From NCBI GenBank assembly GCA_026770025.1, contig JAMXDE010000045.1, positions 62,001 through 126,000 on the forward strand: a stretch of 64,000 nt of DNA, read 5' to 3'. The number at the start of each line of letters is the position of its first letter. Within the stretch, counting starts at the first letter, position 1. The translations under genes and the position numbers were made by a program. This document shows positions 1 through 64,000 of the stretch, in pieces. Below the pieces are notes generated by a model. That model was given only the letters and a program-made list of their open reading frames with translations. It did not search any database and was not told where the DNA came from. This DNA is from Craspedostauros australis. Taxonomy: Eukaryota; Bacillariophyta; Bacillariophyceae; Mastogloiales; Achnanthaceae.

Positions 1-3000
1 CTCATGATTGGATTCGCTCCGATCTTCCTCGTCATTCTGGATTAGTTGAGTCACTACTCCGTCGTCCTCATTATCCTCATCATCGCTGTCTGATAGGATG
101 TAGTACCTGTTGCTGTCAGCGAAAGATACTCTCTTCGCTTCCGATGTTTGACGCGTTGCCGTCCTTGGCATTGCTCCCTTCCGTCCGATGGTTGTGAAGC
201 CGTCTGCGTCCGTTGTTCCTGTTTCATTGGATATGTTCGGTGCTGGTGCCCAGCCACGGAACTGTCCGTATGATTGGTTGAGCCACTTGATGTCCCGTGA
301 ACAGATGAGTGACTTGGTCGATGGTCTGTACATGTTGTAGACCCCTGATGCGTGTTGGTGTGCATATCCGATGAACACCATCTCTTCTCCTCTGTTCTTG
401 AGCTTGGCGGTAATCCCGCCGTAGGTAGTCTTCACAACACCCACCTCTCCAAACGTGCGGAGTGCATCCGCATATGGTGGATCGTTGCCGAAGAATTGTC
501 GATGTGGTGACTCCTTCTGGTTCTTCGCTACAGTGATATTGGCGATGGCGGTGGCAGTACTAGCAGCTGCTGCCCACAGGCCATGCCTATACTCTTCGTC
601 GAGCTGTGCTCCGTTAAGCATGGAGCGGATCTTGGTGTAGAGGTACGCGAACTTGCGTTCCACTCTGCCGTTCTGTTGCGGCGTGTTCGATGCCGTGTAT
701 TCGAATTTCACGTTGAGTCCTGCATCGATGAGAATATCCTCCGTGGATTTGTTCTCTCCGCTGTTGTCACCTCGGAAGATGATCTGTTGGTCACCAGTCT
801 GTGACTTGATCGTCTGGACGAATCGTTTGATGTATCCTGGTTGATCACTCTTGTTCTTGAGAAAGAAACTCCAGCAGTGATCCGTGCAGTCGTCCACGAT
901 CAGGGTCCAGTAGCGTTTATCTCCGAAGCTTATGTGTTTAGTGTAACTAATGTCAATGAAGAGCCGTTCGCCGCGGCGAGTCGCTCTTGGAATGGTTGCC
1001 TTCGGAATATTCTTCACTCTTGCGTTCGCGACCGCGCAGTCGCGACATACCGGCATCTCGCCGATAATCTTCCATCCATACTGAGCGGCCGTCCGCTTCA
1101 TGGTCTCGAGCGGCGCGTGGCCGAGCATTCGGTGCAGGTTCACCGCGCTGATCTCCTTGGATGGATTCTTGACGATGGCTGTGCAAGCCTTGTCGTCGTC
1201 TGTTGGCATGATGGGATGCATCTGCACTCCCGTGATGAATCCGTTGGATGTGGGGAAGACTCGATCGAACACGATCTTCGTTCCGGATCCGTTGATGATG
1301 TCCATCAGGATGCCGTTGTTACCAAGCTGATAACCGTTGTACAGAGCCTTGTTCGTGGAGAAAAGGTTCACCGCCATCTTAGGTGTGTACTTCACATCAT
1401 CGAGCCGGATGATATGGCCAGTGTTGTCTCGCTGCTTGACCTTCAAGCGAATGGATCCCATCTTGGGAGAGTCCAGCTTCGTGCTGTCTCCCACTTGGAC
1501 GAAGGACTTGATATGCCGCACGTTGAAGAGAGCGGCGTCCGAGTTGACGATGTGACACGAAGCTCCGCTATCGGCGAGCCAGGTGTCCTTGTTGACCTTG
1601 TCCTTGTACTTGGTGCTCAGCTCGTGGAGTTGCTCCACAGCTGCCGCAGCTATCTCGTCGTCGAAGCTGCCGTCGTCGTCGTCTTCGTGAACTCCATCTT
1701 CGTTGTATGGAGGATGATGATCTCCGTCATCCATGTCATCGGGTAGTTGCGCGTAGTCCGATGGAATCGTACTGTTCCGATGAGATCCTGTGGCTGGATC
1801 GTATGGGTGGACGCGTGATCGCTCGCGTAAGAGCACGCGCATGCATCCTCCAAGGATGTAATGCAGATCCGTCTCTGGGATCGTTTCCGAGTCGTTCGCT
1901 TCCAGTATGCGATTGATGATGATTGCATTGACGAGGATCTCTTCGATTGATTCGAAGTGCTCGGATAGGATGGATCCCATCATGTTCACCCATATTGGCA
2001 TGAGTGCTCCTCGTGTTGTTCCTGGGAACATTCGCATCCCCGCTTCCATTACGGCGTCAAAGATGAGCTGCTTTTGGATTATCAATGCTGTTGTTGTTGC
2101 ATTCGGGATGGTGATGTGACGGAGGAGGTAATCGACACTGTTGGGATCCTCAATAGGTGGGAAGTCGATGTTCCCTGGGTAGACGACACGCTCGTTTGGG
2201 TTGAAGCTGTCGTTTGGATGATTGCCGTCCTCGGATTCGTCGCTGTCATCCTCGTCGAAGATGCCCGATCTGTTGTTCCCCGCCGCTGGAGGAGGCGGTG
2301 CTGCGCCGCCGTTCGTCTCGTCTTCATCTGCGCCGTCCTCGTCGGCGTCGTCGTCGTCATCGCTCATGGCCTCTTCGATGTCGCTATCGTTGGCCTCGTC
2401 GTCCATCTCAGCTTCGTCGCCGTATGAACCGATCAGGTCGTGCGCGTTGAAGCAGCATTCGTAGCTCACTTCGCGTCTTGGATCCACATCGTGGATGATT
2501 GGCTCCTCATTGAGCCACTCCGGGACGATCTCATCGTCCTGCACTTCGTCGTCACTTCCGACGCATGCGAAGTTATCGAAGAAGGAGTCTTCGATGTAGT
2601 CGTCGGACACCAACATGCAGAGCGGCATGTCTTTCGCAGAGAGTACCATCTCGTGTCCGCTCTTGTCGTGTCCTTGTGTTGCTGTGTTGGCCTGTTCGTC
2701 GGCCTTCTTCTTCTCGTTGAACTTCTTCTTTCGGCACTCCGCCTCGCGGTGTCCGAAGATGCCGCAGTAGTTGCACTTGCCCTTGAAGCCGCTTCCCTTG
2801 TTGCGCTTTCCGTTCATCTTGTTATTGTTTTTCTTGTTGTTCGATTTCTTGCGTTCTGGGCAATCGGCGGATCTATGGCCATACACGCCACAGTTGTGAC
2901 AAGTGCCCTTGAAGTTACCGGTGCTTGTGAAGCCGGTGTCGTTGCTCTTCGTGTTACTGTCTTGGAAGTCGTCGACGTATGCTTTGCCTCCTTTGTGCGT

Positions 3001-4062
3001 GGCGTATGCAGTACGGAGTACTCCTCTGATTGTGTTGATGGTGACCAGTTCCGGATTGAACGTGAGTTGATGTTGGAAGTTCACGATGTGAGTTCTGTAC
3101 TCGTTACTCACCGTGCTGAGGATTTGCATGATCATTTCCTCGTCCGAGATCTCATACTTGACATCGTGGAGACGCGATCGTAGACTCTCGAGTTGCGTGA
3201 TGTAGATGTCGGGGTCCGTGTCTCTCTTCATCTTTTCGTTGTTGAATTGGCGCTTGAGTTTGATCTTCGTCACTGCGTCGGATGGTCGGAACTTCTCCGC
3301 GAGAACGTTCCACGCTCCGTGTGCGTCTCCTTCGGGGTAGTCGACGGAGATGCATTGGTTGATGTACTGGATGGCCTGCTTGCCCTTTCCTTTCTCTGCA
3401 TCCATCATGAGGATCAGATCGCTGAAGCAGTCGCATCCCAGCTCGTACATCTCCTCCATCGCTTCCTTGTTTTCATCGGCGGCTGCCGCGATCTCGCTCA
3501 CTGTTGGTACCTTGGTCTTGCCCAACATCACGTCTCTCGTCTTCTGTGCACGAGCGTATGCCTTCGCTTGGGACTCCCATGCGCTGTAGTCTTCCTGTTC
3601 ACCGCTGAACATCGGCGCCTTGATGCGTCGCTTGTTCACGTTGGCTGATGTCGCCATGTTGGTTCGTTGTTTCGTCGTTGGTGCGCTCGCGTCCTTGATT
3701 TCCGTCGGTTTCTGTGTTACCGATTCTTCGATTTTCGCCTGTTGTTGCGCGGAGATTGTTTTCGTCACAAATTCTCCTCCTGGTGGTGTCTCACTTTTCC
3801 CACCCTGTTTGGCTGTGCGAATGCTCTTCGTCACACCAGTCTCCTCTTGCTTGATCGTCTCGGGAATCCTCTTCTCCTTACGATGTAGTCTTGCAGACCG
3901 TTCTTCTTCGGTCTCGTCGATCGCGCTTGCGTATGCGCCTGATAGGACAGTAGCCGCGGCTGCTTCCTTCTCTTGTCGTGGTGGAGTCTCACTCGCACCT
4001 TCTTCTCTCTTGATAGTCGGATTGGACAGAGGGATCTCTTTCAATTCCTCTTCCTCGCTCAT
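1..4062 (-). CDS. copia-type gag-pol polyprotein, single frame, 3' part off-window
   Basis: This is the polyprotein of a Ty1/copia retrotransposon. It starts at the ATG at 4062 and stays open for 1354 codons to the left edge, so only reverse transcriptase and RNase H are missing, presumably lying beyond base 1. Order seen: gag with two CCHC zinc knuckles (about residues 384-400 and 427-443; CHNCGVYGHRSADC and CNYCGIFGHREAEC); aspartic protease DSGAS near 828; HHCC pre-integrase finger; integrase D, D, E residues near 1036, 1097 (RGDNSGE) and 1133 (RVER); then an acidic linker. Gag and pol are fused in one frame, whereas the copy to its right has lost one base at the gag/pol border. The intact frame and adjoining complete LTR suggest a young, possibly competent element. 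The host is an alga; nothing indicates an animal or crop virus. Confidence 0.93.
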   Translation of the reverse strand, partial: MSEEEELKEIPLSNPTIKREEGASETPPRQEKEAAAATVLSGAYASAIDETEEERSARLHRKEKRIPETIKQEETGVTKSIRTAKQGGKSETPPGGEFVTKTISAQQQAKIEESVTQKPTEIKDASAPTTKQRTNMATSANVNKRRIKAPMFSGEQEDYSAWESQAKAYARAQKTRDVMLGKTKVPTVSEIAAAADENKEAMEEMYELGCDCFSDLILMMDAEKGKGKQAIQYINQCISVDYPEGDAHGAWNVLAEKFRPSDAVTKIKLKRQFNNEKMKRDTDPDIYITQLESLRSRLHDVKYEISDEEMIMQILSTVSNEYRTHIVNFQHQLTFNPELVTINTIRGVLRTAYATHKGGKAYVDDFQDSNTKSNDTGFTSTGNFKGTCHNCGVYGHRSADCPERKKSNNKKNNNKMNGKRNKGSGFKGKCNYCGIFGHREAECRKKKFNEKKKADEQANTATQGHDKSGHEMVLSAKDMPLCMLVSDDYIEDSFFDNFACVGSDDEVQDDEIVPEWLNEEPIIHDVDPRREVSYECCFNAHDLIGSYGDEAEMDDEANDSDIEEAMSDDDDDADEDGADEDETNGGAAPPPPAAGNNRSGIFDEDDSDESEDGNHPNDSFNPNERVVYPGNIDFPPIEDPNSVDYLLRHITIPNATTTALIIQKQLIFDAVMEAGMRMFPGTTRGALMPIWVNMMGSILSEHFESIEEILVNAIIINRILEANDSETIPETDLHYILGGCMRVLLRERSRVHPYDPATGSHRNSTIPSDYAQLPDDMDDGDHHPPYNEDGVHEDDDDGSFDDEIAAAAVEQLHELSTKYKDKVNKDTWLADSGASCHIVNSDAALFNVRHIKSFVQVGDSTKLDSPKMGSIRLKVKQRDNTGHIIRLDDVKYTPKMAVNLFSTNKALYNGYQLGNNGILMDIINGSGTKIVFDRVFPTSNGFITGVQMHPIMPTDDDKACTAIVKNPSKEISAVNLHRMLGHAPLETMKRTAAQYGWKIIGEMPVCRDCAVANARVKNIPKATIPRATRRGERLFIDISYTKHISFGDKRYWTLIVDDCTDHCWSFFLKNKSDQPGYIKRFVQTIKSQTGDQQIIFRGDNSGENKSTEDILIDAGLNVKFEYTASNTPQQNGRVERKFAYLYTKIRSMLNGAQLDEEYRHGLWAAAASTATAIANITVAKNQKESPHRQFFGNDPPYADALRTFGEVGVVKTTYGGITAKLKNRGEEMVFIGYAHQHASGVYNMYRPSTKSLICSRDIKWLNQSYGQFRGWAPAPNISNETGTTDADGFTTIGRKGAMPRTATRQTSEAKRVSFADSNRYYILSDSDDEDNEDDGVVTQLIQNDEEDRSESNHE

Positions 4063-4144
4063 TCAGCCTGTTGCTCTTGAATGATGTTCGTCTTCCTCGC
4101 ACGATACGATTCGCGGGCTCGCCCTGATCTATCGTTTATAAACG
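4063..4144 (-). other. retrotransposon 5' leader (primer-binding region)
   Basis: This short untranslated leader lies between the 5' LTR and the gag ATG. Right after the LTR end CCAACA comes a perfect 12-base palindrome, CGTTTATAAACG (4133-4144). No TGG that could pair with a tRNA 3' CCA lies next to the LTR, so priming is probably by another route, such as an internal tRNA fragment. The second copia family at 17101-17112 has the same arrangement. Confidence 0.7.
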
Positions 4145-4941
4145 TGTTGGCAAGTTCCGCTCACGGTAACCTACGATCGTGGAAGATGGTGTTGGTTGAT
4201 AGTCGTCTGTTTGCTATTTCATTACGTTGGCACTCCGATACTCTCGGTGTCCGTTCGTTCTCTTGCCCGATGCTCTCGGCGCTTCAATCTGTTTCGTAGA
4301 TTCAGTCTCCGACTATGAGTCGGTACGTGAGATCCTCTCTCGCTCCTCTCTGTATTCTCTCTCTCTCTCTCTCTCTCAACATCGTGTGTTCGTGCTACAC
4401 GATACTCCGTGTTCGATGCGTGCTCCGCATTCGACACTCCGTTCATTCAGTACTGGCTTCTACTCCATGAGTACTTACCATTTGAAGTTCACCTTCAGTA
4501 TCCATGATCTTCATGGGTCATCGTATCTTCGCCTCCTGCTCTGACTTGGAGACAGTTGTCGACGTGGTGACATGTTGACATCCTGTCGACGTCAGTAGGC
4601 GTCCTTCTGCTCTCCAGATGTCACGTTCCATTGGTGATGCAGTAGTCTGTCAGATAATATCATCATCTGAGGTTTAGTTGGGAAGTACCTCGAGATTCTC
4701 TTGGTACCATTGATGCATGGACGGACGATCTTCTGATTCTCTCAGAAATCGTTATTTGCAAATTTCCTCCAGAAATCTTGCCCCTTTTCTTGTGTTCCAT
4801 TTCCCCTGTAATTCTGACGAATCACAGTATACTATCGACACGAGTATAGTTATACCGTCCAAGTGCGTATGAGAGAATAGCAGGTGAACGATGCACATAT
4901 ACACGTACATCTTGACATATACTCACATGTACATCTCGACA
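4145..4941 (-). repeat. 5' LTR of the left copia element (797 bp)
   Basis: Read on the minus strand this begins TGTCGAGATG and ends CTTGCCAACA, the TG...CA termini of an LTR. It is followed by the palindromic leader and gag. Related copies lie at 9064-9862 (opposite orientation) and 26922-27723. It adjoins the pol frame of the neighbouring copy at 4942, so the element inserted there; the predicted 5-bp target duplication is TAGCT (4942-4946, plus strand), whose partner would be off-window. A CT microsatellite lies inside near 4358-4378. Confidence 0.88.
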
Positions 4942-7280
4942 TAGCTTCTCCCTTCCTGCCTTGTGCTTCATGACGTCGAATTCTCTCCTTTCTAGCTACG
5001 TCACGCTTGCTTGGTTTGCTTGGTGGAGGCCTGGATGGTGTGTCATGTGTTGACCTTGCTGGTGTGTTCGGAGGAGTGACCCCTGTGTCATCGTCGGCTT
5101 CGTCGCCGGATGGTGTGATCTCGTCATCCTCATGATTGGATTCGCTCCGATCTTCCTCGTCGTTATGGATTGGATGAGTCACTACTCCATCGTTCTCATC
5201 ATCCTCATCGTTGCTGTCTGATAGGATGTAATACCTGTTGTTGTCAGCGAAAGATACTCTCTTCGCTTCTGATGCTTGACGCATTGCCGTCTTTGGCATT
5301 GCTCCCTTCTGTCCAATGGTTGTGAAGCCGTCTGCGTCTGTCGTTCCTACTTTGCTGGATATGTTCGGTGCTGGTGCCCAGCCACGGAACTGTCCGTATG
5401 ATTGGTTGAGCCACTTGATGTCGCGAGAGCAGATCAGTGATTTGGTCGATGGTCTGTACATGTTGTAGACCCCTGATGCGTGTTGGTGTGCATATCCGAT
5501 GAACACCATCTCTTCTCCCCTATTCTTGAGTTTGGCGGTGATCCCGCCGTAGGTAGCCTTCACAACACCCACCTCTCCGAATGTGCGGAGTGCATCCGCA
5601 TATGGTGGATTGTTGCCAAAGAATTGTCGATGAGGTGACTCCTTCTGATTCTTCGCTACGGTGATGTTGGCGATGGCGGTGGCAGTGCTCGCAGCTGCTG
5701 CCCACAGGCCATGCCTATACTCTTCGTCGAGTTGTGCTCCGTTGAGCATGGAGCGGATCTTGGTGTAGAGGTACGCGAACTTGCGTTCCACTCTGCTGTT
5801 CTGTTGCGGCGTGTTCGATGCCATGAATTCGAATTTCACGTTCAGTCCTGCATCGATGAGAATATCCTCCGTGGATTTGTTCTCTCCGCTGTTGTCACCT
5901 CGGAAGATGATCTGTTGATCACCAGTCTGTGACTTGATCGTCTGGACGAATCGTTTGATGTACCCTGGTTGATCACTTTTGTTCTTGAGAAAGAAACTCC
6001 AGCAGTGATCCGTGCAGTCGTCCACGATCAGGGTCCAGTAGCGTTTATCTCCGAAGCTTATGTGTTTAGTGTAACTAATGTCACTGAAGAGACGTTCGCT
6101 GCGGCGAGTTGCTCTCGGGATTGTCGCCTTCAAGATGTTCTTCACTCTTGCGTTCGCGACCGCGCAGTCGCGACAAACCGGCATCTCGCCGATGATCTTC
6201 CATCCGTACTGAGCGGCCGTCCGCTTCATGGTCTCGAGTGGCGCGTGGCCGAGCATTCGATGTAAGTTCGCCGCGCTGATCTCATTGGATGGATTCTTGA
6301 TGATGGCTGTGCAAGCCTTGTCGTTGTCTGTTGGCATGATGGGATGCATCTGCACTCCCGTGATGAATCCGTTGGATGTGGGGAAGACTCGATCGAACAC
6401 GATCTTCATTCTGGATCCGTTGATGATGTCCATCAGAATGCCATTGTTACCAAGCTGGTAACCGTTGTACAGAGCCTTGTTCGTTGAGAAAAGGTTCACC
6501 GCCATTTTTGGTGTGTACTTCACATCATCAAGCCGGATGATATGGCCAGTGTTGTCTTGTTGCTTGACCTTCAAGCGAATGGATCCCATTTTGGGAGAGT
6601 CAAGCTTCGTGCTGTCTCCCACTTGGACAAAGGACTCGATGTGCCGCACGTTGAAGAGAGCGGCGTCCGAGCTGACGATGTGACACGAAGCTCCGCTGTC
6701 GGCGAGCCAGGTGTCCTTGTTGACCTTGTCCTTGTATCTGGTGCTCAGCTCATGGAGCTGCTCCACGGCTGCTGCAGCTATCTCGTCGTCAAAGCTGCCG
6801 TCGTCTTCGTCTTCGTGAACTCCATCTTCATTGTATGGATTATGGTGATCCTCATCATCCATGTCGTCGGGTAGTTGCGCATAGTTCGATGGAACCGTAC
6901 TGTTTCGATGTGATCCTGTGGCTGAATCATAAGGGTTGACGCGTGGTTGTTCGCGTAAGAGCACGCGCATGCATCCTCCAAGGATGTAATGCAGGTCCGT
7001 CTCTGGGATTGTCTCTGTGTTATCCGCTTCCAACAGTCGGTTGATGATGACCGAGTTGGCGAGAATCTCTTCGATTGATCTGAAGCTCTTGGATAGGATG
7101 GATCCCATCATGTTCACCCATATCGGTCTGAGCACTCCTTGTGCGATTCCTGGGAACAGTTTCACTCCTGCTTCCATTACAGCATCGAAGATGAGTTGCT
7201 TCTGGATTATCAATGCTGTTTCCGTTGCGTATGGAATGGTATCATGACGATGGAGGTAGTTGGAGTCGTTGGGATTCCAA
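4942..7280 (-). pseudogene. copia pol fragment (protease-integrase), interrupted
   Basis: This is the pol half of an older copy of the same copia family. Protease (TWLADSGASCH), the zinc-binding pre-integrase region (HRMLGH...CRDC) and the integrase core with RGDNSGE and RVER are all readable, followed by the acidic linker. The frame then runs into the LTR of the left element at 4941 and stops artificially at 4850, so the reverse transcriptase half is separated and would lie left of the window. Compared with the left copy, one base is missing near 7272-7283, which puts pol out of frame with gag. The element is therefore broken both by frameshift and by insertion. Confidence 0.9.
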
Positions 7281-9063
7281 TCGGTGGGAAATCGATGTTC
7301 CCTGGGTAGACGACACGCTCGTTTGGGTTGAAGCTGTCGTCTGGGTGATCTTCTGTTTCATCGCTGTCGTCTTGGTCGAAGATGCCCGATCTGTTATTCC
7401 CTGCCGCTGGAGCGGGCGGCGCCGCGCTGCCATTCGTTTCGTCTTGGCCTCTATCATTGTCGTTGATCTCGTCGTCGGCCTCTTCACTCATGGCCTCTTC
7501 GATGTCGCTGTCGATGACCTCGTTGCCCATCTCGGCTCCGTCGCCGTATGGACCGATCAGGTCGTTTGCGTTGAAGCAGCATTCGTAGCTCACTTCGCGT
7601 CTTGGATCCACCTCGTGGATGATTGGCTCCTCGCTGAGCCACTCTGGGACGATCTCATTGTCCTGCACTTCGTCGTCACTTCCGATGTACTCGAAGTTAT
7701 CGAAGAAGGAGTCTTCGATGTAGTCGTTGGATACCAACATGCACAGCGGCATGTCCTTTGCTGAGAGTACCATCTCGTGCCCGCTCTTGTCGTGTCCTTG
7801 GTTTGCTGTGTTGGCCTGTTCGTCGGCCTTCTTCTTCTCGTTGAACTTCTTCTTTCGGCACTCCGCCTCGCGATGTCCGAAGATGCCGCAGTAGTTGCAC
7901 TTGCCGTTGAAGCCGCTTCCCTTGTTGCGATTGTTGTTGCGCTTTCCGTTCATTTTGTTGTTGTTGTTGTTGTTTTTCTTGTTGTTTTTCTTGTTTGATT
8001 TCTTGCGTTCTGGGCAATCGGCAGATCTGTGACCATACACACCACAGTTGTGGCAGGTCCCCTTGAAGTTACCGGTGCTTGCGAAGCCGGTGTCGTTGCT
8101 CTTCATGTTGCTGTCTTGGAAGTCGTCGATGTACGCCTTGCCTCCTTGACGAGTGGCATGTGCTGTACGGAGTACTCCTTTGATCGCATTGATGGTGACT
8201 ACATCTGGATTGAACGTGAGTTGGTGATGGAAGTTCACGATGTGTGTCTTGTATTTGCTACTCACCGTGCTGAGGATCTGCATGATCATCTCTTCTTCAG
8301 TAATCGTGTAACCGACATCGTGGAGACGCGAGCGTAACATCTCGAGTCGCATGATGTAGACGTCGGGGTCCGTGTCTCTCTTCATTCTTTTGTTGTTGAA
8401 TTGGCGCTTGAGTTTGATCTTCGTCACTGCGTCGGATGGCCGGAACTTCTCCGCAAGAACGTTCCACGCCGCGTGTGGATTCCCCTCAGGGTAATTGTCG
8501 GAGATGCACTGATTGATGTATTGGATGGCTTGCTTGCCTTTTCCTTTCTCTGCATCCATCATGAGGATCAGATCGCTGAAGCAGTCGCATCCCAGTTCGT
8601 AGATTTCCTCCATCGCTTCCTTGGCATCGTCGGCGGCTGCCGCGATCTCACTCACTGTTGGGACCTTGGTCTTCCCCAACATCATGTCTCTCGTCTTCTG
8701 TGCACGAGCGTACGCCTTCGCTTGGGACTCCCATGCGTTGTAGTCTTTTTGGTCACCGCTGAACATTGGCGCCTTGATGCGTCGCTTGTTCATGTTGGCT
8801 GATGTCGCCATATTGGTTCGTTGTTTCGTCGTTGGTGCGCTCGCGTCCTTGATTTCCGTCTGTTTCTGTGTTGTCGATTCTTCGATTTTCGCTTGTTGTT
8901 TCGCGAGGATTGATTTGCTCACAAATTCTCCTCCTGGTGGTGTCTCACTTTTCCCACTCTGTTTGGCTGTGCGAATGCTCTCCGTCACACCAGTCTCCTC
9001 TTGCTTGACCGCCTTGAGAATGCTCTTCTCCTTGCGATGCAGTCTCGCAGACTGTTCCTTGTC
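7210..9063 (-). pseudogene. copia gag fragment, N-terminus replaced by an LTR
   Basis: This is the gag of the older copia copy, with both CCHC knuckles (CHNCGVYGHRSADC and CNYCGIFGHREAEC) and an Asn/Lys-rich spacer longer than in the left copy. Similarity to the left copy begins at the SARLHRKEK segment. Upstream of 9063 the sequence is the start of an LTR in opposite orientation, so roughly the first 50 gag residues, the leader and this copy's own 5' LTR are missing. The frame continues artificially into the LTR up to 9114. Its end near 7210 results from the one-base loss at the gag/pol border. Confidence 0.9.
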
Positions 9064-9862
9064 TGTCGAGATGTACATGTGAGTATATGTCGAAATGTAC
9101 GTGTATATGTGCATCGTTCACCTGTTATTCTCTTATACATGTACGGACGGTACAACTACATTCGTGTCAATAGTATGATGTGAGTTGTCAGAATCACAGC
9201 GGAAATGGAACACGAAAATGAGCAGAATTTCTGGAGGAAATTTGGAATCAACGATTTCTGAGAGAATTGGAAACATCGTCCGTCCATCCATCAATGGTAC
9301 CAAGAGAATCTCGATGTACCTCCCAACTAAACCTCAGATGACGATATCATCTGAGAGACCATCACATCATCGACGGAACGTGACATCTGGAGAGCAGAAG
9401 GACGACAGCTGACGTAGACAGGATGCCACCGTGTCACCACATCGACATCTGTCTCCATGTCAGAAGCAGAAGGTAAAGATCAGATGACCGAAGAGCATCA
9501 AGATCATGGATACAAGAGGTGAAGTTCAAATGGTAAGTACTCATGGAGTAGGAACCAGTAGTGAACGAACAAAGTGTTGAATGCGGAGTACGTATCGAAC
9601 GCGAAGCATTGTGTAGCACGAGTACACGATATTGAGAAAGAGAGAGAGAGAATACGAAGAGCAGCGAGAGAGCATCTCATGTACCGACTCATAGTCGGAC
9701 GACCCAATCTACGAGATAGACAAACGTGCTGAGAGCATCGGGCAAAGACAACAGAGACACCAAGAGGATTGGAGTGCCAACATAATGAAATAACAAACGA
9801 GCGACTATCAACAACACTGTCTTCCACGATTGTAGGCACCCGAGGTCCGGAACTTGCCAACA
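9064..9862 (+). repeat. copia LTR in inverted orientation (799 bp)
   Basis: This is the same LTR as 4145-4941 but on the opposite strand, TGTCGAGATG at 9064 to TTGCCAACA at 9862. Its first base abuts truncated gag, and its end is not followed by the CGTTT-palindrome leader, so it is not the LTR of an intact plus-strand element. Flanking pentamers differ (TTGTC left, CTACC right), so it is not a simple solo LTR either. Together with 4145-4941 it makes an inverted repeat of about 0.8 kb per arm around a 4.1-kb segment. Confidence 0.85.
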
Positions 9863-10064
9863 CTACCAAGGCAACACGGAGTCGTGGTCCATTGGCGTCG
9901 ATGATGACATGAAGGTGAAGCATATGGACGCCGGATATGCCGTCGATCGCTTCGAGACGGGCACGACGTCCGAGGGCAAGGGCTTGTCATTTGGTGTCTT
10001 CCAGACCGCAGGCCTGGATATTCCCTCCGGTTTCATCTCAGTCCTTCGGGCGATCCAACGCGTT
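9863..10064 (+). other. orphan reading-frame fragment between two LTRs
   Basis: From 9864 a frame of about 65 codons reads without stops between the two LTRs (for example GYAVDRFETGTTSEGKGLSF and TAGLDIPSGF). It ends at a TAG that already belongs to the solo LTR. The composition looks protein-like, but no family is recognised. It may be the remnant of a host or mobile-element gene cut by LTR insertion. Confidence 0.3.
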
Positions 10065-10831
10065 TGTTAGGAATCGAGGGTACGACTTTGTTGGAATACC
10101 CATAATTGCCGCACCTCCCAAAATTATTCGTCACAACATTGAATATTATTCGTCACATGTTCGGATACTATTCGTCACATCTTTGAATACCATGTCATTA
10201 TGACTATTACTAAGCATACGGACGATATTGACACCTGTACTACCTCGAGGAGGGTAGTCTGTCCTCTGATAACGTAAGGACGACACCTATGGAGGAGCAG
10301 GAGGTCCCAATACCAAACCAACCACGGCAACCATGCAGACGACGACGTCGATCAGAACAGCAGGTCAATAGGCAAGTGACGCACCCCCTTCAGAGGACAG
10401 CACGCGCCCCTCCTACGGACAAGAACATCCGCAGGTTTGGAACATCAGAAAGGATCAGAACATCCGCAGGTTTGGAACATCACCAAGGCTGACATCGATC
10501 GTGGGACGATGGCGTCATGAGATCAACAACGAAAACATGAGATAGGCAAGTGCTCAGGACTGCAGATCCCTACCATGCGAGCGTAGACAGCTACGACGAT
10601 GCAGAGGCAAGCAACAACAAGGCCAAGACAAGGAAGCAAGAACAGAGCATGATGAATGGAGAAGGAAGCACCTAAGAACAACAGGACGCCCCGAGTCGCC
10701 ACCACGACAGATGCCTACTATGAGAAATGAAATCGGAAGAGAAAGTGAGATTGTGCTCACAGTTCTAAAACGGTACAGTTTCTAACAGCGGATTAGATTA
10801 CAGTACTAACTATAACCCCGGATTTCCAACA
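10065..10831 (+). repeat. diverged solo LTR of the 938-bp LTR family
   Basis: It starts TGTTAGGAATCG and ends CCCCGGATTTCCAACA. These resemble both termini (read on the minus strand) of the LTRs at 11206-12143 and 17113-18050. It also shares the inner stretch AATTGCCGCACCTCCCAA. No gag or pol lies beside it. The flanks CGCGTT and CGTGTT are a near match that could be an eroded target duplication. It contains three copies of TATTCGTCACA at 10123-10182. Confidence 0.7.
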
Positions 10832-11205
10832 CGTGTTACCTAAGGCGTCACCTTTGCAGGACCCGTGCCAGTAGTATACTCTCACGATATTCCTTCATGG
10901 TGGAAGGATGAACGAAAGGATGCCGATCCGTAGATATGTTGGATACTCTGCGAGGGCCTGCTTATTCTCAATGAACCCGGCACGCCATCGCTTCAAAGAT
11001 CAGCGACGTCTCGAAGATCTTCGCTGAGAAGATTCTGTTGTATGCTCGGATGCGCCTGGACCAACAAGGCCTTGGATTTGAGATGTGGCTGGCGCTCTGT
11101 CGCTTTCCGCCATTCGAAACGAGTGTCCTTGGAGCGGCTTCCACGCCTCCGGAACAGGGAAGAAAACTCGAACCACATCCAGTGAACAGTAAGCACGTTT
11201 CGATT
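10832..11205. other. no recognisable gene
   Basis: This 374-bp stretch lies between the solo LTR and the next element. A plus-strand frame of some 50 codons runs from about 11005 to the LTR, but it matches no family I recognise and has no clear start. Nothing else is supported. Confidence 0.4.
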
Positions 11206-12143
11206 TGTTGGAAATCCGGGGTACCCCAGTCTCTAGTAGTAGTCTCTGGTTACCTATTCATGTTATTGCATTGTTGGAACTGTGAGTACAACATCTTCAT
11301 CACTTTCAATTCCATTTGCCAAAGCATACATAATCCACAGTAGCACACAGTCTTGCCCTTGCTCATGCAGTGCTGTCCTCCTGCTTCATCATGTCATGCA
11401 GCATGTACTCCATGTACATCTCATCTTGCAGTATTGGTTCATCTCATCATGCATCTCATCATGCATCTCATCATGCATCTCAGATATTCCATCTCCTGCC
11501 CTCTACCGATAGTTTCGTTAGCATAGACATCGCCGAGTCGTAGGCGTCACACAGCTCGGTCCATTCGATCAGATCACAATTTCCCATTCGTCACAGGAGC
11601 ACCCTGGATGGGAGCTCATTCAGCTCCTCATCATCACACATCTCCGATCATCTCCGATGCTTCTCCGATCGTTTCTCCCATTACTTCGCCGATCACTTCA
11701 CCGGCTTCCTGGAAGTTCGTCATCACTGGTTCGTTCACAGGCCATCTCACACTTCGTGACATTGGCCTTCCTCCAGTACTCTTTTCTCATTGGTTGCGAC
11801 ATGGGGGCCGTAGTCGCTCGTATCGTGATGTTGGTCACGATTCCAACATCCCCGCCCCCTGCGACATACACGTGTGATTGGCATTCCTGCATTGAGGTCA
11901 CGGACACCATAGTCCGGTTCGCATTCGGCACGTGGCGTTCTCCACCACAAGTTACGTGCAGCTCACATTTTTCTGTGTCACAATGATCAAACGTGGGAGT
12001 TGCGGTAATGTATCATTTCATGACATTCGACTCCTGACTCTTGGGTTATTGGGAGGTGCGGTAGTGTAGCATTCCTCGATGCTCAACTCCGCACTCTTGG
12101 GAGGTGCGGCAATTCGGTGTTTCACAACACCCGATTCCTGACA
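11206..12143 (-). repeat. 3' LTR (938 bp)
   Basis: On the plus strand this runs from TGTTGGAAATCC to CCGATTCCTGACA. It contains three copies of CTCATCATGCAT and a repeated GGGAGGTGCGG motif near its U3 end. It is the partner of 17113-18050. Confidence 0.92.
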
Positions 12144-12150
12144 CCCTTCC
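12144..12150 (-). promoter_or_regulatory. polypurine tract candidate
   Basis: On the minus strand GGAAGGG directly precedes the TGTCAGG start of the 3' LTR. This is where the plus-strand primer of an LTR element is expected. It is short, so confidence is moderate. Confidence 0.5.
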
Positions 12151-12159
12151 AATTGCCGT

Positions 12160-13290
12160 TCCGACCATATCATCCACCTTGCTCAGTCCAATGCTGACCT
12201 GGGCTGAATGATGCTCCCCCTTGTGCCGATCGTAGATCTCCTTTCTTGTATTCTTCGTGAACCCGTCAGAGATGTTGTCCTCTGACTTCACGAATCGAGC
12301 TCTCGCCTCCTTGTTCGCAATCAGCTCTCTGATGAAGTGATTGCACATGTCGATGTTTCTCGTCCTGGCTGATGTCGATGGGTTGGTAGCGATGAAGATC
12401 GCTCTCATGTTGTCAACCATCACATCCACAGGTCTCTCCATTCTCAATCCATATACTCGTGTCCGACACGAGCTTCGTCACTCTCAGCATCTCCTCGTAT
12501 GCTGTGGTCGTTGGCCCATCCAACACCTTCGTCAGTTCTCGGATGGCATTCGCGACGTCTGGTCTCGAATGCTTCACCAGGTATAGCAGTACACCCACAC
12601 CACTGTGGTATCTGCTGTGTCGATCCGTATCGACCTTGGGTTCTTCGTTGTTCCTCTGGATCCCTTGGCCACGTATGCCAGGTGTTCCATATCTCTGTAG
12701 CTTTGTTGTTCCTCTTGAATGATGAGTGGCTGGTTCACCCAGCAGTTGGTCTTGCTCCTGTTTGGATCCGATGCGGCAATTCAAGTAGTCTTCGAGACCA
12801 TTCTCGATCTTGATTCCGAATCACTCTCCCTTGATGTTCTTCACCGATTGCTTCAGCTCGCGTGTGCTTCCGATGCACAGGCGATCGTCGGCGTACGTCC
12901 TGATGAGGACGAGGCTCCCTTCCCGATTCCGGATTAGCAGACATGGATCCGCCTTGCTCTGCCAGAAGCCAAGCTTGGTTAATGTGTTCACAAGCTCCTC
13001 ATTTCATTGCCTCGCGCTCTGCACCGACCCATAGATGGTCTTCTTCAGCGGCAGGCATCCATCCGGTTCGTGTTCCTTTCTCTTGGGACACTGCATGTAG
13101 ATCTCTTCTCCTTGAAGACCCACTTCATCTTCACTCACTGCCGATCCCTCGGCATCTCGCTCATCTTGATCTTCTGCCAGACTCCTCGTCTGATCATTTC
13201 GTAGAACTCCTTGTTGATGGCCTCCTGCCATCTCTTTCACTTTGCTTCGCTGGATCCGCATGGTCCCAGCATTCTTTGGATGTGGTGGGG
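12160..13290 (-). pseudogene. reverse transcriptase and RNase H remnants
   Basis: In broken frames one reads, in order: AINKEFYEMI, KWVFKEK, EEIYMQCP, LPLKKTIYGSVQSARQ, the RT active-site box TYADDRLCIGS, GVLLYLVKHSRPDVANAIREL, and the RNase H region VDNMRAIFIATNP...RNIDMCNHFIREL...SEDNISDGFTK. All are copia pol landmarks. KWVFKEK and EEIYMQCP overlap on almost the same bases in different frames, so the intervening palm segment with its first catalytic aspartate is deleted. A TGA follows the YADD box near 12829. No active enzyme can be made. Confidence 0.88.
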
Positions 13291-15270
13291 TCCAGCATCA
13301 TAGCCGTGTATGCATGCTTGGACGTCTCATTCCCTCTCTCGTGGTTGCTGGGGTCTTCTCTGCTTCCTCAGCTGACTCACCACCTCCACTGCTTGAATCT
13401 GAGTCGGAGTGGTGTTCTGGCGCGTTGTTGTGCGGTGCCAAACCGCGTAGCATCCGTGGCATCCTCGCCACTGGTCTCATGGGAGAGTACTCAAGGTCCT
13501 CGCTTTCAGTGATTGCCTCCGGGTCACTCGTACTTCGTCCCTTCCGATCATCAGGATCCACATGATCCTGGCACTCCTCAGGCGCTCATAGACTCGGCAT
13601 CATTCCAGTGTTGATGTGCACGAATCTCTCTCGCCGTCGCGTTCGCTCTCAACATCCTGACTTGCAGCGATGAAGTCGATCACTCTCATCCTCCATTGGA
13701 TAGCATCGATCCTCATGCCTGCGACGTCCTTGTTGATGATTGACCCGTCTTGTTCGAAGTTGGGTCCGTCTGTTGCCACTGGAGCAGTCTTCGTCTCCTG
13801 TGCAGTTGCGCAGCCATCGTCATCTCCTGATTCTGATGCTTCGTTCGTCACCCTTGTTGGGTATTGGTACATTGTGGTCAGCTGCCAGCTCTGTTGTCGT
13901 GTTGCCTTGCAACCGCGTTGTCGATCGCCTTCATCCTCTTCTGGATAGCATCGATTCATCATGCTGCAGCTTCTTCGTCGTGGGAGTTGTTGGTGGCCTC
14001 CTACCATTCATCCTCCATTCATCTGAGGTTCCTCCCTTCCGGCTCTGTCATTCGATTCTTCATCCGACATGCCCGCGTCTCTCTCATTGCTCGTCTATCG
14101 ATGCGTCTTGACTCACTGTATCTGGAATCCGCCGTTCATGGCTCGCACTCTCATAGTTGTATCCTTTCCAGATTCGAGTCTCTCTCTCATCGATCTCATT
14201 CTCATCGCACATCGATCTCATATCTGTGCTCGTAGTATCTCGCCGATCATTCGGCATCCGGTTCTTCTAGATCATCAGCCATGCTCATGTCATGGCTATA
14301 TCACTGAACCGTACTGTCATGGCCTCCTGCCATTCATTGCTCTTCTTGGGATCCACATGACCCCGTCATTCGTCAATTGTGGTTGGATCCAGCATAATTG
14401 CGACATTTGGTTGCTCGGATCCCTCTCTTCGTTCTGTATGTAGTTCAATGCTTGGTTCGCAGTGATGAAGTCACCCAGGCTCATCTTCTCATGAGTGGTG
14501 TCAATCGTCATGCCTGCGATATCTCTGTTGAATGTTGACCCTTCTGTGTGAATGTTGGGTCCTCCTGTCGCCGGTAGTGTGGTAGTCATCGTCGAGTGGC
14601 CTCATACCCCTCATCGTTCTCTGATTCTGATTCTCCACCTGATCCGAGTTCTCGCTCTTCCTTCGGATGGGTGTATTGTTGCATCCCTCGAGAGCACTCA
14701 ACATCCTCGGCATGTGCACGACAGGTTCTGCGATTGGGACTGTGTTTGGTGCGTCCTCGACCAGATCGTCTCGTCCCGTCTCATCGTCCCTTCTGGATTC
14801 ATCGTCGTCATCATCGTACGATTCATTGTCCCCTTGGGTAGGGAGCAAGTCATCTTGCCCTCGAGCAGCGTCTTCTGTATCTGTATCTTCTCCGGCTCTT
14901 CTGCTCTGATCAGCGTCGTCGGTCTCCATGCTTTGGATGGTATCTGCACATCTCTCCCAAGTCACTCTTCTATCTGGGGTACTCATCCCTGAAGTAGAGT
15001 TGTCATCTCCCAGGTCTGTCAGTACTGACCTGCTAGCATTCTCAATACTCTCGAATTGCTCACATGACGTATCCATCCATGTCACGTTCATCGTGAGTAG
15101 GATCCTGGTCATCACCAGGTTCACTCGTGCGGTCCACACCGCTTGCATGCGACCCCTGTGTCCAATCAGCGTCTGTTGGATCGGAAGTGAAGCTGCTGTT
15201 CTCCAGCATGTCGTTGATTGCGTACACATTGCGAGCCACGTCGAGTGCGCTCCGCACGCCAATCTCATGC
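13217..15270 (-). pseudogene. duplicated integrase-RT linker of the copia element
   Basis: The acidic, low-complexity linker that in copia elements joins integrase to reverse transcriptase is present in more than one copy. The motif GGCCTCCTGCCAT occurs at about 13222 and 14320, with a variant near 13991. CATGCCTGCGA plus a following TTGACCC motif occurs near 13716 and 14511. This indicates a tandem duplication of about 0.8 kb. Minus-strand frames of 255 (14501-15268), 90 and 135 codons cover parts of it, rich in Asp, Glu, Ser and Arg. No catalytic integrase motif was found here. Confidence 0.6.
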
Positions 15271-15289
15271 ATCATGTAGTGCTTATGCA

Positions 15290-17100
15290 TCATGTAGTGC
15301 AACCCGCATGGGTGCACTCATCTGCACAGTCGACTCTCGAATTCGTTGATCGCTTCGTAGCAGATCATCGAAAGCTCGATGTGCACATCGGTGGCAGACG
15401 CCATGCTGCTCAACGAGTATCGAGCCACGAGGCAGATCGGACCTGCATTCATGTGCAGTCCTCTGCGCTCCTCATCACTCGTTTTGCCTTCGTTGTAGTT
15501 GGCGTCGCCGTCTTCCTCTTCATTCTCGGATGAAAAGGGTTCTCGGTTGATCAACTCCATCGTGATCGTTCGTAGGACTGTAGTAGCCATGCACTCCTGG
15601 AGTGTACTCGGCTATCACCTTCCTGGTCCACTCGTAGTTGTTGACTGGTGTTCCGCTGTCGAAGCCAGAAACCCCATCATTGTTGATTGTTACGAGCGCC
15701 ATGTTGTTCGTGATCGCGTTGTCATCGCGCATCATCGTGTAGTTTCACATGGTCACATTTTTGGTCGTTGTTCGCGATTTCGGTGATGGCCACGAATTTC
15801 GTGTTGGTCACATTTTTGATGCCGACCACATTTTCGTTGATGGGCATGGACATCGGCTCGTCGTTTGTGATGAGAGCGATGTCATCCATCCCGTCCATCC
15901 CGTCTGTCGCGACCTTGGCCGACCCAGCTTCCTTCATCTCACTCTCTCACTGCCATTGCCTCGTGCGCTCTTATAACCGTGTTTGATACGGTGGCGGTCG
16001 TAGATGAGGTTCATGGCTCTGCGGATGTCTGGAATCATCGTCTTTTCCGATGGCGAGGACACCTCCTGTTCCTCGTCTTTCGTATTGAGCCTGGGATCGA
16101 AGCGCGGAAGGACCTCCCGTCCAGCTTGTTCCAGCGCTTTCCCTTCTCGTCGAAGCACACACTTCCTGTGTTGCTATTTTCGTTGTTGTTGCCAATTCGT
16201 GGCTTGGTAGGTTGCATCCTTACCATCTCGATCATCTCACAGTAGGAATCGCAGCCAGCCCTCGAGCATGTATCTCACGACAGCAGTTGGTGCCACATGA
16301 TCATCTCGATGCTTTCCATTGCTGCTCCTCGCGTCACTCTTGATGTCGTCTCGATTATGGGCCATGCCCATTCCTGCGTAGGTCTAGATCGTCCTTCATC
16401 TTATCATCCCTGCCTGCATGCTCGTGCTCGATTGCGTCGCGCGCGCCATGCGCACAGACGTTCAGCTTCAGCGATCTGGTGTTGCTCCTCGTCCATCTCG
16501 GCTTCCATATCGACCGAGTGCTGATGAGGCAGCTCCATTCTTGCAGGGTAGGTTGGAAGCTCTCATTGCTTCCTCAATTGCATCTCGTTGAGCTCCTTCA
16601 GCTATCTCGCCCTCATGGCGCAGTCTGCTGAATCCGATGCATCCGAGAGCGTGGCCTGCTGTGTCCGAATCTCTTCTCTTGCGCAGCTCGCTCTCGTACT
16701 CCAACACAGCCGTGAAGGCTTCCATGCCTTCCTTGACTTCATGGTCCCATGACCATGGACAGTTCTTCCAATGCGCGTGTTCCGAGCGCCTCCTTGCTTC
16801 CAGCAATACATGTAGTGTCTGTACTTGCCTCAGCTGCGGTCTCCACTCTGCTGGTGGACTCGCGGTGGTGCTCGATTCGATCATCATCATCGTCTTGACA
16901 TCGTCGTTCGTGTGGGGGTTACCATGCCGATCTTGGCATCCATTGGCAAGGAGCATCATGCTCCAGAGCGGCTTGCTCTCCTCTCTCTTCACACAGGCGA
17001 CCATTACTCGCGATGGTCTTGGGTGTAGATGGTGGTCATGTTGATGATGGTGATGTTGGCTAGTGTTGGTGGTGGTGGAAACGTTGGATTTCAATCATAA
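15290..17100 (-). pseudogene. presumed gag-side region of the copia element, degenerate
   Basis: Between the linker and the 5' LTR the minus strand shows short frames (up to 208 codons at 16468-17094) that shift repeatedly. I could not recognise CCHC knuckles, the protease DSG or the integrase triad, so assignment rests on position alone. The interior appears to have lost protease and integrase. Confidence 0.4.
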
Positions 17101-17112
17101 CGTTTCGAAACG
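17101..17112 (-). promoter_or_regulatory. palindromic leader motif next to the 5' LTR
   Basis: CGTTTCGAAACG is a perfect palindrome immediately downstream of the 5' LTR. It matches CGTTTATAAACG at 4133-4144 in the other copia family at the same position, differing only in the two central bases. A conserved role in priming or packaging is an inference. Confidence 0.6.
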
Positions 17113-18050
17113 TGTTGGAAATCCGGGGTACCCCAGTCTCTAGTAGTAGTCTCTGGTTACCTATTCATGTTATTGCATTGTTGGAACTGTGAGTACAACA
17201 TCTTCATCACTTTCAATTCCATTTGCCAAAGCATACATAATCCACAGTAGCACACAGTCTTGCCCTTGCTCATGCAGTGCTGTCCTCCTGCTTCATCATG
17301 TCATGCAGCATGTACTCCATGTACATCTCATCTTGCAGTATTGGTTCATCTCATCATGCATCTCATCATGCATCTCATCATGCATCTCAGATATTCCATC
17401 TCCTGCCCTCTACCGATAGTTTCGTTAGCATAGACATCGCCGAGTCGTAGGCGTCACACAGCTCGGTCCATTCGATCAGATCACAATTTCCCATTCGTCA
17501 CAGGAGCACCCTGGATGGGAGCTCATTCAGCTCCTCATCATCACACATCTCCGATCATCTCCGATGCTTCTCCGATCGTTTCTCCCATTACTTCGCCGAT
17601 CACTTCACCGGCTTCCTGGAAGTTCGTCATCACTGGTTCGTTCACAGGCCATCTCACACTTCGTGACATTGGCCTTCCTCCAGTACTCTTTTCTCATTGG
17701 TTGCGACATGGGGGCCGTAGTCGCTCGTATCGTGATGTTGGTCACGATTCCAACATCCCCGCCCCCTGCGACATACACGTGTGATTGGCATTCCTGCATT
17801 GAGGTCACGGACACCATAGTCCGGTTCGCATTCGGCACGTGGCGTTCTCCACCACAAGTTACGTGCAGCTCACATTTTTCTGTGTCACAATGATCAAACG
17901 TGGGAGTTGCGGTAATGTATCATTTCATGACATTCGACTCCTGACTCTTGGGTTATTGGGAGGTGCGGTAGTGTAGCATTCCTCGATGCTCAACTCCGCA
18001 CTCTTGGGAGGTGCGGCAATTTGGTGTTTCACAACACCCGATTCCTGACA
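17113..18050 (-). repeat. 5' LTR (938 bp)
   Basis: Nearly identical to 11206-12143; the reading frames of 76, 89, 109, 77 and 67 codons inside both copies translate identically. Transcription of the element would start here and run leftward. Confidence 0.92.
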
Positions 18051-18556
18051 TCGACTATCTAAGCCTAACAGTATTAGTATAGATTGATTGAATGTAACAA
18101 GATTCATGTGTCAAATGAAACGGTGGCGAGTCCCTACTCTGGAGAGTATTTGATTTTGTATTCATGGCCTTGCGAGTATGGCGGTGGTTCATTTTCCATG
18201 CGTCCGTTGCAACAGCGTGCTCCCACGGAATCCCATGCCTACCTCACCCTTCATGATCGGAGTGCCCAGCATCTCTCCAAATAGAGATGGTGTGATCTTC
18301 AGATGCTTCATCAACCTTTCCACCACAGTCCTCATCGCCATCCCCGCCGTTCAGAAACGGCGATTGCCACATCGGCATGTCGCAAGATTCAGTCGAACCC
18401 TGCACAATTCTCGCCTGCCTAAATCGCCAACTTTGGTCAGCAGCATCCCACAGAGCAGCTCCCAAATGATCATATATAGCCAACAAAGCTGCCGCTGCAG
18501 CAAAACACCGTACTCAATTTGCGCAGCATTTGCCTCCCAGGTTCAGCTTTGTGGTG
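18051..18556. other. no recognisable gene
   Basis: This stretch lies between the retrotransposon and the stop of the hydrolase gene. It probably includes that gene's 3' untranslated region. No frame here is convincing. Confidence 0.4.
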
Positions 18557-19953
18557 TTAAGACCTTGCCAACACCCACTCCTTCACATGATTGCAAACAA
18601 CGCCGGTGACCTCCGAAATGTCCTGGAAGAGCTGGTGATGGCCACCCTTGACTTCTTTGAAGGTCTTGTCCTCGGATTGTGCCAGCTGCTGCACGCGTCG
18701 CACGGCATCTGTGTCGACACGGACTTCCTTCTCTCCCATGAACACTGCGATTGGTGCCTTGATGTCTCCCAGCGAGTCGTTCACGTAACCGAAACTCGTC
18801 AAGACTGACGCGATCATCCCAAGCCGCGGTGGGATTGTTGCTGCTTCCTGGATGATGGGATCCGCGCGCCCGGCCCTCGCCCAGCGTTTGTCACCGAAGG
18901 CGAGATCGAATGTACTGAAGAAGTCAGTTCCTGGCATCTCTAGCATCGGGAAGAATCGTGCAACGAACTTCAACAAGGCCACCACCGGCTTGGGCGGGAG
19001 CATCTCGGCTGTAATGTGATGCATGAGGATGGAATCAAATATACGTGTGTGTGTGTGTAATGGAGTGGTCGCAAATGAACAGCGGAGGTACAGGAGCAAT
19101 CAATGTGGGAATGTGTCGAACTCAATTCCGATGTTCAAGGCATCGCAGCATGTCGACATTGCTTGCCGTCAAACGCAATCCACGCTCACGTTCATGTACG
19201 CTCCTACATCAACGCCCGCAGTTACGAGGCTCCGGCATGACAACAACTGTTCCAGATGACCGACCGCCGACCGACTGAACAGTCGCGCAACAGCAGCACT
19301 AGCAGCAGAAGGAACTACAGCAAAATCCAAAACAGCCACTTACGCAAGAGTTGGATGACCGGACCCGTCAGGATGTACCCATCTGCCAATGATCCACTTT
19401 CGCCTTTCATCTGTTCGACAAGCATTTGCTTCAGCACAATATGACCACCAAAGCTTTCCCCCATCGCGAAGATCTTCCTGCCTTCGAATTTGCTTCTCAT
19501 GTCGTTCAAAATCTTGGTGAAATCGTTGGTGATGGTGTCGATCGAATCAAAGTACGCTCTCATCCCATTGGTGCTATCGCTGTATCCGCATCCAGCCTGG
19601 TCATACGAAATGAATGCAATTCCAGCCTGCATCATGGCCTGCCCGAGGATATCGGAATACCCGGAATGGAATCCTGCGCCACCATGATGAAAGAGGATGA
19701 CGCTTTGGATGCCATCGTCAGGGACCCAACGCCACATCGCCAAACGGATCCCTGTGGCGGAGGTTGTGAACTCGTCGGGCTTCCCAAGAGGAGCGACTGT
19801 GTCCTCGCAGGAGCCCTCCTCGCTAGAAGTTCCTTGGCCCCCCTTTGCAGAACAGGATTACGCAGAAGCAAAGCTATCTGCTCCCTGCCAGAAGAATCCC
19901 ACGATGAGCAGGAGAAGCGGCAGGGTGAATGTCGAATGGTGAATCGCTCTCAT
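18557..19953 (-). CDS. secreted alpha/beta hydrolase, monoglyceride-lipase-like (two exons)
   Basis: This is a serine hydrolase of the alpha/beta fold, resembling monoacylglycerol lipase/lysophospholipase S33 proteins; its substrate cannot be read from sequence. Exons 19953-19344 and 19008-18557 are joined in phase across a 335-bp intron (GTAAGTGG...CATTACAG). Visible are the oxyanion-side LFHHGGAGFHSG, nucleophile elbow AMGESFGGHIV, a likely catalytic Asp in GEKEVRVDTDA, and His in KGGHHQLF. The ATG at 19953 opens a convincing signal peptide (LPLLLLIVGFFWQ, ending SFASA), but a TAA lies in frame at 19858-19860 directly after it. A 39-base GT-AG segment (19861-19823) or a 60-base one starting at GTGGGATTC would remove the TAA in frame. 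Otherwise the gene is a nonsense allele, is read through, or starts downstream. Confidence 0.85.
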
Positions 19954-20704
19954 GTTGTGATGATGGTCGGAGTTGTGGCTGCTGCTATTGGGCGAATTGT
20001 GAGAACTTCCGACCACGTTACGTTGCATCGTGTTGCGTCCTGTCGATCCGCGTCATGGTGCAAATGCGAGTACTTGCATGTGCATGGTTCTGTCATGGCT
20101 GCGTTGTCTCCGTTGCGTCAAGGCGTGGGTTGGTGCCTTGTGGTGGAAGTCACCAAAGACGCGGTTCTTCTCCGCGAATGATTCTGGAAGTTCGCGTTGA
20201 CGCCAAACATCTCTTCTGGCGTATCTTTTCGGATCACGGGCGTGTTTGAACAATTCGATCGTGTTCTTGGAATGCGTGGCGACTTGCGACGCCTCACAAA
20301 TCAAACAGTGCTCTTGACATCCTGGTTCTGCAATACGAGTCGTCGTCTGTACCATTACTATTCTACTCTGTTCACAGCTGACCTTGGGAGATGAGACTGG
20401 CACAAACCATCTCCGTAGTGGATTGATCTGTGCAGCGGTCACCACCACAACCAAAGAGAATCAACAACGTGACACCAGCGGTGTCAAAAATCGCTGCAAT
20501 CGTCATCAAAATCAGCAGACGTTGTGGTGCGACCGGCGATTCTACATCTACATCTACATTTCTGGCGTGAAGGATTGCTACATTCACCCACTCATCCATG
20601 CCGATCAACACCGCGCTACATTGTTCCTTCTGTCAGATGTCCGCCACGTGCATCAATTGCGATGGTGTGCCGTTGCAATGGCGCTCTCATCTGATCATTC
20701 ATGA
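19954..20704. other. intergenic, no recognisable gene
   Basis: This separates two minus-strand genes and should hold the promoter of the hydrolase and the 3' region of the AAA-ATPase. The frames present, such as 133 codons on the minus strand at 20053-20454, show no family features. Confidence 0.4.
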
Positions 20705-23700
20705 TCACTCATGGTCCGTCAAGATCGAGATGTTATCATCTTCGAACATTTCGTCAGCCTGACTGTTCTCATCATCGATATCACTGCTTGGCATCGAAGA
20801 CGCTTGTGGCGACGTTGTCTTCGTCGCCACGCTTCCCACCATTACGCTCTGCCCACTTCCACCAAAGTTCAGCCGGATGCGATCGCTGCCTGCCTGGAGA
20901 TGTGTCGGAAGCACCACGTGCCCTGGCTGTTGCTCGTGCTTCTTGATCAGCTGACAGATCTGCTCGTCATCGATGTACTGCGAATATCGTTCACGAAGAT
21001 CGTCCACCTTGGCGAGGACTCCCCAACGATGATAGTATGAGCATGCTTGGGAGATGTGCTCGATGATTGCATCGGATTCTATCTTCATCATGATCAGGTA
21101 GTCAGCGAACCGCTCGCATGCAAGTCCTGCTTCGTGGATGCGCCCAACCGCATCCGAAGCGAAGATGGCATCGTAGAATGCTCCCTTGATGGCATCGATG
21201 CTCTTCTGCGTGCTCTTGCTCTTTTTCTTGTTGTCATCGCCGTGCTTTGATGTTGCTGCAATGTATTCGGCGCGGATGATGAGATGCCTGCTCGCGTGGC
21301 GATCACCCTTCGTGGCGCAAGCCGACCTGCTGCTCTTGTAGACCTGTTTGAGCTGTCGCTTGTATTTGGGGCGCTTGGTTTGACGGTAGAGAGAAGCAGC
21401 CATGAGAGCAATGTACAGCAGCTGAGAGCTGTGAACGTTGTATATTGGGTCGCCCGAGAAAGAATTCCGAAAGCGTTTGAACAGAATCTTCGCAACATCG
21501 AACCTTTGAAAGTGGGTCGCCAGTAGCTGTCGTGTCCAATAGCCAACCTTGAGGACGAAGGCAGTCTCCTTCGTCTTCACGACGCCTTCGCCAAAGCGGG
21601 CGATGTCATCCCAATTCATCTCCTCTTTTCCAATCAGAATGGCCGGCAACTTCGCGTGCTCCCTGAACCACTCGATGTTGGATGACACCTTGAACAGTGC
21701 CATCTGGTCAAGCATCGATCGATACGATCGATACATCTCTGGCATGGGATGTCCTTCCCATTCAGCGACCATGTTGCCGGTCTGCCAACAGAAGAAACCA
21801 GTTTCGAAGTCTCCCCGCTGCATACAGGCAGAAAAGCCTCGATGCAACTTCTCGATGATGATCCCCGCAGGCTCACTCCATCCGGATATAAACGCGCCGC
21901 TGATCATGTCAACCCACGCCTGAATGTAAGGGTCAGGATCCCGACGGATGATCGCACTCGCCAAGTTGGCGAGGCGCGTGGCGACGGCCTGATTTCCGAG
22001 AGCAGCTTGCACCATGCCGGCACTCACGAAACCCAACGCAGTCTCAGCACAGATACCATGACGAATGGACATCCGGACGACCTTCATCGATGCCATCATC
22101 CATTCCACAAAGTTTGCTCCCGTGAATGATCGCATGATCAGTTGGAACATGATTTTGTTTGCCAGCACCCTGTTTGTATCGCGCAAAGCTGGAAGAGACA
22201 GGATCTGCTCATTGTTGTGGCGCTTCAAGTACGATGTCAGCCACAACAGATCTCGGGCCACATGCAGCGCGTATGCTCGCCTCGGGTATCCAGCAAGCAG
22301 ACGGATGGTCCTTCTGCTCAGCTGCACGCACAGATCATGCTTGTCCTCTTTCGCGTACGCTGATACCATGCAGGAGTACACCGGGAGCTTCTGCTCGGTT
22401 GTATTGGCCTTCTCCAGCACCATGTGACTGAGCTCGTAGCCCAGCTGGTAATGCCCAAGCGTCAGCTCCACATCCGACCGCAGCTGGTGCAGGCGAAGCG
22501 AGAGATCGTATTGATCCTCCCATGGATTGCGAAGCTTGCGGAACGCATTGTGAGCCAGCTGCAGGTACATGGCCGCTGGTGCCATCGCTGCCATCTTCAA
22601 CGCCTGCTGTCCGACTTCGAGGTTGAGCCGCAGCGAGAATGCATGATCCTTGGTCGGAATGCAATTGAGATGGTCGGCAGCGACGAAGAGCAGGCTGGTA
22701 TCGATGGTTGGTAGTGACCGGCTGTCGCTATCACTACTGCTATTGCTGTATGTAAATGTGGAGGTCGGCGTTGTCGTAAGTGGCAGCTGGTTCTGTTGGC
22801 AGTACAACCTCCAGATGTGCATCCCGATCCTTTGCTTGAGCTTGCTCCTCGTTTCACCGAATGGGATCATGCTCAGCGCAGCTTGTTGAATGCGGTCATG
22901 TGCAAAACGGAATGTCTTGCTCCCCACCGTGTTGGAGAGGAGACCATCTAGCACTGCCTGCTCCAGGTGCTGGAGCAGTAATCGTGGCGATTCTCCTTGC
23001 GGTTCATTGGTCGGGCCTATTTCCGTCGCCGTCGCCGTCGCCGTTGCCGTCGCTGCAGCAAATACGAACCCATCTGTTGAGGGTTGATGCTTGCTCTCTT
23101 CGGTCAGTACGAACTGCAACAGATCGAAGTCAAAGCTGAAGCGGATGTAGGATGCGATGATCAACACAGTGCGAAGCTCGGCAGGTTGGTTGTTGAGTTT
23201 CCTCACCATCAGCTGCATCACATTGGTCGTGGCAGCGAAGGTACTTCGGTGGTGCTGCAGATCCGCAGGGTGCGATGAACTGAGGTCGTCGCTGCCCAGA
23301 GACTCGTCATCAGGGAGGTGCCACTCCCACTGGAAGGATATGCGGCTGTACACGATGGCATTGCATCGCTCGAGCTCTTCGAGGAGCTGGAGCATGAAGA
23401 ATATGTTCCCATCAGTCTTGTTGTAGATCTTCGCAGCCAATGGCTGCAGCTTGTCCGCCTCTCTATCGAGCAGCTGCGACAACCACAGCCCGACATCTTG
23501 TTGGGTCATGTTGCTGAGGTGGATGTCCGTCCACAGTCGAGGGCCGTTCGGCGTCTGTGGTCTGGGCCAGGTCCCGGGATATTCGGGAGGCTGTTGATCT
23601 TCCGAGCGATGTTGGCTTTCATACAACCTATCAAGCATGTTGGCCAGTGGTGACATGGAATCCAACTCCAATGGTTGGTCGGTGTGCGGGTTGATTTCTT

Positions 23701-24844
23701 GACGAATGGTGCCGACCAACAGGAAGTTGCCCAATGTCTTATCTCGAAGAAGAGTGGAGAGGAGATCCAAGGCGACTTGAGAGCTCCATTGCATGTCGTC
23801 GAGGAACATGATGACTGGTCGCATCCTTGTCGCGATTGCCTTGATAAACGACCCGAAGACGTACTGCAGCTTGTTCCAGGCCCGATCACTGGAGGTCACC
23901 ATTTGGTCCAAGTTGTCTCTTCGAGTATCCGTACTTCGCGAGTGTATGGAGGGTGTCACGGATGTGGGTTTGATGGAGTCGGTGATGCCGCCCTCCGCCT
24001 GTGACGCGGATAGATCGGAGTTGACCAAGGACACGATAGATGGCACCATCATCGCCATCATCTGTACCTCTTCATCCAGACTCTCCCTCACGATCTTGGC
24101 CATGCGCTCGCGTTCCACATCGGGTCCATTGATGACCTGCTGGCAGAAGTCATCGAGAGCCTGGATGATGGCAGAGAAGGGATCTTTGGAGCCTGTGCTT
24201 TCATCGTTCTTGCCTCGAATGATGTATGCACGCTGCTTTTCCTGCGCACGCGATGTCGTCTGCTCGGAGGGTTGTTGATTGCCGGTGCCAGCGTCATCCT
24301 TTCTAACGTTGTTGCTGTTGCCATGATTGGCACCAACACCAAGAGAAGCCGCAAACTGCTCGACGAGTCTCGACTTTCCCGTTCCGCTGAGTCCCCACAG
24401 GAAGACGGCAGGCAACCTCGGAATGCCATTTGGATTCTGGGTTTGGATGATCGAAACTTGCTCGGAAGGCAAGGAAACATCACCATCGCTCGGATCGGCC
24501 TTGCGCCCATCACTGTCAGATGATTCCTGACGATTCCCGTGCTGCCCCTGACTCTGGCGCGCTTGCTTTTGCCTTCGCCGTTCCTTGTCGCGCCTTGGCG
24601 ATCGTCGCACGATGCCATCGAATGCGTCCGTCAGCTGCTGAAGTTCATGGGAACGACCGAAGAACTCTACGTTGCGAAAGTCGAGCTCAGCATGGATATC
24701 TGCGTTTAGCTCTCTCTCGTTGTATCCATCATCGTAGAAGTCATTCCCTGATGTGAAGGTGACGGACACTCGTTCCGTTGATGAGGGCTGCGAGATGTAG
24801 CTTGCGGTAGAGTTCGCCATGGCCTTGTTAGCGTCCATTTGCAT
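20705..24844 (-). CDS. AAA-ATPase with TPR-like repeats (paralogue 1), 1379 residues
   Basis: This is a large P-loop ATPase of the type found as the linker module of bacterial multi-sensor kinases (the predicted-ATPase family with a GKFDQ-type motif); in diatoms it occurs alone. The ATG at 24844 is chosen; another lies two codons on, and one at 24931 would add 29 residues. Order: FFGR at 61-64, Walker A GLSGTGKS at 151-158, a GKNDES segment near 211, Walker B VIMFLDDMQW near 344-353, sensor-1 LLVGTIRQE near 375, then about 750 residues of helical TPR-like repeats ending in the family pattern AGLACERFADYL...YYHRWGVLAKV near the C-terminus. No kinase, GAF or receiver domain is present. The frame is uninterrupted, so it is probably intronless. 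A divergent paralogue starts at 29555. A role in signalling or STAND-like switching is inferred. Confidence 0.87.
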   Translation of the reverse strand: MQMDANKAMANSTASYISQPSSTERVSVTFTSGNDFYDDGYNERELNADIHAELDFRNVEFFGRSHELQQLTDAFDGIVRRSPRRDKERRRQKQARQSQGQHGNRQESSDSDGRKADPSDGDVSLPSEQVSIIQTQNPNGIPRLPAVFLWGLSGTGKSRLVEQFAASLGVGANHGNSNNVRKDDAGTGNQQPSEQTTSRAQEKQRAYIIRGKNDESTGSKDPFSAIIQALDDFCQQVINGPDVERERMAKIVRESLDEEVQMMAMMVPSIVSLVNSDLSASQAEGGITDSIKPTSVTPSIHSRSTDTRRDNLDQMVTSSDRAWNKLQYVFGSFIKAIATRMRPVIMFLDDMQWSSQVALDLLSTLLRDKTLGNFLLVGTIRQEINPHTDQPLELDSMSPLANMLDRLYESQHRSEDQQPPEYPGTWPRPQTPNGPRLWTDIHLSNMTQQDVGLWLSQLLDREADKLQPLAAKIYNKTDGNIFFMLQLLEELERCNAIVYSRISFQWEWHLPDDESLGSDDLSSSHPADLQHHRSTFAATTNVMQLMVRKLNNQPAELRTVLIIASYIRFSFDFDLLQFVLTEESKHQPSTDGFVFAAATATATATATEIGPTNEPQGESPRLLLQHLEQAVLDGLLSNTVGSKTFRFAHDRIQQAALSMIPFGETRSKLKQRIGMHIWRLYCQQNQLPLTTTPTSTFTYSNSSSDSDSRSLPTIDTSLLFVAADHLNCIPTKDHAFSLRLNLEVGQQALKMAAMAPAAMYLQLAHNAFRKLRNPWEDQYDLSLRLHQLRSDVELTLGHYQLGYELSHMVLEKANTTEQKLPVYSCMVSAYAKEDKHDLCVQLSRRTIRLLAGYPRRAYALHVARDLLWLTSYLKRHNNEQILSLPALRDTNRVLANKIMFQLIMRSFTGANFVEWMMASMKVVRMSIRHGICAETALGFVSAGMVQAALGNQAVATRLANLASAIIRRDPDPYIQAWVDMISGAFISGWSEPAGIIIEKLHRGFSACMQRGDFETGFFCWQTGNMVAEWEGHPMPEMYRSYRSMLDQMALFKVSSNIEWFREHAKLPAILIGKEEMNWDDIARFGEGVVKTKETAFVLKVGYWTRQLLATHFQRFDVAKILFKRFRNSFSGDPIYNVHSSQLLYIALMAASLYRQTKRPKYKRQLKQVYKSSRSACATKGDRHASRHLIIRAEYIAATSKHGDDNKKKSKSTQKSIDAIKGAFYDAIFASDAVGRIHEAGLACERFADYLIMMKIESDAIIEHISQACSYYHRWGVLAKVDDLRERYSQYIDDEQICQLIKKHEQQPGHVVLPTHLQAGSDRIRLNFGGSGQSVMVGSVATKTTSPQASSMPSSDIDDENSQADEMFEDDNISILTDHE

Positions 24845-25306
24845 GTTGATGATGTGGGCTTGGTTGCGTTTCGGAGGTGTATGTGGTCGTGGGTGCTGTG
24901 GAGTGGAGTGGAGTGGAGTCGAAGAAAGCATCGGTCTCTCCACGAGGTAAGGCTGGATGACGCAGCAAGAGCCCAATATTTATGATCACCTTTCCATGCT
25001 GTTGAAAAACTGTGATGTTGGTGGCGATGTTTGCTTGGTCTCGCATGAGTGATGCGTGATGTTGGCAAACATTGTTTTCTTGTAGATTTGGAGGGACGAT
25101 TGATCTTCGTGTGAGCGACATGGATGACACCGATTTTGAGAACCAAGAGTCATAATAGGCCACAGAGGTCAAGATCAATGTTCACGAAGGTTGCGTGCGA
25201 ATTCACAACTAGTCCATTTCCTCCACAACAACCTTCGCGTTCGCAGGTGTCCGAAGAACACTGTGTTTGCGCTGCCACAACAATGAAAGGTCTTTTGACG
25301 CAAGCC

Positions 25307-25337
25307 GCACATGAGTCACTTGGCGGAGCTATTTAGT
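25307..25337 (+). promoter_or_regulatory. 31-bp block shared with 29082-29112
   Basis: GCACATGAGTCACTTGG begins a 31-base block that recurs with one mismatch upstream of the divergent paralogue. It contains TGAGTCA, the classic bZIP (GCN4/AP-1) core. It lies about 460-490 bp from the start of the leftward AAA gene. The copies are in direct orientation, so they point in opposite senses relative to their genes, but the core is nearly palindromic. Confidence 0.55.
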
Positions 25338-25350
25338 CCTATGAGCCATT

Positions 25351-25367
25351 AGAGGGGTTCGAGTGGC
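25351..25367 (-). promoter_or_regulatory. 17-bp block shared in inverted orientation with 28950-28966
   Basis: AGAGGGGTTCGAGTGGC is the exact reverse complement of 28950-28966. Relative to the two divergent AAA genes both copies read in the same sense, about 0.5-0.6 kb upstream of each start. This is what an inverted duplication of a gene with its promoter would leave. Confidence 0.5.
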
Positions 25368-26921
25368 CCCAGAACTTGGGTACTGGGACACGCCGGGCTG
25401 TCCGAATTCCAGGGGGAGCCCCGCTATTGAAACTTGTCTGGGCGCAATGGAGACAGCCACTTTCGTGGGGATTTAGGTCTTTGCAATGCCCATGTGACGT
25501 CACGATTCGCTTTCTTTCTTCCCTGTTTCCCACACTGTTTCGTCAAACTGTTTGTTTCCTCATGGTACCAACATGGTTTTTCGCATTTTTGCCCAATCTG
25601 AACCAAAATAATTGATTCGATTGTACAGATCTCTCTCTTTTTGCATCTCTTGTACGCAAATTATCGCATGATTCTTGTCTCTTCTTGTTCCTTTCTGTCA
25701 AAACAATGCACACTGTTAAAAAATAAGGACGATAATGCCAAAACTTGAGTACTTTGATCTGTGGTCTATTCGCGTTGTTGGCAACGAGGAGGAGCGTTGG
25801 TTTCTTGTGTGGCAATCCATGCTCAACTCTCAACACAACTCATTTGGAAACTTGTTGACAACACCACCAATTGACACTGCCTCCTCCCTCCCTTCCTTCC
25901 AAGTCAACTTCATCTGCAGAGCAAGTATGTAGCTCATGTGGAAGTGGGATCGAGAGTGGAAGAAGAAGCATGTCACGCCAAGAACCCACGCCATGCCAAC
26001 AAACAATCCCCAACAACAAATAGACTCCAACACAACAGTCTCCCACCCTCTCATACTCAGCTGTGCCAGACTTGGCATTCAACAAACACCCATCCATCTA
26101 TCCATCCCTGCCACGCCATGCCAATGTGCCTCTAGAGATAGATAGTATCGACACCTGGGGGATGCTCCATCCTGTCTCATATCACACCAAACAAAGACTG
26201 TCCCAGCTGTAGTGGACAACCTGATGGGATCCGTCACACATTTCCTCACTGTAGCAAAGCAACAGAGTTGCCATTCATTGCAGAACCTCCTGTCGGTTGC
26301 AGATGTGCAGTGCACCAAGTTGTGGGCTTGGCATGCTATGCTTACGTCACTGATCGTTTCAGCAATGCACCATCATCCTTTGCAACAATTGAAGTGGGCA
26401 TGCATGGTGTATACATTGTTCCTTTGCTCTGTCTTCACCATCTCATCAGACCACACATTGCCAATGCAAAAACAGCAGGCAAAGCATCCAGCGAAGCATC
26501 TGCCAGACACCAATGTACAATGAATTTGTCAGCATTATTCAACATGCAGACTGCATTCTGTATTTTGAAACAACTCGCCAATCAGAACACAGCATACGGC
26601 AGGAGCTGAAACATCTGCCAACGACCAACAATGAGTGGGCGGCTCCAGACAGCAGCTGGAGAGCTTCTGATCACACCCAACAACTTCGCACATGGCTGAG
26701 CATTGATCAGAGTATTCTGCCACCACCAGCTATCAATGCATCAGCAGTGATCCTTGCCAGATGTCATTTGGCAAGCAGTAGTGAATTGGCAGTGATGATT
26801 TACAAGAGAGAGAGAGAGAGGGGGGAGCATCCAGCACACCACTTGACCCAACCAGAGAATCCACAGTTTACCCAACCAAGAAATTCCAGAAAAGCATATC
26901 CAGAAGAGAGCTGAGCATGCA

Positions 26922-27723
26922 TGTTGGCAAGTTCCGCTCACGGAAGCCTACGATCGTGGAAGATGGTATTGGTTGATAGTCGTTCGTTTGCTATTTCATT
27001 TCATTGGCACTCCAATCCTCTTGGTGTCCATTTGTTCTCTTGCCTGATGCTCTTGGCACTTTAATCTGTTTCATAGATTCAGTCTCCAACTATGAGTCGG
27101 TGTGCAAGATGCTCTCTCTTGCTGCTCTTCGTATTCTCTCTGTCTCTCTCAATATTGTGTACTCGTGCTACACCATGCTCTGTGTTCGATGCGTACTCCG
27201 CATTCCACACTCCATTCATTCAGTACTGGTTCCTACTCCATGAGTACTTACCATTTGAAATTCATCTCCTGTATCCATGATCCTGATGCCCTTCGGTCAT
27301 CGGATCTTTGCCTCCTGCTCTGACTTGGAGACAGATGTCGACGTGGTGACACGATGACATCTTGTCAATGTCAGTAGGCGTCCTTCTGCTCTCCAGATGT
27401 CGCGTTCCATTGGTGATGCAGCAGTCTGTCAGATGATATTGTCATCTGAGGTTTAGTTGGGAAGTACCTCGAGATTCTCTCGGTACCATTGATGGATGGA
27501 CGGACGATATTTCCAATTCTCTCAGAAATCGTCGATTGCAAATTTCCTCCAGAAATTCTGCTCATTTTTGTGTGTTCCATTTCCACTGTAACTCTGACGA
27601 ATCGCAGAATACTATTGACACGAATGTAGTTATACCGTCCAAGTGCGTATGAGAGAATAACGGGTGAACGATGCACATATACACGTACATCTTGACATAT
27701 ACACGCATGTACATCTCGAAACA
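26922..27723 (-). repeat. solo LTR of the left copia family (802 bp)
   Basis: The LTR runs from TGTTGGCAAGTTCCG (plus strand) to CTCGAAACA. It is similar along its length to 4145-4941 with scattered substitutions, and no gag or pol adjoins it. Flanking pentamers ATGCA and GCTGG do not match, so the target duplication is eroded or the insertion was rearranged. It sits between the two divergent AAA genes. Confidence 0.85.
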
Positions 27724-28949
27724 GCTGGATTCTTGAGGTTGAATGGAGTCCAATGGTGTCAAAGCTTCCTGTTGCTTGCGCAAGGCCACCACAACATTGC
27801 TCCAACACTCTTTCCAACACCAACAATCATACACTTTTCAAAGGATCTCTGCCCATTAAATGTAGAGGAAAGATCCCAACCTGGATGCCAACGCCGGAAC
27901 TTGTACAAGGATGGATGATCTTCATGGATGAATAGATGGGTGGGTGGGTCCTGTGCTGCGGCCAATATGGCATGCCCACCACCAAAGCAGATGCCCCATG
28001 AGTGAAGTTACCAAAGCTGCAATCTTGAATTCAACCCATATTGCAGGCCACAGTGGTGACTGTGACCGACAGCAGCGTGTTTACGCCATTGTAATCAGCA
28101 TTGTCATTTTTGTTATTGGTTTGCTGTGATGTGCGCATGTGTTGCATATGGCCGGTGTGCCAAGTATTGTGTACATTTGTAGCGTGAGCTCATCCTGCTA
28201 GCGAGCACAGACCTGTGGGTACTTGTACTCGACGACAGCATCGATGCCATTGTCGATCTTGATGCCGATGTTGTTGTTGTTGTTTTCTGGTGTCACACAG
28301 AGACCCAGAATCTCACTCACAACTGTGTTCACAAAGTCACAGCCGACGACATGATACCAAAACGGATACTACTGACAGAAGTATCTCAACAGCCAACTGC
28401 TGTGTCGCCGTTCACATCAAAGGAACACTTCTGTCCTTGTTTTGTTGGGATTTTGTAGAAAACAATTTTGTCAATTTTGCTTATGTCTTGGTACTATTTG
28501 GGTGGCACTAGTAGTAAGCGACAACAATACTGAGCACACGATAGTACCATAGCAACGATATCATGAATGTATCGATCGGAATCGTCGTTCTGTTACGACA
28601 ATGAAGTTTGTCACGTCGAGATACTCAAACGGAGATACTGCACGTAAATAATTACATTTCATTTGCTCAATACGTGATTTCTGAGAAAGTGTCAAAGTTC
28701 CACAATTCCTCGTGCGAAACCGACCACGCCATCCCACCGCCTCTGTCAGCGTTCACAACGAGAATCGATCCGACACGGAACAGATCGTCTGCGTCACACG
28801 GTTCCAAATGAGAACCCCAAGCGCAACAAAGCTCGGGAAAATTGACTCAATCTCCCCTCAATTCACCCTTCAATGGGATGGCTTGCTCGTCGAAGTGATA
28901 AAGTCTAAGCCTTTTGATTGGCTGGAGTCGCCGGCCATGCCAAAAAATA

Positions 28950-28966
28950 GCCACTCGAACCCCTCT
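28950..28966 (+). promoter_or_regulatory. 17-bp block, inverted copy of 25351-25367
   Basis: GCCACTCGAACCCCTCT lies about 590 bp upstream of the start of the rightward AAA gene. It matches the block upstream of the leftward paralogue in the same sense relative to each gene. Confidence 0.5.
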
Positions 28967-29081
28967 ATTGTGTTTCAAGCGTGCATTGATATGTTTGGGT
29001 TGCCTCTGATGTGACTGCACCCAGGCTGCCCTTCGGCAGCACTCAGGCGACCCAATCAGAAACAGGTGTCCAAACTAACAC

Positions 29082-29112
29082 GCACATGAGTCACTTGGTG
29101 GAGCTATTTAGT
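29082..29112 (+). promoter_or_regulatory. 31-bp block, copy of 25307-25337
   Basis: The copy differs at one position (TTGGTGG against TTGGCGG) and carries the same TGAGTCA bZIP-type core. It lies about 445-475 bp upstream of the ATG at 29555. Confidence 0.55.
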
Positions 29113-29554
29113 TGCCTTTGATGTGACTGGCTATGTATCTTGGAGATTCCAAGAAGAAGAACGTTGTTTGCTTGGACGTGTCTTCGCCTTTGTTTTATCA
29201 CACTATGCGATGTGAAGAGCGGAGGACGCTTCTTTTTCTCGACACGAAATCGTGATAGACACATATGACTGACTAAACAGGACACAAGCCCAAGCTCCGA
29301 ATGCGGGAACAACAATCTCGAAGCGCTTTGCCAATCCCAGCTGACAAAGGCCCCACGCCACCTCCTCCCACCAACTGGCTTCGAAATGACTTTCTTTGTG
29401 CGCGAGCTGCGCAGAGGTGGCCGGTACAACATAGAAGTTACATGGCCACGCCAATGGCTCGCGTGGTCTGAATCATGCCACGCCGCGGAGAGTAGTCAAG
29501 GAATCCATGCATTACCGCCACCACCACCAGCATTGATATCGCAGGAAACCAACC

Positions 29555-32500
29555 ATGTCGCAGACCGATGCGATCTCCAATGGCACGTCCTTCGTGTCGC
29601 GACGATCGCAGGATGGTGAGAGAAGGACGTCGAACGAGATACCCGCCAAATCTCATGGCCCACTCGGCCCACGCAAACCACATCAAAGACAGTATCGCGG
29701 ACAGGATTAGAAGCAACGCGTGCGCGATGGTTCCAACGCTCCAGAGCATGACTTTCAGCGCCTTCAATTCAACAAGGCGTTCTTCGGTCGCTGTGATGAG
29801 GTCGAACGCCTGCAATTGCTGTATGCCCGGACCTGCCAGAAGCGGCGCAAGCTGAATGAAAAGCGGGCAAGCACCCGGATCGTCCTCATCGAGGGTCTGT
29901 TGGGAACTGGCAAGACAGCGCTGGTGCAGAGCTTCCTCAAGACCCTGCCGACATTGAGTGTCGCTGCGAGCATCGAGCAAGGGTGAGGAGAGCGCGATGC
30001 ATGCGTCCGTCGCCTCCGACTCTCTTCAATCAACGAGAAAGGCCACGTTGTTTCTGAAACCCTGCCATTTGTGCTTTGGGAAGTTTGGCCAACCAAACTA
30101 CACGAGTGGCAGAGATCGAAGTACTTCCACAATGGTTCCGACAGTTCCGCAAGCCTCTCCTTCAATGGGTCCCGCCAGTGCCACAGCTTCTACAGGGAGC
30201 AGGGGAAAATGCTGACATATTGACAGCGGCTGGGAAAATGCACTCATTTAGCGCAATTTTATGCCGCACATTTCCCAGGACTAAAAAACGAGTCCCATTG
30301 CATTTGTCAGGTATGATGCGTAGCGCTTTGTAAGAACTTCACATGTACCATGTCGACTACTCCATGTGTTGTACAATGATACCATCAGCTTTGTGTGTCG
30401 CTATTTCCGAGACACGTCCAAGTCGTGTTGTCTTCGTTGTTCCAACAATGACGTCGACAACCAACTTGTCTGGGCAGCCGCCGGCCGAGTCGCTTGTGTT
30501 TCACTCATATTTGCGAAGAGCGTTTTTGGATTGTTCTCACCTAGTCGCTCCGCCCATGTACGTTTCTTCGCAAATCGGATTGCTGTTGTTGTCTGACGTG
30601 AACTTTGTCTCATTACCGCTTCTAGCGGAATGCAACAGAACGTATTGATGACTTGTTGCTTCGATTGTTCGCCACTTCCACATGGGTCTTCGCGGAGGCT
30701 TCTTCGTTTGTGTTGGCATCCTTCTCATCTGATCTGACCTTTCAGCAATGATCACTTCAATGCAGGTCCTCGTCACGGTTGTTACCTCCCTCCTGTATTT
30801 GGATCCTGTCTGCATCGCAGCACCAGCAACTGCTACAAATGCTGCTACAACTATTGAGATGGTAGCGATAACTCGTGTGATTTGAAGTCGTCACTATTGT
30901 ATTATATCTACTGTTGCTGTTGCCAATGTCGTGGCTGCTTCGTGATGGTGGTTTGAAGTCCCGCTGTCGCTGCAATTGCTGTGATCGTCACAGATGCCGT
31001 GGTTGATTTGGGTTGGCAATCCTTTGGCTTCTGTTGCTGATGCCACGCTTTTCCGTGGACGACCGCATCCTCCGTGCTCTGCATACCACTACGATCACTC
31101 CTCCTTGCGCGTTTCGCTCCCGCGCTGTGGATCATGTACTAATTGGCAATGACGATGCGGTGGCTATTTGGCACATGTGAATGGTTGCTGAGGGTTCCTT
31201 CACACTCATGACCAAACAATGCTATTAAGCCCATCACAGGGCATGTAATCGTAACATTCATGTTGTTGCGCGATGCGCAGATTGCACTTGGTGGTGATGG
31301 ATGACTGCGAGCAGAGTAAGTCGGTGTGTTCAAGTGCATCATGCGTAGAACAGAGCAGTCATGGTTCGACGATGGCGGAACAGCCTATTTGCACTCATGA
31401 CTGATGCTACTGGTTGCCTGATCTGCACACTGCATGAAACAACACAACGGTACTCGCAAAGGAGATGATGCAAAGAAATGTCGATAGAATGCGACCACCA
31501 GCACAAGCATGAGTGGCAAGCAAGACCTGTGGTTGTTTTCCACGTATTCACAAAGGTGGAGAGATACAGAGTATGTTGGAGTAGAGCAGAGTGGAGTTGT
31601 GCAGCGCCCGTGTTTTGATACAAGCGAGAACGTGAAGAGCGCCAGCACAAGTTTCAGTGTGCCGCGTATCGTTTTCGGGTTGCCATCACCACATCGCCGC
31701 ACACGAAAATTGCGCTGCGTACTCGAGTTGGCGTGCGGGGGAGCGTCACAGAAGAGGCGACGCGGAGAAATGTGCTGTTTGATTGTCGCTGGGACAGAAC
31801 ACTTGCAAGTTCTCCATGTCACACAGAGTCCCCAACACTGTCCGAGTATTTGGTGAAGCGCAAACATGCTATTCTCCGGTACCACACAGAGAAAGTTGTT
31901 CATTTCGTCCCCAGAAGACCATCGTCACAGACGTGGCGGAAAAAGAATAATGCTGTGTGCATAGTACTTATCCTGGAAAGATGAGGACAGCATGCTTGTT
32001 GCAATTGCGGAGTTGTTCTTCTCAACGTCATGGCTGCACTGCTTCCCCACGACAGAATAATCGCATGCGCTATGCGGAGAAAAAGAAGTGGTGCGACATC
32101 CGATGTTCGTGTTCGTTTCGGAAGAGCATGACAGATCTGCATCGTGGCATACCAAGGATTTTCGCAGGGAAGCATGCATTTGTTCCGACCACAAGCATAA
32201 ATATGCTTTGCAAACTAATTGGTCATGATGCAGCAACAAAACGATTGTTGATGTGCTTCAAAAGTGCGCGACAGACCTGCGTTGGTGCCCAAGATGCTGC
32301 CCGCACGTCGCCTTGTGACCTGATTGCTTGCGTCATTGCGCATGCGCAGTAAATGCACGACGTGTGTACATGTGCATGTGCAGGGCAAGCACATGCGCAC
32401 GGAAAGTACATGTGCAGTGCATGCGCAGAAATCCCCAACACGTCTCCTGATGTTTGCATCTGCGGTGGATTTCCCCAACTCCATGCATCTTCGCTTCATC

Positions 32501-35500
32501 CGCACAATTCCCAGCGATGGCCATTCATCGGCGCATCCGCACAATTCCCACGACATCACTGCGACACTATTCAGTCATGACTATGACATAAACAATGTTC
32601 TAGATCTAGACAAGACTGCATAGACTAACATCATTGATCACTGAAAAGAATCATAAAACGAAGAAAAGGATGATTCTACTCAATTTAATCGCTATCAAAT
32701 GGCCAAGAACACTAGTAATTTATTTGATCCTCTGTTGTTTGTTGCTTATTAGCACTAAAAGTTAAAGTGGAAGTGACACCGTGATGGCAAGAGGTGGGAT
32801 CGGATTCATGTCGTATCGGACTTACACAAGACATGAAAGGACATATTTTTGCATCAAAACGCGAGACGACACGAATGTGCAGATCATCGGGAAGATGTTG
32901 GCAAATGTGCGGATGCGGGGAAAATGTGCAGATCGTTGGGAAGATGCTGGCAGATGTCCGGATGAGCAGTACGAATGTTGGCGAATGCGACGTTGTGCAC
33001 GAAATGTGCAGATCGCAGGGAAGATGTCGACACATGCGCGGATGCGCGGAGAATGTGCATGATGTGCAGTGCATGCGCGAGGAATGATGTGTGGAGGATG
33101 TTGTTGTAACGAACATGCACTGGCACCATCCGCATGCAAATAGCCTGCACTGCGCAGCGCGTTCGATGACAACCACACATGCGGAGAGGCGCATGACGTC
33201 GAACACGTGCATGCGAATGCGTGAAGTGTTGCTGACAACTGATTTGTGCAGAGCAAGAGTCGATTCACGACGTGCAGAGACGCACCACTCTTTTCGCAGG
33301 ACGCGTCGACGTCTTCGTCGAATGTGCACATCCTGTGCCTGTGCTGCAAAACGGTCATGAAGTGCTGGTTCGCATCTCTTTTTGCTCCCCCATGACACAA
33401 TCACTGATGGGCTATTGTGCAACGGCGTTCCGACGGAAATTCTTTTCTCCACCGAAACAGAGAATACAATCAACTCAATCGCGCACCATCCACACATCCA
33501 CGCCTTGACGAAGGAGGATCCGCCTCCGGCGCACATGCCCGCGCTCCCCATGCAGTCATCGCAGACACAGTCGCAACAATGCAGAAGTGCAACACCCTCC
33601 TCTTTTGTGATGCCGTGCTGGCGATGATTTAACTTCTGTGAATGCCGCCTGCAGCGACTCCCCATTGTCCAAGGCCGACATCGCTGTGTTTCTCGCGAAA
33701 AGAGGTAGAATTGTTCAGGCACATCTTCCATCGGAGGGGAAGAAAGAGATCACAATGATGTTGATGTGGTTGGACTTGTTGTGTGTGGCCGATTTCTTCC
33801 CCAATTCCTCATGCGCGTGTCAGCTCCAATGCAGCCGTCGCCACCACCCACGTCATACCATCAGAATGCGTTGAAGGACGACTGACGTAGAAACTCCTCG
33901 TATCTGGCCATTGGTGCCTTTGTCGCTGATCGCCAGTATCGTACGTGTACGAGTATCGCGCCAGCACACACTGCCACGCAGAGCAAAACAGGGGAGAGCC
34001 AACACCGACAGTGGCATGAGCCTATTGCGTGTGGAGTTCTGTACATGCCGCGTCCGCATCCTGTGCTCCGCAGCGATACATGAGCAATCACGTCCTTGCA
34101 ACCATACCAGTACAACACGATGCGAGATGAGCAGTGCTATTCGAATGACAATCATCTTGCTACTGCAACACACAAGTGCAGAAGTGTCTGTACAATACAC
34201 CACACCAATAGCAACTGGTTTGTGGCCTGAATAGGGTGCGAACAGAGCAGAGTGGAGCGGAGTATTGGAGGAGTAGAGGAGTAGCCATCAGTGCAACAAT
34301 GCACAAATGTGCCAACAACAACGGTTCACTTCCATTTTGTGACGACAGCGGCAGCATGTTTGTGTGGTTCTGCTCTCGGGGCACATTGTGTGTTGTGTTC
34401 TTTGGCGCACACAGAGATGGACAAACTCGTATCACGGAGAACACATGCTTTGTCGCCTCTCCGAAATCGAAGAACACTGCCCGCGACCAATGAGCTTGTG
34501 TTCGAGGAGGCACAGTTGAAGTTCGCCAAACACTGTCGTCGCCGCAAAATGTACCGCAATCGGACGCGGCGAATGACACAGAAACGAGACAACAAGCGCG
34601 TGTTTTTGGGTCCGCGCCAGAATGCCGCGCGAGACCAACGCGCAACAGAAATGGCCCAAAACCACCACCAAACCATGCACGACGAAAGCCATGGCAACGC
34701 AGTGGGGTCGGCATCAGTGGTGTAATGCTTCAAAACATGCATCACAATGCATTCGTTGACAGGAGAATGATCAGCAACCACGAGCAGTTGATTCCTCTAT
34801 TTGTGTTGGCGATTTGCGCTCGATCGAACAGAGACACCGAATGCATGAGTGTGTGTTTCGTGCCCGTCGGATGACAGCGCAAGCGAGTCCAACGCCGAGA
34901 AACGCTCGGCGCTGTGTGAAGGGAATGAACGACGCAGAAACCAGCAAAGAACCAAATCACCACAACAGGCGCCACCAAAACCAAGGAGCACAAACGCCGA
35001 CAAAAGGAAGGAGGACGACAAACGCGAGCTCTGCTTGTTCTAAATCAGCTGTGTGGAACTCGCACAGAAATACTATCGATACTACTTGCGTTGAACTGCA
35101 TTGTCGCAATTGTGTTGGTCATATCAGTCCAAAGTTGGGGAAGCAATACGTGAACAAATGCAGAAAATACGCGTTTTTTCTGAGCGCCAATTTCCCCTGC
35201 TCCCAGATGAAGACGGAGGTACGAATGCTGCATCATCCTCGTCATCAGCATTTACAGCCATCATTGGCGCGTTGTCGGACTTCTTCGCTCGTCTATCGAA
35301 TTCTCAAGATGTCCAGACGAAGAAGAGCATGGCGACCAATCTCGCACGCAAAATGGGCGGCGAAGGCAGGTCTCTGCTGCAGCTGGTCCCCAATCTTGCC
35401 AGCTTCCTGGATCGCTACAGAATTTGCGATGAATGCTCAAAATCGAACGATGATTCCTCCCATGGCGACCGTTCTCTGCATCACAGCAAGCCCATCCTAT

Positions 35501-38500
35501 CAACGACTAGCAGCGAGCAATCCACTACGACATCTCATTTCCGCGACGACGGGGCATCCAGCGCTTGGCACCAGCTATCGTATACCTTCCAAAATCTGAT
35601 CCGATTGCTATGTGCAGACGAATGGCCAGTCATATTCGTGTTGGATGGTACGTGCGTGTGTGTGTGTGCGTTTGCGTGTTACATTCTCTCACCAGCCTGA
35701 AGCAGCACTTTGATTCCTTCACCCTTCACCTCACCCTTCGTTTGCATAACTTTTCATCCGGTTCCGTGCCATTCACCTTCGGCGCACCTCTGCACAATAG
35801 ACATCCAATGGGCCGATCAGGCATCTATCGATTTGATACCATCGCTGCTGGTGGATTCATCCATCAAGCAGCTGTTCTTCATCGCTATGTACCGTTCGAA
35901 CGAGCTGGCCTCCAACCAAACTGTCCGTGATCGAATACACCAGCTGCAGAACAGCAACGGAAACCGATACGAAACGATTACGCTTGGCGATTTCAACCAA
36001 GAGCACGTCACGCAATACTTACGAAGATTGCTACGGCATGATGATGATCCTGGGGGTGGTGCTGCCCGCGAAAACCATTCCAATCCCAATGGCGACAGCG
36101 ACGAAATACAGGATGTGTCCCAAAATGATAAGATCTGCGACAGCTCAGTCAACGATTTCACTGATTCTGCTGCACGTCCGCAAAACAATGACAGCAGTAC
36201 GAGTATGGTTGAGACAGACACTCCTCAGACCAACCGCACGCAGACCATGCCAACGAGAAAATCATCCATTCTTCCATCACAGCATCAGCTTTCAGCATCA
36301 TGCTCCATCCATGAAATTGCAACAGTCTTATTTGAAAAGACGAACGGCAATTTGTTCTACCTCCGCCATTCACTGGTGCAGCTCCAAAACAAGGGATTCA
36401 TCCAGTTCGACATGAACAAATGGAGGTGGGTCATCCATTGCAATGACGTGAGGGAGATCCAGCAGTCACTGGAAGTGGCAGATAACGTTGTAGATTTGGT
36501 GACATCGAACCTGCGGTCCCTCCCGAACGTGAGACTCAAGTACGTCCTGTTTCTTGCATCCTGCCTGCGGCGGACATCATTTCACTATCGTACCATGTTC
36601 CACGTCCTGCAGTGCGAAATTGGAACCCTCCATGATGGTTGAGAAACCGCACGAAGCCTGTTTCGCGCAGATGCGCAGGATCACGACGGGAACCAAAGCA
36701 GTGGACCCAACGCCTTGGCGCATCTGCTTCTCAATTTACTGAATGAAGCCGTGCACTGCGGGCTGTTGGAGAGCAACGATGATCTTGCGGAGAAGAGCGC
36801 TGAGACCGTCGCTGCTTCGCGTGAAGATACCACTTCCGGAGAGCAGGAACAGACGACGGATCCATCCTTGCGGCACAGCGAGAATGGCTCGACCTCGATT
36901 TCTACCTCGGAAATCATCCTCGACCTCGACAGCCGATTCAGCGTGACATATTCCTTCACGCACGATCGCATCCAATCGGCTGCGAACATGATGATCCCAG
37001 AAAATGAAACGCTGCACAACGTCAACGCGAGGGTCGGGAAGCATTTGCTCAAATTGGCGGCAGATGCAAATCACGGTGAAGATTGGATGTGGTTCACCGC
37101 AGTGGATTTGCTGGAGGAATGCTCATCGCAATCAATGCCGTCTGGAACGTCGCCGGCAACAGCAGCAGGGGCGGCGGTGGCGGCGGCGGTGGAGCCTGCG
37201 GATCACAAGGACCTGCCGATTTCGCACCTGGAGCTGCTGGGGCTAAACTTGAGGGTTGGCGAGACGGCGGTGGAGCTGTCAGCATTTGTTCCCGCGCGGA
37301 AGTATCTGCTTCGCGCAAGGGATCTGCTGTTTGCATGTCATCCGCCCAATCCATGGCAGAGCCAGTACGCGATGACATTGCGCATCCATGACGAATTGGC
37401 AAACGTGGAGATGTTCCTTGGGAATATGGAGGAAGGCAAGGTGCTGTGTGAGCTGAGCATGCGCAATGCCACCAGCGCGCTGGACAAGTTGCCTTCGTAC
37501 AGGATATTGGCCATCGCATTCGCCCGTCACGAACGGCATGAGGAGGCTTTGAAGACCTCTCTGGAATGCTTGTGGATGCTGAAGACATTCCCGCGACGGA
37601 GACTCCTGCTTCACATCGCCCGCGACCTGCTTCTGGCGAGAAAATTCTTCAAGAAGTTCCAAAAGCCGGAGCAACTCCTTGATCTTCCCAACATGGTAGA
37701 TGAGAAATATCTCCACACCATGACGACGCTGCGGCAGCTGAGCGAGCCTGCTTTCCATTCCAAACGCATGGGCATCCTGCTGCTCTCCATCCTCCGTCAG
37801 ATCCGGCTGACAGCAACGCACGGGTTATGTTCGGAGACCCCGCACGTCTTTGCAGCATACGCAGTGATTTTGAATGGCCCCTTGGGAGATCCGGACGGAG
37901 CCAAAAGGATGGTGCAGTTCGCGAAATACGCTCTGCCTCAGACGGACTCAAAGATGATCGAAGGACAGACCGAGGTCACCTGCGTGATGTTCGTCGACGG
38001 TTGGCGGCTGCCTGTCAAGGAGCTGGTGAAGATGCTCCACCACGCTCATGATGCCTCCATGGTGGTCGGTGATCTGCAGACCGGTTACAGGGCATGGGCA
38101 TTGGCGATCACTACCGCGTACTTATTCGGCGTTCCGCTGGTGCAATCGCACGATGGCGCCAAGTCGCTCCACAAGCAGCTGGTGTACTACAAGGTCAGCT
38201 CCGTCCTGGTTTGCTTTGAGCCCGTGCACGAAGCCATGTTGCATTTGGCTGGAATTCGCCAAGGGCCGTTGACAACGGATGAAATGCGCCGCATTCCGTC
38301 CGCGAAGGCGATCGAGACGTCCGAGATCTTGCGTTGGAGTTGGTACTGCTGGAGCCGGATGCAGCTCGCTGTGTATTTCGACGTGATGGACATGGCCAAG
38401 GCGTTGATCAAGCCATTCAAATCGTTCGGCGAAATCGATTCGTCGTACGTGGCGGCGACGATCCGGATCTACTTCACGGGATTGGCGCTTTGCCGGCTGG

Positions 38501-39018
38501 CCCGGTCCACTGGCAAGCGCAAGTATCTGCGGCAAGCTCGGAAGGAAATGGCCGAGACGAAGAGCATCGTGCAAGTGAAGGGGCAGAACAGCCTGCATCG
38601 ATATCTCCTCATGAAGGCAGAAGTAGCAGCTGTGTCAGAACCCAACAAGACCTTGAAGGTGAAGGACGCATTTGATACTGCCATCGCAACCGCATCAAAG
38701 GCCGGCTTTGTCCATGATGCGGCACTTGCAAATGAAACCGCTGGGCGCTACTTTCTGCACCTGCAAAAGAATGGATCCGATAATGCCAGCGACGATTTTT
38801 GGATCAAGAACTACCTCTCGGATGCCGTCACGAAATACGGCCAATGGGGAGCCAAAGCCAAGGTCGAGCAACTCCAGGCCACGTACGGCGATCTCTTGCG
38901 CAAGGATGCATCAGACGGGGAGACATTCCAGTCCGGTGCCTTGCACACCACTGCCGTGGAGCCAGCAACACTGTCCAAAACGCACGAGATATTCAACAAG
39001 CTTGATCTTGACTCCTGA
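29555..39018 (+). CDS. AAA-ATPase with TPR-like repeats (paralogue 2), multi-exon
   Basis: This is a paralogue of the leftward AAA gene, read from spliced pieces: 29555-29615, 29745-29982, 30038-30120, 35207-35647, 35801-36611 and 36702-39018, which sum to 3951 bases (1316 residues) in frame. Walker A is GLLGTGKT in exon 2; GKFGQ, matching the family's GKFDQ motif, is in exon 3. Walker B VIFVLDDIQWAD is completed exactly across the GTACGT...CACAATAG intron at 35648-35800. TPR-like repeats follow, ending AALANETAGRYF...KYGQWGAKAKVEQL. TAG at 29708 falls in the first intron. TGA at 36640 is in frame unless the 90-base GTGCGA...AAAGCAG segment 36612-36701 (or a shorter one) is spliced out. The intron 30121-35206 is very long. 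If either inference fails, the gene is a pseudogene. The last large exon is the most certain part. Confidence 0.75.
32712..33731 (-). CDS. uncertain 339-codon open frame inside the intron
   Basis: An ATG-started frame of 339 codons runs antisense to the AAA gene. Its product is rich in Cys, His, Ser and Arg. The C-terminal third follows the minisatellite, giving repeats of the type HLPxDLHI and FxxHPxICxH. No domain or signal is recognisable. Frames crossing tandem repeats are often long by chance, so this is listed only because of its length. Confidence 0.15.
   Translation of the reverse strand: MEDVPEQFYLFSRETQRCRPWTMGSRCRRHSQKLNHRQHGITKEEGVALLHCCDCVCDDCMGSAGMCAGGGSSFVKAWMCGWCAIELIVFSVSVEKRISVGTPLHNSPSVIVSWGSKKRCEPALHDRFAAQAQDVHIRRRRRRVLRKEWCVSARRESTLALHKSVVSNTSRIRMHVFDVMRLSACVVVIERAAQCRLFACGWCQCMFVTTTSSTHHSSRMHCTSCTFSAHPRMCRHLPCDLHISCTTSHSPTFVLLIRTSASIFPTICTFSPHPHICQHLPDDLHIRVVSRFDAKICPFMSCVSPIRHESDPTSCHHGVTSTLTFSANKQQTTEDQINY
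32873..33085 (+). repeat. imperfect minisatellite, about 50-80 bp units
   Basis: Three or more copies of AATGTGCAGATC followed by GGGAAGATG and a GCGGATGCG-like tail start near 32873, 32925 and 33005, with a partial copy after 33050. Units differ in length because one carries an insertion. Confidence 0.7.
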
Positions 39019-40130
39019 GCCAACATGCTGTGGCTGGATAGGTATCAGGAGCGGTGGCGACATGGAAAGGAGGAAAGCACAGATCCTCCCGAGCGTGGGC
39101 GTTGAGGATACTGCATGCACTAGCGTGCAGATGTAGAGGATCACACTCTCTGAGTACTAGTATTTGTACACCAAAGTTGTAGACGACCGACAATGATTCG
39201 ATTGAACTCTTCTGTCCGCAAAAAGACGTCCGCAGTTGGTTGTTGTACGTTTGGAATCATGATGGGCATGAGCACGAGTATGCCTCTCAAAGTGCAGCCC
39301 AAATTCAAATCGCATCCAAAATGTGAGGCAGCGCGAGCTCCAAGTTCTCCTGTGCCACAGTGGAGCCGAAGAACACCTGCCAGCCACACTTCCCACAACA
39401 GTGGCTTCTCACAGTGATGGTGGCGGTTTTCGCGGGTCTGAAAACGGTTATCTCACCCATTTCAAATTCATCTCAAAATTCAATCGGCAACTTCGCCACG
39501 GAAACGAAACATCAAACGAGGGTGGAGATTTGGACTATGCATCCACTTGAGTATGACACATGCATACGCAGATACAGATGCAGATGCAGATGCAAATGTA
39601 ATTCGATGTGAAATTCCACGATTCTCGCAGTGAGTTGGATGGATGATCTCATGTGGTGCCATCCCATTTTCCGACACAGAGCGTGTGGCCGCACGAAGCG
39701 ACAAAGTTGATCACCTTGCGTTTACCACACAAATGCTGATTCGTCCACGATCCATCGCGACGCTGTCAGCATGAACGAAGTGTCGAGTCAACACGCAACA
39801 CGAAATCGCATAATCTGCGAGTGCACTCATCGTTTCCACCCTTGACATCTCACAAACGATTGTGAGGATTGGCCTTTGTTGCAATTGAGCGGCTCGTGCA
39901 TCGTGGCGACCACCGAAAAGAAGAAGGATTGACGACAACTCACAACAACAACGTGCTTCACCGTGGAAGTACCGCAAACAACAGAACACCATACTCGTAC
40001 CGCGTACACACACATCTGCCGTAGCCAGAGCCACGAGGTCAAACGGCCATTGCTATCGCTATCACCCAGCGACCATCTTTGCTCATTCGTCAGCGCCCAT
40101 CAAACATCGGCGAGAAGATCCATAATAACC
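39019..40130. other. intergenic, no recognisable gene
   Basis: This is the 3' region of AAA paralogue 2 and the upstream region of the RING gene. It contains a short ACAGATGC repeat near 39571-39595. Frames of up to about 107 codons exist but show no family features. Confidence 0.4.
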
Positions 40131-41035
40131 ATGCCGCGACGAACGATCAAAAGCCTGTTCCGTCGTCGACGAGAAGCAAGGGAGAAGAACCAGAAAGACC
40201 AGCCGCAACATCAACAGAGGCCACTGCACTGGAGAGCATCACGGCGTTCCTCCATGGACGAAAGCGAGGACGGCTCGACGGCATTATTGCTAGCATCCGT
40301 ATTCCCAGCTTCGCTCGACCTGAACGGTGTTGCACAGAACATGGATGGTGTCAAAGCAAAGCAATCCGAGGACTTTGTGCAGCGGTCCGCAAACCGTTGT
40401 TGCGACAAGATCAATAGATACGTGAAGCGTCAGGGCTGCAGTCAGGTGCGTACAACTATGTGAGCGAGTGTGTATGTGGAGCGTCATCTGCGTGTTATCC
40501 TCGATCCCATTCCTCGTACACCGTGGTTGGTTTGATTCAACATCCATCGTCCTCAACGAACATCTTCGTCTCCGTCCATTCCTTTGATTTCGTGGATTGA
40601 CGCCATACCCTGCACGGTGCTGACGGACGACACTGACCCCCACCGTAGGTCCTGACCAACAGCAACTTCGCAACCGACGATAGCGACAGGAGTTCGAAGC
40701 AGGTCGTCATCCCGCGCGTCTCCAAGAAGGACTGCAATGAATGCGCCATTTGTTGGGAGGAGTACAAGAAGGGCGACACGGTACTGTGGTCGGCACAGAC
40801 CACCAGCTGCAAGCATGTCTTTCACCAGGACTGCATGACCAAGTTCGTCACGAACCACGAACGCCGCCGTCGTCGGCTGTATTCCCTGTCGACGTCGTTG
40901 ACTTCTGCCGATCATGAGGCATACGCCCAGGGAGAAGATGATGGTTACGAACACGTGAAAATTGAAATCCCGTGCCCGCAGTGCCGTTGTCCGTTCATGA
41001 GCTTCAGCTACGATGAGAACATTCGCGAGCTTTGA
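40131..41035 (+). CDS. RING-H2 finger protein, putative E3 ubiquitin ligase (233 residues)
   Basis: Two exons, 40131-40445 and 40649-41035, join in phase 0 across CAG|GTGCGT...ACCGTAG. The C-terminal half has a C3H2C3 RING-H2 pattern: ECAIC, then SCKHVFHQDC, then CPQC. An unusually long segment of about 50 residues, with Arg-rich and acidic stretches, separates the sixth and seventh zinc ligands. The N-terminus is basic (SLFRRRREAR) and no membrane span is evident. RING-H2 proteins usually transfer ubiquitin from an E2; the substrate is unknown. The gene converges with the carrier gene on the other strand. Confidence 0.85.
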
Positions 41036-41461
41036 ACGTCGGGCTTCACCGATGTCACGAGCAGACGGATGGAGAAGCGGGCGGGCAGGCGGGCACCGTG
41101 GTAGAATTGCCACGACGGTTGCCGGCGAGAGCGGTCGTAGCTTGTCGAATACCACGCATCGTGTAGGCAGTTTCGGTGGAGAGCTTTGGGGAGGAAGGAA
41201 CTTGTAACGTACTCGCAATAACCAGGTAGGAGCGATGATTTCACAATTTACCTACAATCACAACTTCCGACTGCGCTGTTACAGCATCGTGTTCTTTCAC
41301 GACGACTGTCTGCGGTGTTCTGGCTTCCGTGATTTCACACGCTGCAACTTTGGATTTACTGTCGGTTTCTATCTTTGTGTTGCTGCTGCTGCTTCTTTGC
41401 TGGCTGTGGCTTCTGCGGCGCGAATGCTGAGTGGATTCCTTTCCTTTCCTCTCCTTTGTCT
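41036..41461. other. convergent 3' regions
   Basis: This 426-bp spacer separates the stops of two convergent genes, RING (+) and carrier (-). It presumably holds both 3' untranslated regions. No additional gene is seen. Confidence 0.5.
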
Positions 41462-42598
41462 CTATGATCGTTTGGACTTTGCGTCGGAACCAGCTTCGCT
41501 GCTGTTGCGTTCTTCGAGCTTGGCCATAATCATCTTCCAAAGGATGGAGAATAGGATCGATGACAGAGCATTCCCAATGAGCTTCGTTCCCAACCCTCGG
41601 AAGATGAACATCGGTCCCGATTCCTCCAGCAGCATCGAGAATGCCTGAAAGTACGTGATCGATTCCTCCGAAGTCTGCTGGAAAGTCTTGACCACGCGCA
41701 AACCGTTGGAGGTGAAGTCGGAAACCATACCCGAGACGAGACCGATGAACGCGCGCCGCAAGAGCTTCTGCCGCGCCGTCGTGGCCTTCGGCAGCGTCGC
41801 ATCGAGCTTGTTGTGCGTCGCGAACCATGGATAATGCCCCACGAGGTTGGCGCTCCAATTCCCGAACGCGCCGCTGTACAGGCTCAGGACTCCGTACGTG
41901 TGCACCTTGTTCATGATCTTCGCCCATCCTTCTTTGCCCGATACCTGCAGGCTCGTTTTGAGCGTATCGAGCGGCGTGATGACGATTCTCCACATCGCGG
42001 CCATCATCGAGGCGCAGAAGGTGGCGACTTCCACGGATCCCAGGTGCGGGTATGCCGCAAATATGGCCCGGACGCCTTCATTCGCGGCCGTGTCGCCGAA
42101 TCTGGACAGCGGTCCCGACAGCAGGGCGAAGGACGCGCCCTGATAGAAGCGCGCGATGCCGCCCTGAGCGTAGAGTTCTTTGAATGCCTCGGAGATGGAA
42201 ACGCTGTGCTTGTACTGGTAGTTGAGGACCGTCCGGAGCCACATGAGCAGCATGACCTGCAGGATCATGGCGATGAAGCCTGCGGTGCCACCCCGGAAGG
42301 CAGATCGAGCTGCCTGGGAGAGGATCTGTCCCATCTTTGGTGGGCTGGAGGCCGCATCCTTCTGTGTGCTAGAATTGGGGCCCGCTTCTCCTCCTCCTCT
42401 TGGGACTGCGGTGACTGCCATCGTGAAAACCTTTGATCCTGTCACGCGTTCTGCGACGATACTTGCTGCTGCGGCTGCTGCTATTTGGGTTCCTGTTGCT
42501 ATTGCCGTTGTCGCTGCCGTTGCTGCTGTTGCTTGGAAGAGATGAAGTTCGGATGCTTGTATTTGTGCCAAGGCAATTGAGGATGGTGCACTGATCAT
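41462..42598 (-). CDS. mitochondrial-carrier-like membrane protein (378 residues)
   Basis: This is a divergent SLC25-type carrier. Three repeats of about 85-100 residues are visible, starting near AFRGGTAGFIAMILQ, VEVATFCASMMAAMW and FIGLVSGMVSDF. Only the middle repeat keeps the carrier signature (TPLDTLKTSLQ). The first has WLRTVL and the third GLRVVKTF at that place. This fits a specialised transporter, possibly outside the inner mitochondrial membrane; the substrate cannot be inferred. The ATG at 42598 is the first in frame. It is followed by an alanine/threonine-rich N-terminus that could be a targeting region, and starts near MAVTAVPRGGG or MGQILSQAAR are possible. No intron is needed. 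Confidence 0.8.
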   Translation of the reverse strand: MISAPSSIALAQIQASELHLFQATAATAATTAIATGTQIAAAAAASIVAERVTGSKVFTMAVTAVPRGGGEAGPNSSTQKDAASSPPKMGQILSQAARSAFRGGTAGFIAMILQVMLLMWLRTVLNYQYKHSVSISEAFKELYAQGGIARFYQGASFALLSGPLSRFGDTAANEGVRAIFAAYPHLGSVEVATFCASMMAAMWRIVITPLDTLKTSLQVSGKEGWAKIMNKVHTYGVLSLYSGAFGNWSANLVGHYPWFATHNKLDATLPKATTARQKLLRRAFIGLVSGMVSDFTSNGLRVVKTFQQTSEESITYFQAFSMLLEESGPMFIFRGLGTKLIGNALSSILFSILWKMIMAKLEERNSSEAGSDAKSKRS

Positions 42599-43241
42599 AG
42601 TCTTCGCCTTGCACTCCCTTCCACTTCGTTGTTGGCTGCTGCCGCTGCCGCTGTTTCTATTGCTGGTTGTTTTGCAGATGCCGTGGATGTTGTTTCCATA
42701 CAAATGGTCGCGCAGGTTGGTGCAATTCCAATTGTGCTCTCTGGGGCACGAACTATGACTGATCTGCTGTGGTGTTTGTTGTGTGGTTTGTCAGAAGCTG
42801 CTTTGTTGTGGTGATGGGCTGGTTTCCTGTTGCGTTTTCGCCTTGGTGACGTTGTTGTTCCCCGCATGACCTCAACGAACGTCATCGAAGCCGAAATGTG
42901 GAACTCCATATCGACTAGATTGACTCCAATGCACATTGTTGACACCGCGAGCGAACACGGACGAATACAGTGATGTTCAAAGTTTGGCCGCCTGAACAGT
43001 ACCCCAACGGTACCATTCCAAAGGAACACTAAACAACGAAATAACAACAACAACAACAACCGAACCAAGGAAAAGGATCGACCATGGCGACGGCGACGGT
43101 GCCAGCCCAAACATGCGCTGCTCGAAGGCACACCCAATCGCAATCGCAAAGGCATTCACATTTGCAAACACCAGGGCATCAATTCCGTACGAATACGGAA
43201 CCACACGCACTCTGCATTACTCGATCGTACAATAGTTTAGC
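42599..43241. other. divergent promoter region
   Basis: This separates the starts of the carrier (-) and the small membrane protein (+), so it probably holds both promoters. It includes an ACA-rich run near 43035-43061. Frames here look like by-products of simple sequence. Confidence 0.4.
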
Positions 43242-43757
43242 ATGGGATTCCATCTGTCATCGTTTCTTGTCGGTTCCATCTTTTCTGGAGGGGTGGGACT
43301 GCTCGTCCATGAGCAACTGTCCCACAGAGCACGGCTCTCCAACAAGTGGCCGCTTCGTGGTAAGCGTTGTCACTGACGATGCCTGCGCTGTCTGATTTCG
43401 TGTGGGATCCTCTGCAAGGGCCACCTTGTCATCCACACGATCGCCATCGTCATCATCGTGCTCGTGTCTTGGTTCGTTCGCTCACTAACCTTCTGCTTCC
43501 TATTCAACCATACCGATGATCAATGAATACTGCCAACACTCTTGTGCCGAACAACACTGGCGCGCATTCGCCACTTTTCCACAGAATGGGCCGAGGCTGA
43601 ATTCCGAAAACAGGTGTCGACCTTGCGATCCACAATCCAACAGGATGCGGACGCTTCCCCGAAGCCAACAACGAAGCTGGCCGGACCCAGCGACATCGAT
43701 TTGACAAAGCAATGGAATCAGGGCATCGAGAAGATTCAGGATCTGTTCCGAAGTTGA
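43242..43757 (+). CDS. small two-exon membrane protein, 96 residues, function unknown
   Basis: Exons 43242-43359 and 43585-43757 join in phase 1 (CGTG|GTAAGC...TTTTCCACAG|AATGGG) to give 96 residues. The N-terminus has one likely membrane span with a glycine-rich face (FLVGSIFSGGVGLLVHEQ). It is followed by WPLREWAEAEFRKQVSTL and a mostly helical tail ending KIQDLFRS. The layout recalls small mitochondrial inner-membrane organising proteins of the MICOS group, but the similarity is only architectural. Neither exon alone is a convincing gene; together they are. Confidence 0.65.
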
Positions 43758-44456
43758 TTGTGCGGTAATGGAAGGAGTGCCGTGATGATGATGATGATGG
43801 CAATGCTTGTGCGAATCGCGGAACAAGATGATGCATCAGCAAGGATGGAGCGTACAGCCACGCATGCGCAGCAAGCAACCACCCAGTTGGCGGAGAGTTC
43901 ACGGGAATATCGCAGCATCACGCAAGCGATGCAACGAAGTCAGGAGGGCTGAAGGTGTCTGCGAAAATCATGTCGGAATGAAAGGTGCATAGCAATGCAA
44001 CCAACCAAAAGAAGGACAACGTAGCTCGACGAAGGGATTTTGCATGAATACAAGACTTGGATGATAATTCATGAGATGGAGGTTGTGCCAGACCCTATTG
44101 CGTGAAGCAACTCAGAGACATCAGTCGGATCTGCCTGTTTCCATCCTGATCCTTCTACGATTAGATACTGTATTCGAATTGAGTAGTCCATGGTAGTGCC
44201 TCCCATTTGTGCTTGCCTCTCTATCAATCTTAGAAACGGCGGTTTCAGTTTTCGTGTACTATCGGCTCGATCCTGAGCACTGTTACCTGCACACAAGACA
44301 GAGCGGTGAAGTGTCCACTCATCGATCATCAACCACTATACAGCGTACGTACTACTCGTGGAGAGCGAGGAATGTGGAGTATCAGTTATTGGTAAGACTG
44401 AGGAATGCAAAACTATAAAAAAGTAGAGCAGAGTCAATGCAGAATAGAGGCATCGA
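43758..44456. other. intergenic, no recognisable gene
   Basis: This contains the 3' regions of the small membrane protein gene and of the convergent gene at 44457-45749. Nothing else is supported. Confidence 0.4.
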
Positions 44457-45749
44457 TTACTCAAATTCACCAACGGGCACTGTCGCCTCGCTGCCCAACG
44501 GCGGCCCCGTCGACCAGGCCGCCATCTGCTTCTCGAGCAGCTGCTTGCGCACGCTCTCCGCATGATCCTGCGGCACATGTCGCATGGTCTCCTTCCATTC
44601 CGCCACGACGTCACGGCGTTCCTCGATGATCTGCTCGGCGAGACCCAGCGGATCGGCCAGGCCTGCCTTCTTGCTATCGCAGTACATGACGCTGGGCGAT
44701 TCGCGCAGCAAGGCGTCCATGAAATCATCGGCCATGCCGTATTGCAAGTCGCCGTCGAAGTAATCGGCGACGCGCGACGTGTAGAACTTGGAGAGCCAGT
44801 TGTAGGAGACCTCCTTGTCTTCACCGGCGGCTCGGAATTTGCGCAGCAGCCTGTGGATGCTGGCCTGGGTGCAGAGGTTGTAGAGGAGGTCGAAGTTTCC
44901 CTTGCGGAATGGGGAAGACGCTCCCGCCGCGTTGAAGGCCGACTGCTCCATGATGTTGACGGCGGTGCGTTCGAAGGCGAGCACGGAGGGCTTCTGGGCC
45001 ATCTCCATGTCGGATTTGGTGCGATCTTCCTTGGATATGGCAAAGTAGGATGCGAGGATTTGGTCGTTGGCGGCCACGAGGAAATCCAAGTCCTGACACA
45101 TCTCCTGCGCGATCTGCTCGCGCACGCTGAGGATGCGGGATGTGAGGGACACGGGGTCGATGTCGATTTCGAATTCGACGTACCGGTCTTCGAGGTAAGG
45201 ATTGTGCTTGGACCAGCCCTTGTGTCCCTTGCCGGAACGCTTGGCGGAGACGACGACGACATCCTTGGGACGGTCCATCATGGCGAGAAGCGGTGCCTCC
45301 CACGTTCCACCGAATCGTTGCAGGTAGCCGGCGCCCGTTCCGTGGTATTGCAGCTGGTTCTTGGTGTCGAGGAAATCCTCCATCCACTTGACGCTGTGGG
45401 GATCCCGCACCGACGTCAGCAGGTACATGAAGGACTGGATGGATCGTTGCGTGAGGAAGTTGCGGATATCCGTGCGCGCGTCGTTGTGCTGTTGCGCCGC
45501 CTCCTCGTCGCTATGGCCGACCATGGCGATGCGCGACGATCGGGCAAACGGGGTCGCTGCATTTGGATGCAATGCGGCCAACCTGGTTGGAGATGAGACG
45601 CTGATGCCGATAGAAAAGGCATCGGCGACAGTGGAAGGCGTTGACGATGACATCTTTGTGGTTGTGGAACTTGATTCGAAGGAGGCCAGCATTGCTGTCG
45701 CCAGCAGTAGCGACCGGCGGACGCGCCCAATGAATGGAGGTGATGGCAT
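44457..45749 (-). CDS. protein of unknown function, possibly plastid-targeted (430 residues)
   Basis: A single uninterrupted frame starts at the ATG at 45749. The N-terminus has a short hydrophobic stretch (SLLLATAMLASF), a Ser/Thr-rich segment and the motif VADAFSIG, reminiscent of the ASAF motif of diatom bipartite plastid presequences. The mature part (from about residue 75) is mostly helical and charged, with blocks such as RSIQSFMYLLTSVRDPHSVK, WMEDFLDTKNQLQYHG and QEMCQDLDFLVAANDQ. I recognise no enzyme family. The regular codon pattern and long frame make it a real gene. Chloroplast location is an inference from the presequence. Confidence 0.8.
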   Translation of the reverse strand: MPSPPFIGRVRRSLLLATAMLASFESSSTTTKMSSSTPSTVADAFSIGISVSSPTRLAALHPNAATPFARSSRIAMVGHSDEEAAQQHNDARTDIRNFLTQRSIQSFMYLLTSVRDPHSVKWMEDFLDTKNQLQYHGTGAGYLQRFGGTWEAPLLAMMDRPKDVVVVSAKRSGKGHKGWSKHNPYLEDRYVEFEIDIDPVSLTSRILSVREQIAQEMCQDLDFLVAANDQILASYFAISKEDRTKSDMEMAQKPSVLAFERTAVNIMEQSAFNAAGASSPFRKGNFDLLYNLCTQASIHRLLRKFRAAGEDKEVSYNWLSKFYTSRVADYFDGDLQYGMADDFMDALLRESPSVMYCDSKKAGLADPLGLAEQIIEERRDVVAEWKETMRHVPQDHAESVRKQLLEKQMAAWSTGPPLGSEATVPVGEFE

Positions 45750-46528
45750 TGTGGCTGAGATCCGCCGTTGCTTTGTGATGGATGTTCTTGGAATTGAATT
45801 GAATTGACTGGGGTTGTGAATGTTGTGGATGTGTCAGGTTCGACCTCTGCTCGCCTTTGCAATGCTTTTGGCAGGGACAGAAACGTGCCAGTCCTCGTAC
45901 TGCCCGATGTGTCTCGGAACGCCCTCGATTCTTGAATGGAGGCTTGGGATGACAATGGTGATGGCACCGATGCTGTGCTTTGACCGTTCTTTCTTTGGCT
46001 GTGGCAGTGCCTTTTGCTGCCTTTGCGGTTGGCTTTCGGGTGCTCACGCCGATGAAGTTGGGATGATGTGGGTCGTGATGCTGATGTTGATGCTGATGCC
46101 GATTGTGTCAGTCTGCGGAGAACAGCAGCTTGTCGGAGTTGTTTGCTCGATGGACTCTATCTTGATTTGTGTGCACGCGTCTCCGCTCTCATTCATGAAG
46201 ACAGCAGCGATCCGTTGACACAGTGTCCAGAAGCCAAGGTGAGCGAGCCGAAAGGAAATATCAACGAAGAGATCAAAGGGGGAAACAAGTTTTACAAATA
46301 CAACCTCTGACAAAGCTTGTTCCTGCTGCGCCAATCGATCAGTCCACCGATTGGCTGGTCCGATGATTGCCCATTGCTGCACGTTTGCTTCAATTCCTCG
46401 TTCGCCTGTCCGGATTGGTCGGTGTTTGGGAACAAAGCCGGAAGGGATGACGCCGCTCATGCCAATGTTCTGGTTCGGGTTGGCTTCGATGCCAGCAACG
46501 GAAGATAGCACCATCCCAGCACTCTTCA
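45750..46528. other. intergenic, no convincing gene
   Basis: This is the upstream region of the 430-residue protein gene. A 156-codon minus-strand frame (46044-46514) is present but lacks recognisable features and overlaps alternative frames of similar quality. Confidence 0.35.
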
Positions 46529-46699
46529 GGGGCTTCCGGTAAAACGGACTATCGGACTAACGAACAGCATCACTATTTGGTTAACGGACGATATTAGTCG
46601 TGAATGCGAAATTCTTAGTCATGATTGGAATGTCGTACTTGGCGTTTATGGTTTATGCAATCCGTGATTGAATTGTCTCTAGCCTACAGCGAAAAAAAA

Positions 46700-46841
46700 A
46701 TGCCCTAAAATAAGGCACCTTTTGAAAAGATGCCCTATTTAGGGCACGTTTTGAAAAGGTGCCCTATTTAAGGCACGTTTTGAAAAGGTGCCCTATTTAA
46801 GGCACGTTTTGAAAAGGTGCCCTATTTTAGGGCACGTTTTG
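46700..46841. repeat. five-unit array of a palindromic 29-bp repeat (left arm)
   Basis: Units start at 29-base spacing and consist of GTGCCCTATTTAAGGCAC, itself nearly palindromic, plus GTTTTGAAAAG. Variants in the centre are mostly compensatory (TTTAGGGCAC, TTTAAGGCAC). There are no spacers, so it is not a CRISPR array. Confidence 0.9.
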
Positions 46842-47058
46842 TTTCACAATAGCCCAGCCACGATGGGCACATTCCACAAAGCCATCAACGGGGAACGATG
46901 TGGACGTCACTGAATGACGAATCAGAACACTAATACTTATCGTCAACTTGGCGTGACATGCCTTTGATAATCCTCTGTCGTCGCGTTGTTGCGCGGGATT
47001 TGCTCTTGCTCTTTCTGTCGTCCAATCGGCTGCGAACAGCGACATGTGGGTGAGGGAG

Positions 47059-47206
47059 AAAAGGTGCCCTATTTAGGGCACGTTTTGAAAAGATGCCCTA
47101 TTCAGGGCACGTTTTGAAAAGGTGCCCTATATAAGGCACGTTTTGAAAAGATGCCCTAATTTAAGGCACGTTTTGAAAAGGTGCCCTATTTTAGGGCATC
47201 TTTTGA
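47059..47206. repeat. five-unit array of a palindromic 29-bp repeat (right arm)
   Basis: This is the inverted partner of the left array. Its last unit (CCCTATTTTAGGGCATC) mirrors the first unit of the left array (ATGCCCTAAAATAAGG). The unit number is the same, five. Confidence 0.9.
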
Positions 47207-47356
47207 CATCGCACAGATACGAGTCGCGAGTGGCGACGACAATGTCTGAAGGACATGGCAATCAAGACTAATAAAATCTCATTCACGACTAACAGTGTTC
47301 GTAAGTCCGTTAAAATGCACCCGAACCACCATGTCCGGCAGTTTACCGGAAGCCCC

Positions 47357-49767
47357 AGAATCTGCGCCCCATCCGAAATACGAGTGGAGAGTACTCTGCG
47401 AACAAAAGAACTGGGAGATCTTCGTATCAAAGATTCGGATGGTGCGAACACGGAGACCTGCGTGTCCTCGTTCGACCAAGGCGGTGGCATCGGATCTCGT
47501 GACCCGGAGAGTTCGGCGACAAGGAGATGAGATCATGTGACGAACTTGCTTCTGCTTTTTCCGTTTTTCGGTTCCGATTGCGTCATTTTGTGTTGGTGAC
47601 AGGCATGACGTCATATACAGGTACATCAGAAGTCCCTCGCTGAGACCTACAAATCTATCGTACGAAGCAAGAATGTTTGGGGATGCCGCAAGTGGCAACA
47701 GATCTGAAGGAGGCAGCGACGTCTCCATGCGTCTGCGGACTTCCACCGCACGCTTTTTACGATTATGACCACGATTTAGTCCCTCTTCTTGGAGCGAAGC
47801 GCAAAGACAACCTCTGATGGTTGCCCTGTGATTGTTGTGATCGAAGCATGCAAATGCATCAAACAAGACACAAGGAGACTTGGAGATGTTTCAGGATTGC
47901 CGTGGCGAGCCGAAACACACTTGCGGAGCGGAGGATTGTTGCCTTGTCGGCCATGTCTGATCACGGTACCAATGTAGATGAACGATGCGCCAAGAGCATT
48001 CTTGTTCGTCGTTTTCTGGCAATGTGCACAAGGTGTGTTGTGGAGAAGTCGGCGAAGCGCATCTCCATCGTCGTCAACATCATCGTCCAGATGCTCTTCC
48101 AAGGCGACTAAATGTAGCATGGTGTAGTTCGTAGCGATTCACAGGTGTGGACCTTGATGTGGGACAGAGTATCAATAGACTAAGTGCAAGTCCTTGCTCC
48201 GCTGCTTCACCATTCTGCCATTCTGTCCTCCTGTCGTGCGCTTTCTCCAACGGCACTGGTGCGAGTGATGCGAAGGACGAGAAAGTGGAGAAACCGGAAA
48301 GATGGCGAGGAGAGCAACGGCAGCCACAACCACTGCTGCCCCTGCGCAATCGGAGGTTGTTTGGCCACCGAGACAATACGGGTACGAACCACAACAGCGA
48401 GAGAGAGAGATGCATGCGCGTTGTGCTACCCGTCACACTCAGACCTCCTATTCTCCTGGCTGCGTTCTCCGCCGAAGGCAAGTTGTAAAAAGTGAGTGGA
48501 TCAGAACAGAACGGGACAGAGGATGCTCCATCACGATCACAGCCGTCGGTAAATCTCTCCGACAACAATCACACTTTGTGATTGAAGATGTCATGTCGCG
48601 CCAGAGCTGAGGGTGCAGAAAGGATCTAGACAGAGGACAGCGAATAACTCTGGATAGCAGACATGCGCTGCATCACGCCATACACAGATGCAGTTCTGCG
48701 GAGACTACGACTACCATTCAGAGCTGCAAACGTGAGCAATCCGGAGATGCTCTGGAGCATCGCCTGGTCAATGGAATTTCTTCTTGTAGACGGAGCCGTT
48801 GCCTGTTTGCGTTCCTAACTTGCCCACGAGGTATGACACGAGTTATGCTACCCACGAGCTTGGCTAGTGGATTACGACCTATGACATGTATTCTACGTAA
48901 TACGAGAATGCCGCCGTGTCGTTCACAGCGAAGACGGCGAGGAGGGAAACAAGATACTAATAGTGAGGGAGGCGTGCTGCATGAAAGCCAGTGGGTAGGA
49001 GTAAAGCACTGTAATGTGTACAGATGCACAACAAACAACAGGCAAAGGGAGAGTGGGGAGAGAGAGAAGATGGCGGTGGCTGTTGTGCGGCACCACGGAG
49101 GCAACACTGGGGCTCAAAATACCTGGTGACACACGTTGCACACGACCTGAAGGACTCTCTTGAGGAACTCCCTGTGTTCGCCGAGGGATAAAACCCACAA
49201 CACCAACTGTGAGTTGAGTGTGTGATTCGCGTTTATTGGTTGCTGTCCCTGTGACGGGTCCAACATCTAATAAATTATTGGAAGCGACATGATCGTTCGC
49301 TGACGTTATGTGACATTTTTTGTCATACGACATGGATTCAGGTAACTGTGTTGTTGATTCTGCACGGAGGCAGGTGTGCACGGCGTTATTATTCGCTCTC
49401 ACACCGCCGCTAGATACCTTGTTTGAGTTTTGGGGAGAACAACGCGACGCGACCTCTCTGCAACTTGCTTGGTTCGTTGTCGGGACCAGCCGCCGTGCCG
49501 AAACGAAGAGTGCCACAGCGACCAACACACACAAAACACACAAAACACACACGATTGCACACTCCATGTGTCATCCGAACGAAACAAACCAGCAAGGAAG
49601 CAAGGAAGCAAGGAAACAAACAGAGAGCCACTCATCGTGGTCATAAAAAGAAGAAATCACAAAACAACCACAACCACCATCCGCAGCAACGGCAGCAGCA
49701 GTAGCAGTAATTGCGACAGGAACGATCCACATCGTACCATACATCATCAAACCATCCCTCGACAACC
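47357..49767. other. gene-poor region, no recognisable gene
   Basis: A TGACGTCA palindrome lies at 47606-47613, and the 3' part (49528-49760) is probably the 5' leader of the next gene. A 195-codon minus-strand frame at 47279-47866 crosses the foldback element's end and is not convincing. Nothing else is supported. Confidence 0.4.
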
Positions 49768-50811
49768 ATGGCAACCCCTTGCTTGCAACCATTCGCGTCG
49801 TCGTACTCGTGCTCATCATCAACAACGGACTCGTCATCGTACTCATCCTCGTCGTCGTCGTCGTCGGCAGCCGAGTCACCGGCACCATCAACCCCAACGC
49901 CAACACAATCAACACCAGCCACAGAAGCTTCGCCAGCCGCGACGATGCTCAAGACGTGCCTCTCCAAGCTGGTGGGATTGTCCACGCTGACCTTTGCGTC
50001 CCGCAAACGATCGCGCAAGCAGTCTTGCCAAACCCAGCACTGCCACCATGCATTGTCGATGGACTCCGGTCCGACTGCATACTCGCAGCAAAGGCCATGC
50101 AAGCGATCCAGGACGGCATCTGTTGCTTCGCCCTGCCTGACACGATCAGCGGCAGCAACATCGCAGAACGCAGGCTCCTCCTTGGCAACCAGGAGGACAA
50201 GATCAAGAAACGGGAAGAAAAATCGCTCTGTGCAGTTTTCAGAAAAACCGAATTCAGTCCACCTGTTCGAGAAAATCATCAGCTACGATGACAGACACAC
50301 GATCTGGTACCAGACGCCGGACTACATGGGGTTCCGCAAAGAGGCAGAGATGCTGGCGGACGCATTCAAGAAGAAGCGCACATCGGATCTGCAAACATCG
50401 CAGTACCAGCATTCGGTACAGGACTTTGGCTTCCTCAGGGGACTGGAGCTATGGGTTTGCGAACAGCGCGTCCTCAACCGCTACCTCTCCGTGTCCTGCA
50501 TCGTCAGCTCCAGCAAGAAGAGGGGCTTCAAGCCAGAGCACGTCGCGCACATTGCCCGCAACTGCTCGGCGTGGCCACGTGAGGCCGCCATCGTGCAAGG
50601 GACGCGCGATTTCTTCGAAGTCTACGAACCGCAGTGGGTGCCCTCGCTGCCAAAGCTCGACGAGCCAGTCCAATTTCCGTACCTCCTGTATCCAAAGAAG
50701 GTCAAGCAGCAGACGGAAGAGGAGACCGCCGCGACCGTCAAGATGCTTCCCAAGACGATCCTGCAGCGCGATACGTCGCAGCCCATCGCCCGGCGCACGT
50801 CGCGAAGATGA
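49768..50811 (+). CDS. conserved protein of unknown function, Ser-rich N-terminus (347 residues)
   Basis: The ATG at 49768 (ACAACCATGG) starts an uninterrupted frame. The first 75 residues are Ser/Pro/Thr-rich low complexity. A basic stretch (SRKRSRKQS, RRTRSRNGKKNR) follows and may be a nuclear signal. The C-terminal domain reads VQFSEKPNSVHLFEKI, YDDRHTIWYQTPDYMGFR, RGLELWVCEQRV, and a helical part ending FFEVYEP. I have seen this WY...RGLE arrangement as an expanded family of unknown function in diatoms; that is recollection, not a search result. A nuclear role is only suggested by the basic patches. Confidence 0.8.
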   Translation: MATPCLQPFASSYSCSSSTTDSSSYSSSSSSSSAAESPAPSTPTPTQSTPATEASPAATMLKTCLSKLVGLSTLTFASRKRSRKQSCQTQHCHHALSMDSGPTAYSQQRPCKRSRTASVASPCLTRSAAATSQNAGSSLATRRTRSRNGKKNRSVQFSEKPNSVHLFEKIISYDDRHTIWYQTPDYMGFRKEAEMLADAFKKKRTSDLQTSQYQHSVQDFGFLRGLELWVCEQRVLNRYLSVSCIVSSSKKRGFKPEHVAHIARNCSAWPREAAIVQGTRDFFEVYEPQWVPSLPKLDEPVQFPYLLYPKKVKQQTEEETAATVKMLPKTILQRDTSQPIARRTSRR

Positions 50812-53169
50812 GCCACGGCAGTCATCACAGTTTGCGCCAAACTAGACACGACACAACAGCGTAGCGTAGAGCAGAGTAGAGTAGAGACCGGGACGTAAAT
50901 CAGAATTTCTTTTCTCGACTCGATCCATTCGCATAACTTTATTATTCTATTATTATTGTGTTATACTTCTCCGCATTGGATGGTGTGTCGGCATGTGACG
51001 CTTGCCTCCTGTGGGTGCTCTCCGTGTCGCCGCTGCTGTCGCCATGCAACAGATGCCCGCGTTGGTAACATGCACCAGATGGATTACACGTTCCCTGGGA
51101 ACCGCGGTAAATACGTTTTCGGCGTCGTTTTCCGATGGGACTGCCTTAGTAGTCCATTTAGTCCGTGCGCTTGGCCTCACGAAACGCAAAGGTACTACTG
51201 TAGACGTGTGATCGACGTCCCGTGGGCGAGGCTATGAACACTAGGAGCTACTTCAGTTGCCATTGATTGCCCAGTGCAGGACAGCTCTACGGGGCTTAGC
51301 CAGCGTCTGCGCCATCAATTTTTGGCTGGGTGTCTTTGGACATGTTGCCACCATCGGTGTCGAGGCCAATCGCCCAGGTACGCGCTTTCTGGGCTTGATC
51401 TTCGTTGTGCAGTCTTGCTTCAACAGCGGAAACAGTGAGCGCAACCCCGAACGCAGGAAGAGGGCAAAGCCTCGCACGTACTCTGTGGTACAGGAAGCAC
51501 GTCTGTCCTGACCAGAATAGCCTGCGAGTGCGAGCGGACACATCCTGCTCGCCGAATGTGACATGACATGTTCCGTTTGCAAACTGAGGCAAGGGCGATA
51601 GGAAGAGGAGGTGGATGGAGTTGCATGAACTTCGAAGCGGTATTCGCCAGTACGATGATTGGTGCACGAGGCGGCTTGGCTGTCGAAATGTCCGAAAGCG
51701 ATTTCTTCATCTTGATGAGGACGAGTGTTTTGTCCTACAGCAACAGGAGATGGCGGAACAACTATGCCTTCTGTGACGTCACATTGTATGAGGAGTGGTC
51801 GTGCGAGACCGCACCACGATCCATGCGATTAATTGTTTGACTGCGCAGATAACACGCAAGGTTAGTGGCGTCACATGACTCGAAATGACGCAGTGAGCGT
51901 ACACCTGGGCGAACGATGATGCAAATTGCATCAGCCTTCACGTCGCTTTCGCAGTCACTGATGTGGGAGCAGGTCATTCCCGCACGTCGCCCGATCACTT
52001 GTCATCTCGAGTCTGACTCACACGAATGGGGAGAAGTTCTCTTTGCGCTCAGCCTGGTTGGGGAAACGTCGGCACATCATCTGGACCGAACGAGCACAGG
52101 AAGCTGCTGGCATTCGTCGTCCACAGAAGAGTTGGGCCACGGCTATGCGCCATGCGAGACAAGTTGAACTTGTGATCATTAATTATCAGGCATGATTGCG
52201 TCAACTTCTTGTTTGTGGTGCGCAATGTGAGCGACACGTCGGAAACGAGGGGCTCTCTTCCCTCACGCGGAACAGTTCACCTCAACATGGCCCCTCCTCC
52301 AGGATCACTTGTTTCGTGTTGGGTGTTCGAAGAGATGCGCAGAGTGCAATGGTTGTGTTCGAAGTACTGCTTCGCAAGAGACACCAAGTCACTGCTTTCG
52401 CTCCTGCCATTTTTCCTATCCGAGACACATGGCTTTGAGACACCAAGCTAGACATGCAATAGCACATGTATGCAACCACACAGACTGCGAGATGGATTGG
52501 TAGCATCTTCATTTGTGCTCATTGACATCGTTGCTAGACGTGAAGAGTTGAGTTAATACTTCTGAACACTGTACGTGCATGTTCATGTCTGACTATTCAA
52601 ACACGGTAGCCTATCCCGAACGTGGATTGTCCTGACCGATGATGCACGTTTGATGGTGCTCGAGTTGAGGGGTACCCGGTAGCAGACATCTTCGTGGTTG
52701 TTCTTCCGCTGGCGAGGTTAACCGCTGCATGATCGTGACGATCGGACGCGGTGTGGACTGATACGAAAATCTATTATAGGTTATCCGCATCCCCCAGGCT
52801 GTGTTTGTCCGTTGAGTCATTGAAAGCCACGCTCAGTACCTGGGAATGATAGCGCGTTCTTCGTCTCGGATGTCCAGCGAACACGAGCGCTTTCGGCACC
52901 TGTGAGTATCATGATACTATGCCCCAACACACATGGGGAGCGGTGAAACTACAGTGACAGACGTGGCGAACGCACCCGCACGTCGAAGAGGGAGGGGCAA
53001 TACATGGGGGAGAACACGCTCCAGTGTCCAAGCCCCGTCGGATCGGTGTTCTTCCGAAGTTTCGCACTCGCGAACGCGCATTGGCACTCGCGTATCCGTC
53101 ATTGAGTATGTTAAGTGGAATGCGTTGGTAGCGACATGGTCACGATACAGGATCGACATGGGATCCCTA

Positions 53170-53310
53170 TGAACACGCCATGGACACGACATGGACATGC
53201 GACAAGCACGACATGGACATGCGACAGACACCACGCAGGATCGGCACCGACGAGCAAGCGACGAGCAAGGAACGAGCAAGCGACGAGCAAGCGACGAGCA
53301 AATTGCTCAA
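53170..53310 (+). repeat. minisatellite, 18-bp and 11-bp units
   Basis: ACGACATGGACATGCGAC is repeated near 53187 and 53209, followed by runs of an 11-base unit GCGACGAGCAA (with AACGAGCAA variants) from about 53260. The same 11-base unit reappears at 53607-53668. Confidence 0.8.
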
Positions 53311-53606
53311 AATTACCGTGGATTTGTCACTGTGACATGCTGCGAAAACAGCCATACTACGGTGTCTAATCTAGTTGTATTTTAAAGGGCGTCAGAGTGC
53401 ACTTTTCAAAAATAGATTGCATGAACGTAAGCGTACTATCCATATCATGCTAGCACACGTGTTTGATCTTGATTGCAACATCATTCTGAAACACAATCGA
53501 TAACAGAGTTTTGCATTGCGGCGTCTCCAGACTGATCACCTACGATACTGTGACATCTCTCTATAAGTAAAGTGCGGTAAGCGACATGTCGATTTTTTGA
53601 AAAATC

Positions 53607-53710
53607 GACGAGCAAGCGACGAGCAAGCGACGAGCAAGCGACGAGCAAGGGACGAGCAAGGAACGCGACGTGAGCACGACGTGAACGCGACGTGAACGCG
53701 ACGTAGACGT
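53607..53710 (+). repeat. 11-bp minisatellite grading into a CGTGAACGCGA repeat
   Basis: Five or more copies of GCGACGAGCAA are followed by GACGTGAACGC units. It is related to the array 300 bp to the left, so both may derive from one expanded block. Confidence 0.8.
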
Positions 53711-56299
53711 GCCTTGGATGTGACAAAGGTGCAATGGATGCACGACTTGGATGCGACCCGGTCATGACTTGGACACGACATCGGTACGACTTCGCACACC
53801 AAGTTGCACGAGGGGCGTTGCGAATGACAGTGACGCTCAACGCATGCGTGCGGAGAAACTCGTGTCCGTTTTGTGGGGAGGACGTTGCGACCCCATAAAT
53901 ACGCGCCTGCACTATCCGCGGGAAATACCCCGAGCACTGCACATAGTGACACAAAGAGCTGCAGGGGCATACATGTTGATCGTGCTTCGCTTCCATCGTT
54001 TGGTGTATGGGACTCATGCGAACATCGTTGACTTGTTGTGGAACCGCCTTTCGCGTGCTTGCTTCGCGGAGGTGCGCATCCAGGGAAACGTGTTATCGCC
54101 ACGCGCGGCACTACATTTTCGCATGGGAGGAAACTGTTACCGTTATCATCTCGATGTGTTCTACCGCGACTCCTCGCAGACGGACGCGCGTAATGACATC
54201 AGCAATCAACATCGCAGTGAATCACATGAACAGCGGAGAGTGAAGGTCGTGTCGCATGCGCTGTCCGACACCCAATTGCGAGACACACAGTCTCATCTGT
54301 TCTCTCGCACTACGCCGCGCAATCGACATGACCGCTTCTGTCACGGTGAACACAGCGGGCGTGCGCATCACCAAACCAAAACAAATTCTGCTCGTCTCGT
54401 GTGCGTTGCGATGTTCGTGTTGCAGTTCCAACCACGGGGGATGATCGTGGCAGCCAGCTCGTTGCCGTGTGGTCTTTCGGGCGAATTCTCCGTCTTTCGC
54501 CAGTGACTGGAACCGAAGTGAGCACGTCACGAAGTCGGATGCGCTGATGCTGGACGCTGTGGGGCGCCTTGTGTCTTTGCGCCAACTTGCTGTGCAGATG
54601 GAATCCTCCGCCGCTGCCTCCAACCGACAACAGTCAAATCAAGCACTCGTCATGCACACACCTGAAGCGCATTCAGCACAGTAGCAACACTGACTCGAAT
54701 TGACCTCTGTGATGGCTTGCCCTCGTTTGATGTTGTTCCTGTGATGCAAGAGGCATGCGACGGGTCGGCTGCCCAAACAGATGCACAGAACACACGATAA
54801 CTAGCCCATCCCTTGTACTAGTAACAAATAGCTCAACTGTCAAAACCACAAAACGTGATGATCGTCGATAGCTTCCTGTGTCTGTTGAGTTTGCGCGTGG
54901 TTGGTGTCCTGGTTTGAAAAGAGCAAGCAAACAATTGCACTGATGGGGTAACCGGGAAAGCGCCACGTTCCGTTGTTGGACGTTGTAAATACTATTTTCT
55001 GAGTTTGCATGTCGGACGCACTGGACAAGCATGGTGAGGAACGCAAAGCGAATTTCGTGCCCTCGTGGCAACACCCCCAAGGAAGAAGACCGCCAGACAC
55101 CCACGCTTGCTGAAGAGAGTCCCACTTTGTCACACAAAAAAGAGAATCACCAACGAGCACCTGAACCGCACAGCCAAACAAACGTTGGACGGGGGCGGGC
55201 TCACCACCTTCGACAACAGCAGTGACAGGAGCACGACAGTGATCACACAACAACGGAGTGCGCATTAATACAGGAACGTGGAGGAATGGCGCTGCTCCCG
55301 GCGCAGAGCGCGACAGTTGATGACACGAAGTTCAGTAGGCTGGCAGGACAACGGACAGCTTGTAGTTGGAGGAGCGCTCTGTGGTAATCAACGACGGTGC
55401 GAAAAGGAACCGCTCAGACAAGGCACGAAAGTTACCTGAGCAAGGGGAGGGGAGAACACGAATGATGATTGCAAATCAGCCACTTCTTTCCAAAGAGGGA
55501 AAGCAATTGTGTGACTGCGTCGATGCTGCGTCGTGTCGTGGGTCTGGGATGGGGATGCATTGGGACAGACACAACAGGGAAGGAACGAGAAAAGGGGACA
55601 TCATTGGCATGTGCGAACAGTGTGCGGCATCGCAACCACGAACGCAAATCAGCGCGACGTCATGTCGACACGGGAAAGACGTGCTCTAGTAGTCCCATGA
55701 GTGCATGACTCGACAGACCCAAAAACCGCACAACACACCCCAAGCGTGAACAAAGCAAAAATCGACGCAAAAAGAGCATTTACCGCGCTTCCCCTGCAAA
55801 GCATGAACAGTTCTGACATGTGGCAAGACGCTGTGGACATTCCACACGCGCGAGAGACAGAGCATGGACATTGGTGCGGAACGCGCTGACATTCCTCAGC
55901 AAGGAATCGCGCTCAGCCCAGCCTTTCTAGCCCACGAGCGACAGATGGTGACGACATGTACTACTATCTACTACTATACTATAATAGATACAGCCAAGGT
56001 CCACCTGTCCGTAAATAGAACTGACACGCCCTCGAATACTGGCGACTCGTAGCTGACAACACAAACAAGCTTGAGACGAGAACAGTGCGACCATGAGAGG
56101 GCTAACTCTCAAACAGTGTCGACAGCGCCGACAGCAGCAAACCAAGCCTACAAACTGAGATGCTCGACAACTCGAGAATGCCATAAAACAGTGAAAGCAA
56201 GAATTAGGCCACAAGAAGACGACCATTGCAACATTACTGCAGCAAGTGCTCCGCTCTCTCTCTCTGGCTTTGATAACAATTACGCCCTTCATCTCCACC

Positions 56300-58737
56300 A
56301 TGCAAGACGCCACCGCCGCCAATAGAGGCCCACCAAGGCCCATGGAAACGGCGCGACCCGGAACACCTGACACCTCGGCCTGTGCCGTCGCCTGGTCAAG
56401 CCCCCCTTCCCAAGATGCCATCCCATCTGCACAAGACACGTTAAGAGCGGCAATGGCGCAGCTGTCCGAAGACGAGGCAGCGGCGGCCAAGGATGAACGG
56501 ATTGGTGCCGCGCCTATGGGTCTCGCCGAAGAGACGGACCTCCAACTGCAGGAGCTCCGTGAAAGGACGCGATCCATCGAGCACAATTCGGCTCTTTGGG
56601 TCGCTCTCCAGCAGAACGAATCCTTCGTGCTTCATCCGCAAACGCTTCGCATATTCCTGCGCGCGTCAAGGAACGACATCGATGGCGCGGTGGACCATCT
56701 CACGAGGTATTTCGAAGCCAAGCGAGAGTTGTGGGGTGACGCCAAGCTCACCAAGAGAATCAGCTTGGACGATTTCACCAAGGAAGATAAATCATTCCTG
56801 GCCAAGAGCAGAACGCAAATGTTGCCAACCCGGGATCGTGCCGGACGAGCCGTGCTCTTCTCATACGAGAGAGAGAGAGCTCGGAGCCCTCAGCGCAATG
56901 GGCCAGCAACACTCGAGGTGAGTGGACCGCAAACCCGTGCCCTTCAATATCATGCGACGCCTCTCAATCTCGCCAATGATACACTGCGTCGAATGCTCGT
57001 ATGATTATCGTCGTCTTGCAATACCTTTCAAACCTGTCGCAGCACCATCAGACGTTTCAATCGATTTCTCACCGTGTCGTATCGTAACATATCGTATCGT
57101 CTCATCTCGCTCCATTTCGTCCTTTCCTTCACTGCTGTCACGTGCGAACTTTCCTCGCTCCACCCACCAAAGGCTCGTTTTCTTTGGTACCTCATCATGT
57201 CGTACATCGAGGGTCACGATGACGTACAAAACCATGGCCTTGTGCTTGTCCAATACGGTTTGGATCTCAAGCCCGAAGGAAGCCATGCCAAGCGCGATGC
57301 GCGGTGGGCGATGTGCAAAGTCGTCAATGCCATGCCTATCCGAATCGCGGGTGTGCACCTCTGCTACGGTGAAGGCGAAAGCCACCCAGCTGCCAATGTG
57401 GTGGCATTGGGTTTGGCTCCAGCCGTCCGATGCCGGATCCAACTCGTTCGCGGTACGTCAACCAATCTATGCATTCATCTAGCCAGCCAGCCAGCAATCC
57501 ATCGGTGTCCACCTGTCTACCTATGTTGAGCCCGAAGCCGCTTTGCTCCATTTGTAACAGACCTGCTTGTGCGCGTTCCATCTTCGTTCCTCTTCACTCA
57601 CCAATACCCACTTGCCTGCTGTTGCTCGTCGTGTTTGATTGCACCGTCGCTTCAATCCATGGCTTCGAATGAACTTCAATTTGGTGTCGTTCTCAATGCT
57701 CAATGGTTTGCATTATGGCATTATTCTGCATTGCAGGAGATCATGACGCGTACCTTCACCATCTGGAGGAACACGGCGCTCCCATCAACGTCCTGCCTCT
57801 TGACGAAGGCCGCGCACAAGCGCTTGGACAGGGAGGCCAAACCGAAACGAAGCATGCTCCCAAGGTACTGAACACACGTGAGCTCAGCAAACTCTTGAGA
57901 CGGCGCCGGAAGATTGAAAGCAATCCGGAGGAGAACTCTGGCCTCGTCGAGCTCCTGAAGCAGAGTGACGTTATCATTGGGAACACTCGCTTCGACCAGA
58001 GGCACCCAGCAAACATAGGGTTGTTCCACGTTGTGAGGGAGAGGTGGGCGAAGTTCTATGCGGAGCGGAGCGGGAAGCAACAGGTTAACATTGCAAGGGA
58101 AGTGGTCCAGCAGCTGAGGGATGAGGGTATCCGCTTCGTCAAGCAAGTGGGCAGAGATGGATTGTGGGGACCAGCAGATGAGTCGCTGATCGTGGCTAAG
58201 ATCACGAAGCTCCATAATCGCCCCAGGACGAGCGAGATCCCAAACGCCTTGATCAATGTTGCCGCTGACGGAGTGACTTCAGTTGCAACGTCAACACCAA
58301 CGCAAGCCGCTGTTGGCGATGGAGCCGGGGCCGCCCCAAACACTGCCGCCACAACCGCTCCCGATTCTGCTATCGTCATGGGAACACAACCTGCGCTCGC
58401 CTCGGCTGCTGAGCGAAGTGCGCCATCCGCCGGTACATCGGAGAGGCTAGCACTGACAGACAAGGACATTATATGCGGGAGCTGCATCGACTTCGCAAAC
58501 CATCCAGGCAATCAGCACTTCGATTCAGTTGTGCAAAGTTTTCATCCCTTCTTTGCGATGGCAACGGAGGACAACCAAGACAGTTTCGTCAAGAAGGTGA
58601 AGGCGGCGCTGCGGGAGCAGGGCAGACGATTCCTGGAAGCGATCGAAGACTCCGATGGCAACTGCGTGTGGATTGAAGTCTCGGAGGACGATTCAATCGA
58701 CGAGATCAGACAGGCTTTCGAAGGTCTCTGTCAATAA
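56300..58737 (+). CDS. CRAL-TRIO domain protein fused to two DUF6824-like domains (632 residues)
   Basis: Three exons, 56300-56917, 57173-57452 and 57737-58737, join in phase 0 and phase 1 with good GT-AG signals (GAG|GTGAGT; TTGCAG|GAGATC). Residues 112-145 match the CRAL-TRIO N-terminal helices (LRIFLRASRNDIDGAVDHL). Residues 175-330 form the SEC14-like lipid-binding fold (LPTRDRAGRAVLFSY, then a long barrel). Residues about 368-455 and 538-630 are two copies of the diatom DUF6824 type: HPANIGLF...AREVVQQLRDEGIRFVK and HPGNQHFDSVV...ALREQGRRFLEA. The NDVL-GRG signature is replaced by SDVIIGNTR and KDIICGSC. CRAL-TRIO domains carry hydrophobic ligands between membranes; DUF6824 has no known activity. 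The fusion is real if the splicing is right, since the third exon alone carries the end of CRAL-TRIO and both DUF copies. Confidence 0.82.
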
Positions 58738-60210
58738 TGAGCCCGTCGATGAAGCCTCGGCTGACCCGGGGCCAGACGCAGCGACCAGCGCCACCCTGGA
58801 TAGGGAACGAATGGCGCGTCTCAGAGAGAACTATTCATAAACCGACTCCAAGCCGAACATTCCCCTCTCCGGCATCGCAGCAAAGCACCTGTGTGAGCGG
58901 AATGCTCCAACCGGAGAACTACTATTATAATACAATGATAGACGTCCGAGTACATAGCAAACTGCCAACGCTTCGGCTCTTTTGTATTGTACCAGTGCGA
59001 TCCGAGAACTGGCATCCAAACCAGATTCACGTGTCAACCTGCAACCCGGTGCTATCTCTGTCAAGTTGCAACCCGAGTCAGCGAGTGGGCCAACCATGCA
59101 TCCTCATGTGTATTGGCACCATGCCTGTAGTCGTACTTCTCCAAAACAAAAAACAATTCTCCAGGTCCCGATGGCAAAGGATTTGGTCTCCACGCCAAGC
59201 TTCTCCTCTCCAACATATATCGCCATTCTCCGAATAGGAGTCCAAGCGGAGAAGGTGCTTCCACTGTCCATGGGCGCTGACTGTCATGGTGGAGACCACC
59301 AACGCGCGGTTCATGCAAGCACCCAGAATGCCATGCTGTGCATATGCTCATCTTTTCCAAGGTGGTGCGAGTGCGGTAGTGGTAGGAAATGGATAGAATG
59401 GGATCAACTGTCCTCTCTTCAGGGAGGCACTTGGGTGCTTGTCTCGCTCAGCATCGTGTGGACAGAGAGAGACGCGCTGCGAATACGAACAGTGGATTTG
59501 ATTTTCCGAGCTCAGTCCGCATTTGGGCGTAGTGACTTGGCGGTGAGACTCCGCTAAGCCCTTCGTGACGTCACAAGGCATCGACTGGATGTCACAAGTC
59601 GCTCATGTGTTCTCTCGACTTTGTTGGTCTCGCCACCACAACACGCCCAAAGCAATGCGTGGATAGTGGAGACGTGGACACTTAGAGCACAATTCAATGA
59701 GAACGGTCACAAAGAAAAATGCAGTTCGGAGTAGAACGCTTGCACAAAGATCGCATCGACTTCGTTTGATGTTCAGTTGCGAAGGATCACGCAGGCCGGC
59801 TTGGCCCAACCAACCAAGGTGGCACATCAGCCACACATCAAAAGGGAAATAGCTGCCAGTGACGTGTGGCACCATGCTCTCTACCACCCTGCACGTACCA
59901 CGCTCGGCGACGCAAATCGAAGAGCGATGAAGGCGACGAAGGCAAACCTAAATCACGTGACAAGAGTCCAAATGGCTGCGCGAAAGGCGAGCGACTGATC
60001 GGAAGCGGCTGATTCGAGGAAACCAGAACACACAAGAGCGATCCAAAAACAGAGAGGCGGACGGCACATAAAATCACATCGGTAATCTCACAAAAATACC
60101 GACGAGCGAAGTGGATAGCATCCCACGCTCTCAGCACATCGTCTACGGATAGACCGAGAGAGAGAGAGAGAGGGTAGTGCTCAAGGACGAATAGCACCCT
60201 CCACAGCAAC
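58738..60210. other. intergenic, no recognisable gene
   Basis: This contains a TGACGTCA palindrome at 59566-59573 and a GA microsatellite at about 60152-60172 just upstream of the exonuclease ATG. Frames present show no family features. Confidence 0.4.
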
Positions 60211-61815
60211 ATGGACCTTCCTGCCACTGATAACAGTGCCGACGCTGCTAGTGCCTCCGAGGTATCCGCAACACAGAAGTCAGAAACTGCCACCAACCGT
60301 CAAGGTCTGATCGTGAGTAATGGTGATGGGGCGCCGGATTCTGCCGTTTCGTCGACATCCGCAACAATGTCGACTGCGGCGGCGGCAGCTGCTACAACAG
60401 GGCTGAGCAACGCGACGGGAGCGGACGGTGCCTTCGTAGCATCTACCGATCTGCAATCGGGGGCGGCATCGGCGTCGGCGCGAACATTGATCGGAGAAGG
60501 AAGAGGATCACAAGAACAGCCACAACAAGGCCCAAAGAAGAGCGATCAGAGAACGAAGGACGAGCGAGACGGAAAGACACAGACGCAGACACAGACTAAG
60601 AAAGGGGCGGGGCAGAAAGCAAGCAAGCCGATCAACCCCAGAGCTGAGCTCCAGCAGGAGGTGCTGCATCGATACGGATGGGGCAACGAATTCAGCGTCA
60701 ACGAAGATAGATACTGGTACGCGGATATCCAGATCGGCATGGACACCAAACCCAGGCGATTCGTGTCCGACCATCGCAGCAACTTCAACGACTCGCCGGA
60801 TCTGATCACGAAGAAGGGCATCACTGCCGCGTCGCAAGCAGCCCTGGATGGTTTGCGAGACATACGCGAGGAATGGGACGCCAGGCCGAGGATGGAGCTA
60901 TCACAGGCATTTCCCAAATGGATCCCCATCCGCGATTCCGCCGACCAGCGATGCTGGCCCAGCTTTTGGGAGCACAAGCCATCGACCGTGGGCATCGACG
61001 TCGAGGGCAACCGCGGCTTCCCGCCGGTGCTGGTGCAGATTGCCGTGCAAGAAGGCGATATGACGTACTGCATCTTGGAGACTCCGTCGCAGGCACTGTC
61101 GCTTGATCTCCAGCGCCTGCTGCAAGATGATTCCGTCACCAAGGTGTTCTGCGACAACTACTCGCATCATGACAAGATCGCTCTGCAGATACCGGTGCAT
61201 GATGCTGGTGACCCGAGCGGCGTTGTTGGTCCTGCTGGCGTTGGCGGTGCTGGCAATCACAGCGCGAGGAACTGGGCGACTGGCAGCGTCATCGACATCG
61301 AAGCCATCGCTGCGAAGCGCCTGGGACCGGTCAAGGTCGCCAGAGGACTGGGACGCATCGTATCGCAGGTCATGCCGGAGATCGGCGCCGTCATCGAGAA
61401 GCCGAGGGAGGCGAAGGGCAACATGAAGTCCCGCATGCAGCGGATCGGCCGTTTCACGCTCATCGAGCAGGGCAAGATGGACCCGCTGACAGGCGTTGGA
61501 GATTTGAAGAACGAAGAGAAGCACTACGCCGCTTTGGATGCATTGATGACGCTGCGTGCATATCGCAGGCTGATGGGAATCCGTGATACCGGTGCAGCAG
61601 CAGTCAGCATCTCTGAGATTGGACGTGATGGCGGTGGCGGTGGCGGCAGAAGTGGTGGACGCGGTCGTAGTGGCGGTGGCCGCGGAAGAGGGCGGGGCAG
61701 AGGCCGGGGTCGGGGTCAGGGCGCAAGCAGGGGCAGACAGGGAAGAGGGAGGGGCCGGGGTAGGGGTAGGGGCCAGAGCAACAGGGGTGGAAGGGATGCA
61801 CGCACTGGTACATGA
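60211..61815 (+). CDS. DEDDy 3'-5' exonuclease with RGG tail (534 residues)
   Basis: A single frame starts at the ATG at 60211. Residues 1-140 are low-complexity Ala/Ser/Gln/Lys. The exonuclease core has all three motifs: Exo I GIDVEG (Asp263, Glu265), Exo II around VFCDNYSHHD (Asp315 or Asp321) and Exo III HYAALDAL (Tyr439, Asp443), placing it in the DEDDy group with WRN, Rrp6 and RNase D nucleases. An insertion between Exo II and III is Gly/Val-rich (340-350). The C-terminal 70 residues are almost only RGG/GRG repeats, an RNA-binding region typical of nucleolar or RNP proteins. There is no helicase or HRDC domain. A role in RNA 3' processing is more likely than DNA repair because of the tail, but this is an inference. 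Confidence 0.85.
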   Translation: MDLPATDNSADAASASEVSATQKSETATNRQGLIVSNGDGAPDSAVSSTSATMSTAAAAAATTGLSNATGADGAFVASTDLQSGAASASARTLIGEGRGSQEQPQQGPKKSDQRTKDERDGKTQTQTQTKKGAGQKASKPINPRAELQQEVLHRYGWGNEFSVNEDRYWYADIQIGMDTKPRRFVSDHRSNFNDSPDLITKKGITAASQAALDGLRDIREEWDARPRMELSQAFPKWIPIRDSADQRCWPSFWEHKPSTVGIDVEGNRGFPPVLVQIAVQEGDMTYCILETPSQALSLDLQRLLQDDSVTKVFCDNYSHHDKIALQIPVHDAGDPSGVVGPAGVGGAGNHSARNWATGSVIDIEAIAAKRLGPVKVARGLGRIVSQVMPEIGAVIEKPREAKGNMKSRMQRIGRFTLIEQGKMDPLTGVGDLKNEEKHYAALDALMTLRAYRRLMGIRDTGAAAVSISEIGRDGGGGGGRSGGRGRSGGGRGRGRGRGRGRGQGASRGRQGRGRGRGRGRGQSNRGGRDARTGT

Positions 61816-63429
61816 GGTGGCTGAGATCGATGCACGAGAGCGCTGAACACGGAACTCTTGAGAGTGGCAGATGGAGTATCGTAAGCATGGGACGCTGGGA
61901 CGGCGCGGTAGCGCAACCTCCGATTCGGCAGCCGCCGTAGGATGTGCCAACGGTCAGAGTAGAAAGAGCGAACTTGCTACTCGTTGGGACCCGCATGTAT
62001 GGCATTCATGACCTGCGCTCAAATGTGCGCAGGGAAACAAAACAGAAACAGGAGGACAAAAAAGCTGCAACATCAGTTCCAAGAACGCTGAACAATAAAT
62101 CTGAACGATAACTTGGCAGCCAAAGTGCTGGTTTGTGATAATGGACGGGCCGAACCATACAAATGCGTCACAAGTGCTCTGCTGGAAGTATCTGGAGTGG
62201 ACCGAATGTAACAGCCCACCTGCTCCGAGAAGTTCTTCCCGATGCGTGCGGAGGCGCAAGTAGTGTCTTCCTACCAATACACTCTACTGATACTCTACTG
62301 CACGTACGAGCTGGAAAAAAGAGCCACATAAAACACCAATATTGTCAAGTTCGTCTCCTTGTTGCCACTCGGAGGCAGGAGCGTCTATTACGACCTATAG
62401 CTCGGAGTTGTTATCTGCACCTTCCTGCCATCTCCACTGCCACAACTCGGACGTGATCCCAAAGGTTATCGCCGCCCAGAATGTAGCGGCAACCTTTGGA
62501 TCACTCAGCACCAGGTTCGCAACACTCCAAACGTGTTTCGAACATTGGGGTCAGCGGCAATCACATGTTAATCATGTAGAGTGCAACCCGCTCTGTTTGT
62601 CCGACATCGTTGATGGAACATCTCATGCAATGTCACAAACACAGATCATGGTGTTCAACACAAAATCCGAACACATCGACAAAGAGCTCCAACGTGTTCT
62701 CGTGCGCTTTGCTTCTTCCACATCAAGATGGTGTCATCTGCAACAGATGGATGGCTGTGAAGTGTTCTGTCTTCGCCGTTCCAAGGGATTCGTTATTTGT
62801 TCGTGACTAAGACGTCACTGGGACGTCACTGCACGACACGTCAAAGGGGATTTGACAGACGTGTCAGTGTCGGAGAAGAGGTTTGTCCCACCATGACACG
62901 CGCCTGGCACGAGCTCACAAAATGGAATCGCCCACACAACACGAAGCATCCAATCGCACAATACGAGCGCAAGTGCAGCGCTTCCACACAACAGCTTCAC
63001 GCTCTCGTTGTGTTTGATGTTGTGCTTGATGTTGTTGTTGTTGTATGTGTGTGTCGTCGTTGTCCGGAGAGATGTGGATCTGGAACATGCAGTTGCGAAC
63101 ATGTGCGAAAGAACCAGTGACGAAGCTGCGGATGGTGGAAGGAAGATCTTTCGTTCGTCCGTCAAAGAGAGAAAGAGTGTTGCACGGCAATACACCACGA
63201 CCTTTGCCCCTTACGTGAACATTGATGTGACATGCCATCGCGTCGCGTGCCAGAGGTGTGGCAGCACACATTATCACATGCAAAGGCATACTCTGTTGTT
63301 TCGTCGAAAAGAGCGCCCTCAGAGCCGCACATCCTCAATCGTCACATAACTTCTGCCTTCGTTCTGATGTTGACAGATCGACAACTATCCGTACTCCGAA
63401 ACAGACATCCGTACTCGCGCTCTGACACC
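61816..63429. other. intergenic, no recognisable gene
   Basis: This holds the 3' region of the exonuclease gene, a hairpin at 62455-62502 and GACGTCAC motifs at 62812 and 62823. Frames up to 154 codons lack features. Confidence 0.4.
62455..62502. other. inverted repeat able to form a hairpin
   Basis: GATCCCAAAGGTT and GCCGC on the left pair with GCGGC and AACCTTTGGATC on the right, around a 10-base loop with small bulges. No gene product is evident. It could be a short structured RNA or a decayed transposon. Confidence 0.5.
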
Positions 63430-64000
63430 ATGAAGCTCATCGCAAGCAGCCTCCTCCTTCTTTCCGCCGCCCTTGGAACTGCCCATGCCGAGATCGGCGC
63501 TGATGGCGTCTGCCGCGCCAAGTGTACTGGCGATGAATGCGTCTTCAATGTGAAGGTCGATCTTCTCGCTGGAGAGCTGGGATACTACATCTTCGACGAG
63601 TGCGGAGGCGAGCCAAACCCAACCATCGGCTTGGAGTACGGCAAGGTGTACAAGTTTGTGCAGGTGAGCATCGAGACGGAAGCGACCGCCACACTCATGT
63701 CGGAACAATGTTCGAATTGACGCGAGCGGCACGAAGTCTGTGTCGACACTCGTGGAGAATCCGAAACGATCCGTGTTTGTTGAATCATTCGAGAGGTTCG
63801 GGTCTGCCTCGATGTTGCCGACCATGTCAAAAAGAGAGAGAGAGAAGAATAGAATAGAGTAGCGAGACTCACCAACACTTGTCTCCTTTCCTCCGCTCCT
63901 TGTTTCCTTCTTGCAACTCTCTATCTCCCCCACACACGCACACAGTCCGACCGCTCCAACTGGTACCATCCGCTCGGATTCGCGTACTTCGCTGATGGAG
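63430..64000 (+). CDS. secreted protein, possibly cupredoxin-like, cut by the window edge
   Basis: Exon 1 (63430-63663) starts with a clear signal peptide (MKLIASSLLLLSAALGTAHA, cleavage after AHA). It continues CRAKCTGDECVFNVKV and GEPNPTIGLEYGKVYKFVQ. The donor is CAG|GTGAGC, phase 0, and the acceptor CACACAG at 63945; exon 2 reads SDRSNWYHPLGFAYFADG to the edge. The Cys pattern and the NPTIGL-xxGKxYxF and NWYHPLGF motifs recall cupredoxin-like extracellular domains in which a HP motif follows a short strand; this is tentative. The protein is partial, so size and other domains are unknown. Confidence 0.78.

Follow-up and report, generated by a model that had tools for sequence, protein, structure and literature searches.

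The element at positions 46529-47356 of the window, the whole 64,000-nucleotide stretch of DNA that was analyzed, raises the question of what kind of mobile element carries two arrays of a palindromic 29-bp repeat. A first-pass annotation, made from the letters of the window, described it as a Foldback-type element. The 828-bp element is highly likely to be a non-autonomous cut-and-paste transposon of the PIF/Harbinger type (PHIS) that makes CWG duplications and resembles NuwaI, because its ends and arrays recur in 5.6-kb copies that encode a DDE_Tnp_4 transposase.

The element begins with the terminal inverted repeat GGGGCTTCCGGTAAA (46529-46543, plus strand), and its right end carries the same 15 bp, perfectly inverted (47342-47356, minus strand). 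The target-site duplication is CAG, with a left copy at 46527-46529 and a right copy at 47356-47358. The first G of the left repeat is common to the duplication and the repeat, giving the pattern CW/G...C/WG with equal W (slashes mark the borders of the element). The left array (46701-46841, plus strand) is composed of five units with a period of 29 bp, each combining a near-palindromic core (for example GTGCCCTATTTARGGCAC) with the spacer GTTTTGAAAAG. The right array (47064-47200, plus strand) also has five units, in the orientation of the left array. The first-pass annotation was thus right about the coordinates of the element and its palindromic 29-bp unit, and its 217-bp loop measures about 222 bp between the arrays (46842-47063). 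The equal copy number it described holds for this element, with five units per array, but is not a family trait, since the five largest of ten other elements have left/right core counts of 6/7, 6/6, 4/6, 5/3, and 5/2; the regular expression behind these counts overlooks a variant core of the window copy, which it scores as 5/4. No open reading frame of at least 150 aa lies inside the 828 bp, and one 195-aa frame overlaps the right end by 78 bp. Being short and non-coding, with ends common to the 5593-bp coding element L009, the element is MITE-like.

The arrays had been read as mirror images inside a larger inverted repeat. Aligned to each other, they agree at 110 of 129 positions in direct orientation versus 90 of 127 when one is inverted, and those of the 5.6-kb element behave alike (135/147 direct versus 130/175 inverted). 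The asymmetric spacer runs one way in 49 cases and the other way in 1, alike in both arms, across 11 representative elements that are partly dependent, L018 being nearly the window copy. The arrays are therefore not mirror images. The larger inverted repeat stands as far as its 15-bp ends, and the arms behind them have only a weak inverted likeness (86 of the 154 positions aligned, including the initial 15).

These results bear directly on the Foldback reading. A classical Foldback element has, as we take its definition, long inverted arms of mirror-oriented tandem subrepeats, and these arms would form stem-loops that drive mobility. As single-stranded DNA, the left array has a predicted fold of -48.9 kcal/mol versus a mean of -17.4 for shuffled sequences (z -11.9; 0 of 200 shuffles as good), and a related family has inverted arms of 1.2-1.9 kb that hold tandem repeats, both of which speak for such an element. 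The window element itself lacks arms of this kind, because its arrays run the same way and only its short ends are well inverted. The duplication is CWG, moreover, and the same ends are found on copies that code for a transposase, which leaves a classical Foldback identity for the 828-bp element very remote; the foldback-like arms belong to the related family.

Mobility was followed in the genome that contains the window (74.8 Mb, 90 contigs). A DNA search with the element returned 125 matching pieces. Eight copies, the window copy among them, are full length at 99.9-100% identity, two of them with one extra base, and four further full-length copies are 89% identical. The flanks of the eight near-identical copies are all different (25 bp viewed per side) and read CW/GGGG...CCCC/WG with equal W on both sides; the 5.6-kb copies also have equal W. 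The genome-wide search proposed in the first-pass annotation was fruitful for both the unit and the terminal repeat. A 28-base pattern of the unit, searched with a tolerance of 3 mismatches, had 158 matches (about 100 places listed) versus 0 for the reversed control. The end together with its CW flank had 63 matches (49 exact and 14 with one mismatch, in one of which the C is missing), also versus 0; as the pattern includes CW, the number of ends lacking it cannot be read from this count.

The 49 exact ends form 20 pairs, with nine ends left single, and W is the same in 18 of the 20 (binomial p 2e-4). The two pairs with unequal W lie on C64 and C66, whose copies L021 and L022 depart from the pattern, and L024-L026, older copies of 365 bp, have AT in place of CW on one side. 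The duplication in younger copies is therefore the trinucleotide CWG. C64 and C66 hold several diverged copies of this family (family 1), apparently within a repeat region that has been duplicated. Four short older copies of about 365 bp were also observed, L024, L025, L026, and L027 (on C7, C1, C14, and C1, respectively), three of which have similar flanks, as if an old insertion had been duplicated along with its surroundings.

An empty and a filled site could be compared on C1, as had been suggested. Here, a 5589-bp copy is inserted within the transposase gene of another copy, with the flanks ...GAGCT/element/TGGCC.... The intact copies L009 and L010 read GAGCTGGCC at this site, with the single CTG that the insertion on C1 turned into two. 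The element is real and mobile, as claimed from the start, given its many copies (eight of them near-identical), its target-site duplications, and this nested insertion. Activity of the family is apparently recent.

The 5.6-kb coding copies L009, L010 (5590 bp), and L012 (5589 bp) are more than 99.9% alike, and their ends are those of the window element, with arrays of the 29-bp unit type. A 328-aa frame, intact in all three, is a DDE_Tnp_4 transposase (Pfam PF13359, E 1.6e-14, 54.3 bits versus a cut-off of 24.8). Residues D167, D246, and E279, presumably the catalytic triad, are invariant in four aligned transposase sequences, which come from three genes (two are the same gene on C21). A PDB profile search with the transposase gave no match at E up to 1. 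The PHIS superfamily is characterized by a DDE_Tnp_4-type transposase, found here in copies whose ends are those of the window element, and by a group-specific target site with terminal inverted repeats, here CWG and the 15-bp ends. A transposase search of the genome gave 125 matching pieces (122 of 459 candidates scored), most of them outside family 1, and the genome appears rich in PIF/Harbinger-type elements.

Compared with L009, the window element has arms of 82% and 85% identity. In its middle stretch, two pieces of 90 and 31 nt align beside the arrays of L009 at 73% and 81%, and the rest is without a match to the 5.6-kb element. Judged by these alignments, the window element is a shortened relative within the family, and a simple deletion of L009 does not account for it. 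Its real origin may lie in an element not seen here, because arm identity to the 5.6-kb copies is just 82-85%. The transposase of the 5.6-kb copies, or of a close unseen relative, would cut at the GGG...CCC ends, and the cut element would then insert at CWG. Duplication and insertion are seen directly; the common ends and arrays point to this transposase as the enzyme that probably cuts.

The second gene is conserved and in L009 encodes 358 aa on the minus strand (1141-2217). It has 45 matches in the genome, 41 of which are outside family 1. Of these 41, 28 lie within 5 kb of a transposase match and 13 lie farther away, as counted with 45 of the 125 transposase matches. The second protein was aligned from 17 of 19 segments, with L070 and L071 left out and several members trimmed. 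In this protein, a domain of about 55 residues occurs twice in tandem (hhalign probabilities of 95% and 97% with E-values of 1e-8 and 2e-10, from a single comparison without a database and with domain boundaries chosen by the authors). A Pfam search with the 17 members gave no Myb/SANT match and weak matches to CUT (two members, best E 0.11) and HTH_71 (one member, E 0.1). Twelve PDB matches were listed for the second protein, the best being a hexosaminidase (E 0.0034); they are weak, look unrelated, and were not credited.

Two additional frames were matched, in a search of this genome, solely inside seven elements belonging to family 1 or 2 (8 of 8 and 7 of 7 matches inside elements), with 28% and 39% between the families. 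We infer that these frames are exons of one third gene. In Pfam, neither had a match over the cut-off, and the best weak match was RHH_3 (E 0.014).

The 29-bp units have about an even chance of being multiple binding sites for a protein of the element, most likely the product of the second gene. This product, which has the duplicated domain, would bind the units, and the units would bring the transposase to the ends. The proposal draws on analogy with two systems. In zebrafish Harbinger3_DR, the second protein is described as binding a short subterminal motif (PMC9710019), the model applied here, although that motif has 9 bp and the putative sites here are 29-bp palindromic units. The tandem repeats of Galileo are described as holding additional sites for its transposase (THAP) (PMC3688188). 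An array that repeats a palindromic site in one direction gives no end-symmetric design, which counts against the explanation proposed here.

Variation among the units was tabulated from 52 spacer-anchored units; 4 were dropped, and the other 48 count as in register, with no more than 6 mismatches over 18 positions. This table was used in place of one built by regular expression, which is biased in that its left half-site is mostly fixed. Core positions 4, 5, 8, 12, and 15-18 are invariant in all 48 units, a count to be read with the recent common descent of the units in mind, as they are not independent. The in-register changes are 24 A-C at pair 1-18, 9 C-A at pair 5-14, and 18 C-A plus 2 C-T at pair 6-13. 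All are one-sided and break the pairing, and no true compensated pair is present among the 48 units; two T-A and one T-G at pair 6-13 belong to units shifted by one base. Because the changes break the palindrome without compensation, the variation favors protein sites over a hairpin under selection. Selection for a hairpin or cruciform, or for a hairpin small RNA, would fit the strong predicted fold and a core that remains nearly palindromic across the observed units, yet the lack of compensation makes it improbable. It is also rather unlikely that the arrays are neutral passengers without function, left behind by slippage or by abortive gap repair. Unit number does differ between copies, core invariance may stem from recent duplication instead of selection, and an origin of the slippage or gap-repair type has been proposed for the 60-bp subterminal repeats of Medicago MtPH-A6-4 (PMC2213677). 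Against neutrality, larger copies carry arrays near both ends, the eight core positions do not vary in 48 units, and one to three cores persist in the smaller, diverged copies.

Two related families also target CWG. Family 2 (C6, C21, and C27) has a transposase 55-57% identical to that of family 1 and ends that start with GGGGAACACGGTAATTTG. Its 28 ends (26 exact) give 11 pairs, with equal W in 10; the exception is a pair on C49, and four exact ends are left single. Members L049, L050, and L051 (C6, C27, and C21) contain the transposase, the second gene, and the third gene. Their long inverted arms are built of tandem repeats, with 14-bp or 11-bp units among others, and are foldback-like (1.92 kb at 98% on C27 and 1.36 kb at 91% on C21). 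In family 3, the transposase is 37% identical, and CWG with equal W on both sides is found at two of three loci; at the third, L078, the left end was not found. Ends were also looked for in a 39% group (L039-L043), and none were made out.

Three more members of family 2, L073, L074, and L075 (C9, C24, and C4), are about 5 kb long and have inverted arms of 1.25-1.27 kb (97-99.9%) that hold arrays of the 11-bp GGGGGACACAG. Among the matches listed, no transposase match falls at their places. L073 and L074, for which frames were listed, have one each, of 169 and 171 aa, and the 169-aa frame had no Pfam match. These three members are nearer to a foldback element than the 828-bp element is.

NuwaI is characterized by a 5'-CWG-3' duplication, found here with the exceptions on C64 and C66 and in L024-L026, and by terminal inverted repeats that span 12-61 bp and usually begin with GGG, here GGG(G)CTTCCGGTAAA of 14-15 bp. 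The two also have a PHIS-type DDE transposase and a second gene in common (PMC4482050). NuwaI is reported in 16 animal genomes only, and the abstract speaks of mainly animals (PMC4482050, Han et al. 2015), whereas the host here is very probably a diatom. The second ORF of NuwaI is characterized by a Myb/SANT domain. The family described here differs further from NuwaI as reported in having no detectable domain of that kind and in possessing a third gene and subterminal arrays.

Medicago already provides PIF/Harbinger elements with subterminal tandem repeats, and those of MtPH-A6-4 are likewise variable in number (PMC2213677). There, the units are 60 bp and are described as oppositely oriented if present at both ends, and the group makes TTA/TAA duplications, in contrast to CWG here (PMC2213677). 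Galileo, a foldback-like member of the P superfamily, also has tandem repeats near its ends, but it belongs to another superfamily, has long inverted arms, and has a described binding role where that of the present arrays is proposed (PMC3688188). Tetris is foldback-like and, like the window element, non-autonomous with tandem subrepeats near both ends; its repeats lie within inverted arms and its duplications are 8-10 bp, versus direct arrays and 3 bp here (PMC4079207). PIF-Harbinger elements are already known in the diatom Cyclotella cryptica (PMC7466962). The paper listings of one open-access library showed no CWG element of a diatom.

The host was placed by its silicon-transporter genes. 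The family PF03842 has 88 matches in this genome, including 32 that score over 760 bits (a stop interrupts 4 of the 32), versus one sub-cut-off match in 14 control genomes. A set of 88 is seemingly large for a diatom. The difference from the controls makes a diatom host very probable, and the algal host assumed in the first-pass annotation is supported as far as tested.

A tentative wider reading is that diatoms carry a separate three-gene clade of CWG-targeting PHIS transposons. Its genes would be the transposase, the duplicated-domain protein, and a third protein known from the clade alone. Each family would have its own array close to the ends, palindromic 29-bp units in one and repeats of 11 bp and 14 bp within inverted arms of 1-2 kb in another, co-evolving with the DNA-binding protein of the element, and foldback-like arms would be the extreme form. 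The finding itself would take CWG-type PHIS transposons beyond animals. The genome offers a PIF/Harbinger-type lineage with intact coding copies and apparently recent activity. Related families with identifiable transposase genes carry short subterminal arrays or foldback-like arms in this one genome, and the function of such repeats thereby becomes testable.

Other repeats are present elsewhere in the window. Positions 1-3903 and 5129-9057 are two stretches that are 89.7% alike, and open reading frames over 5129-9057 encode copia-type gag and pol domains. Positions 11195-12143 and 17100-18050 form a direct repeat of about 950 bp (99.5%) and are possibly the two LTRs of one element.
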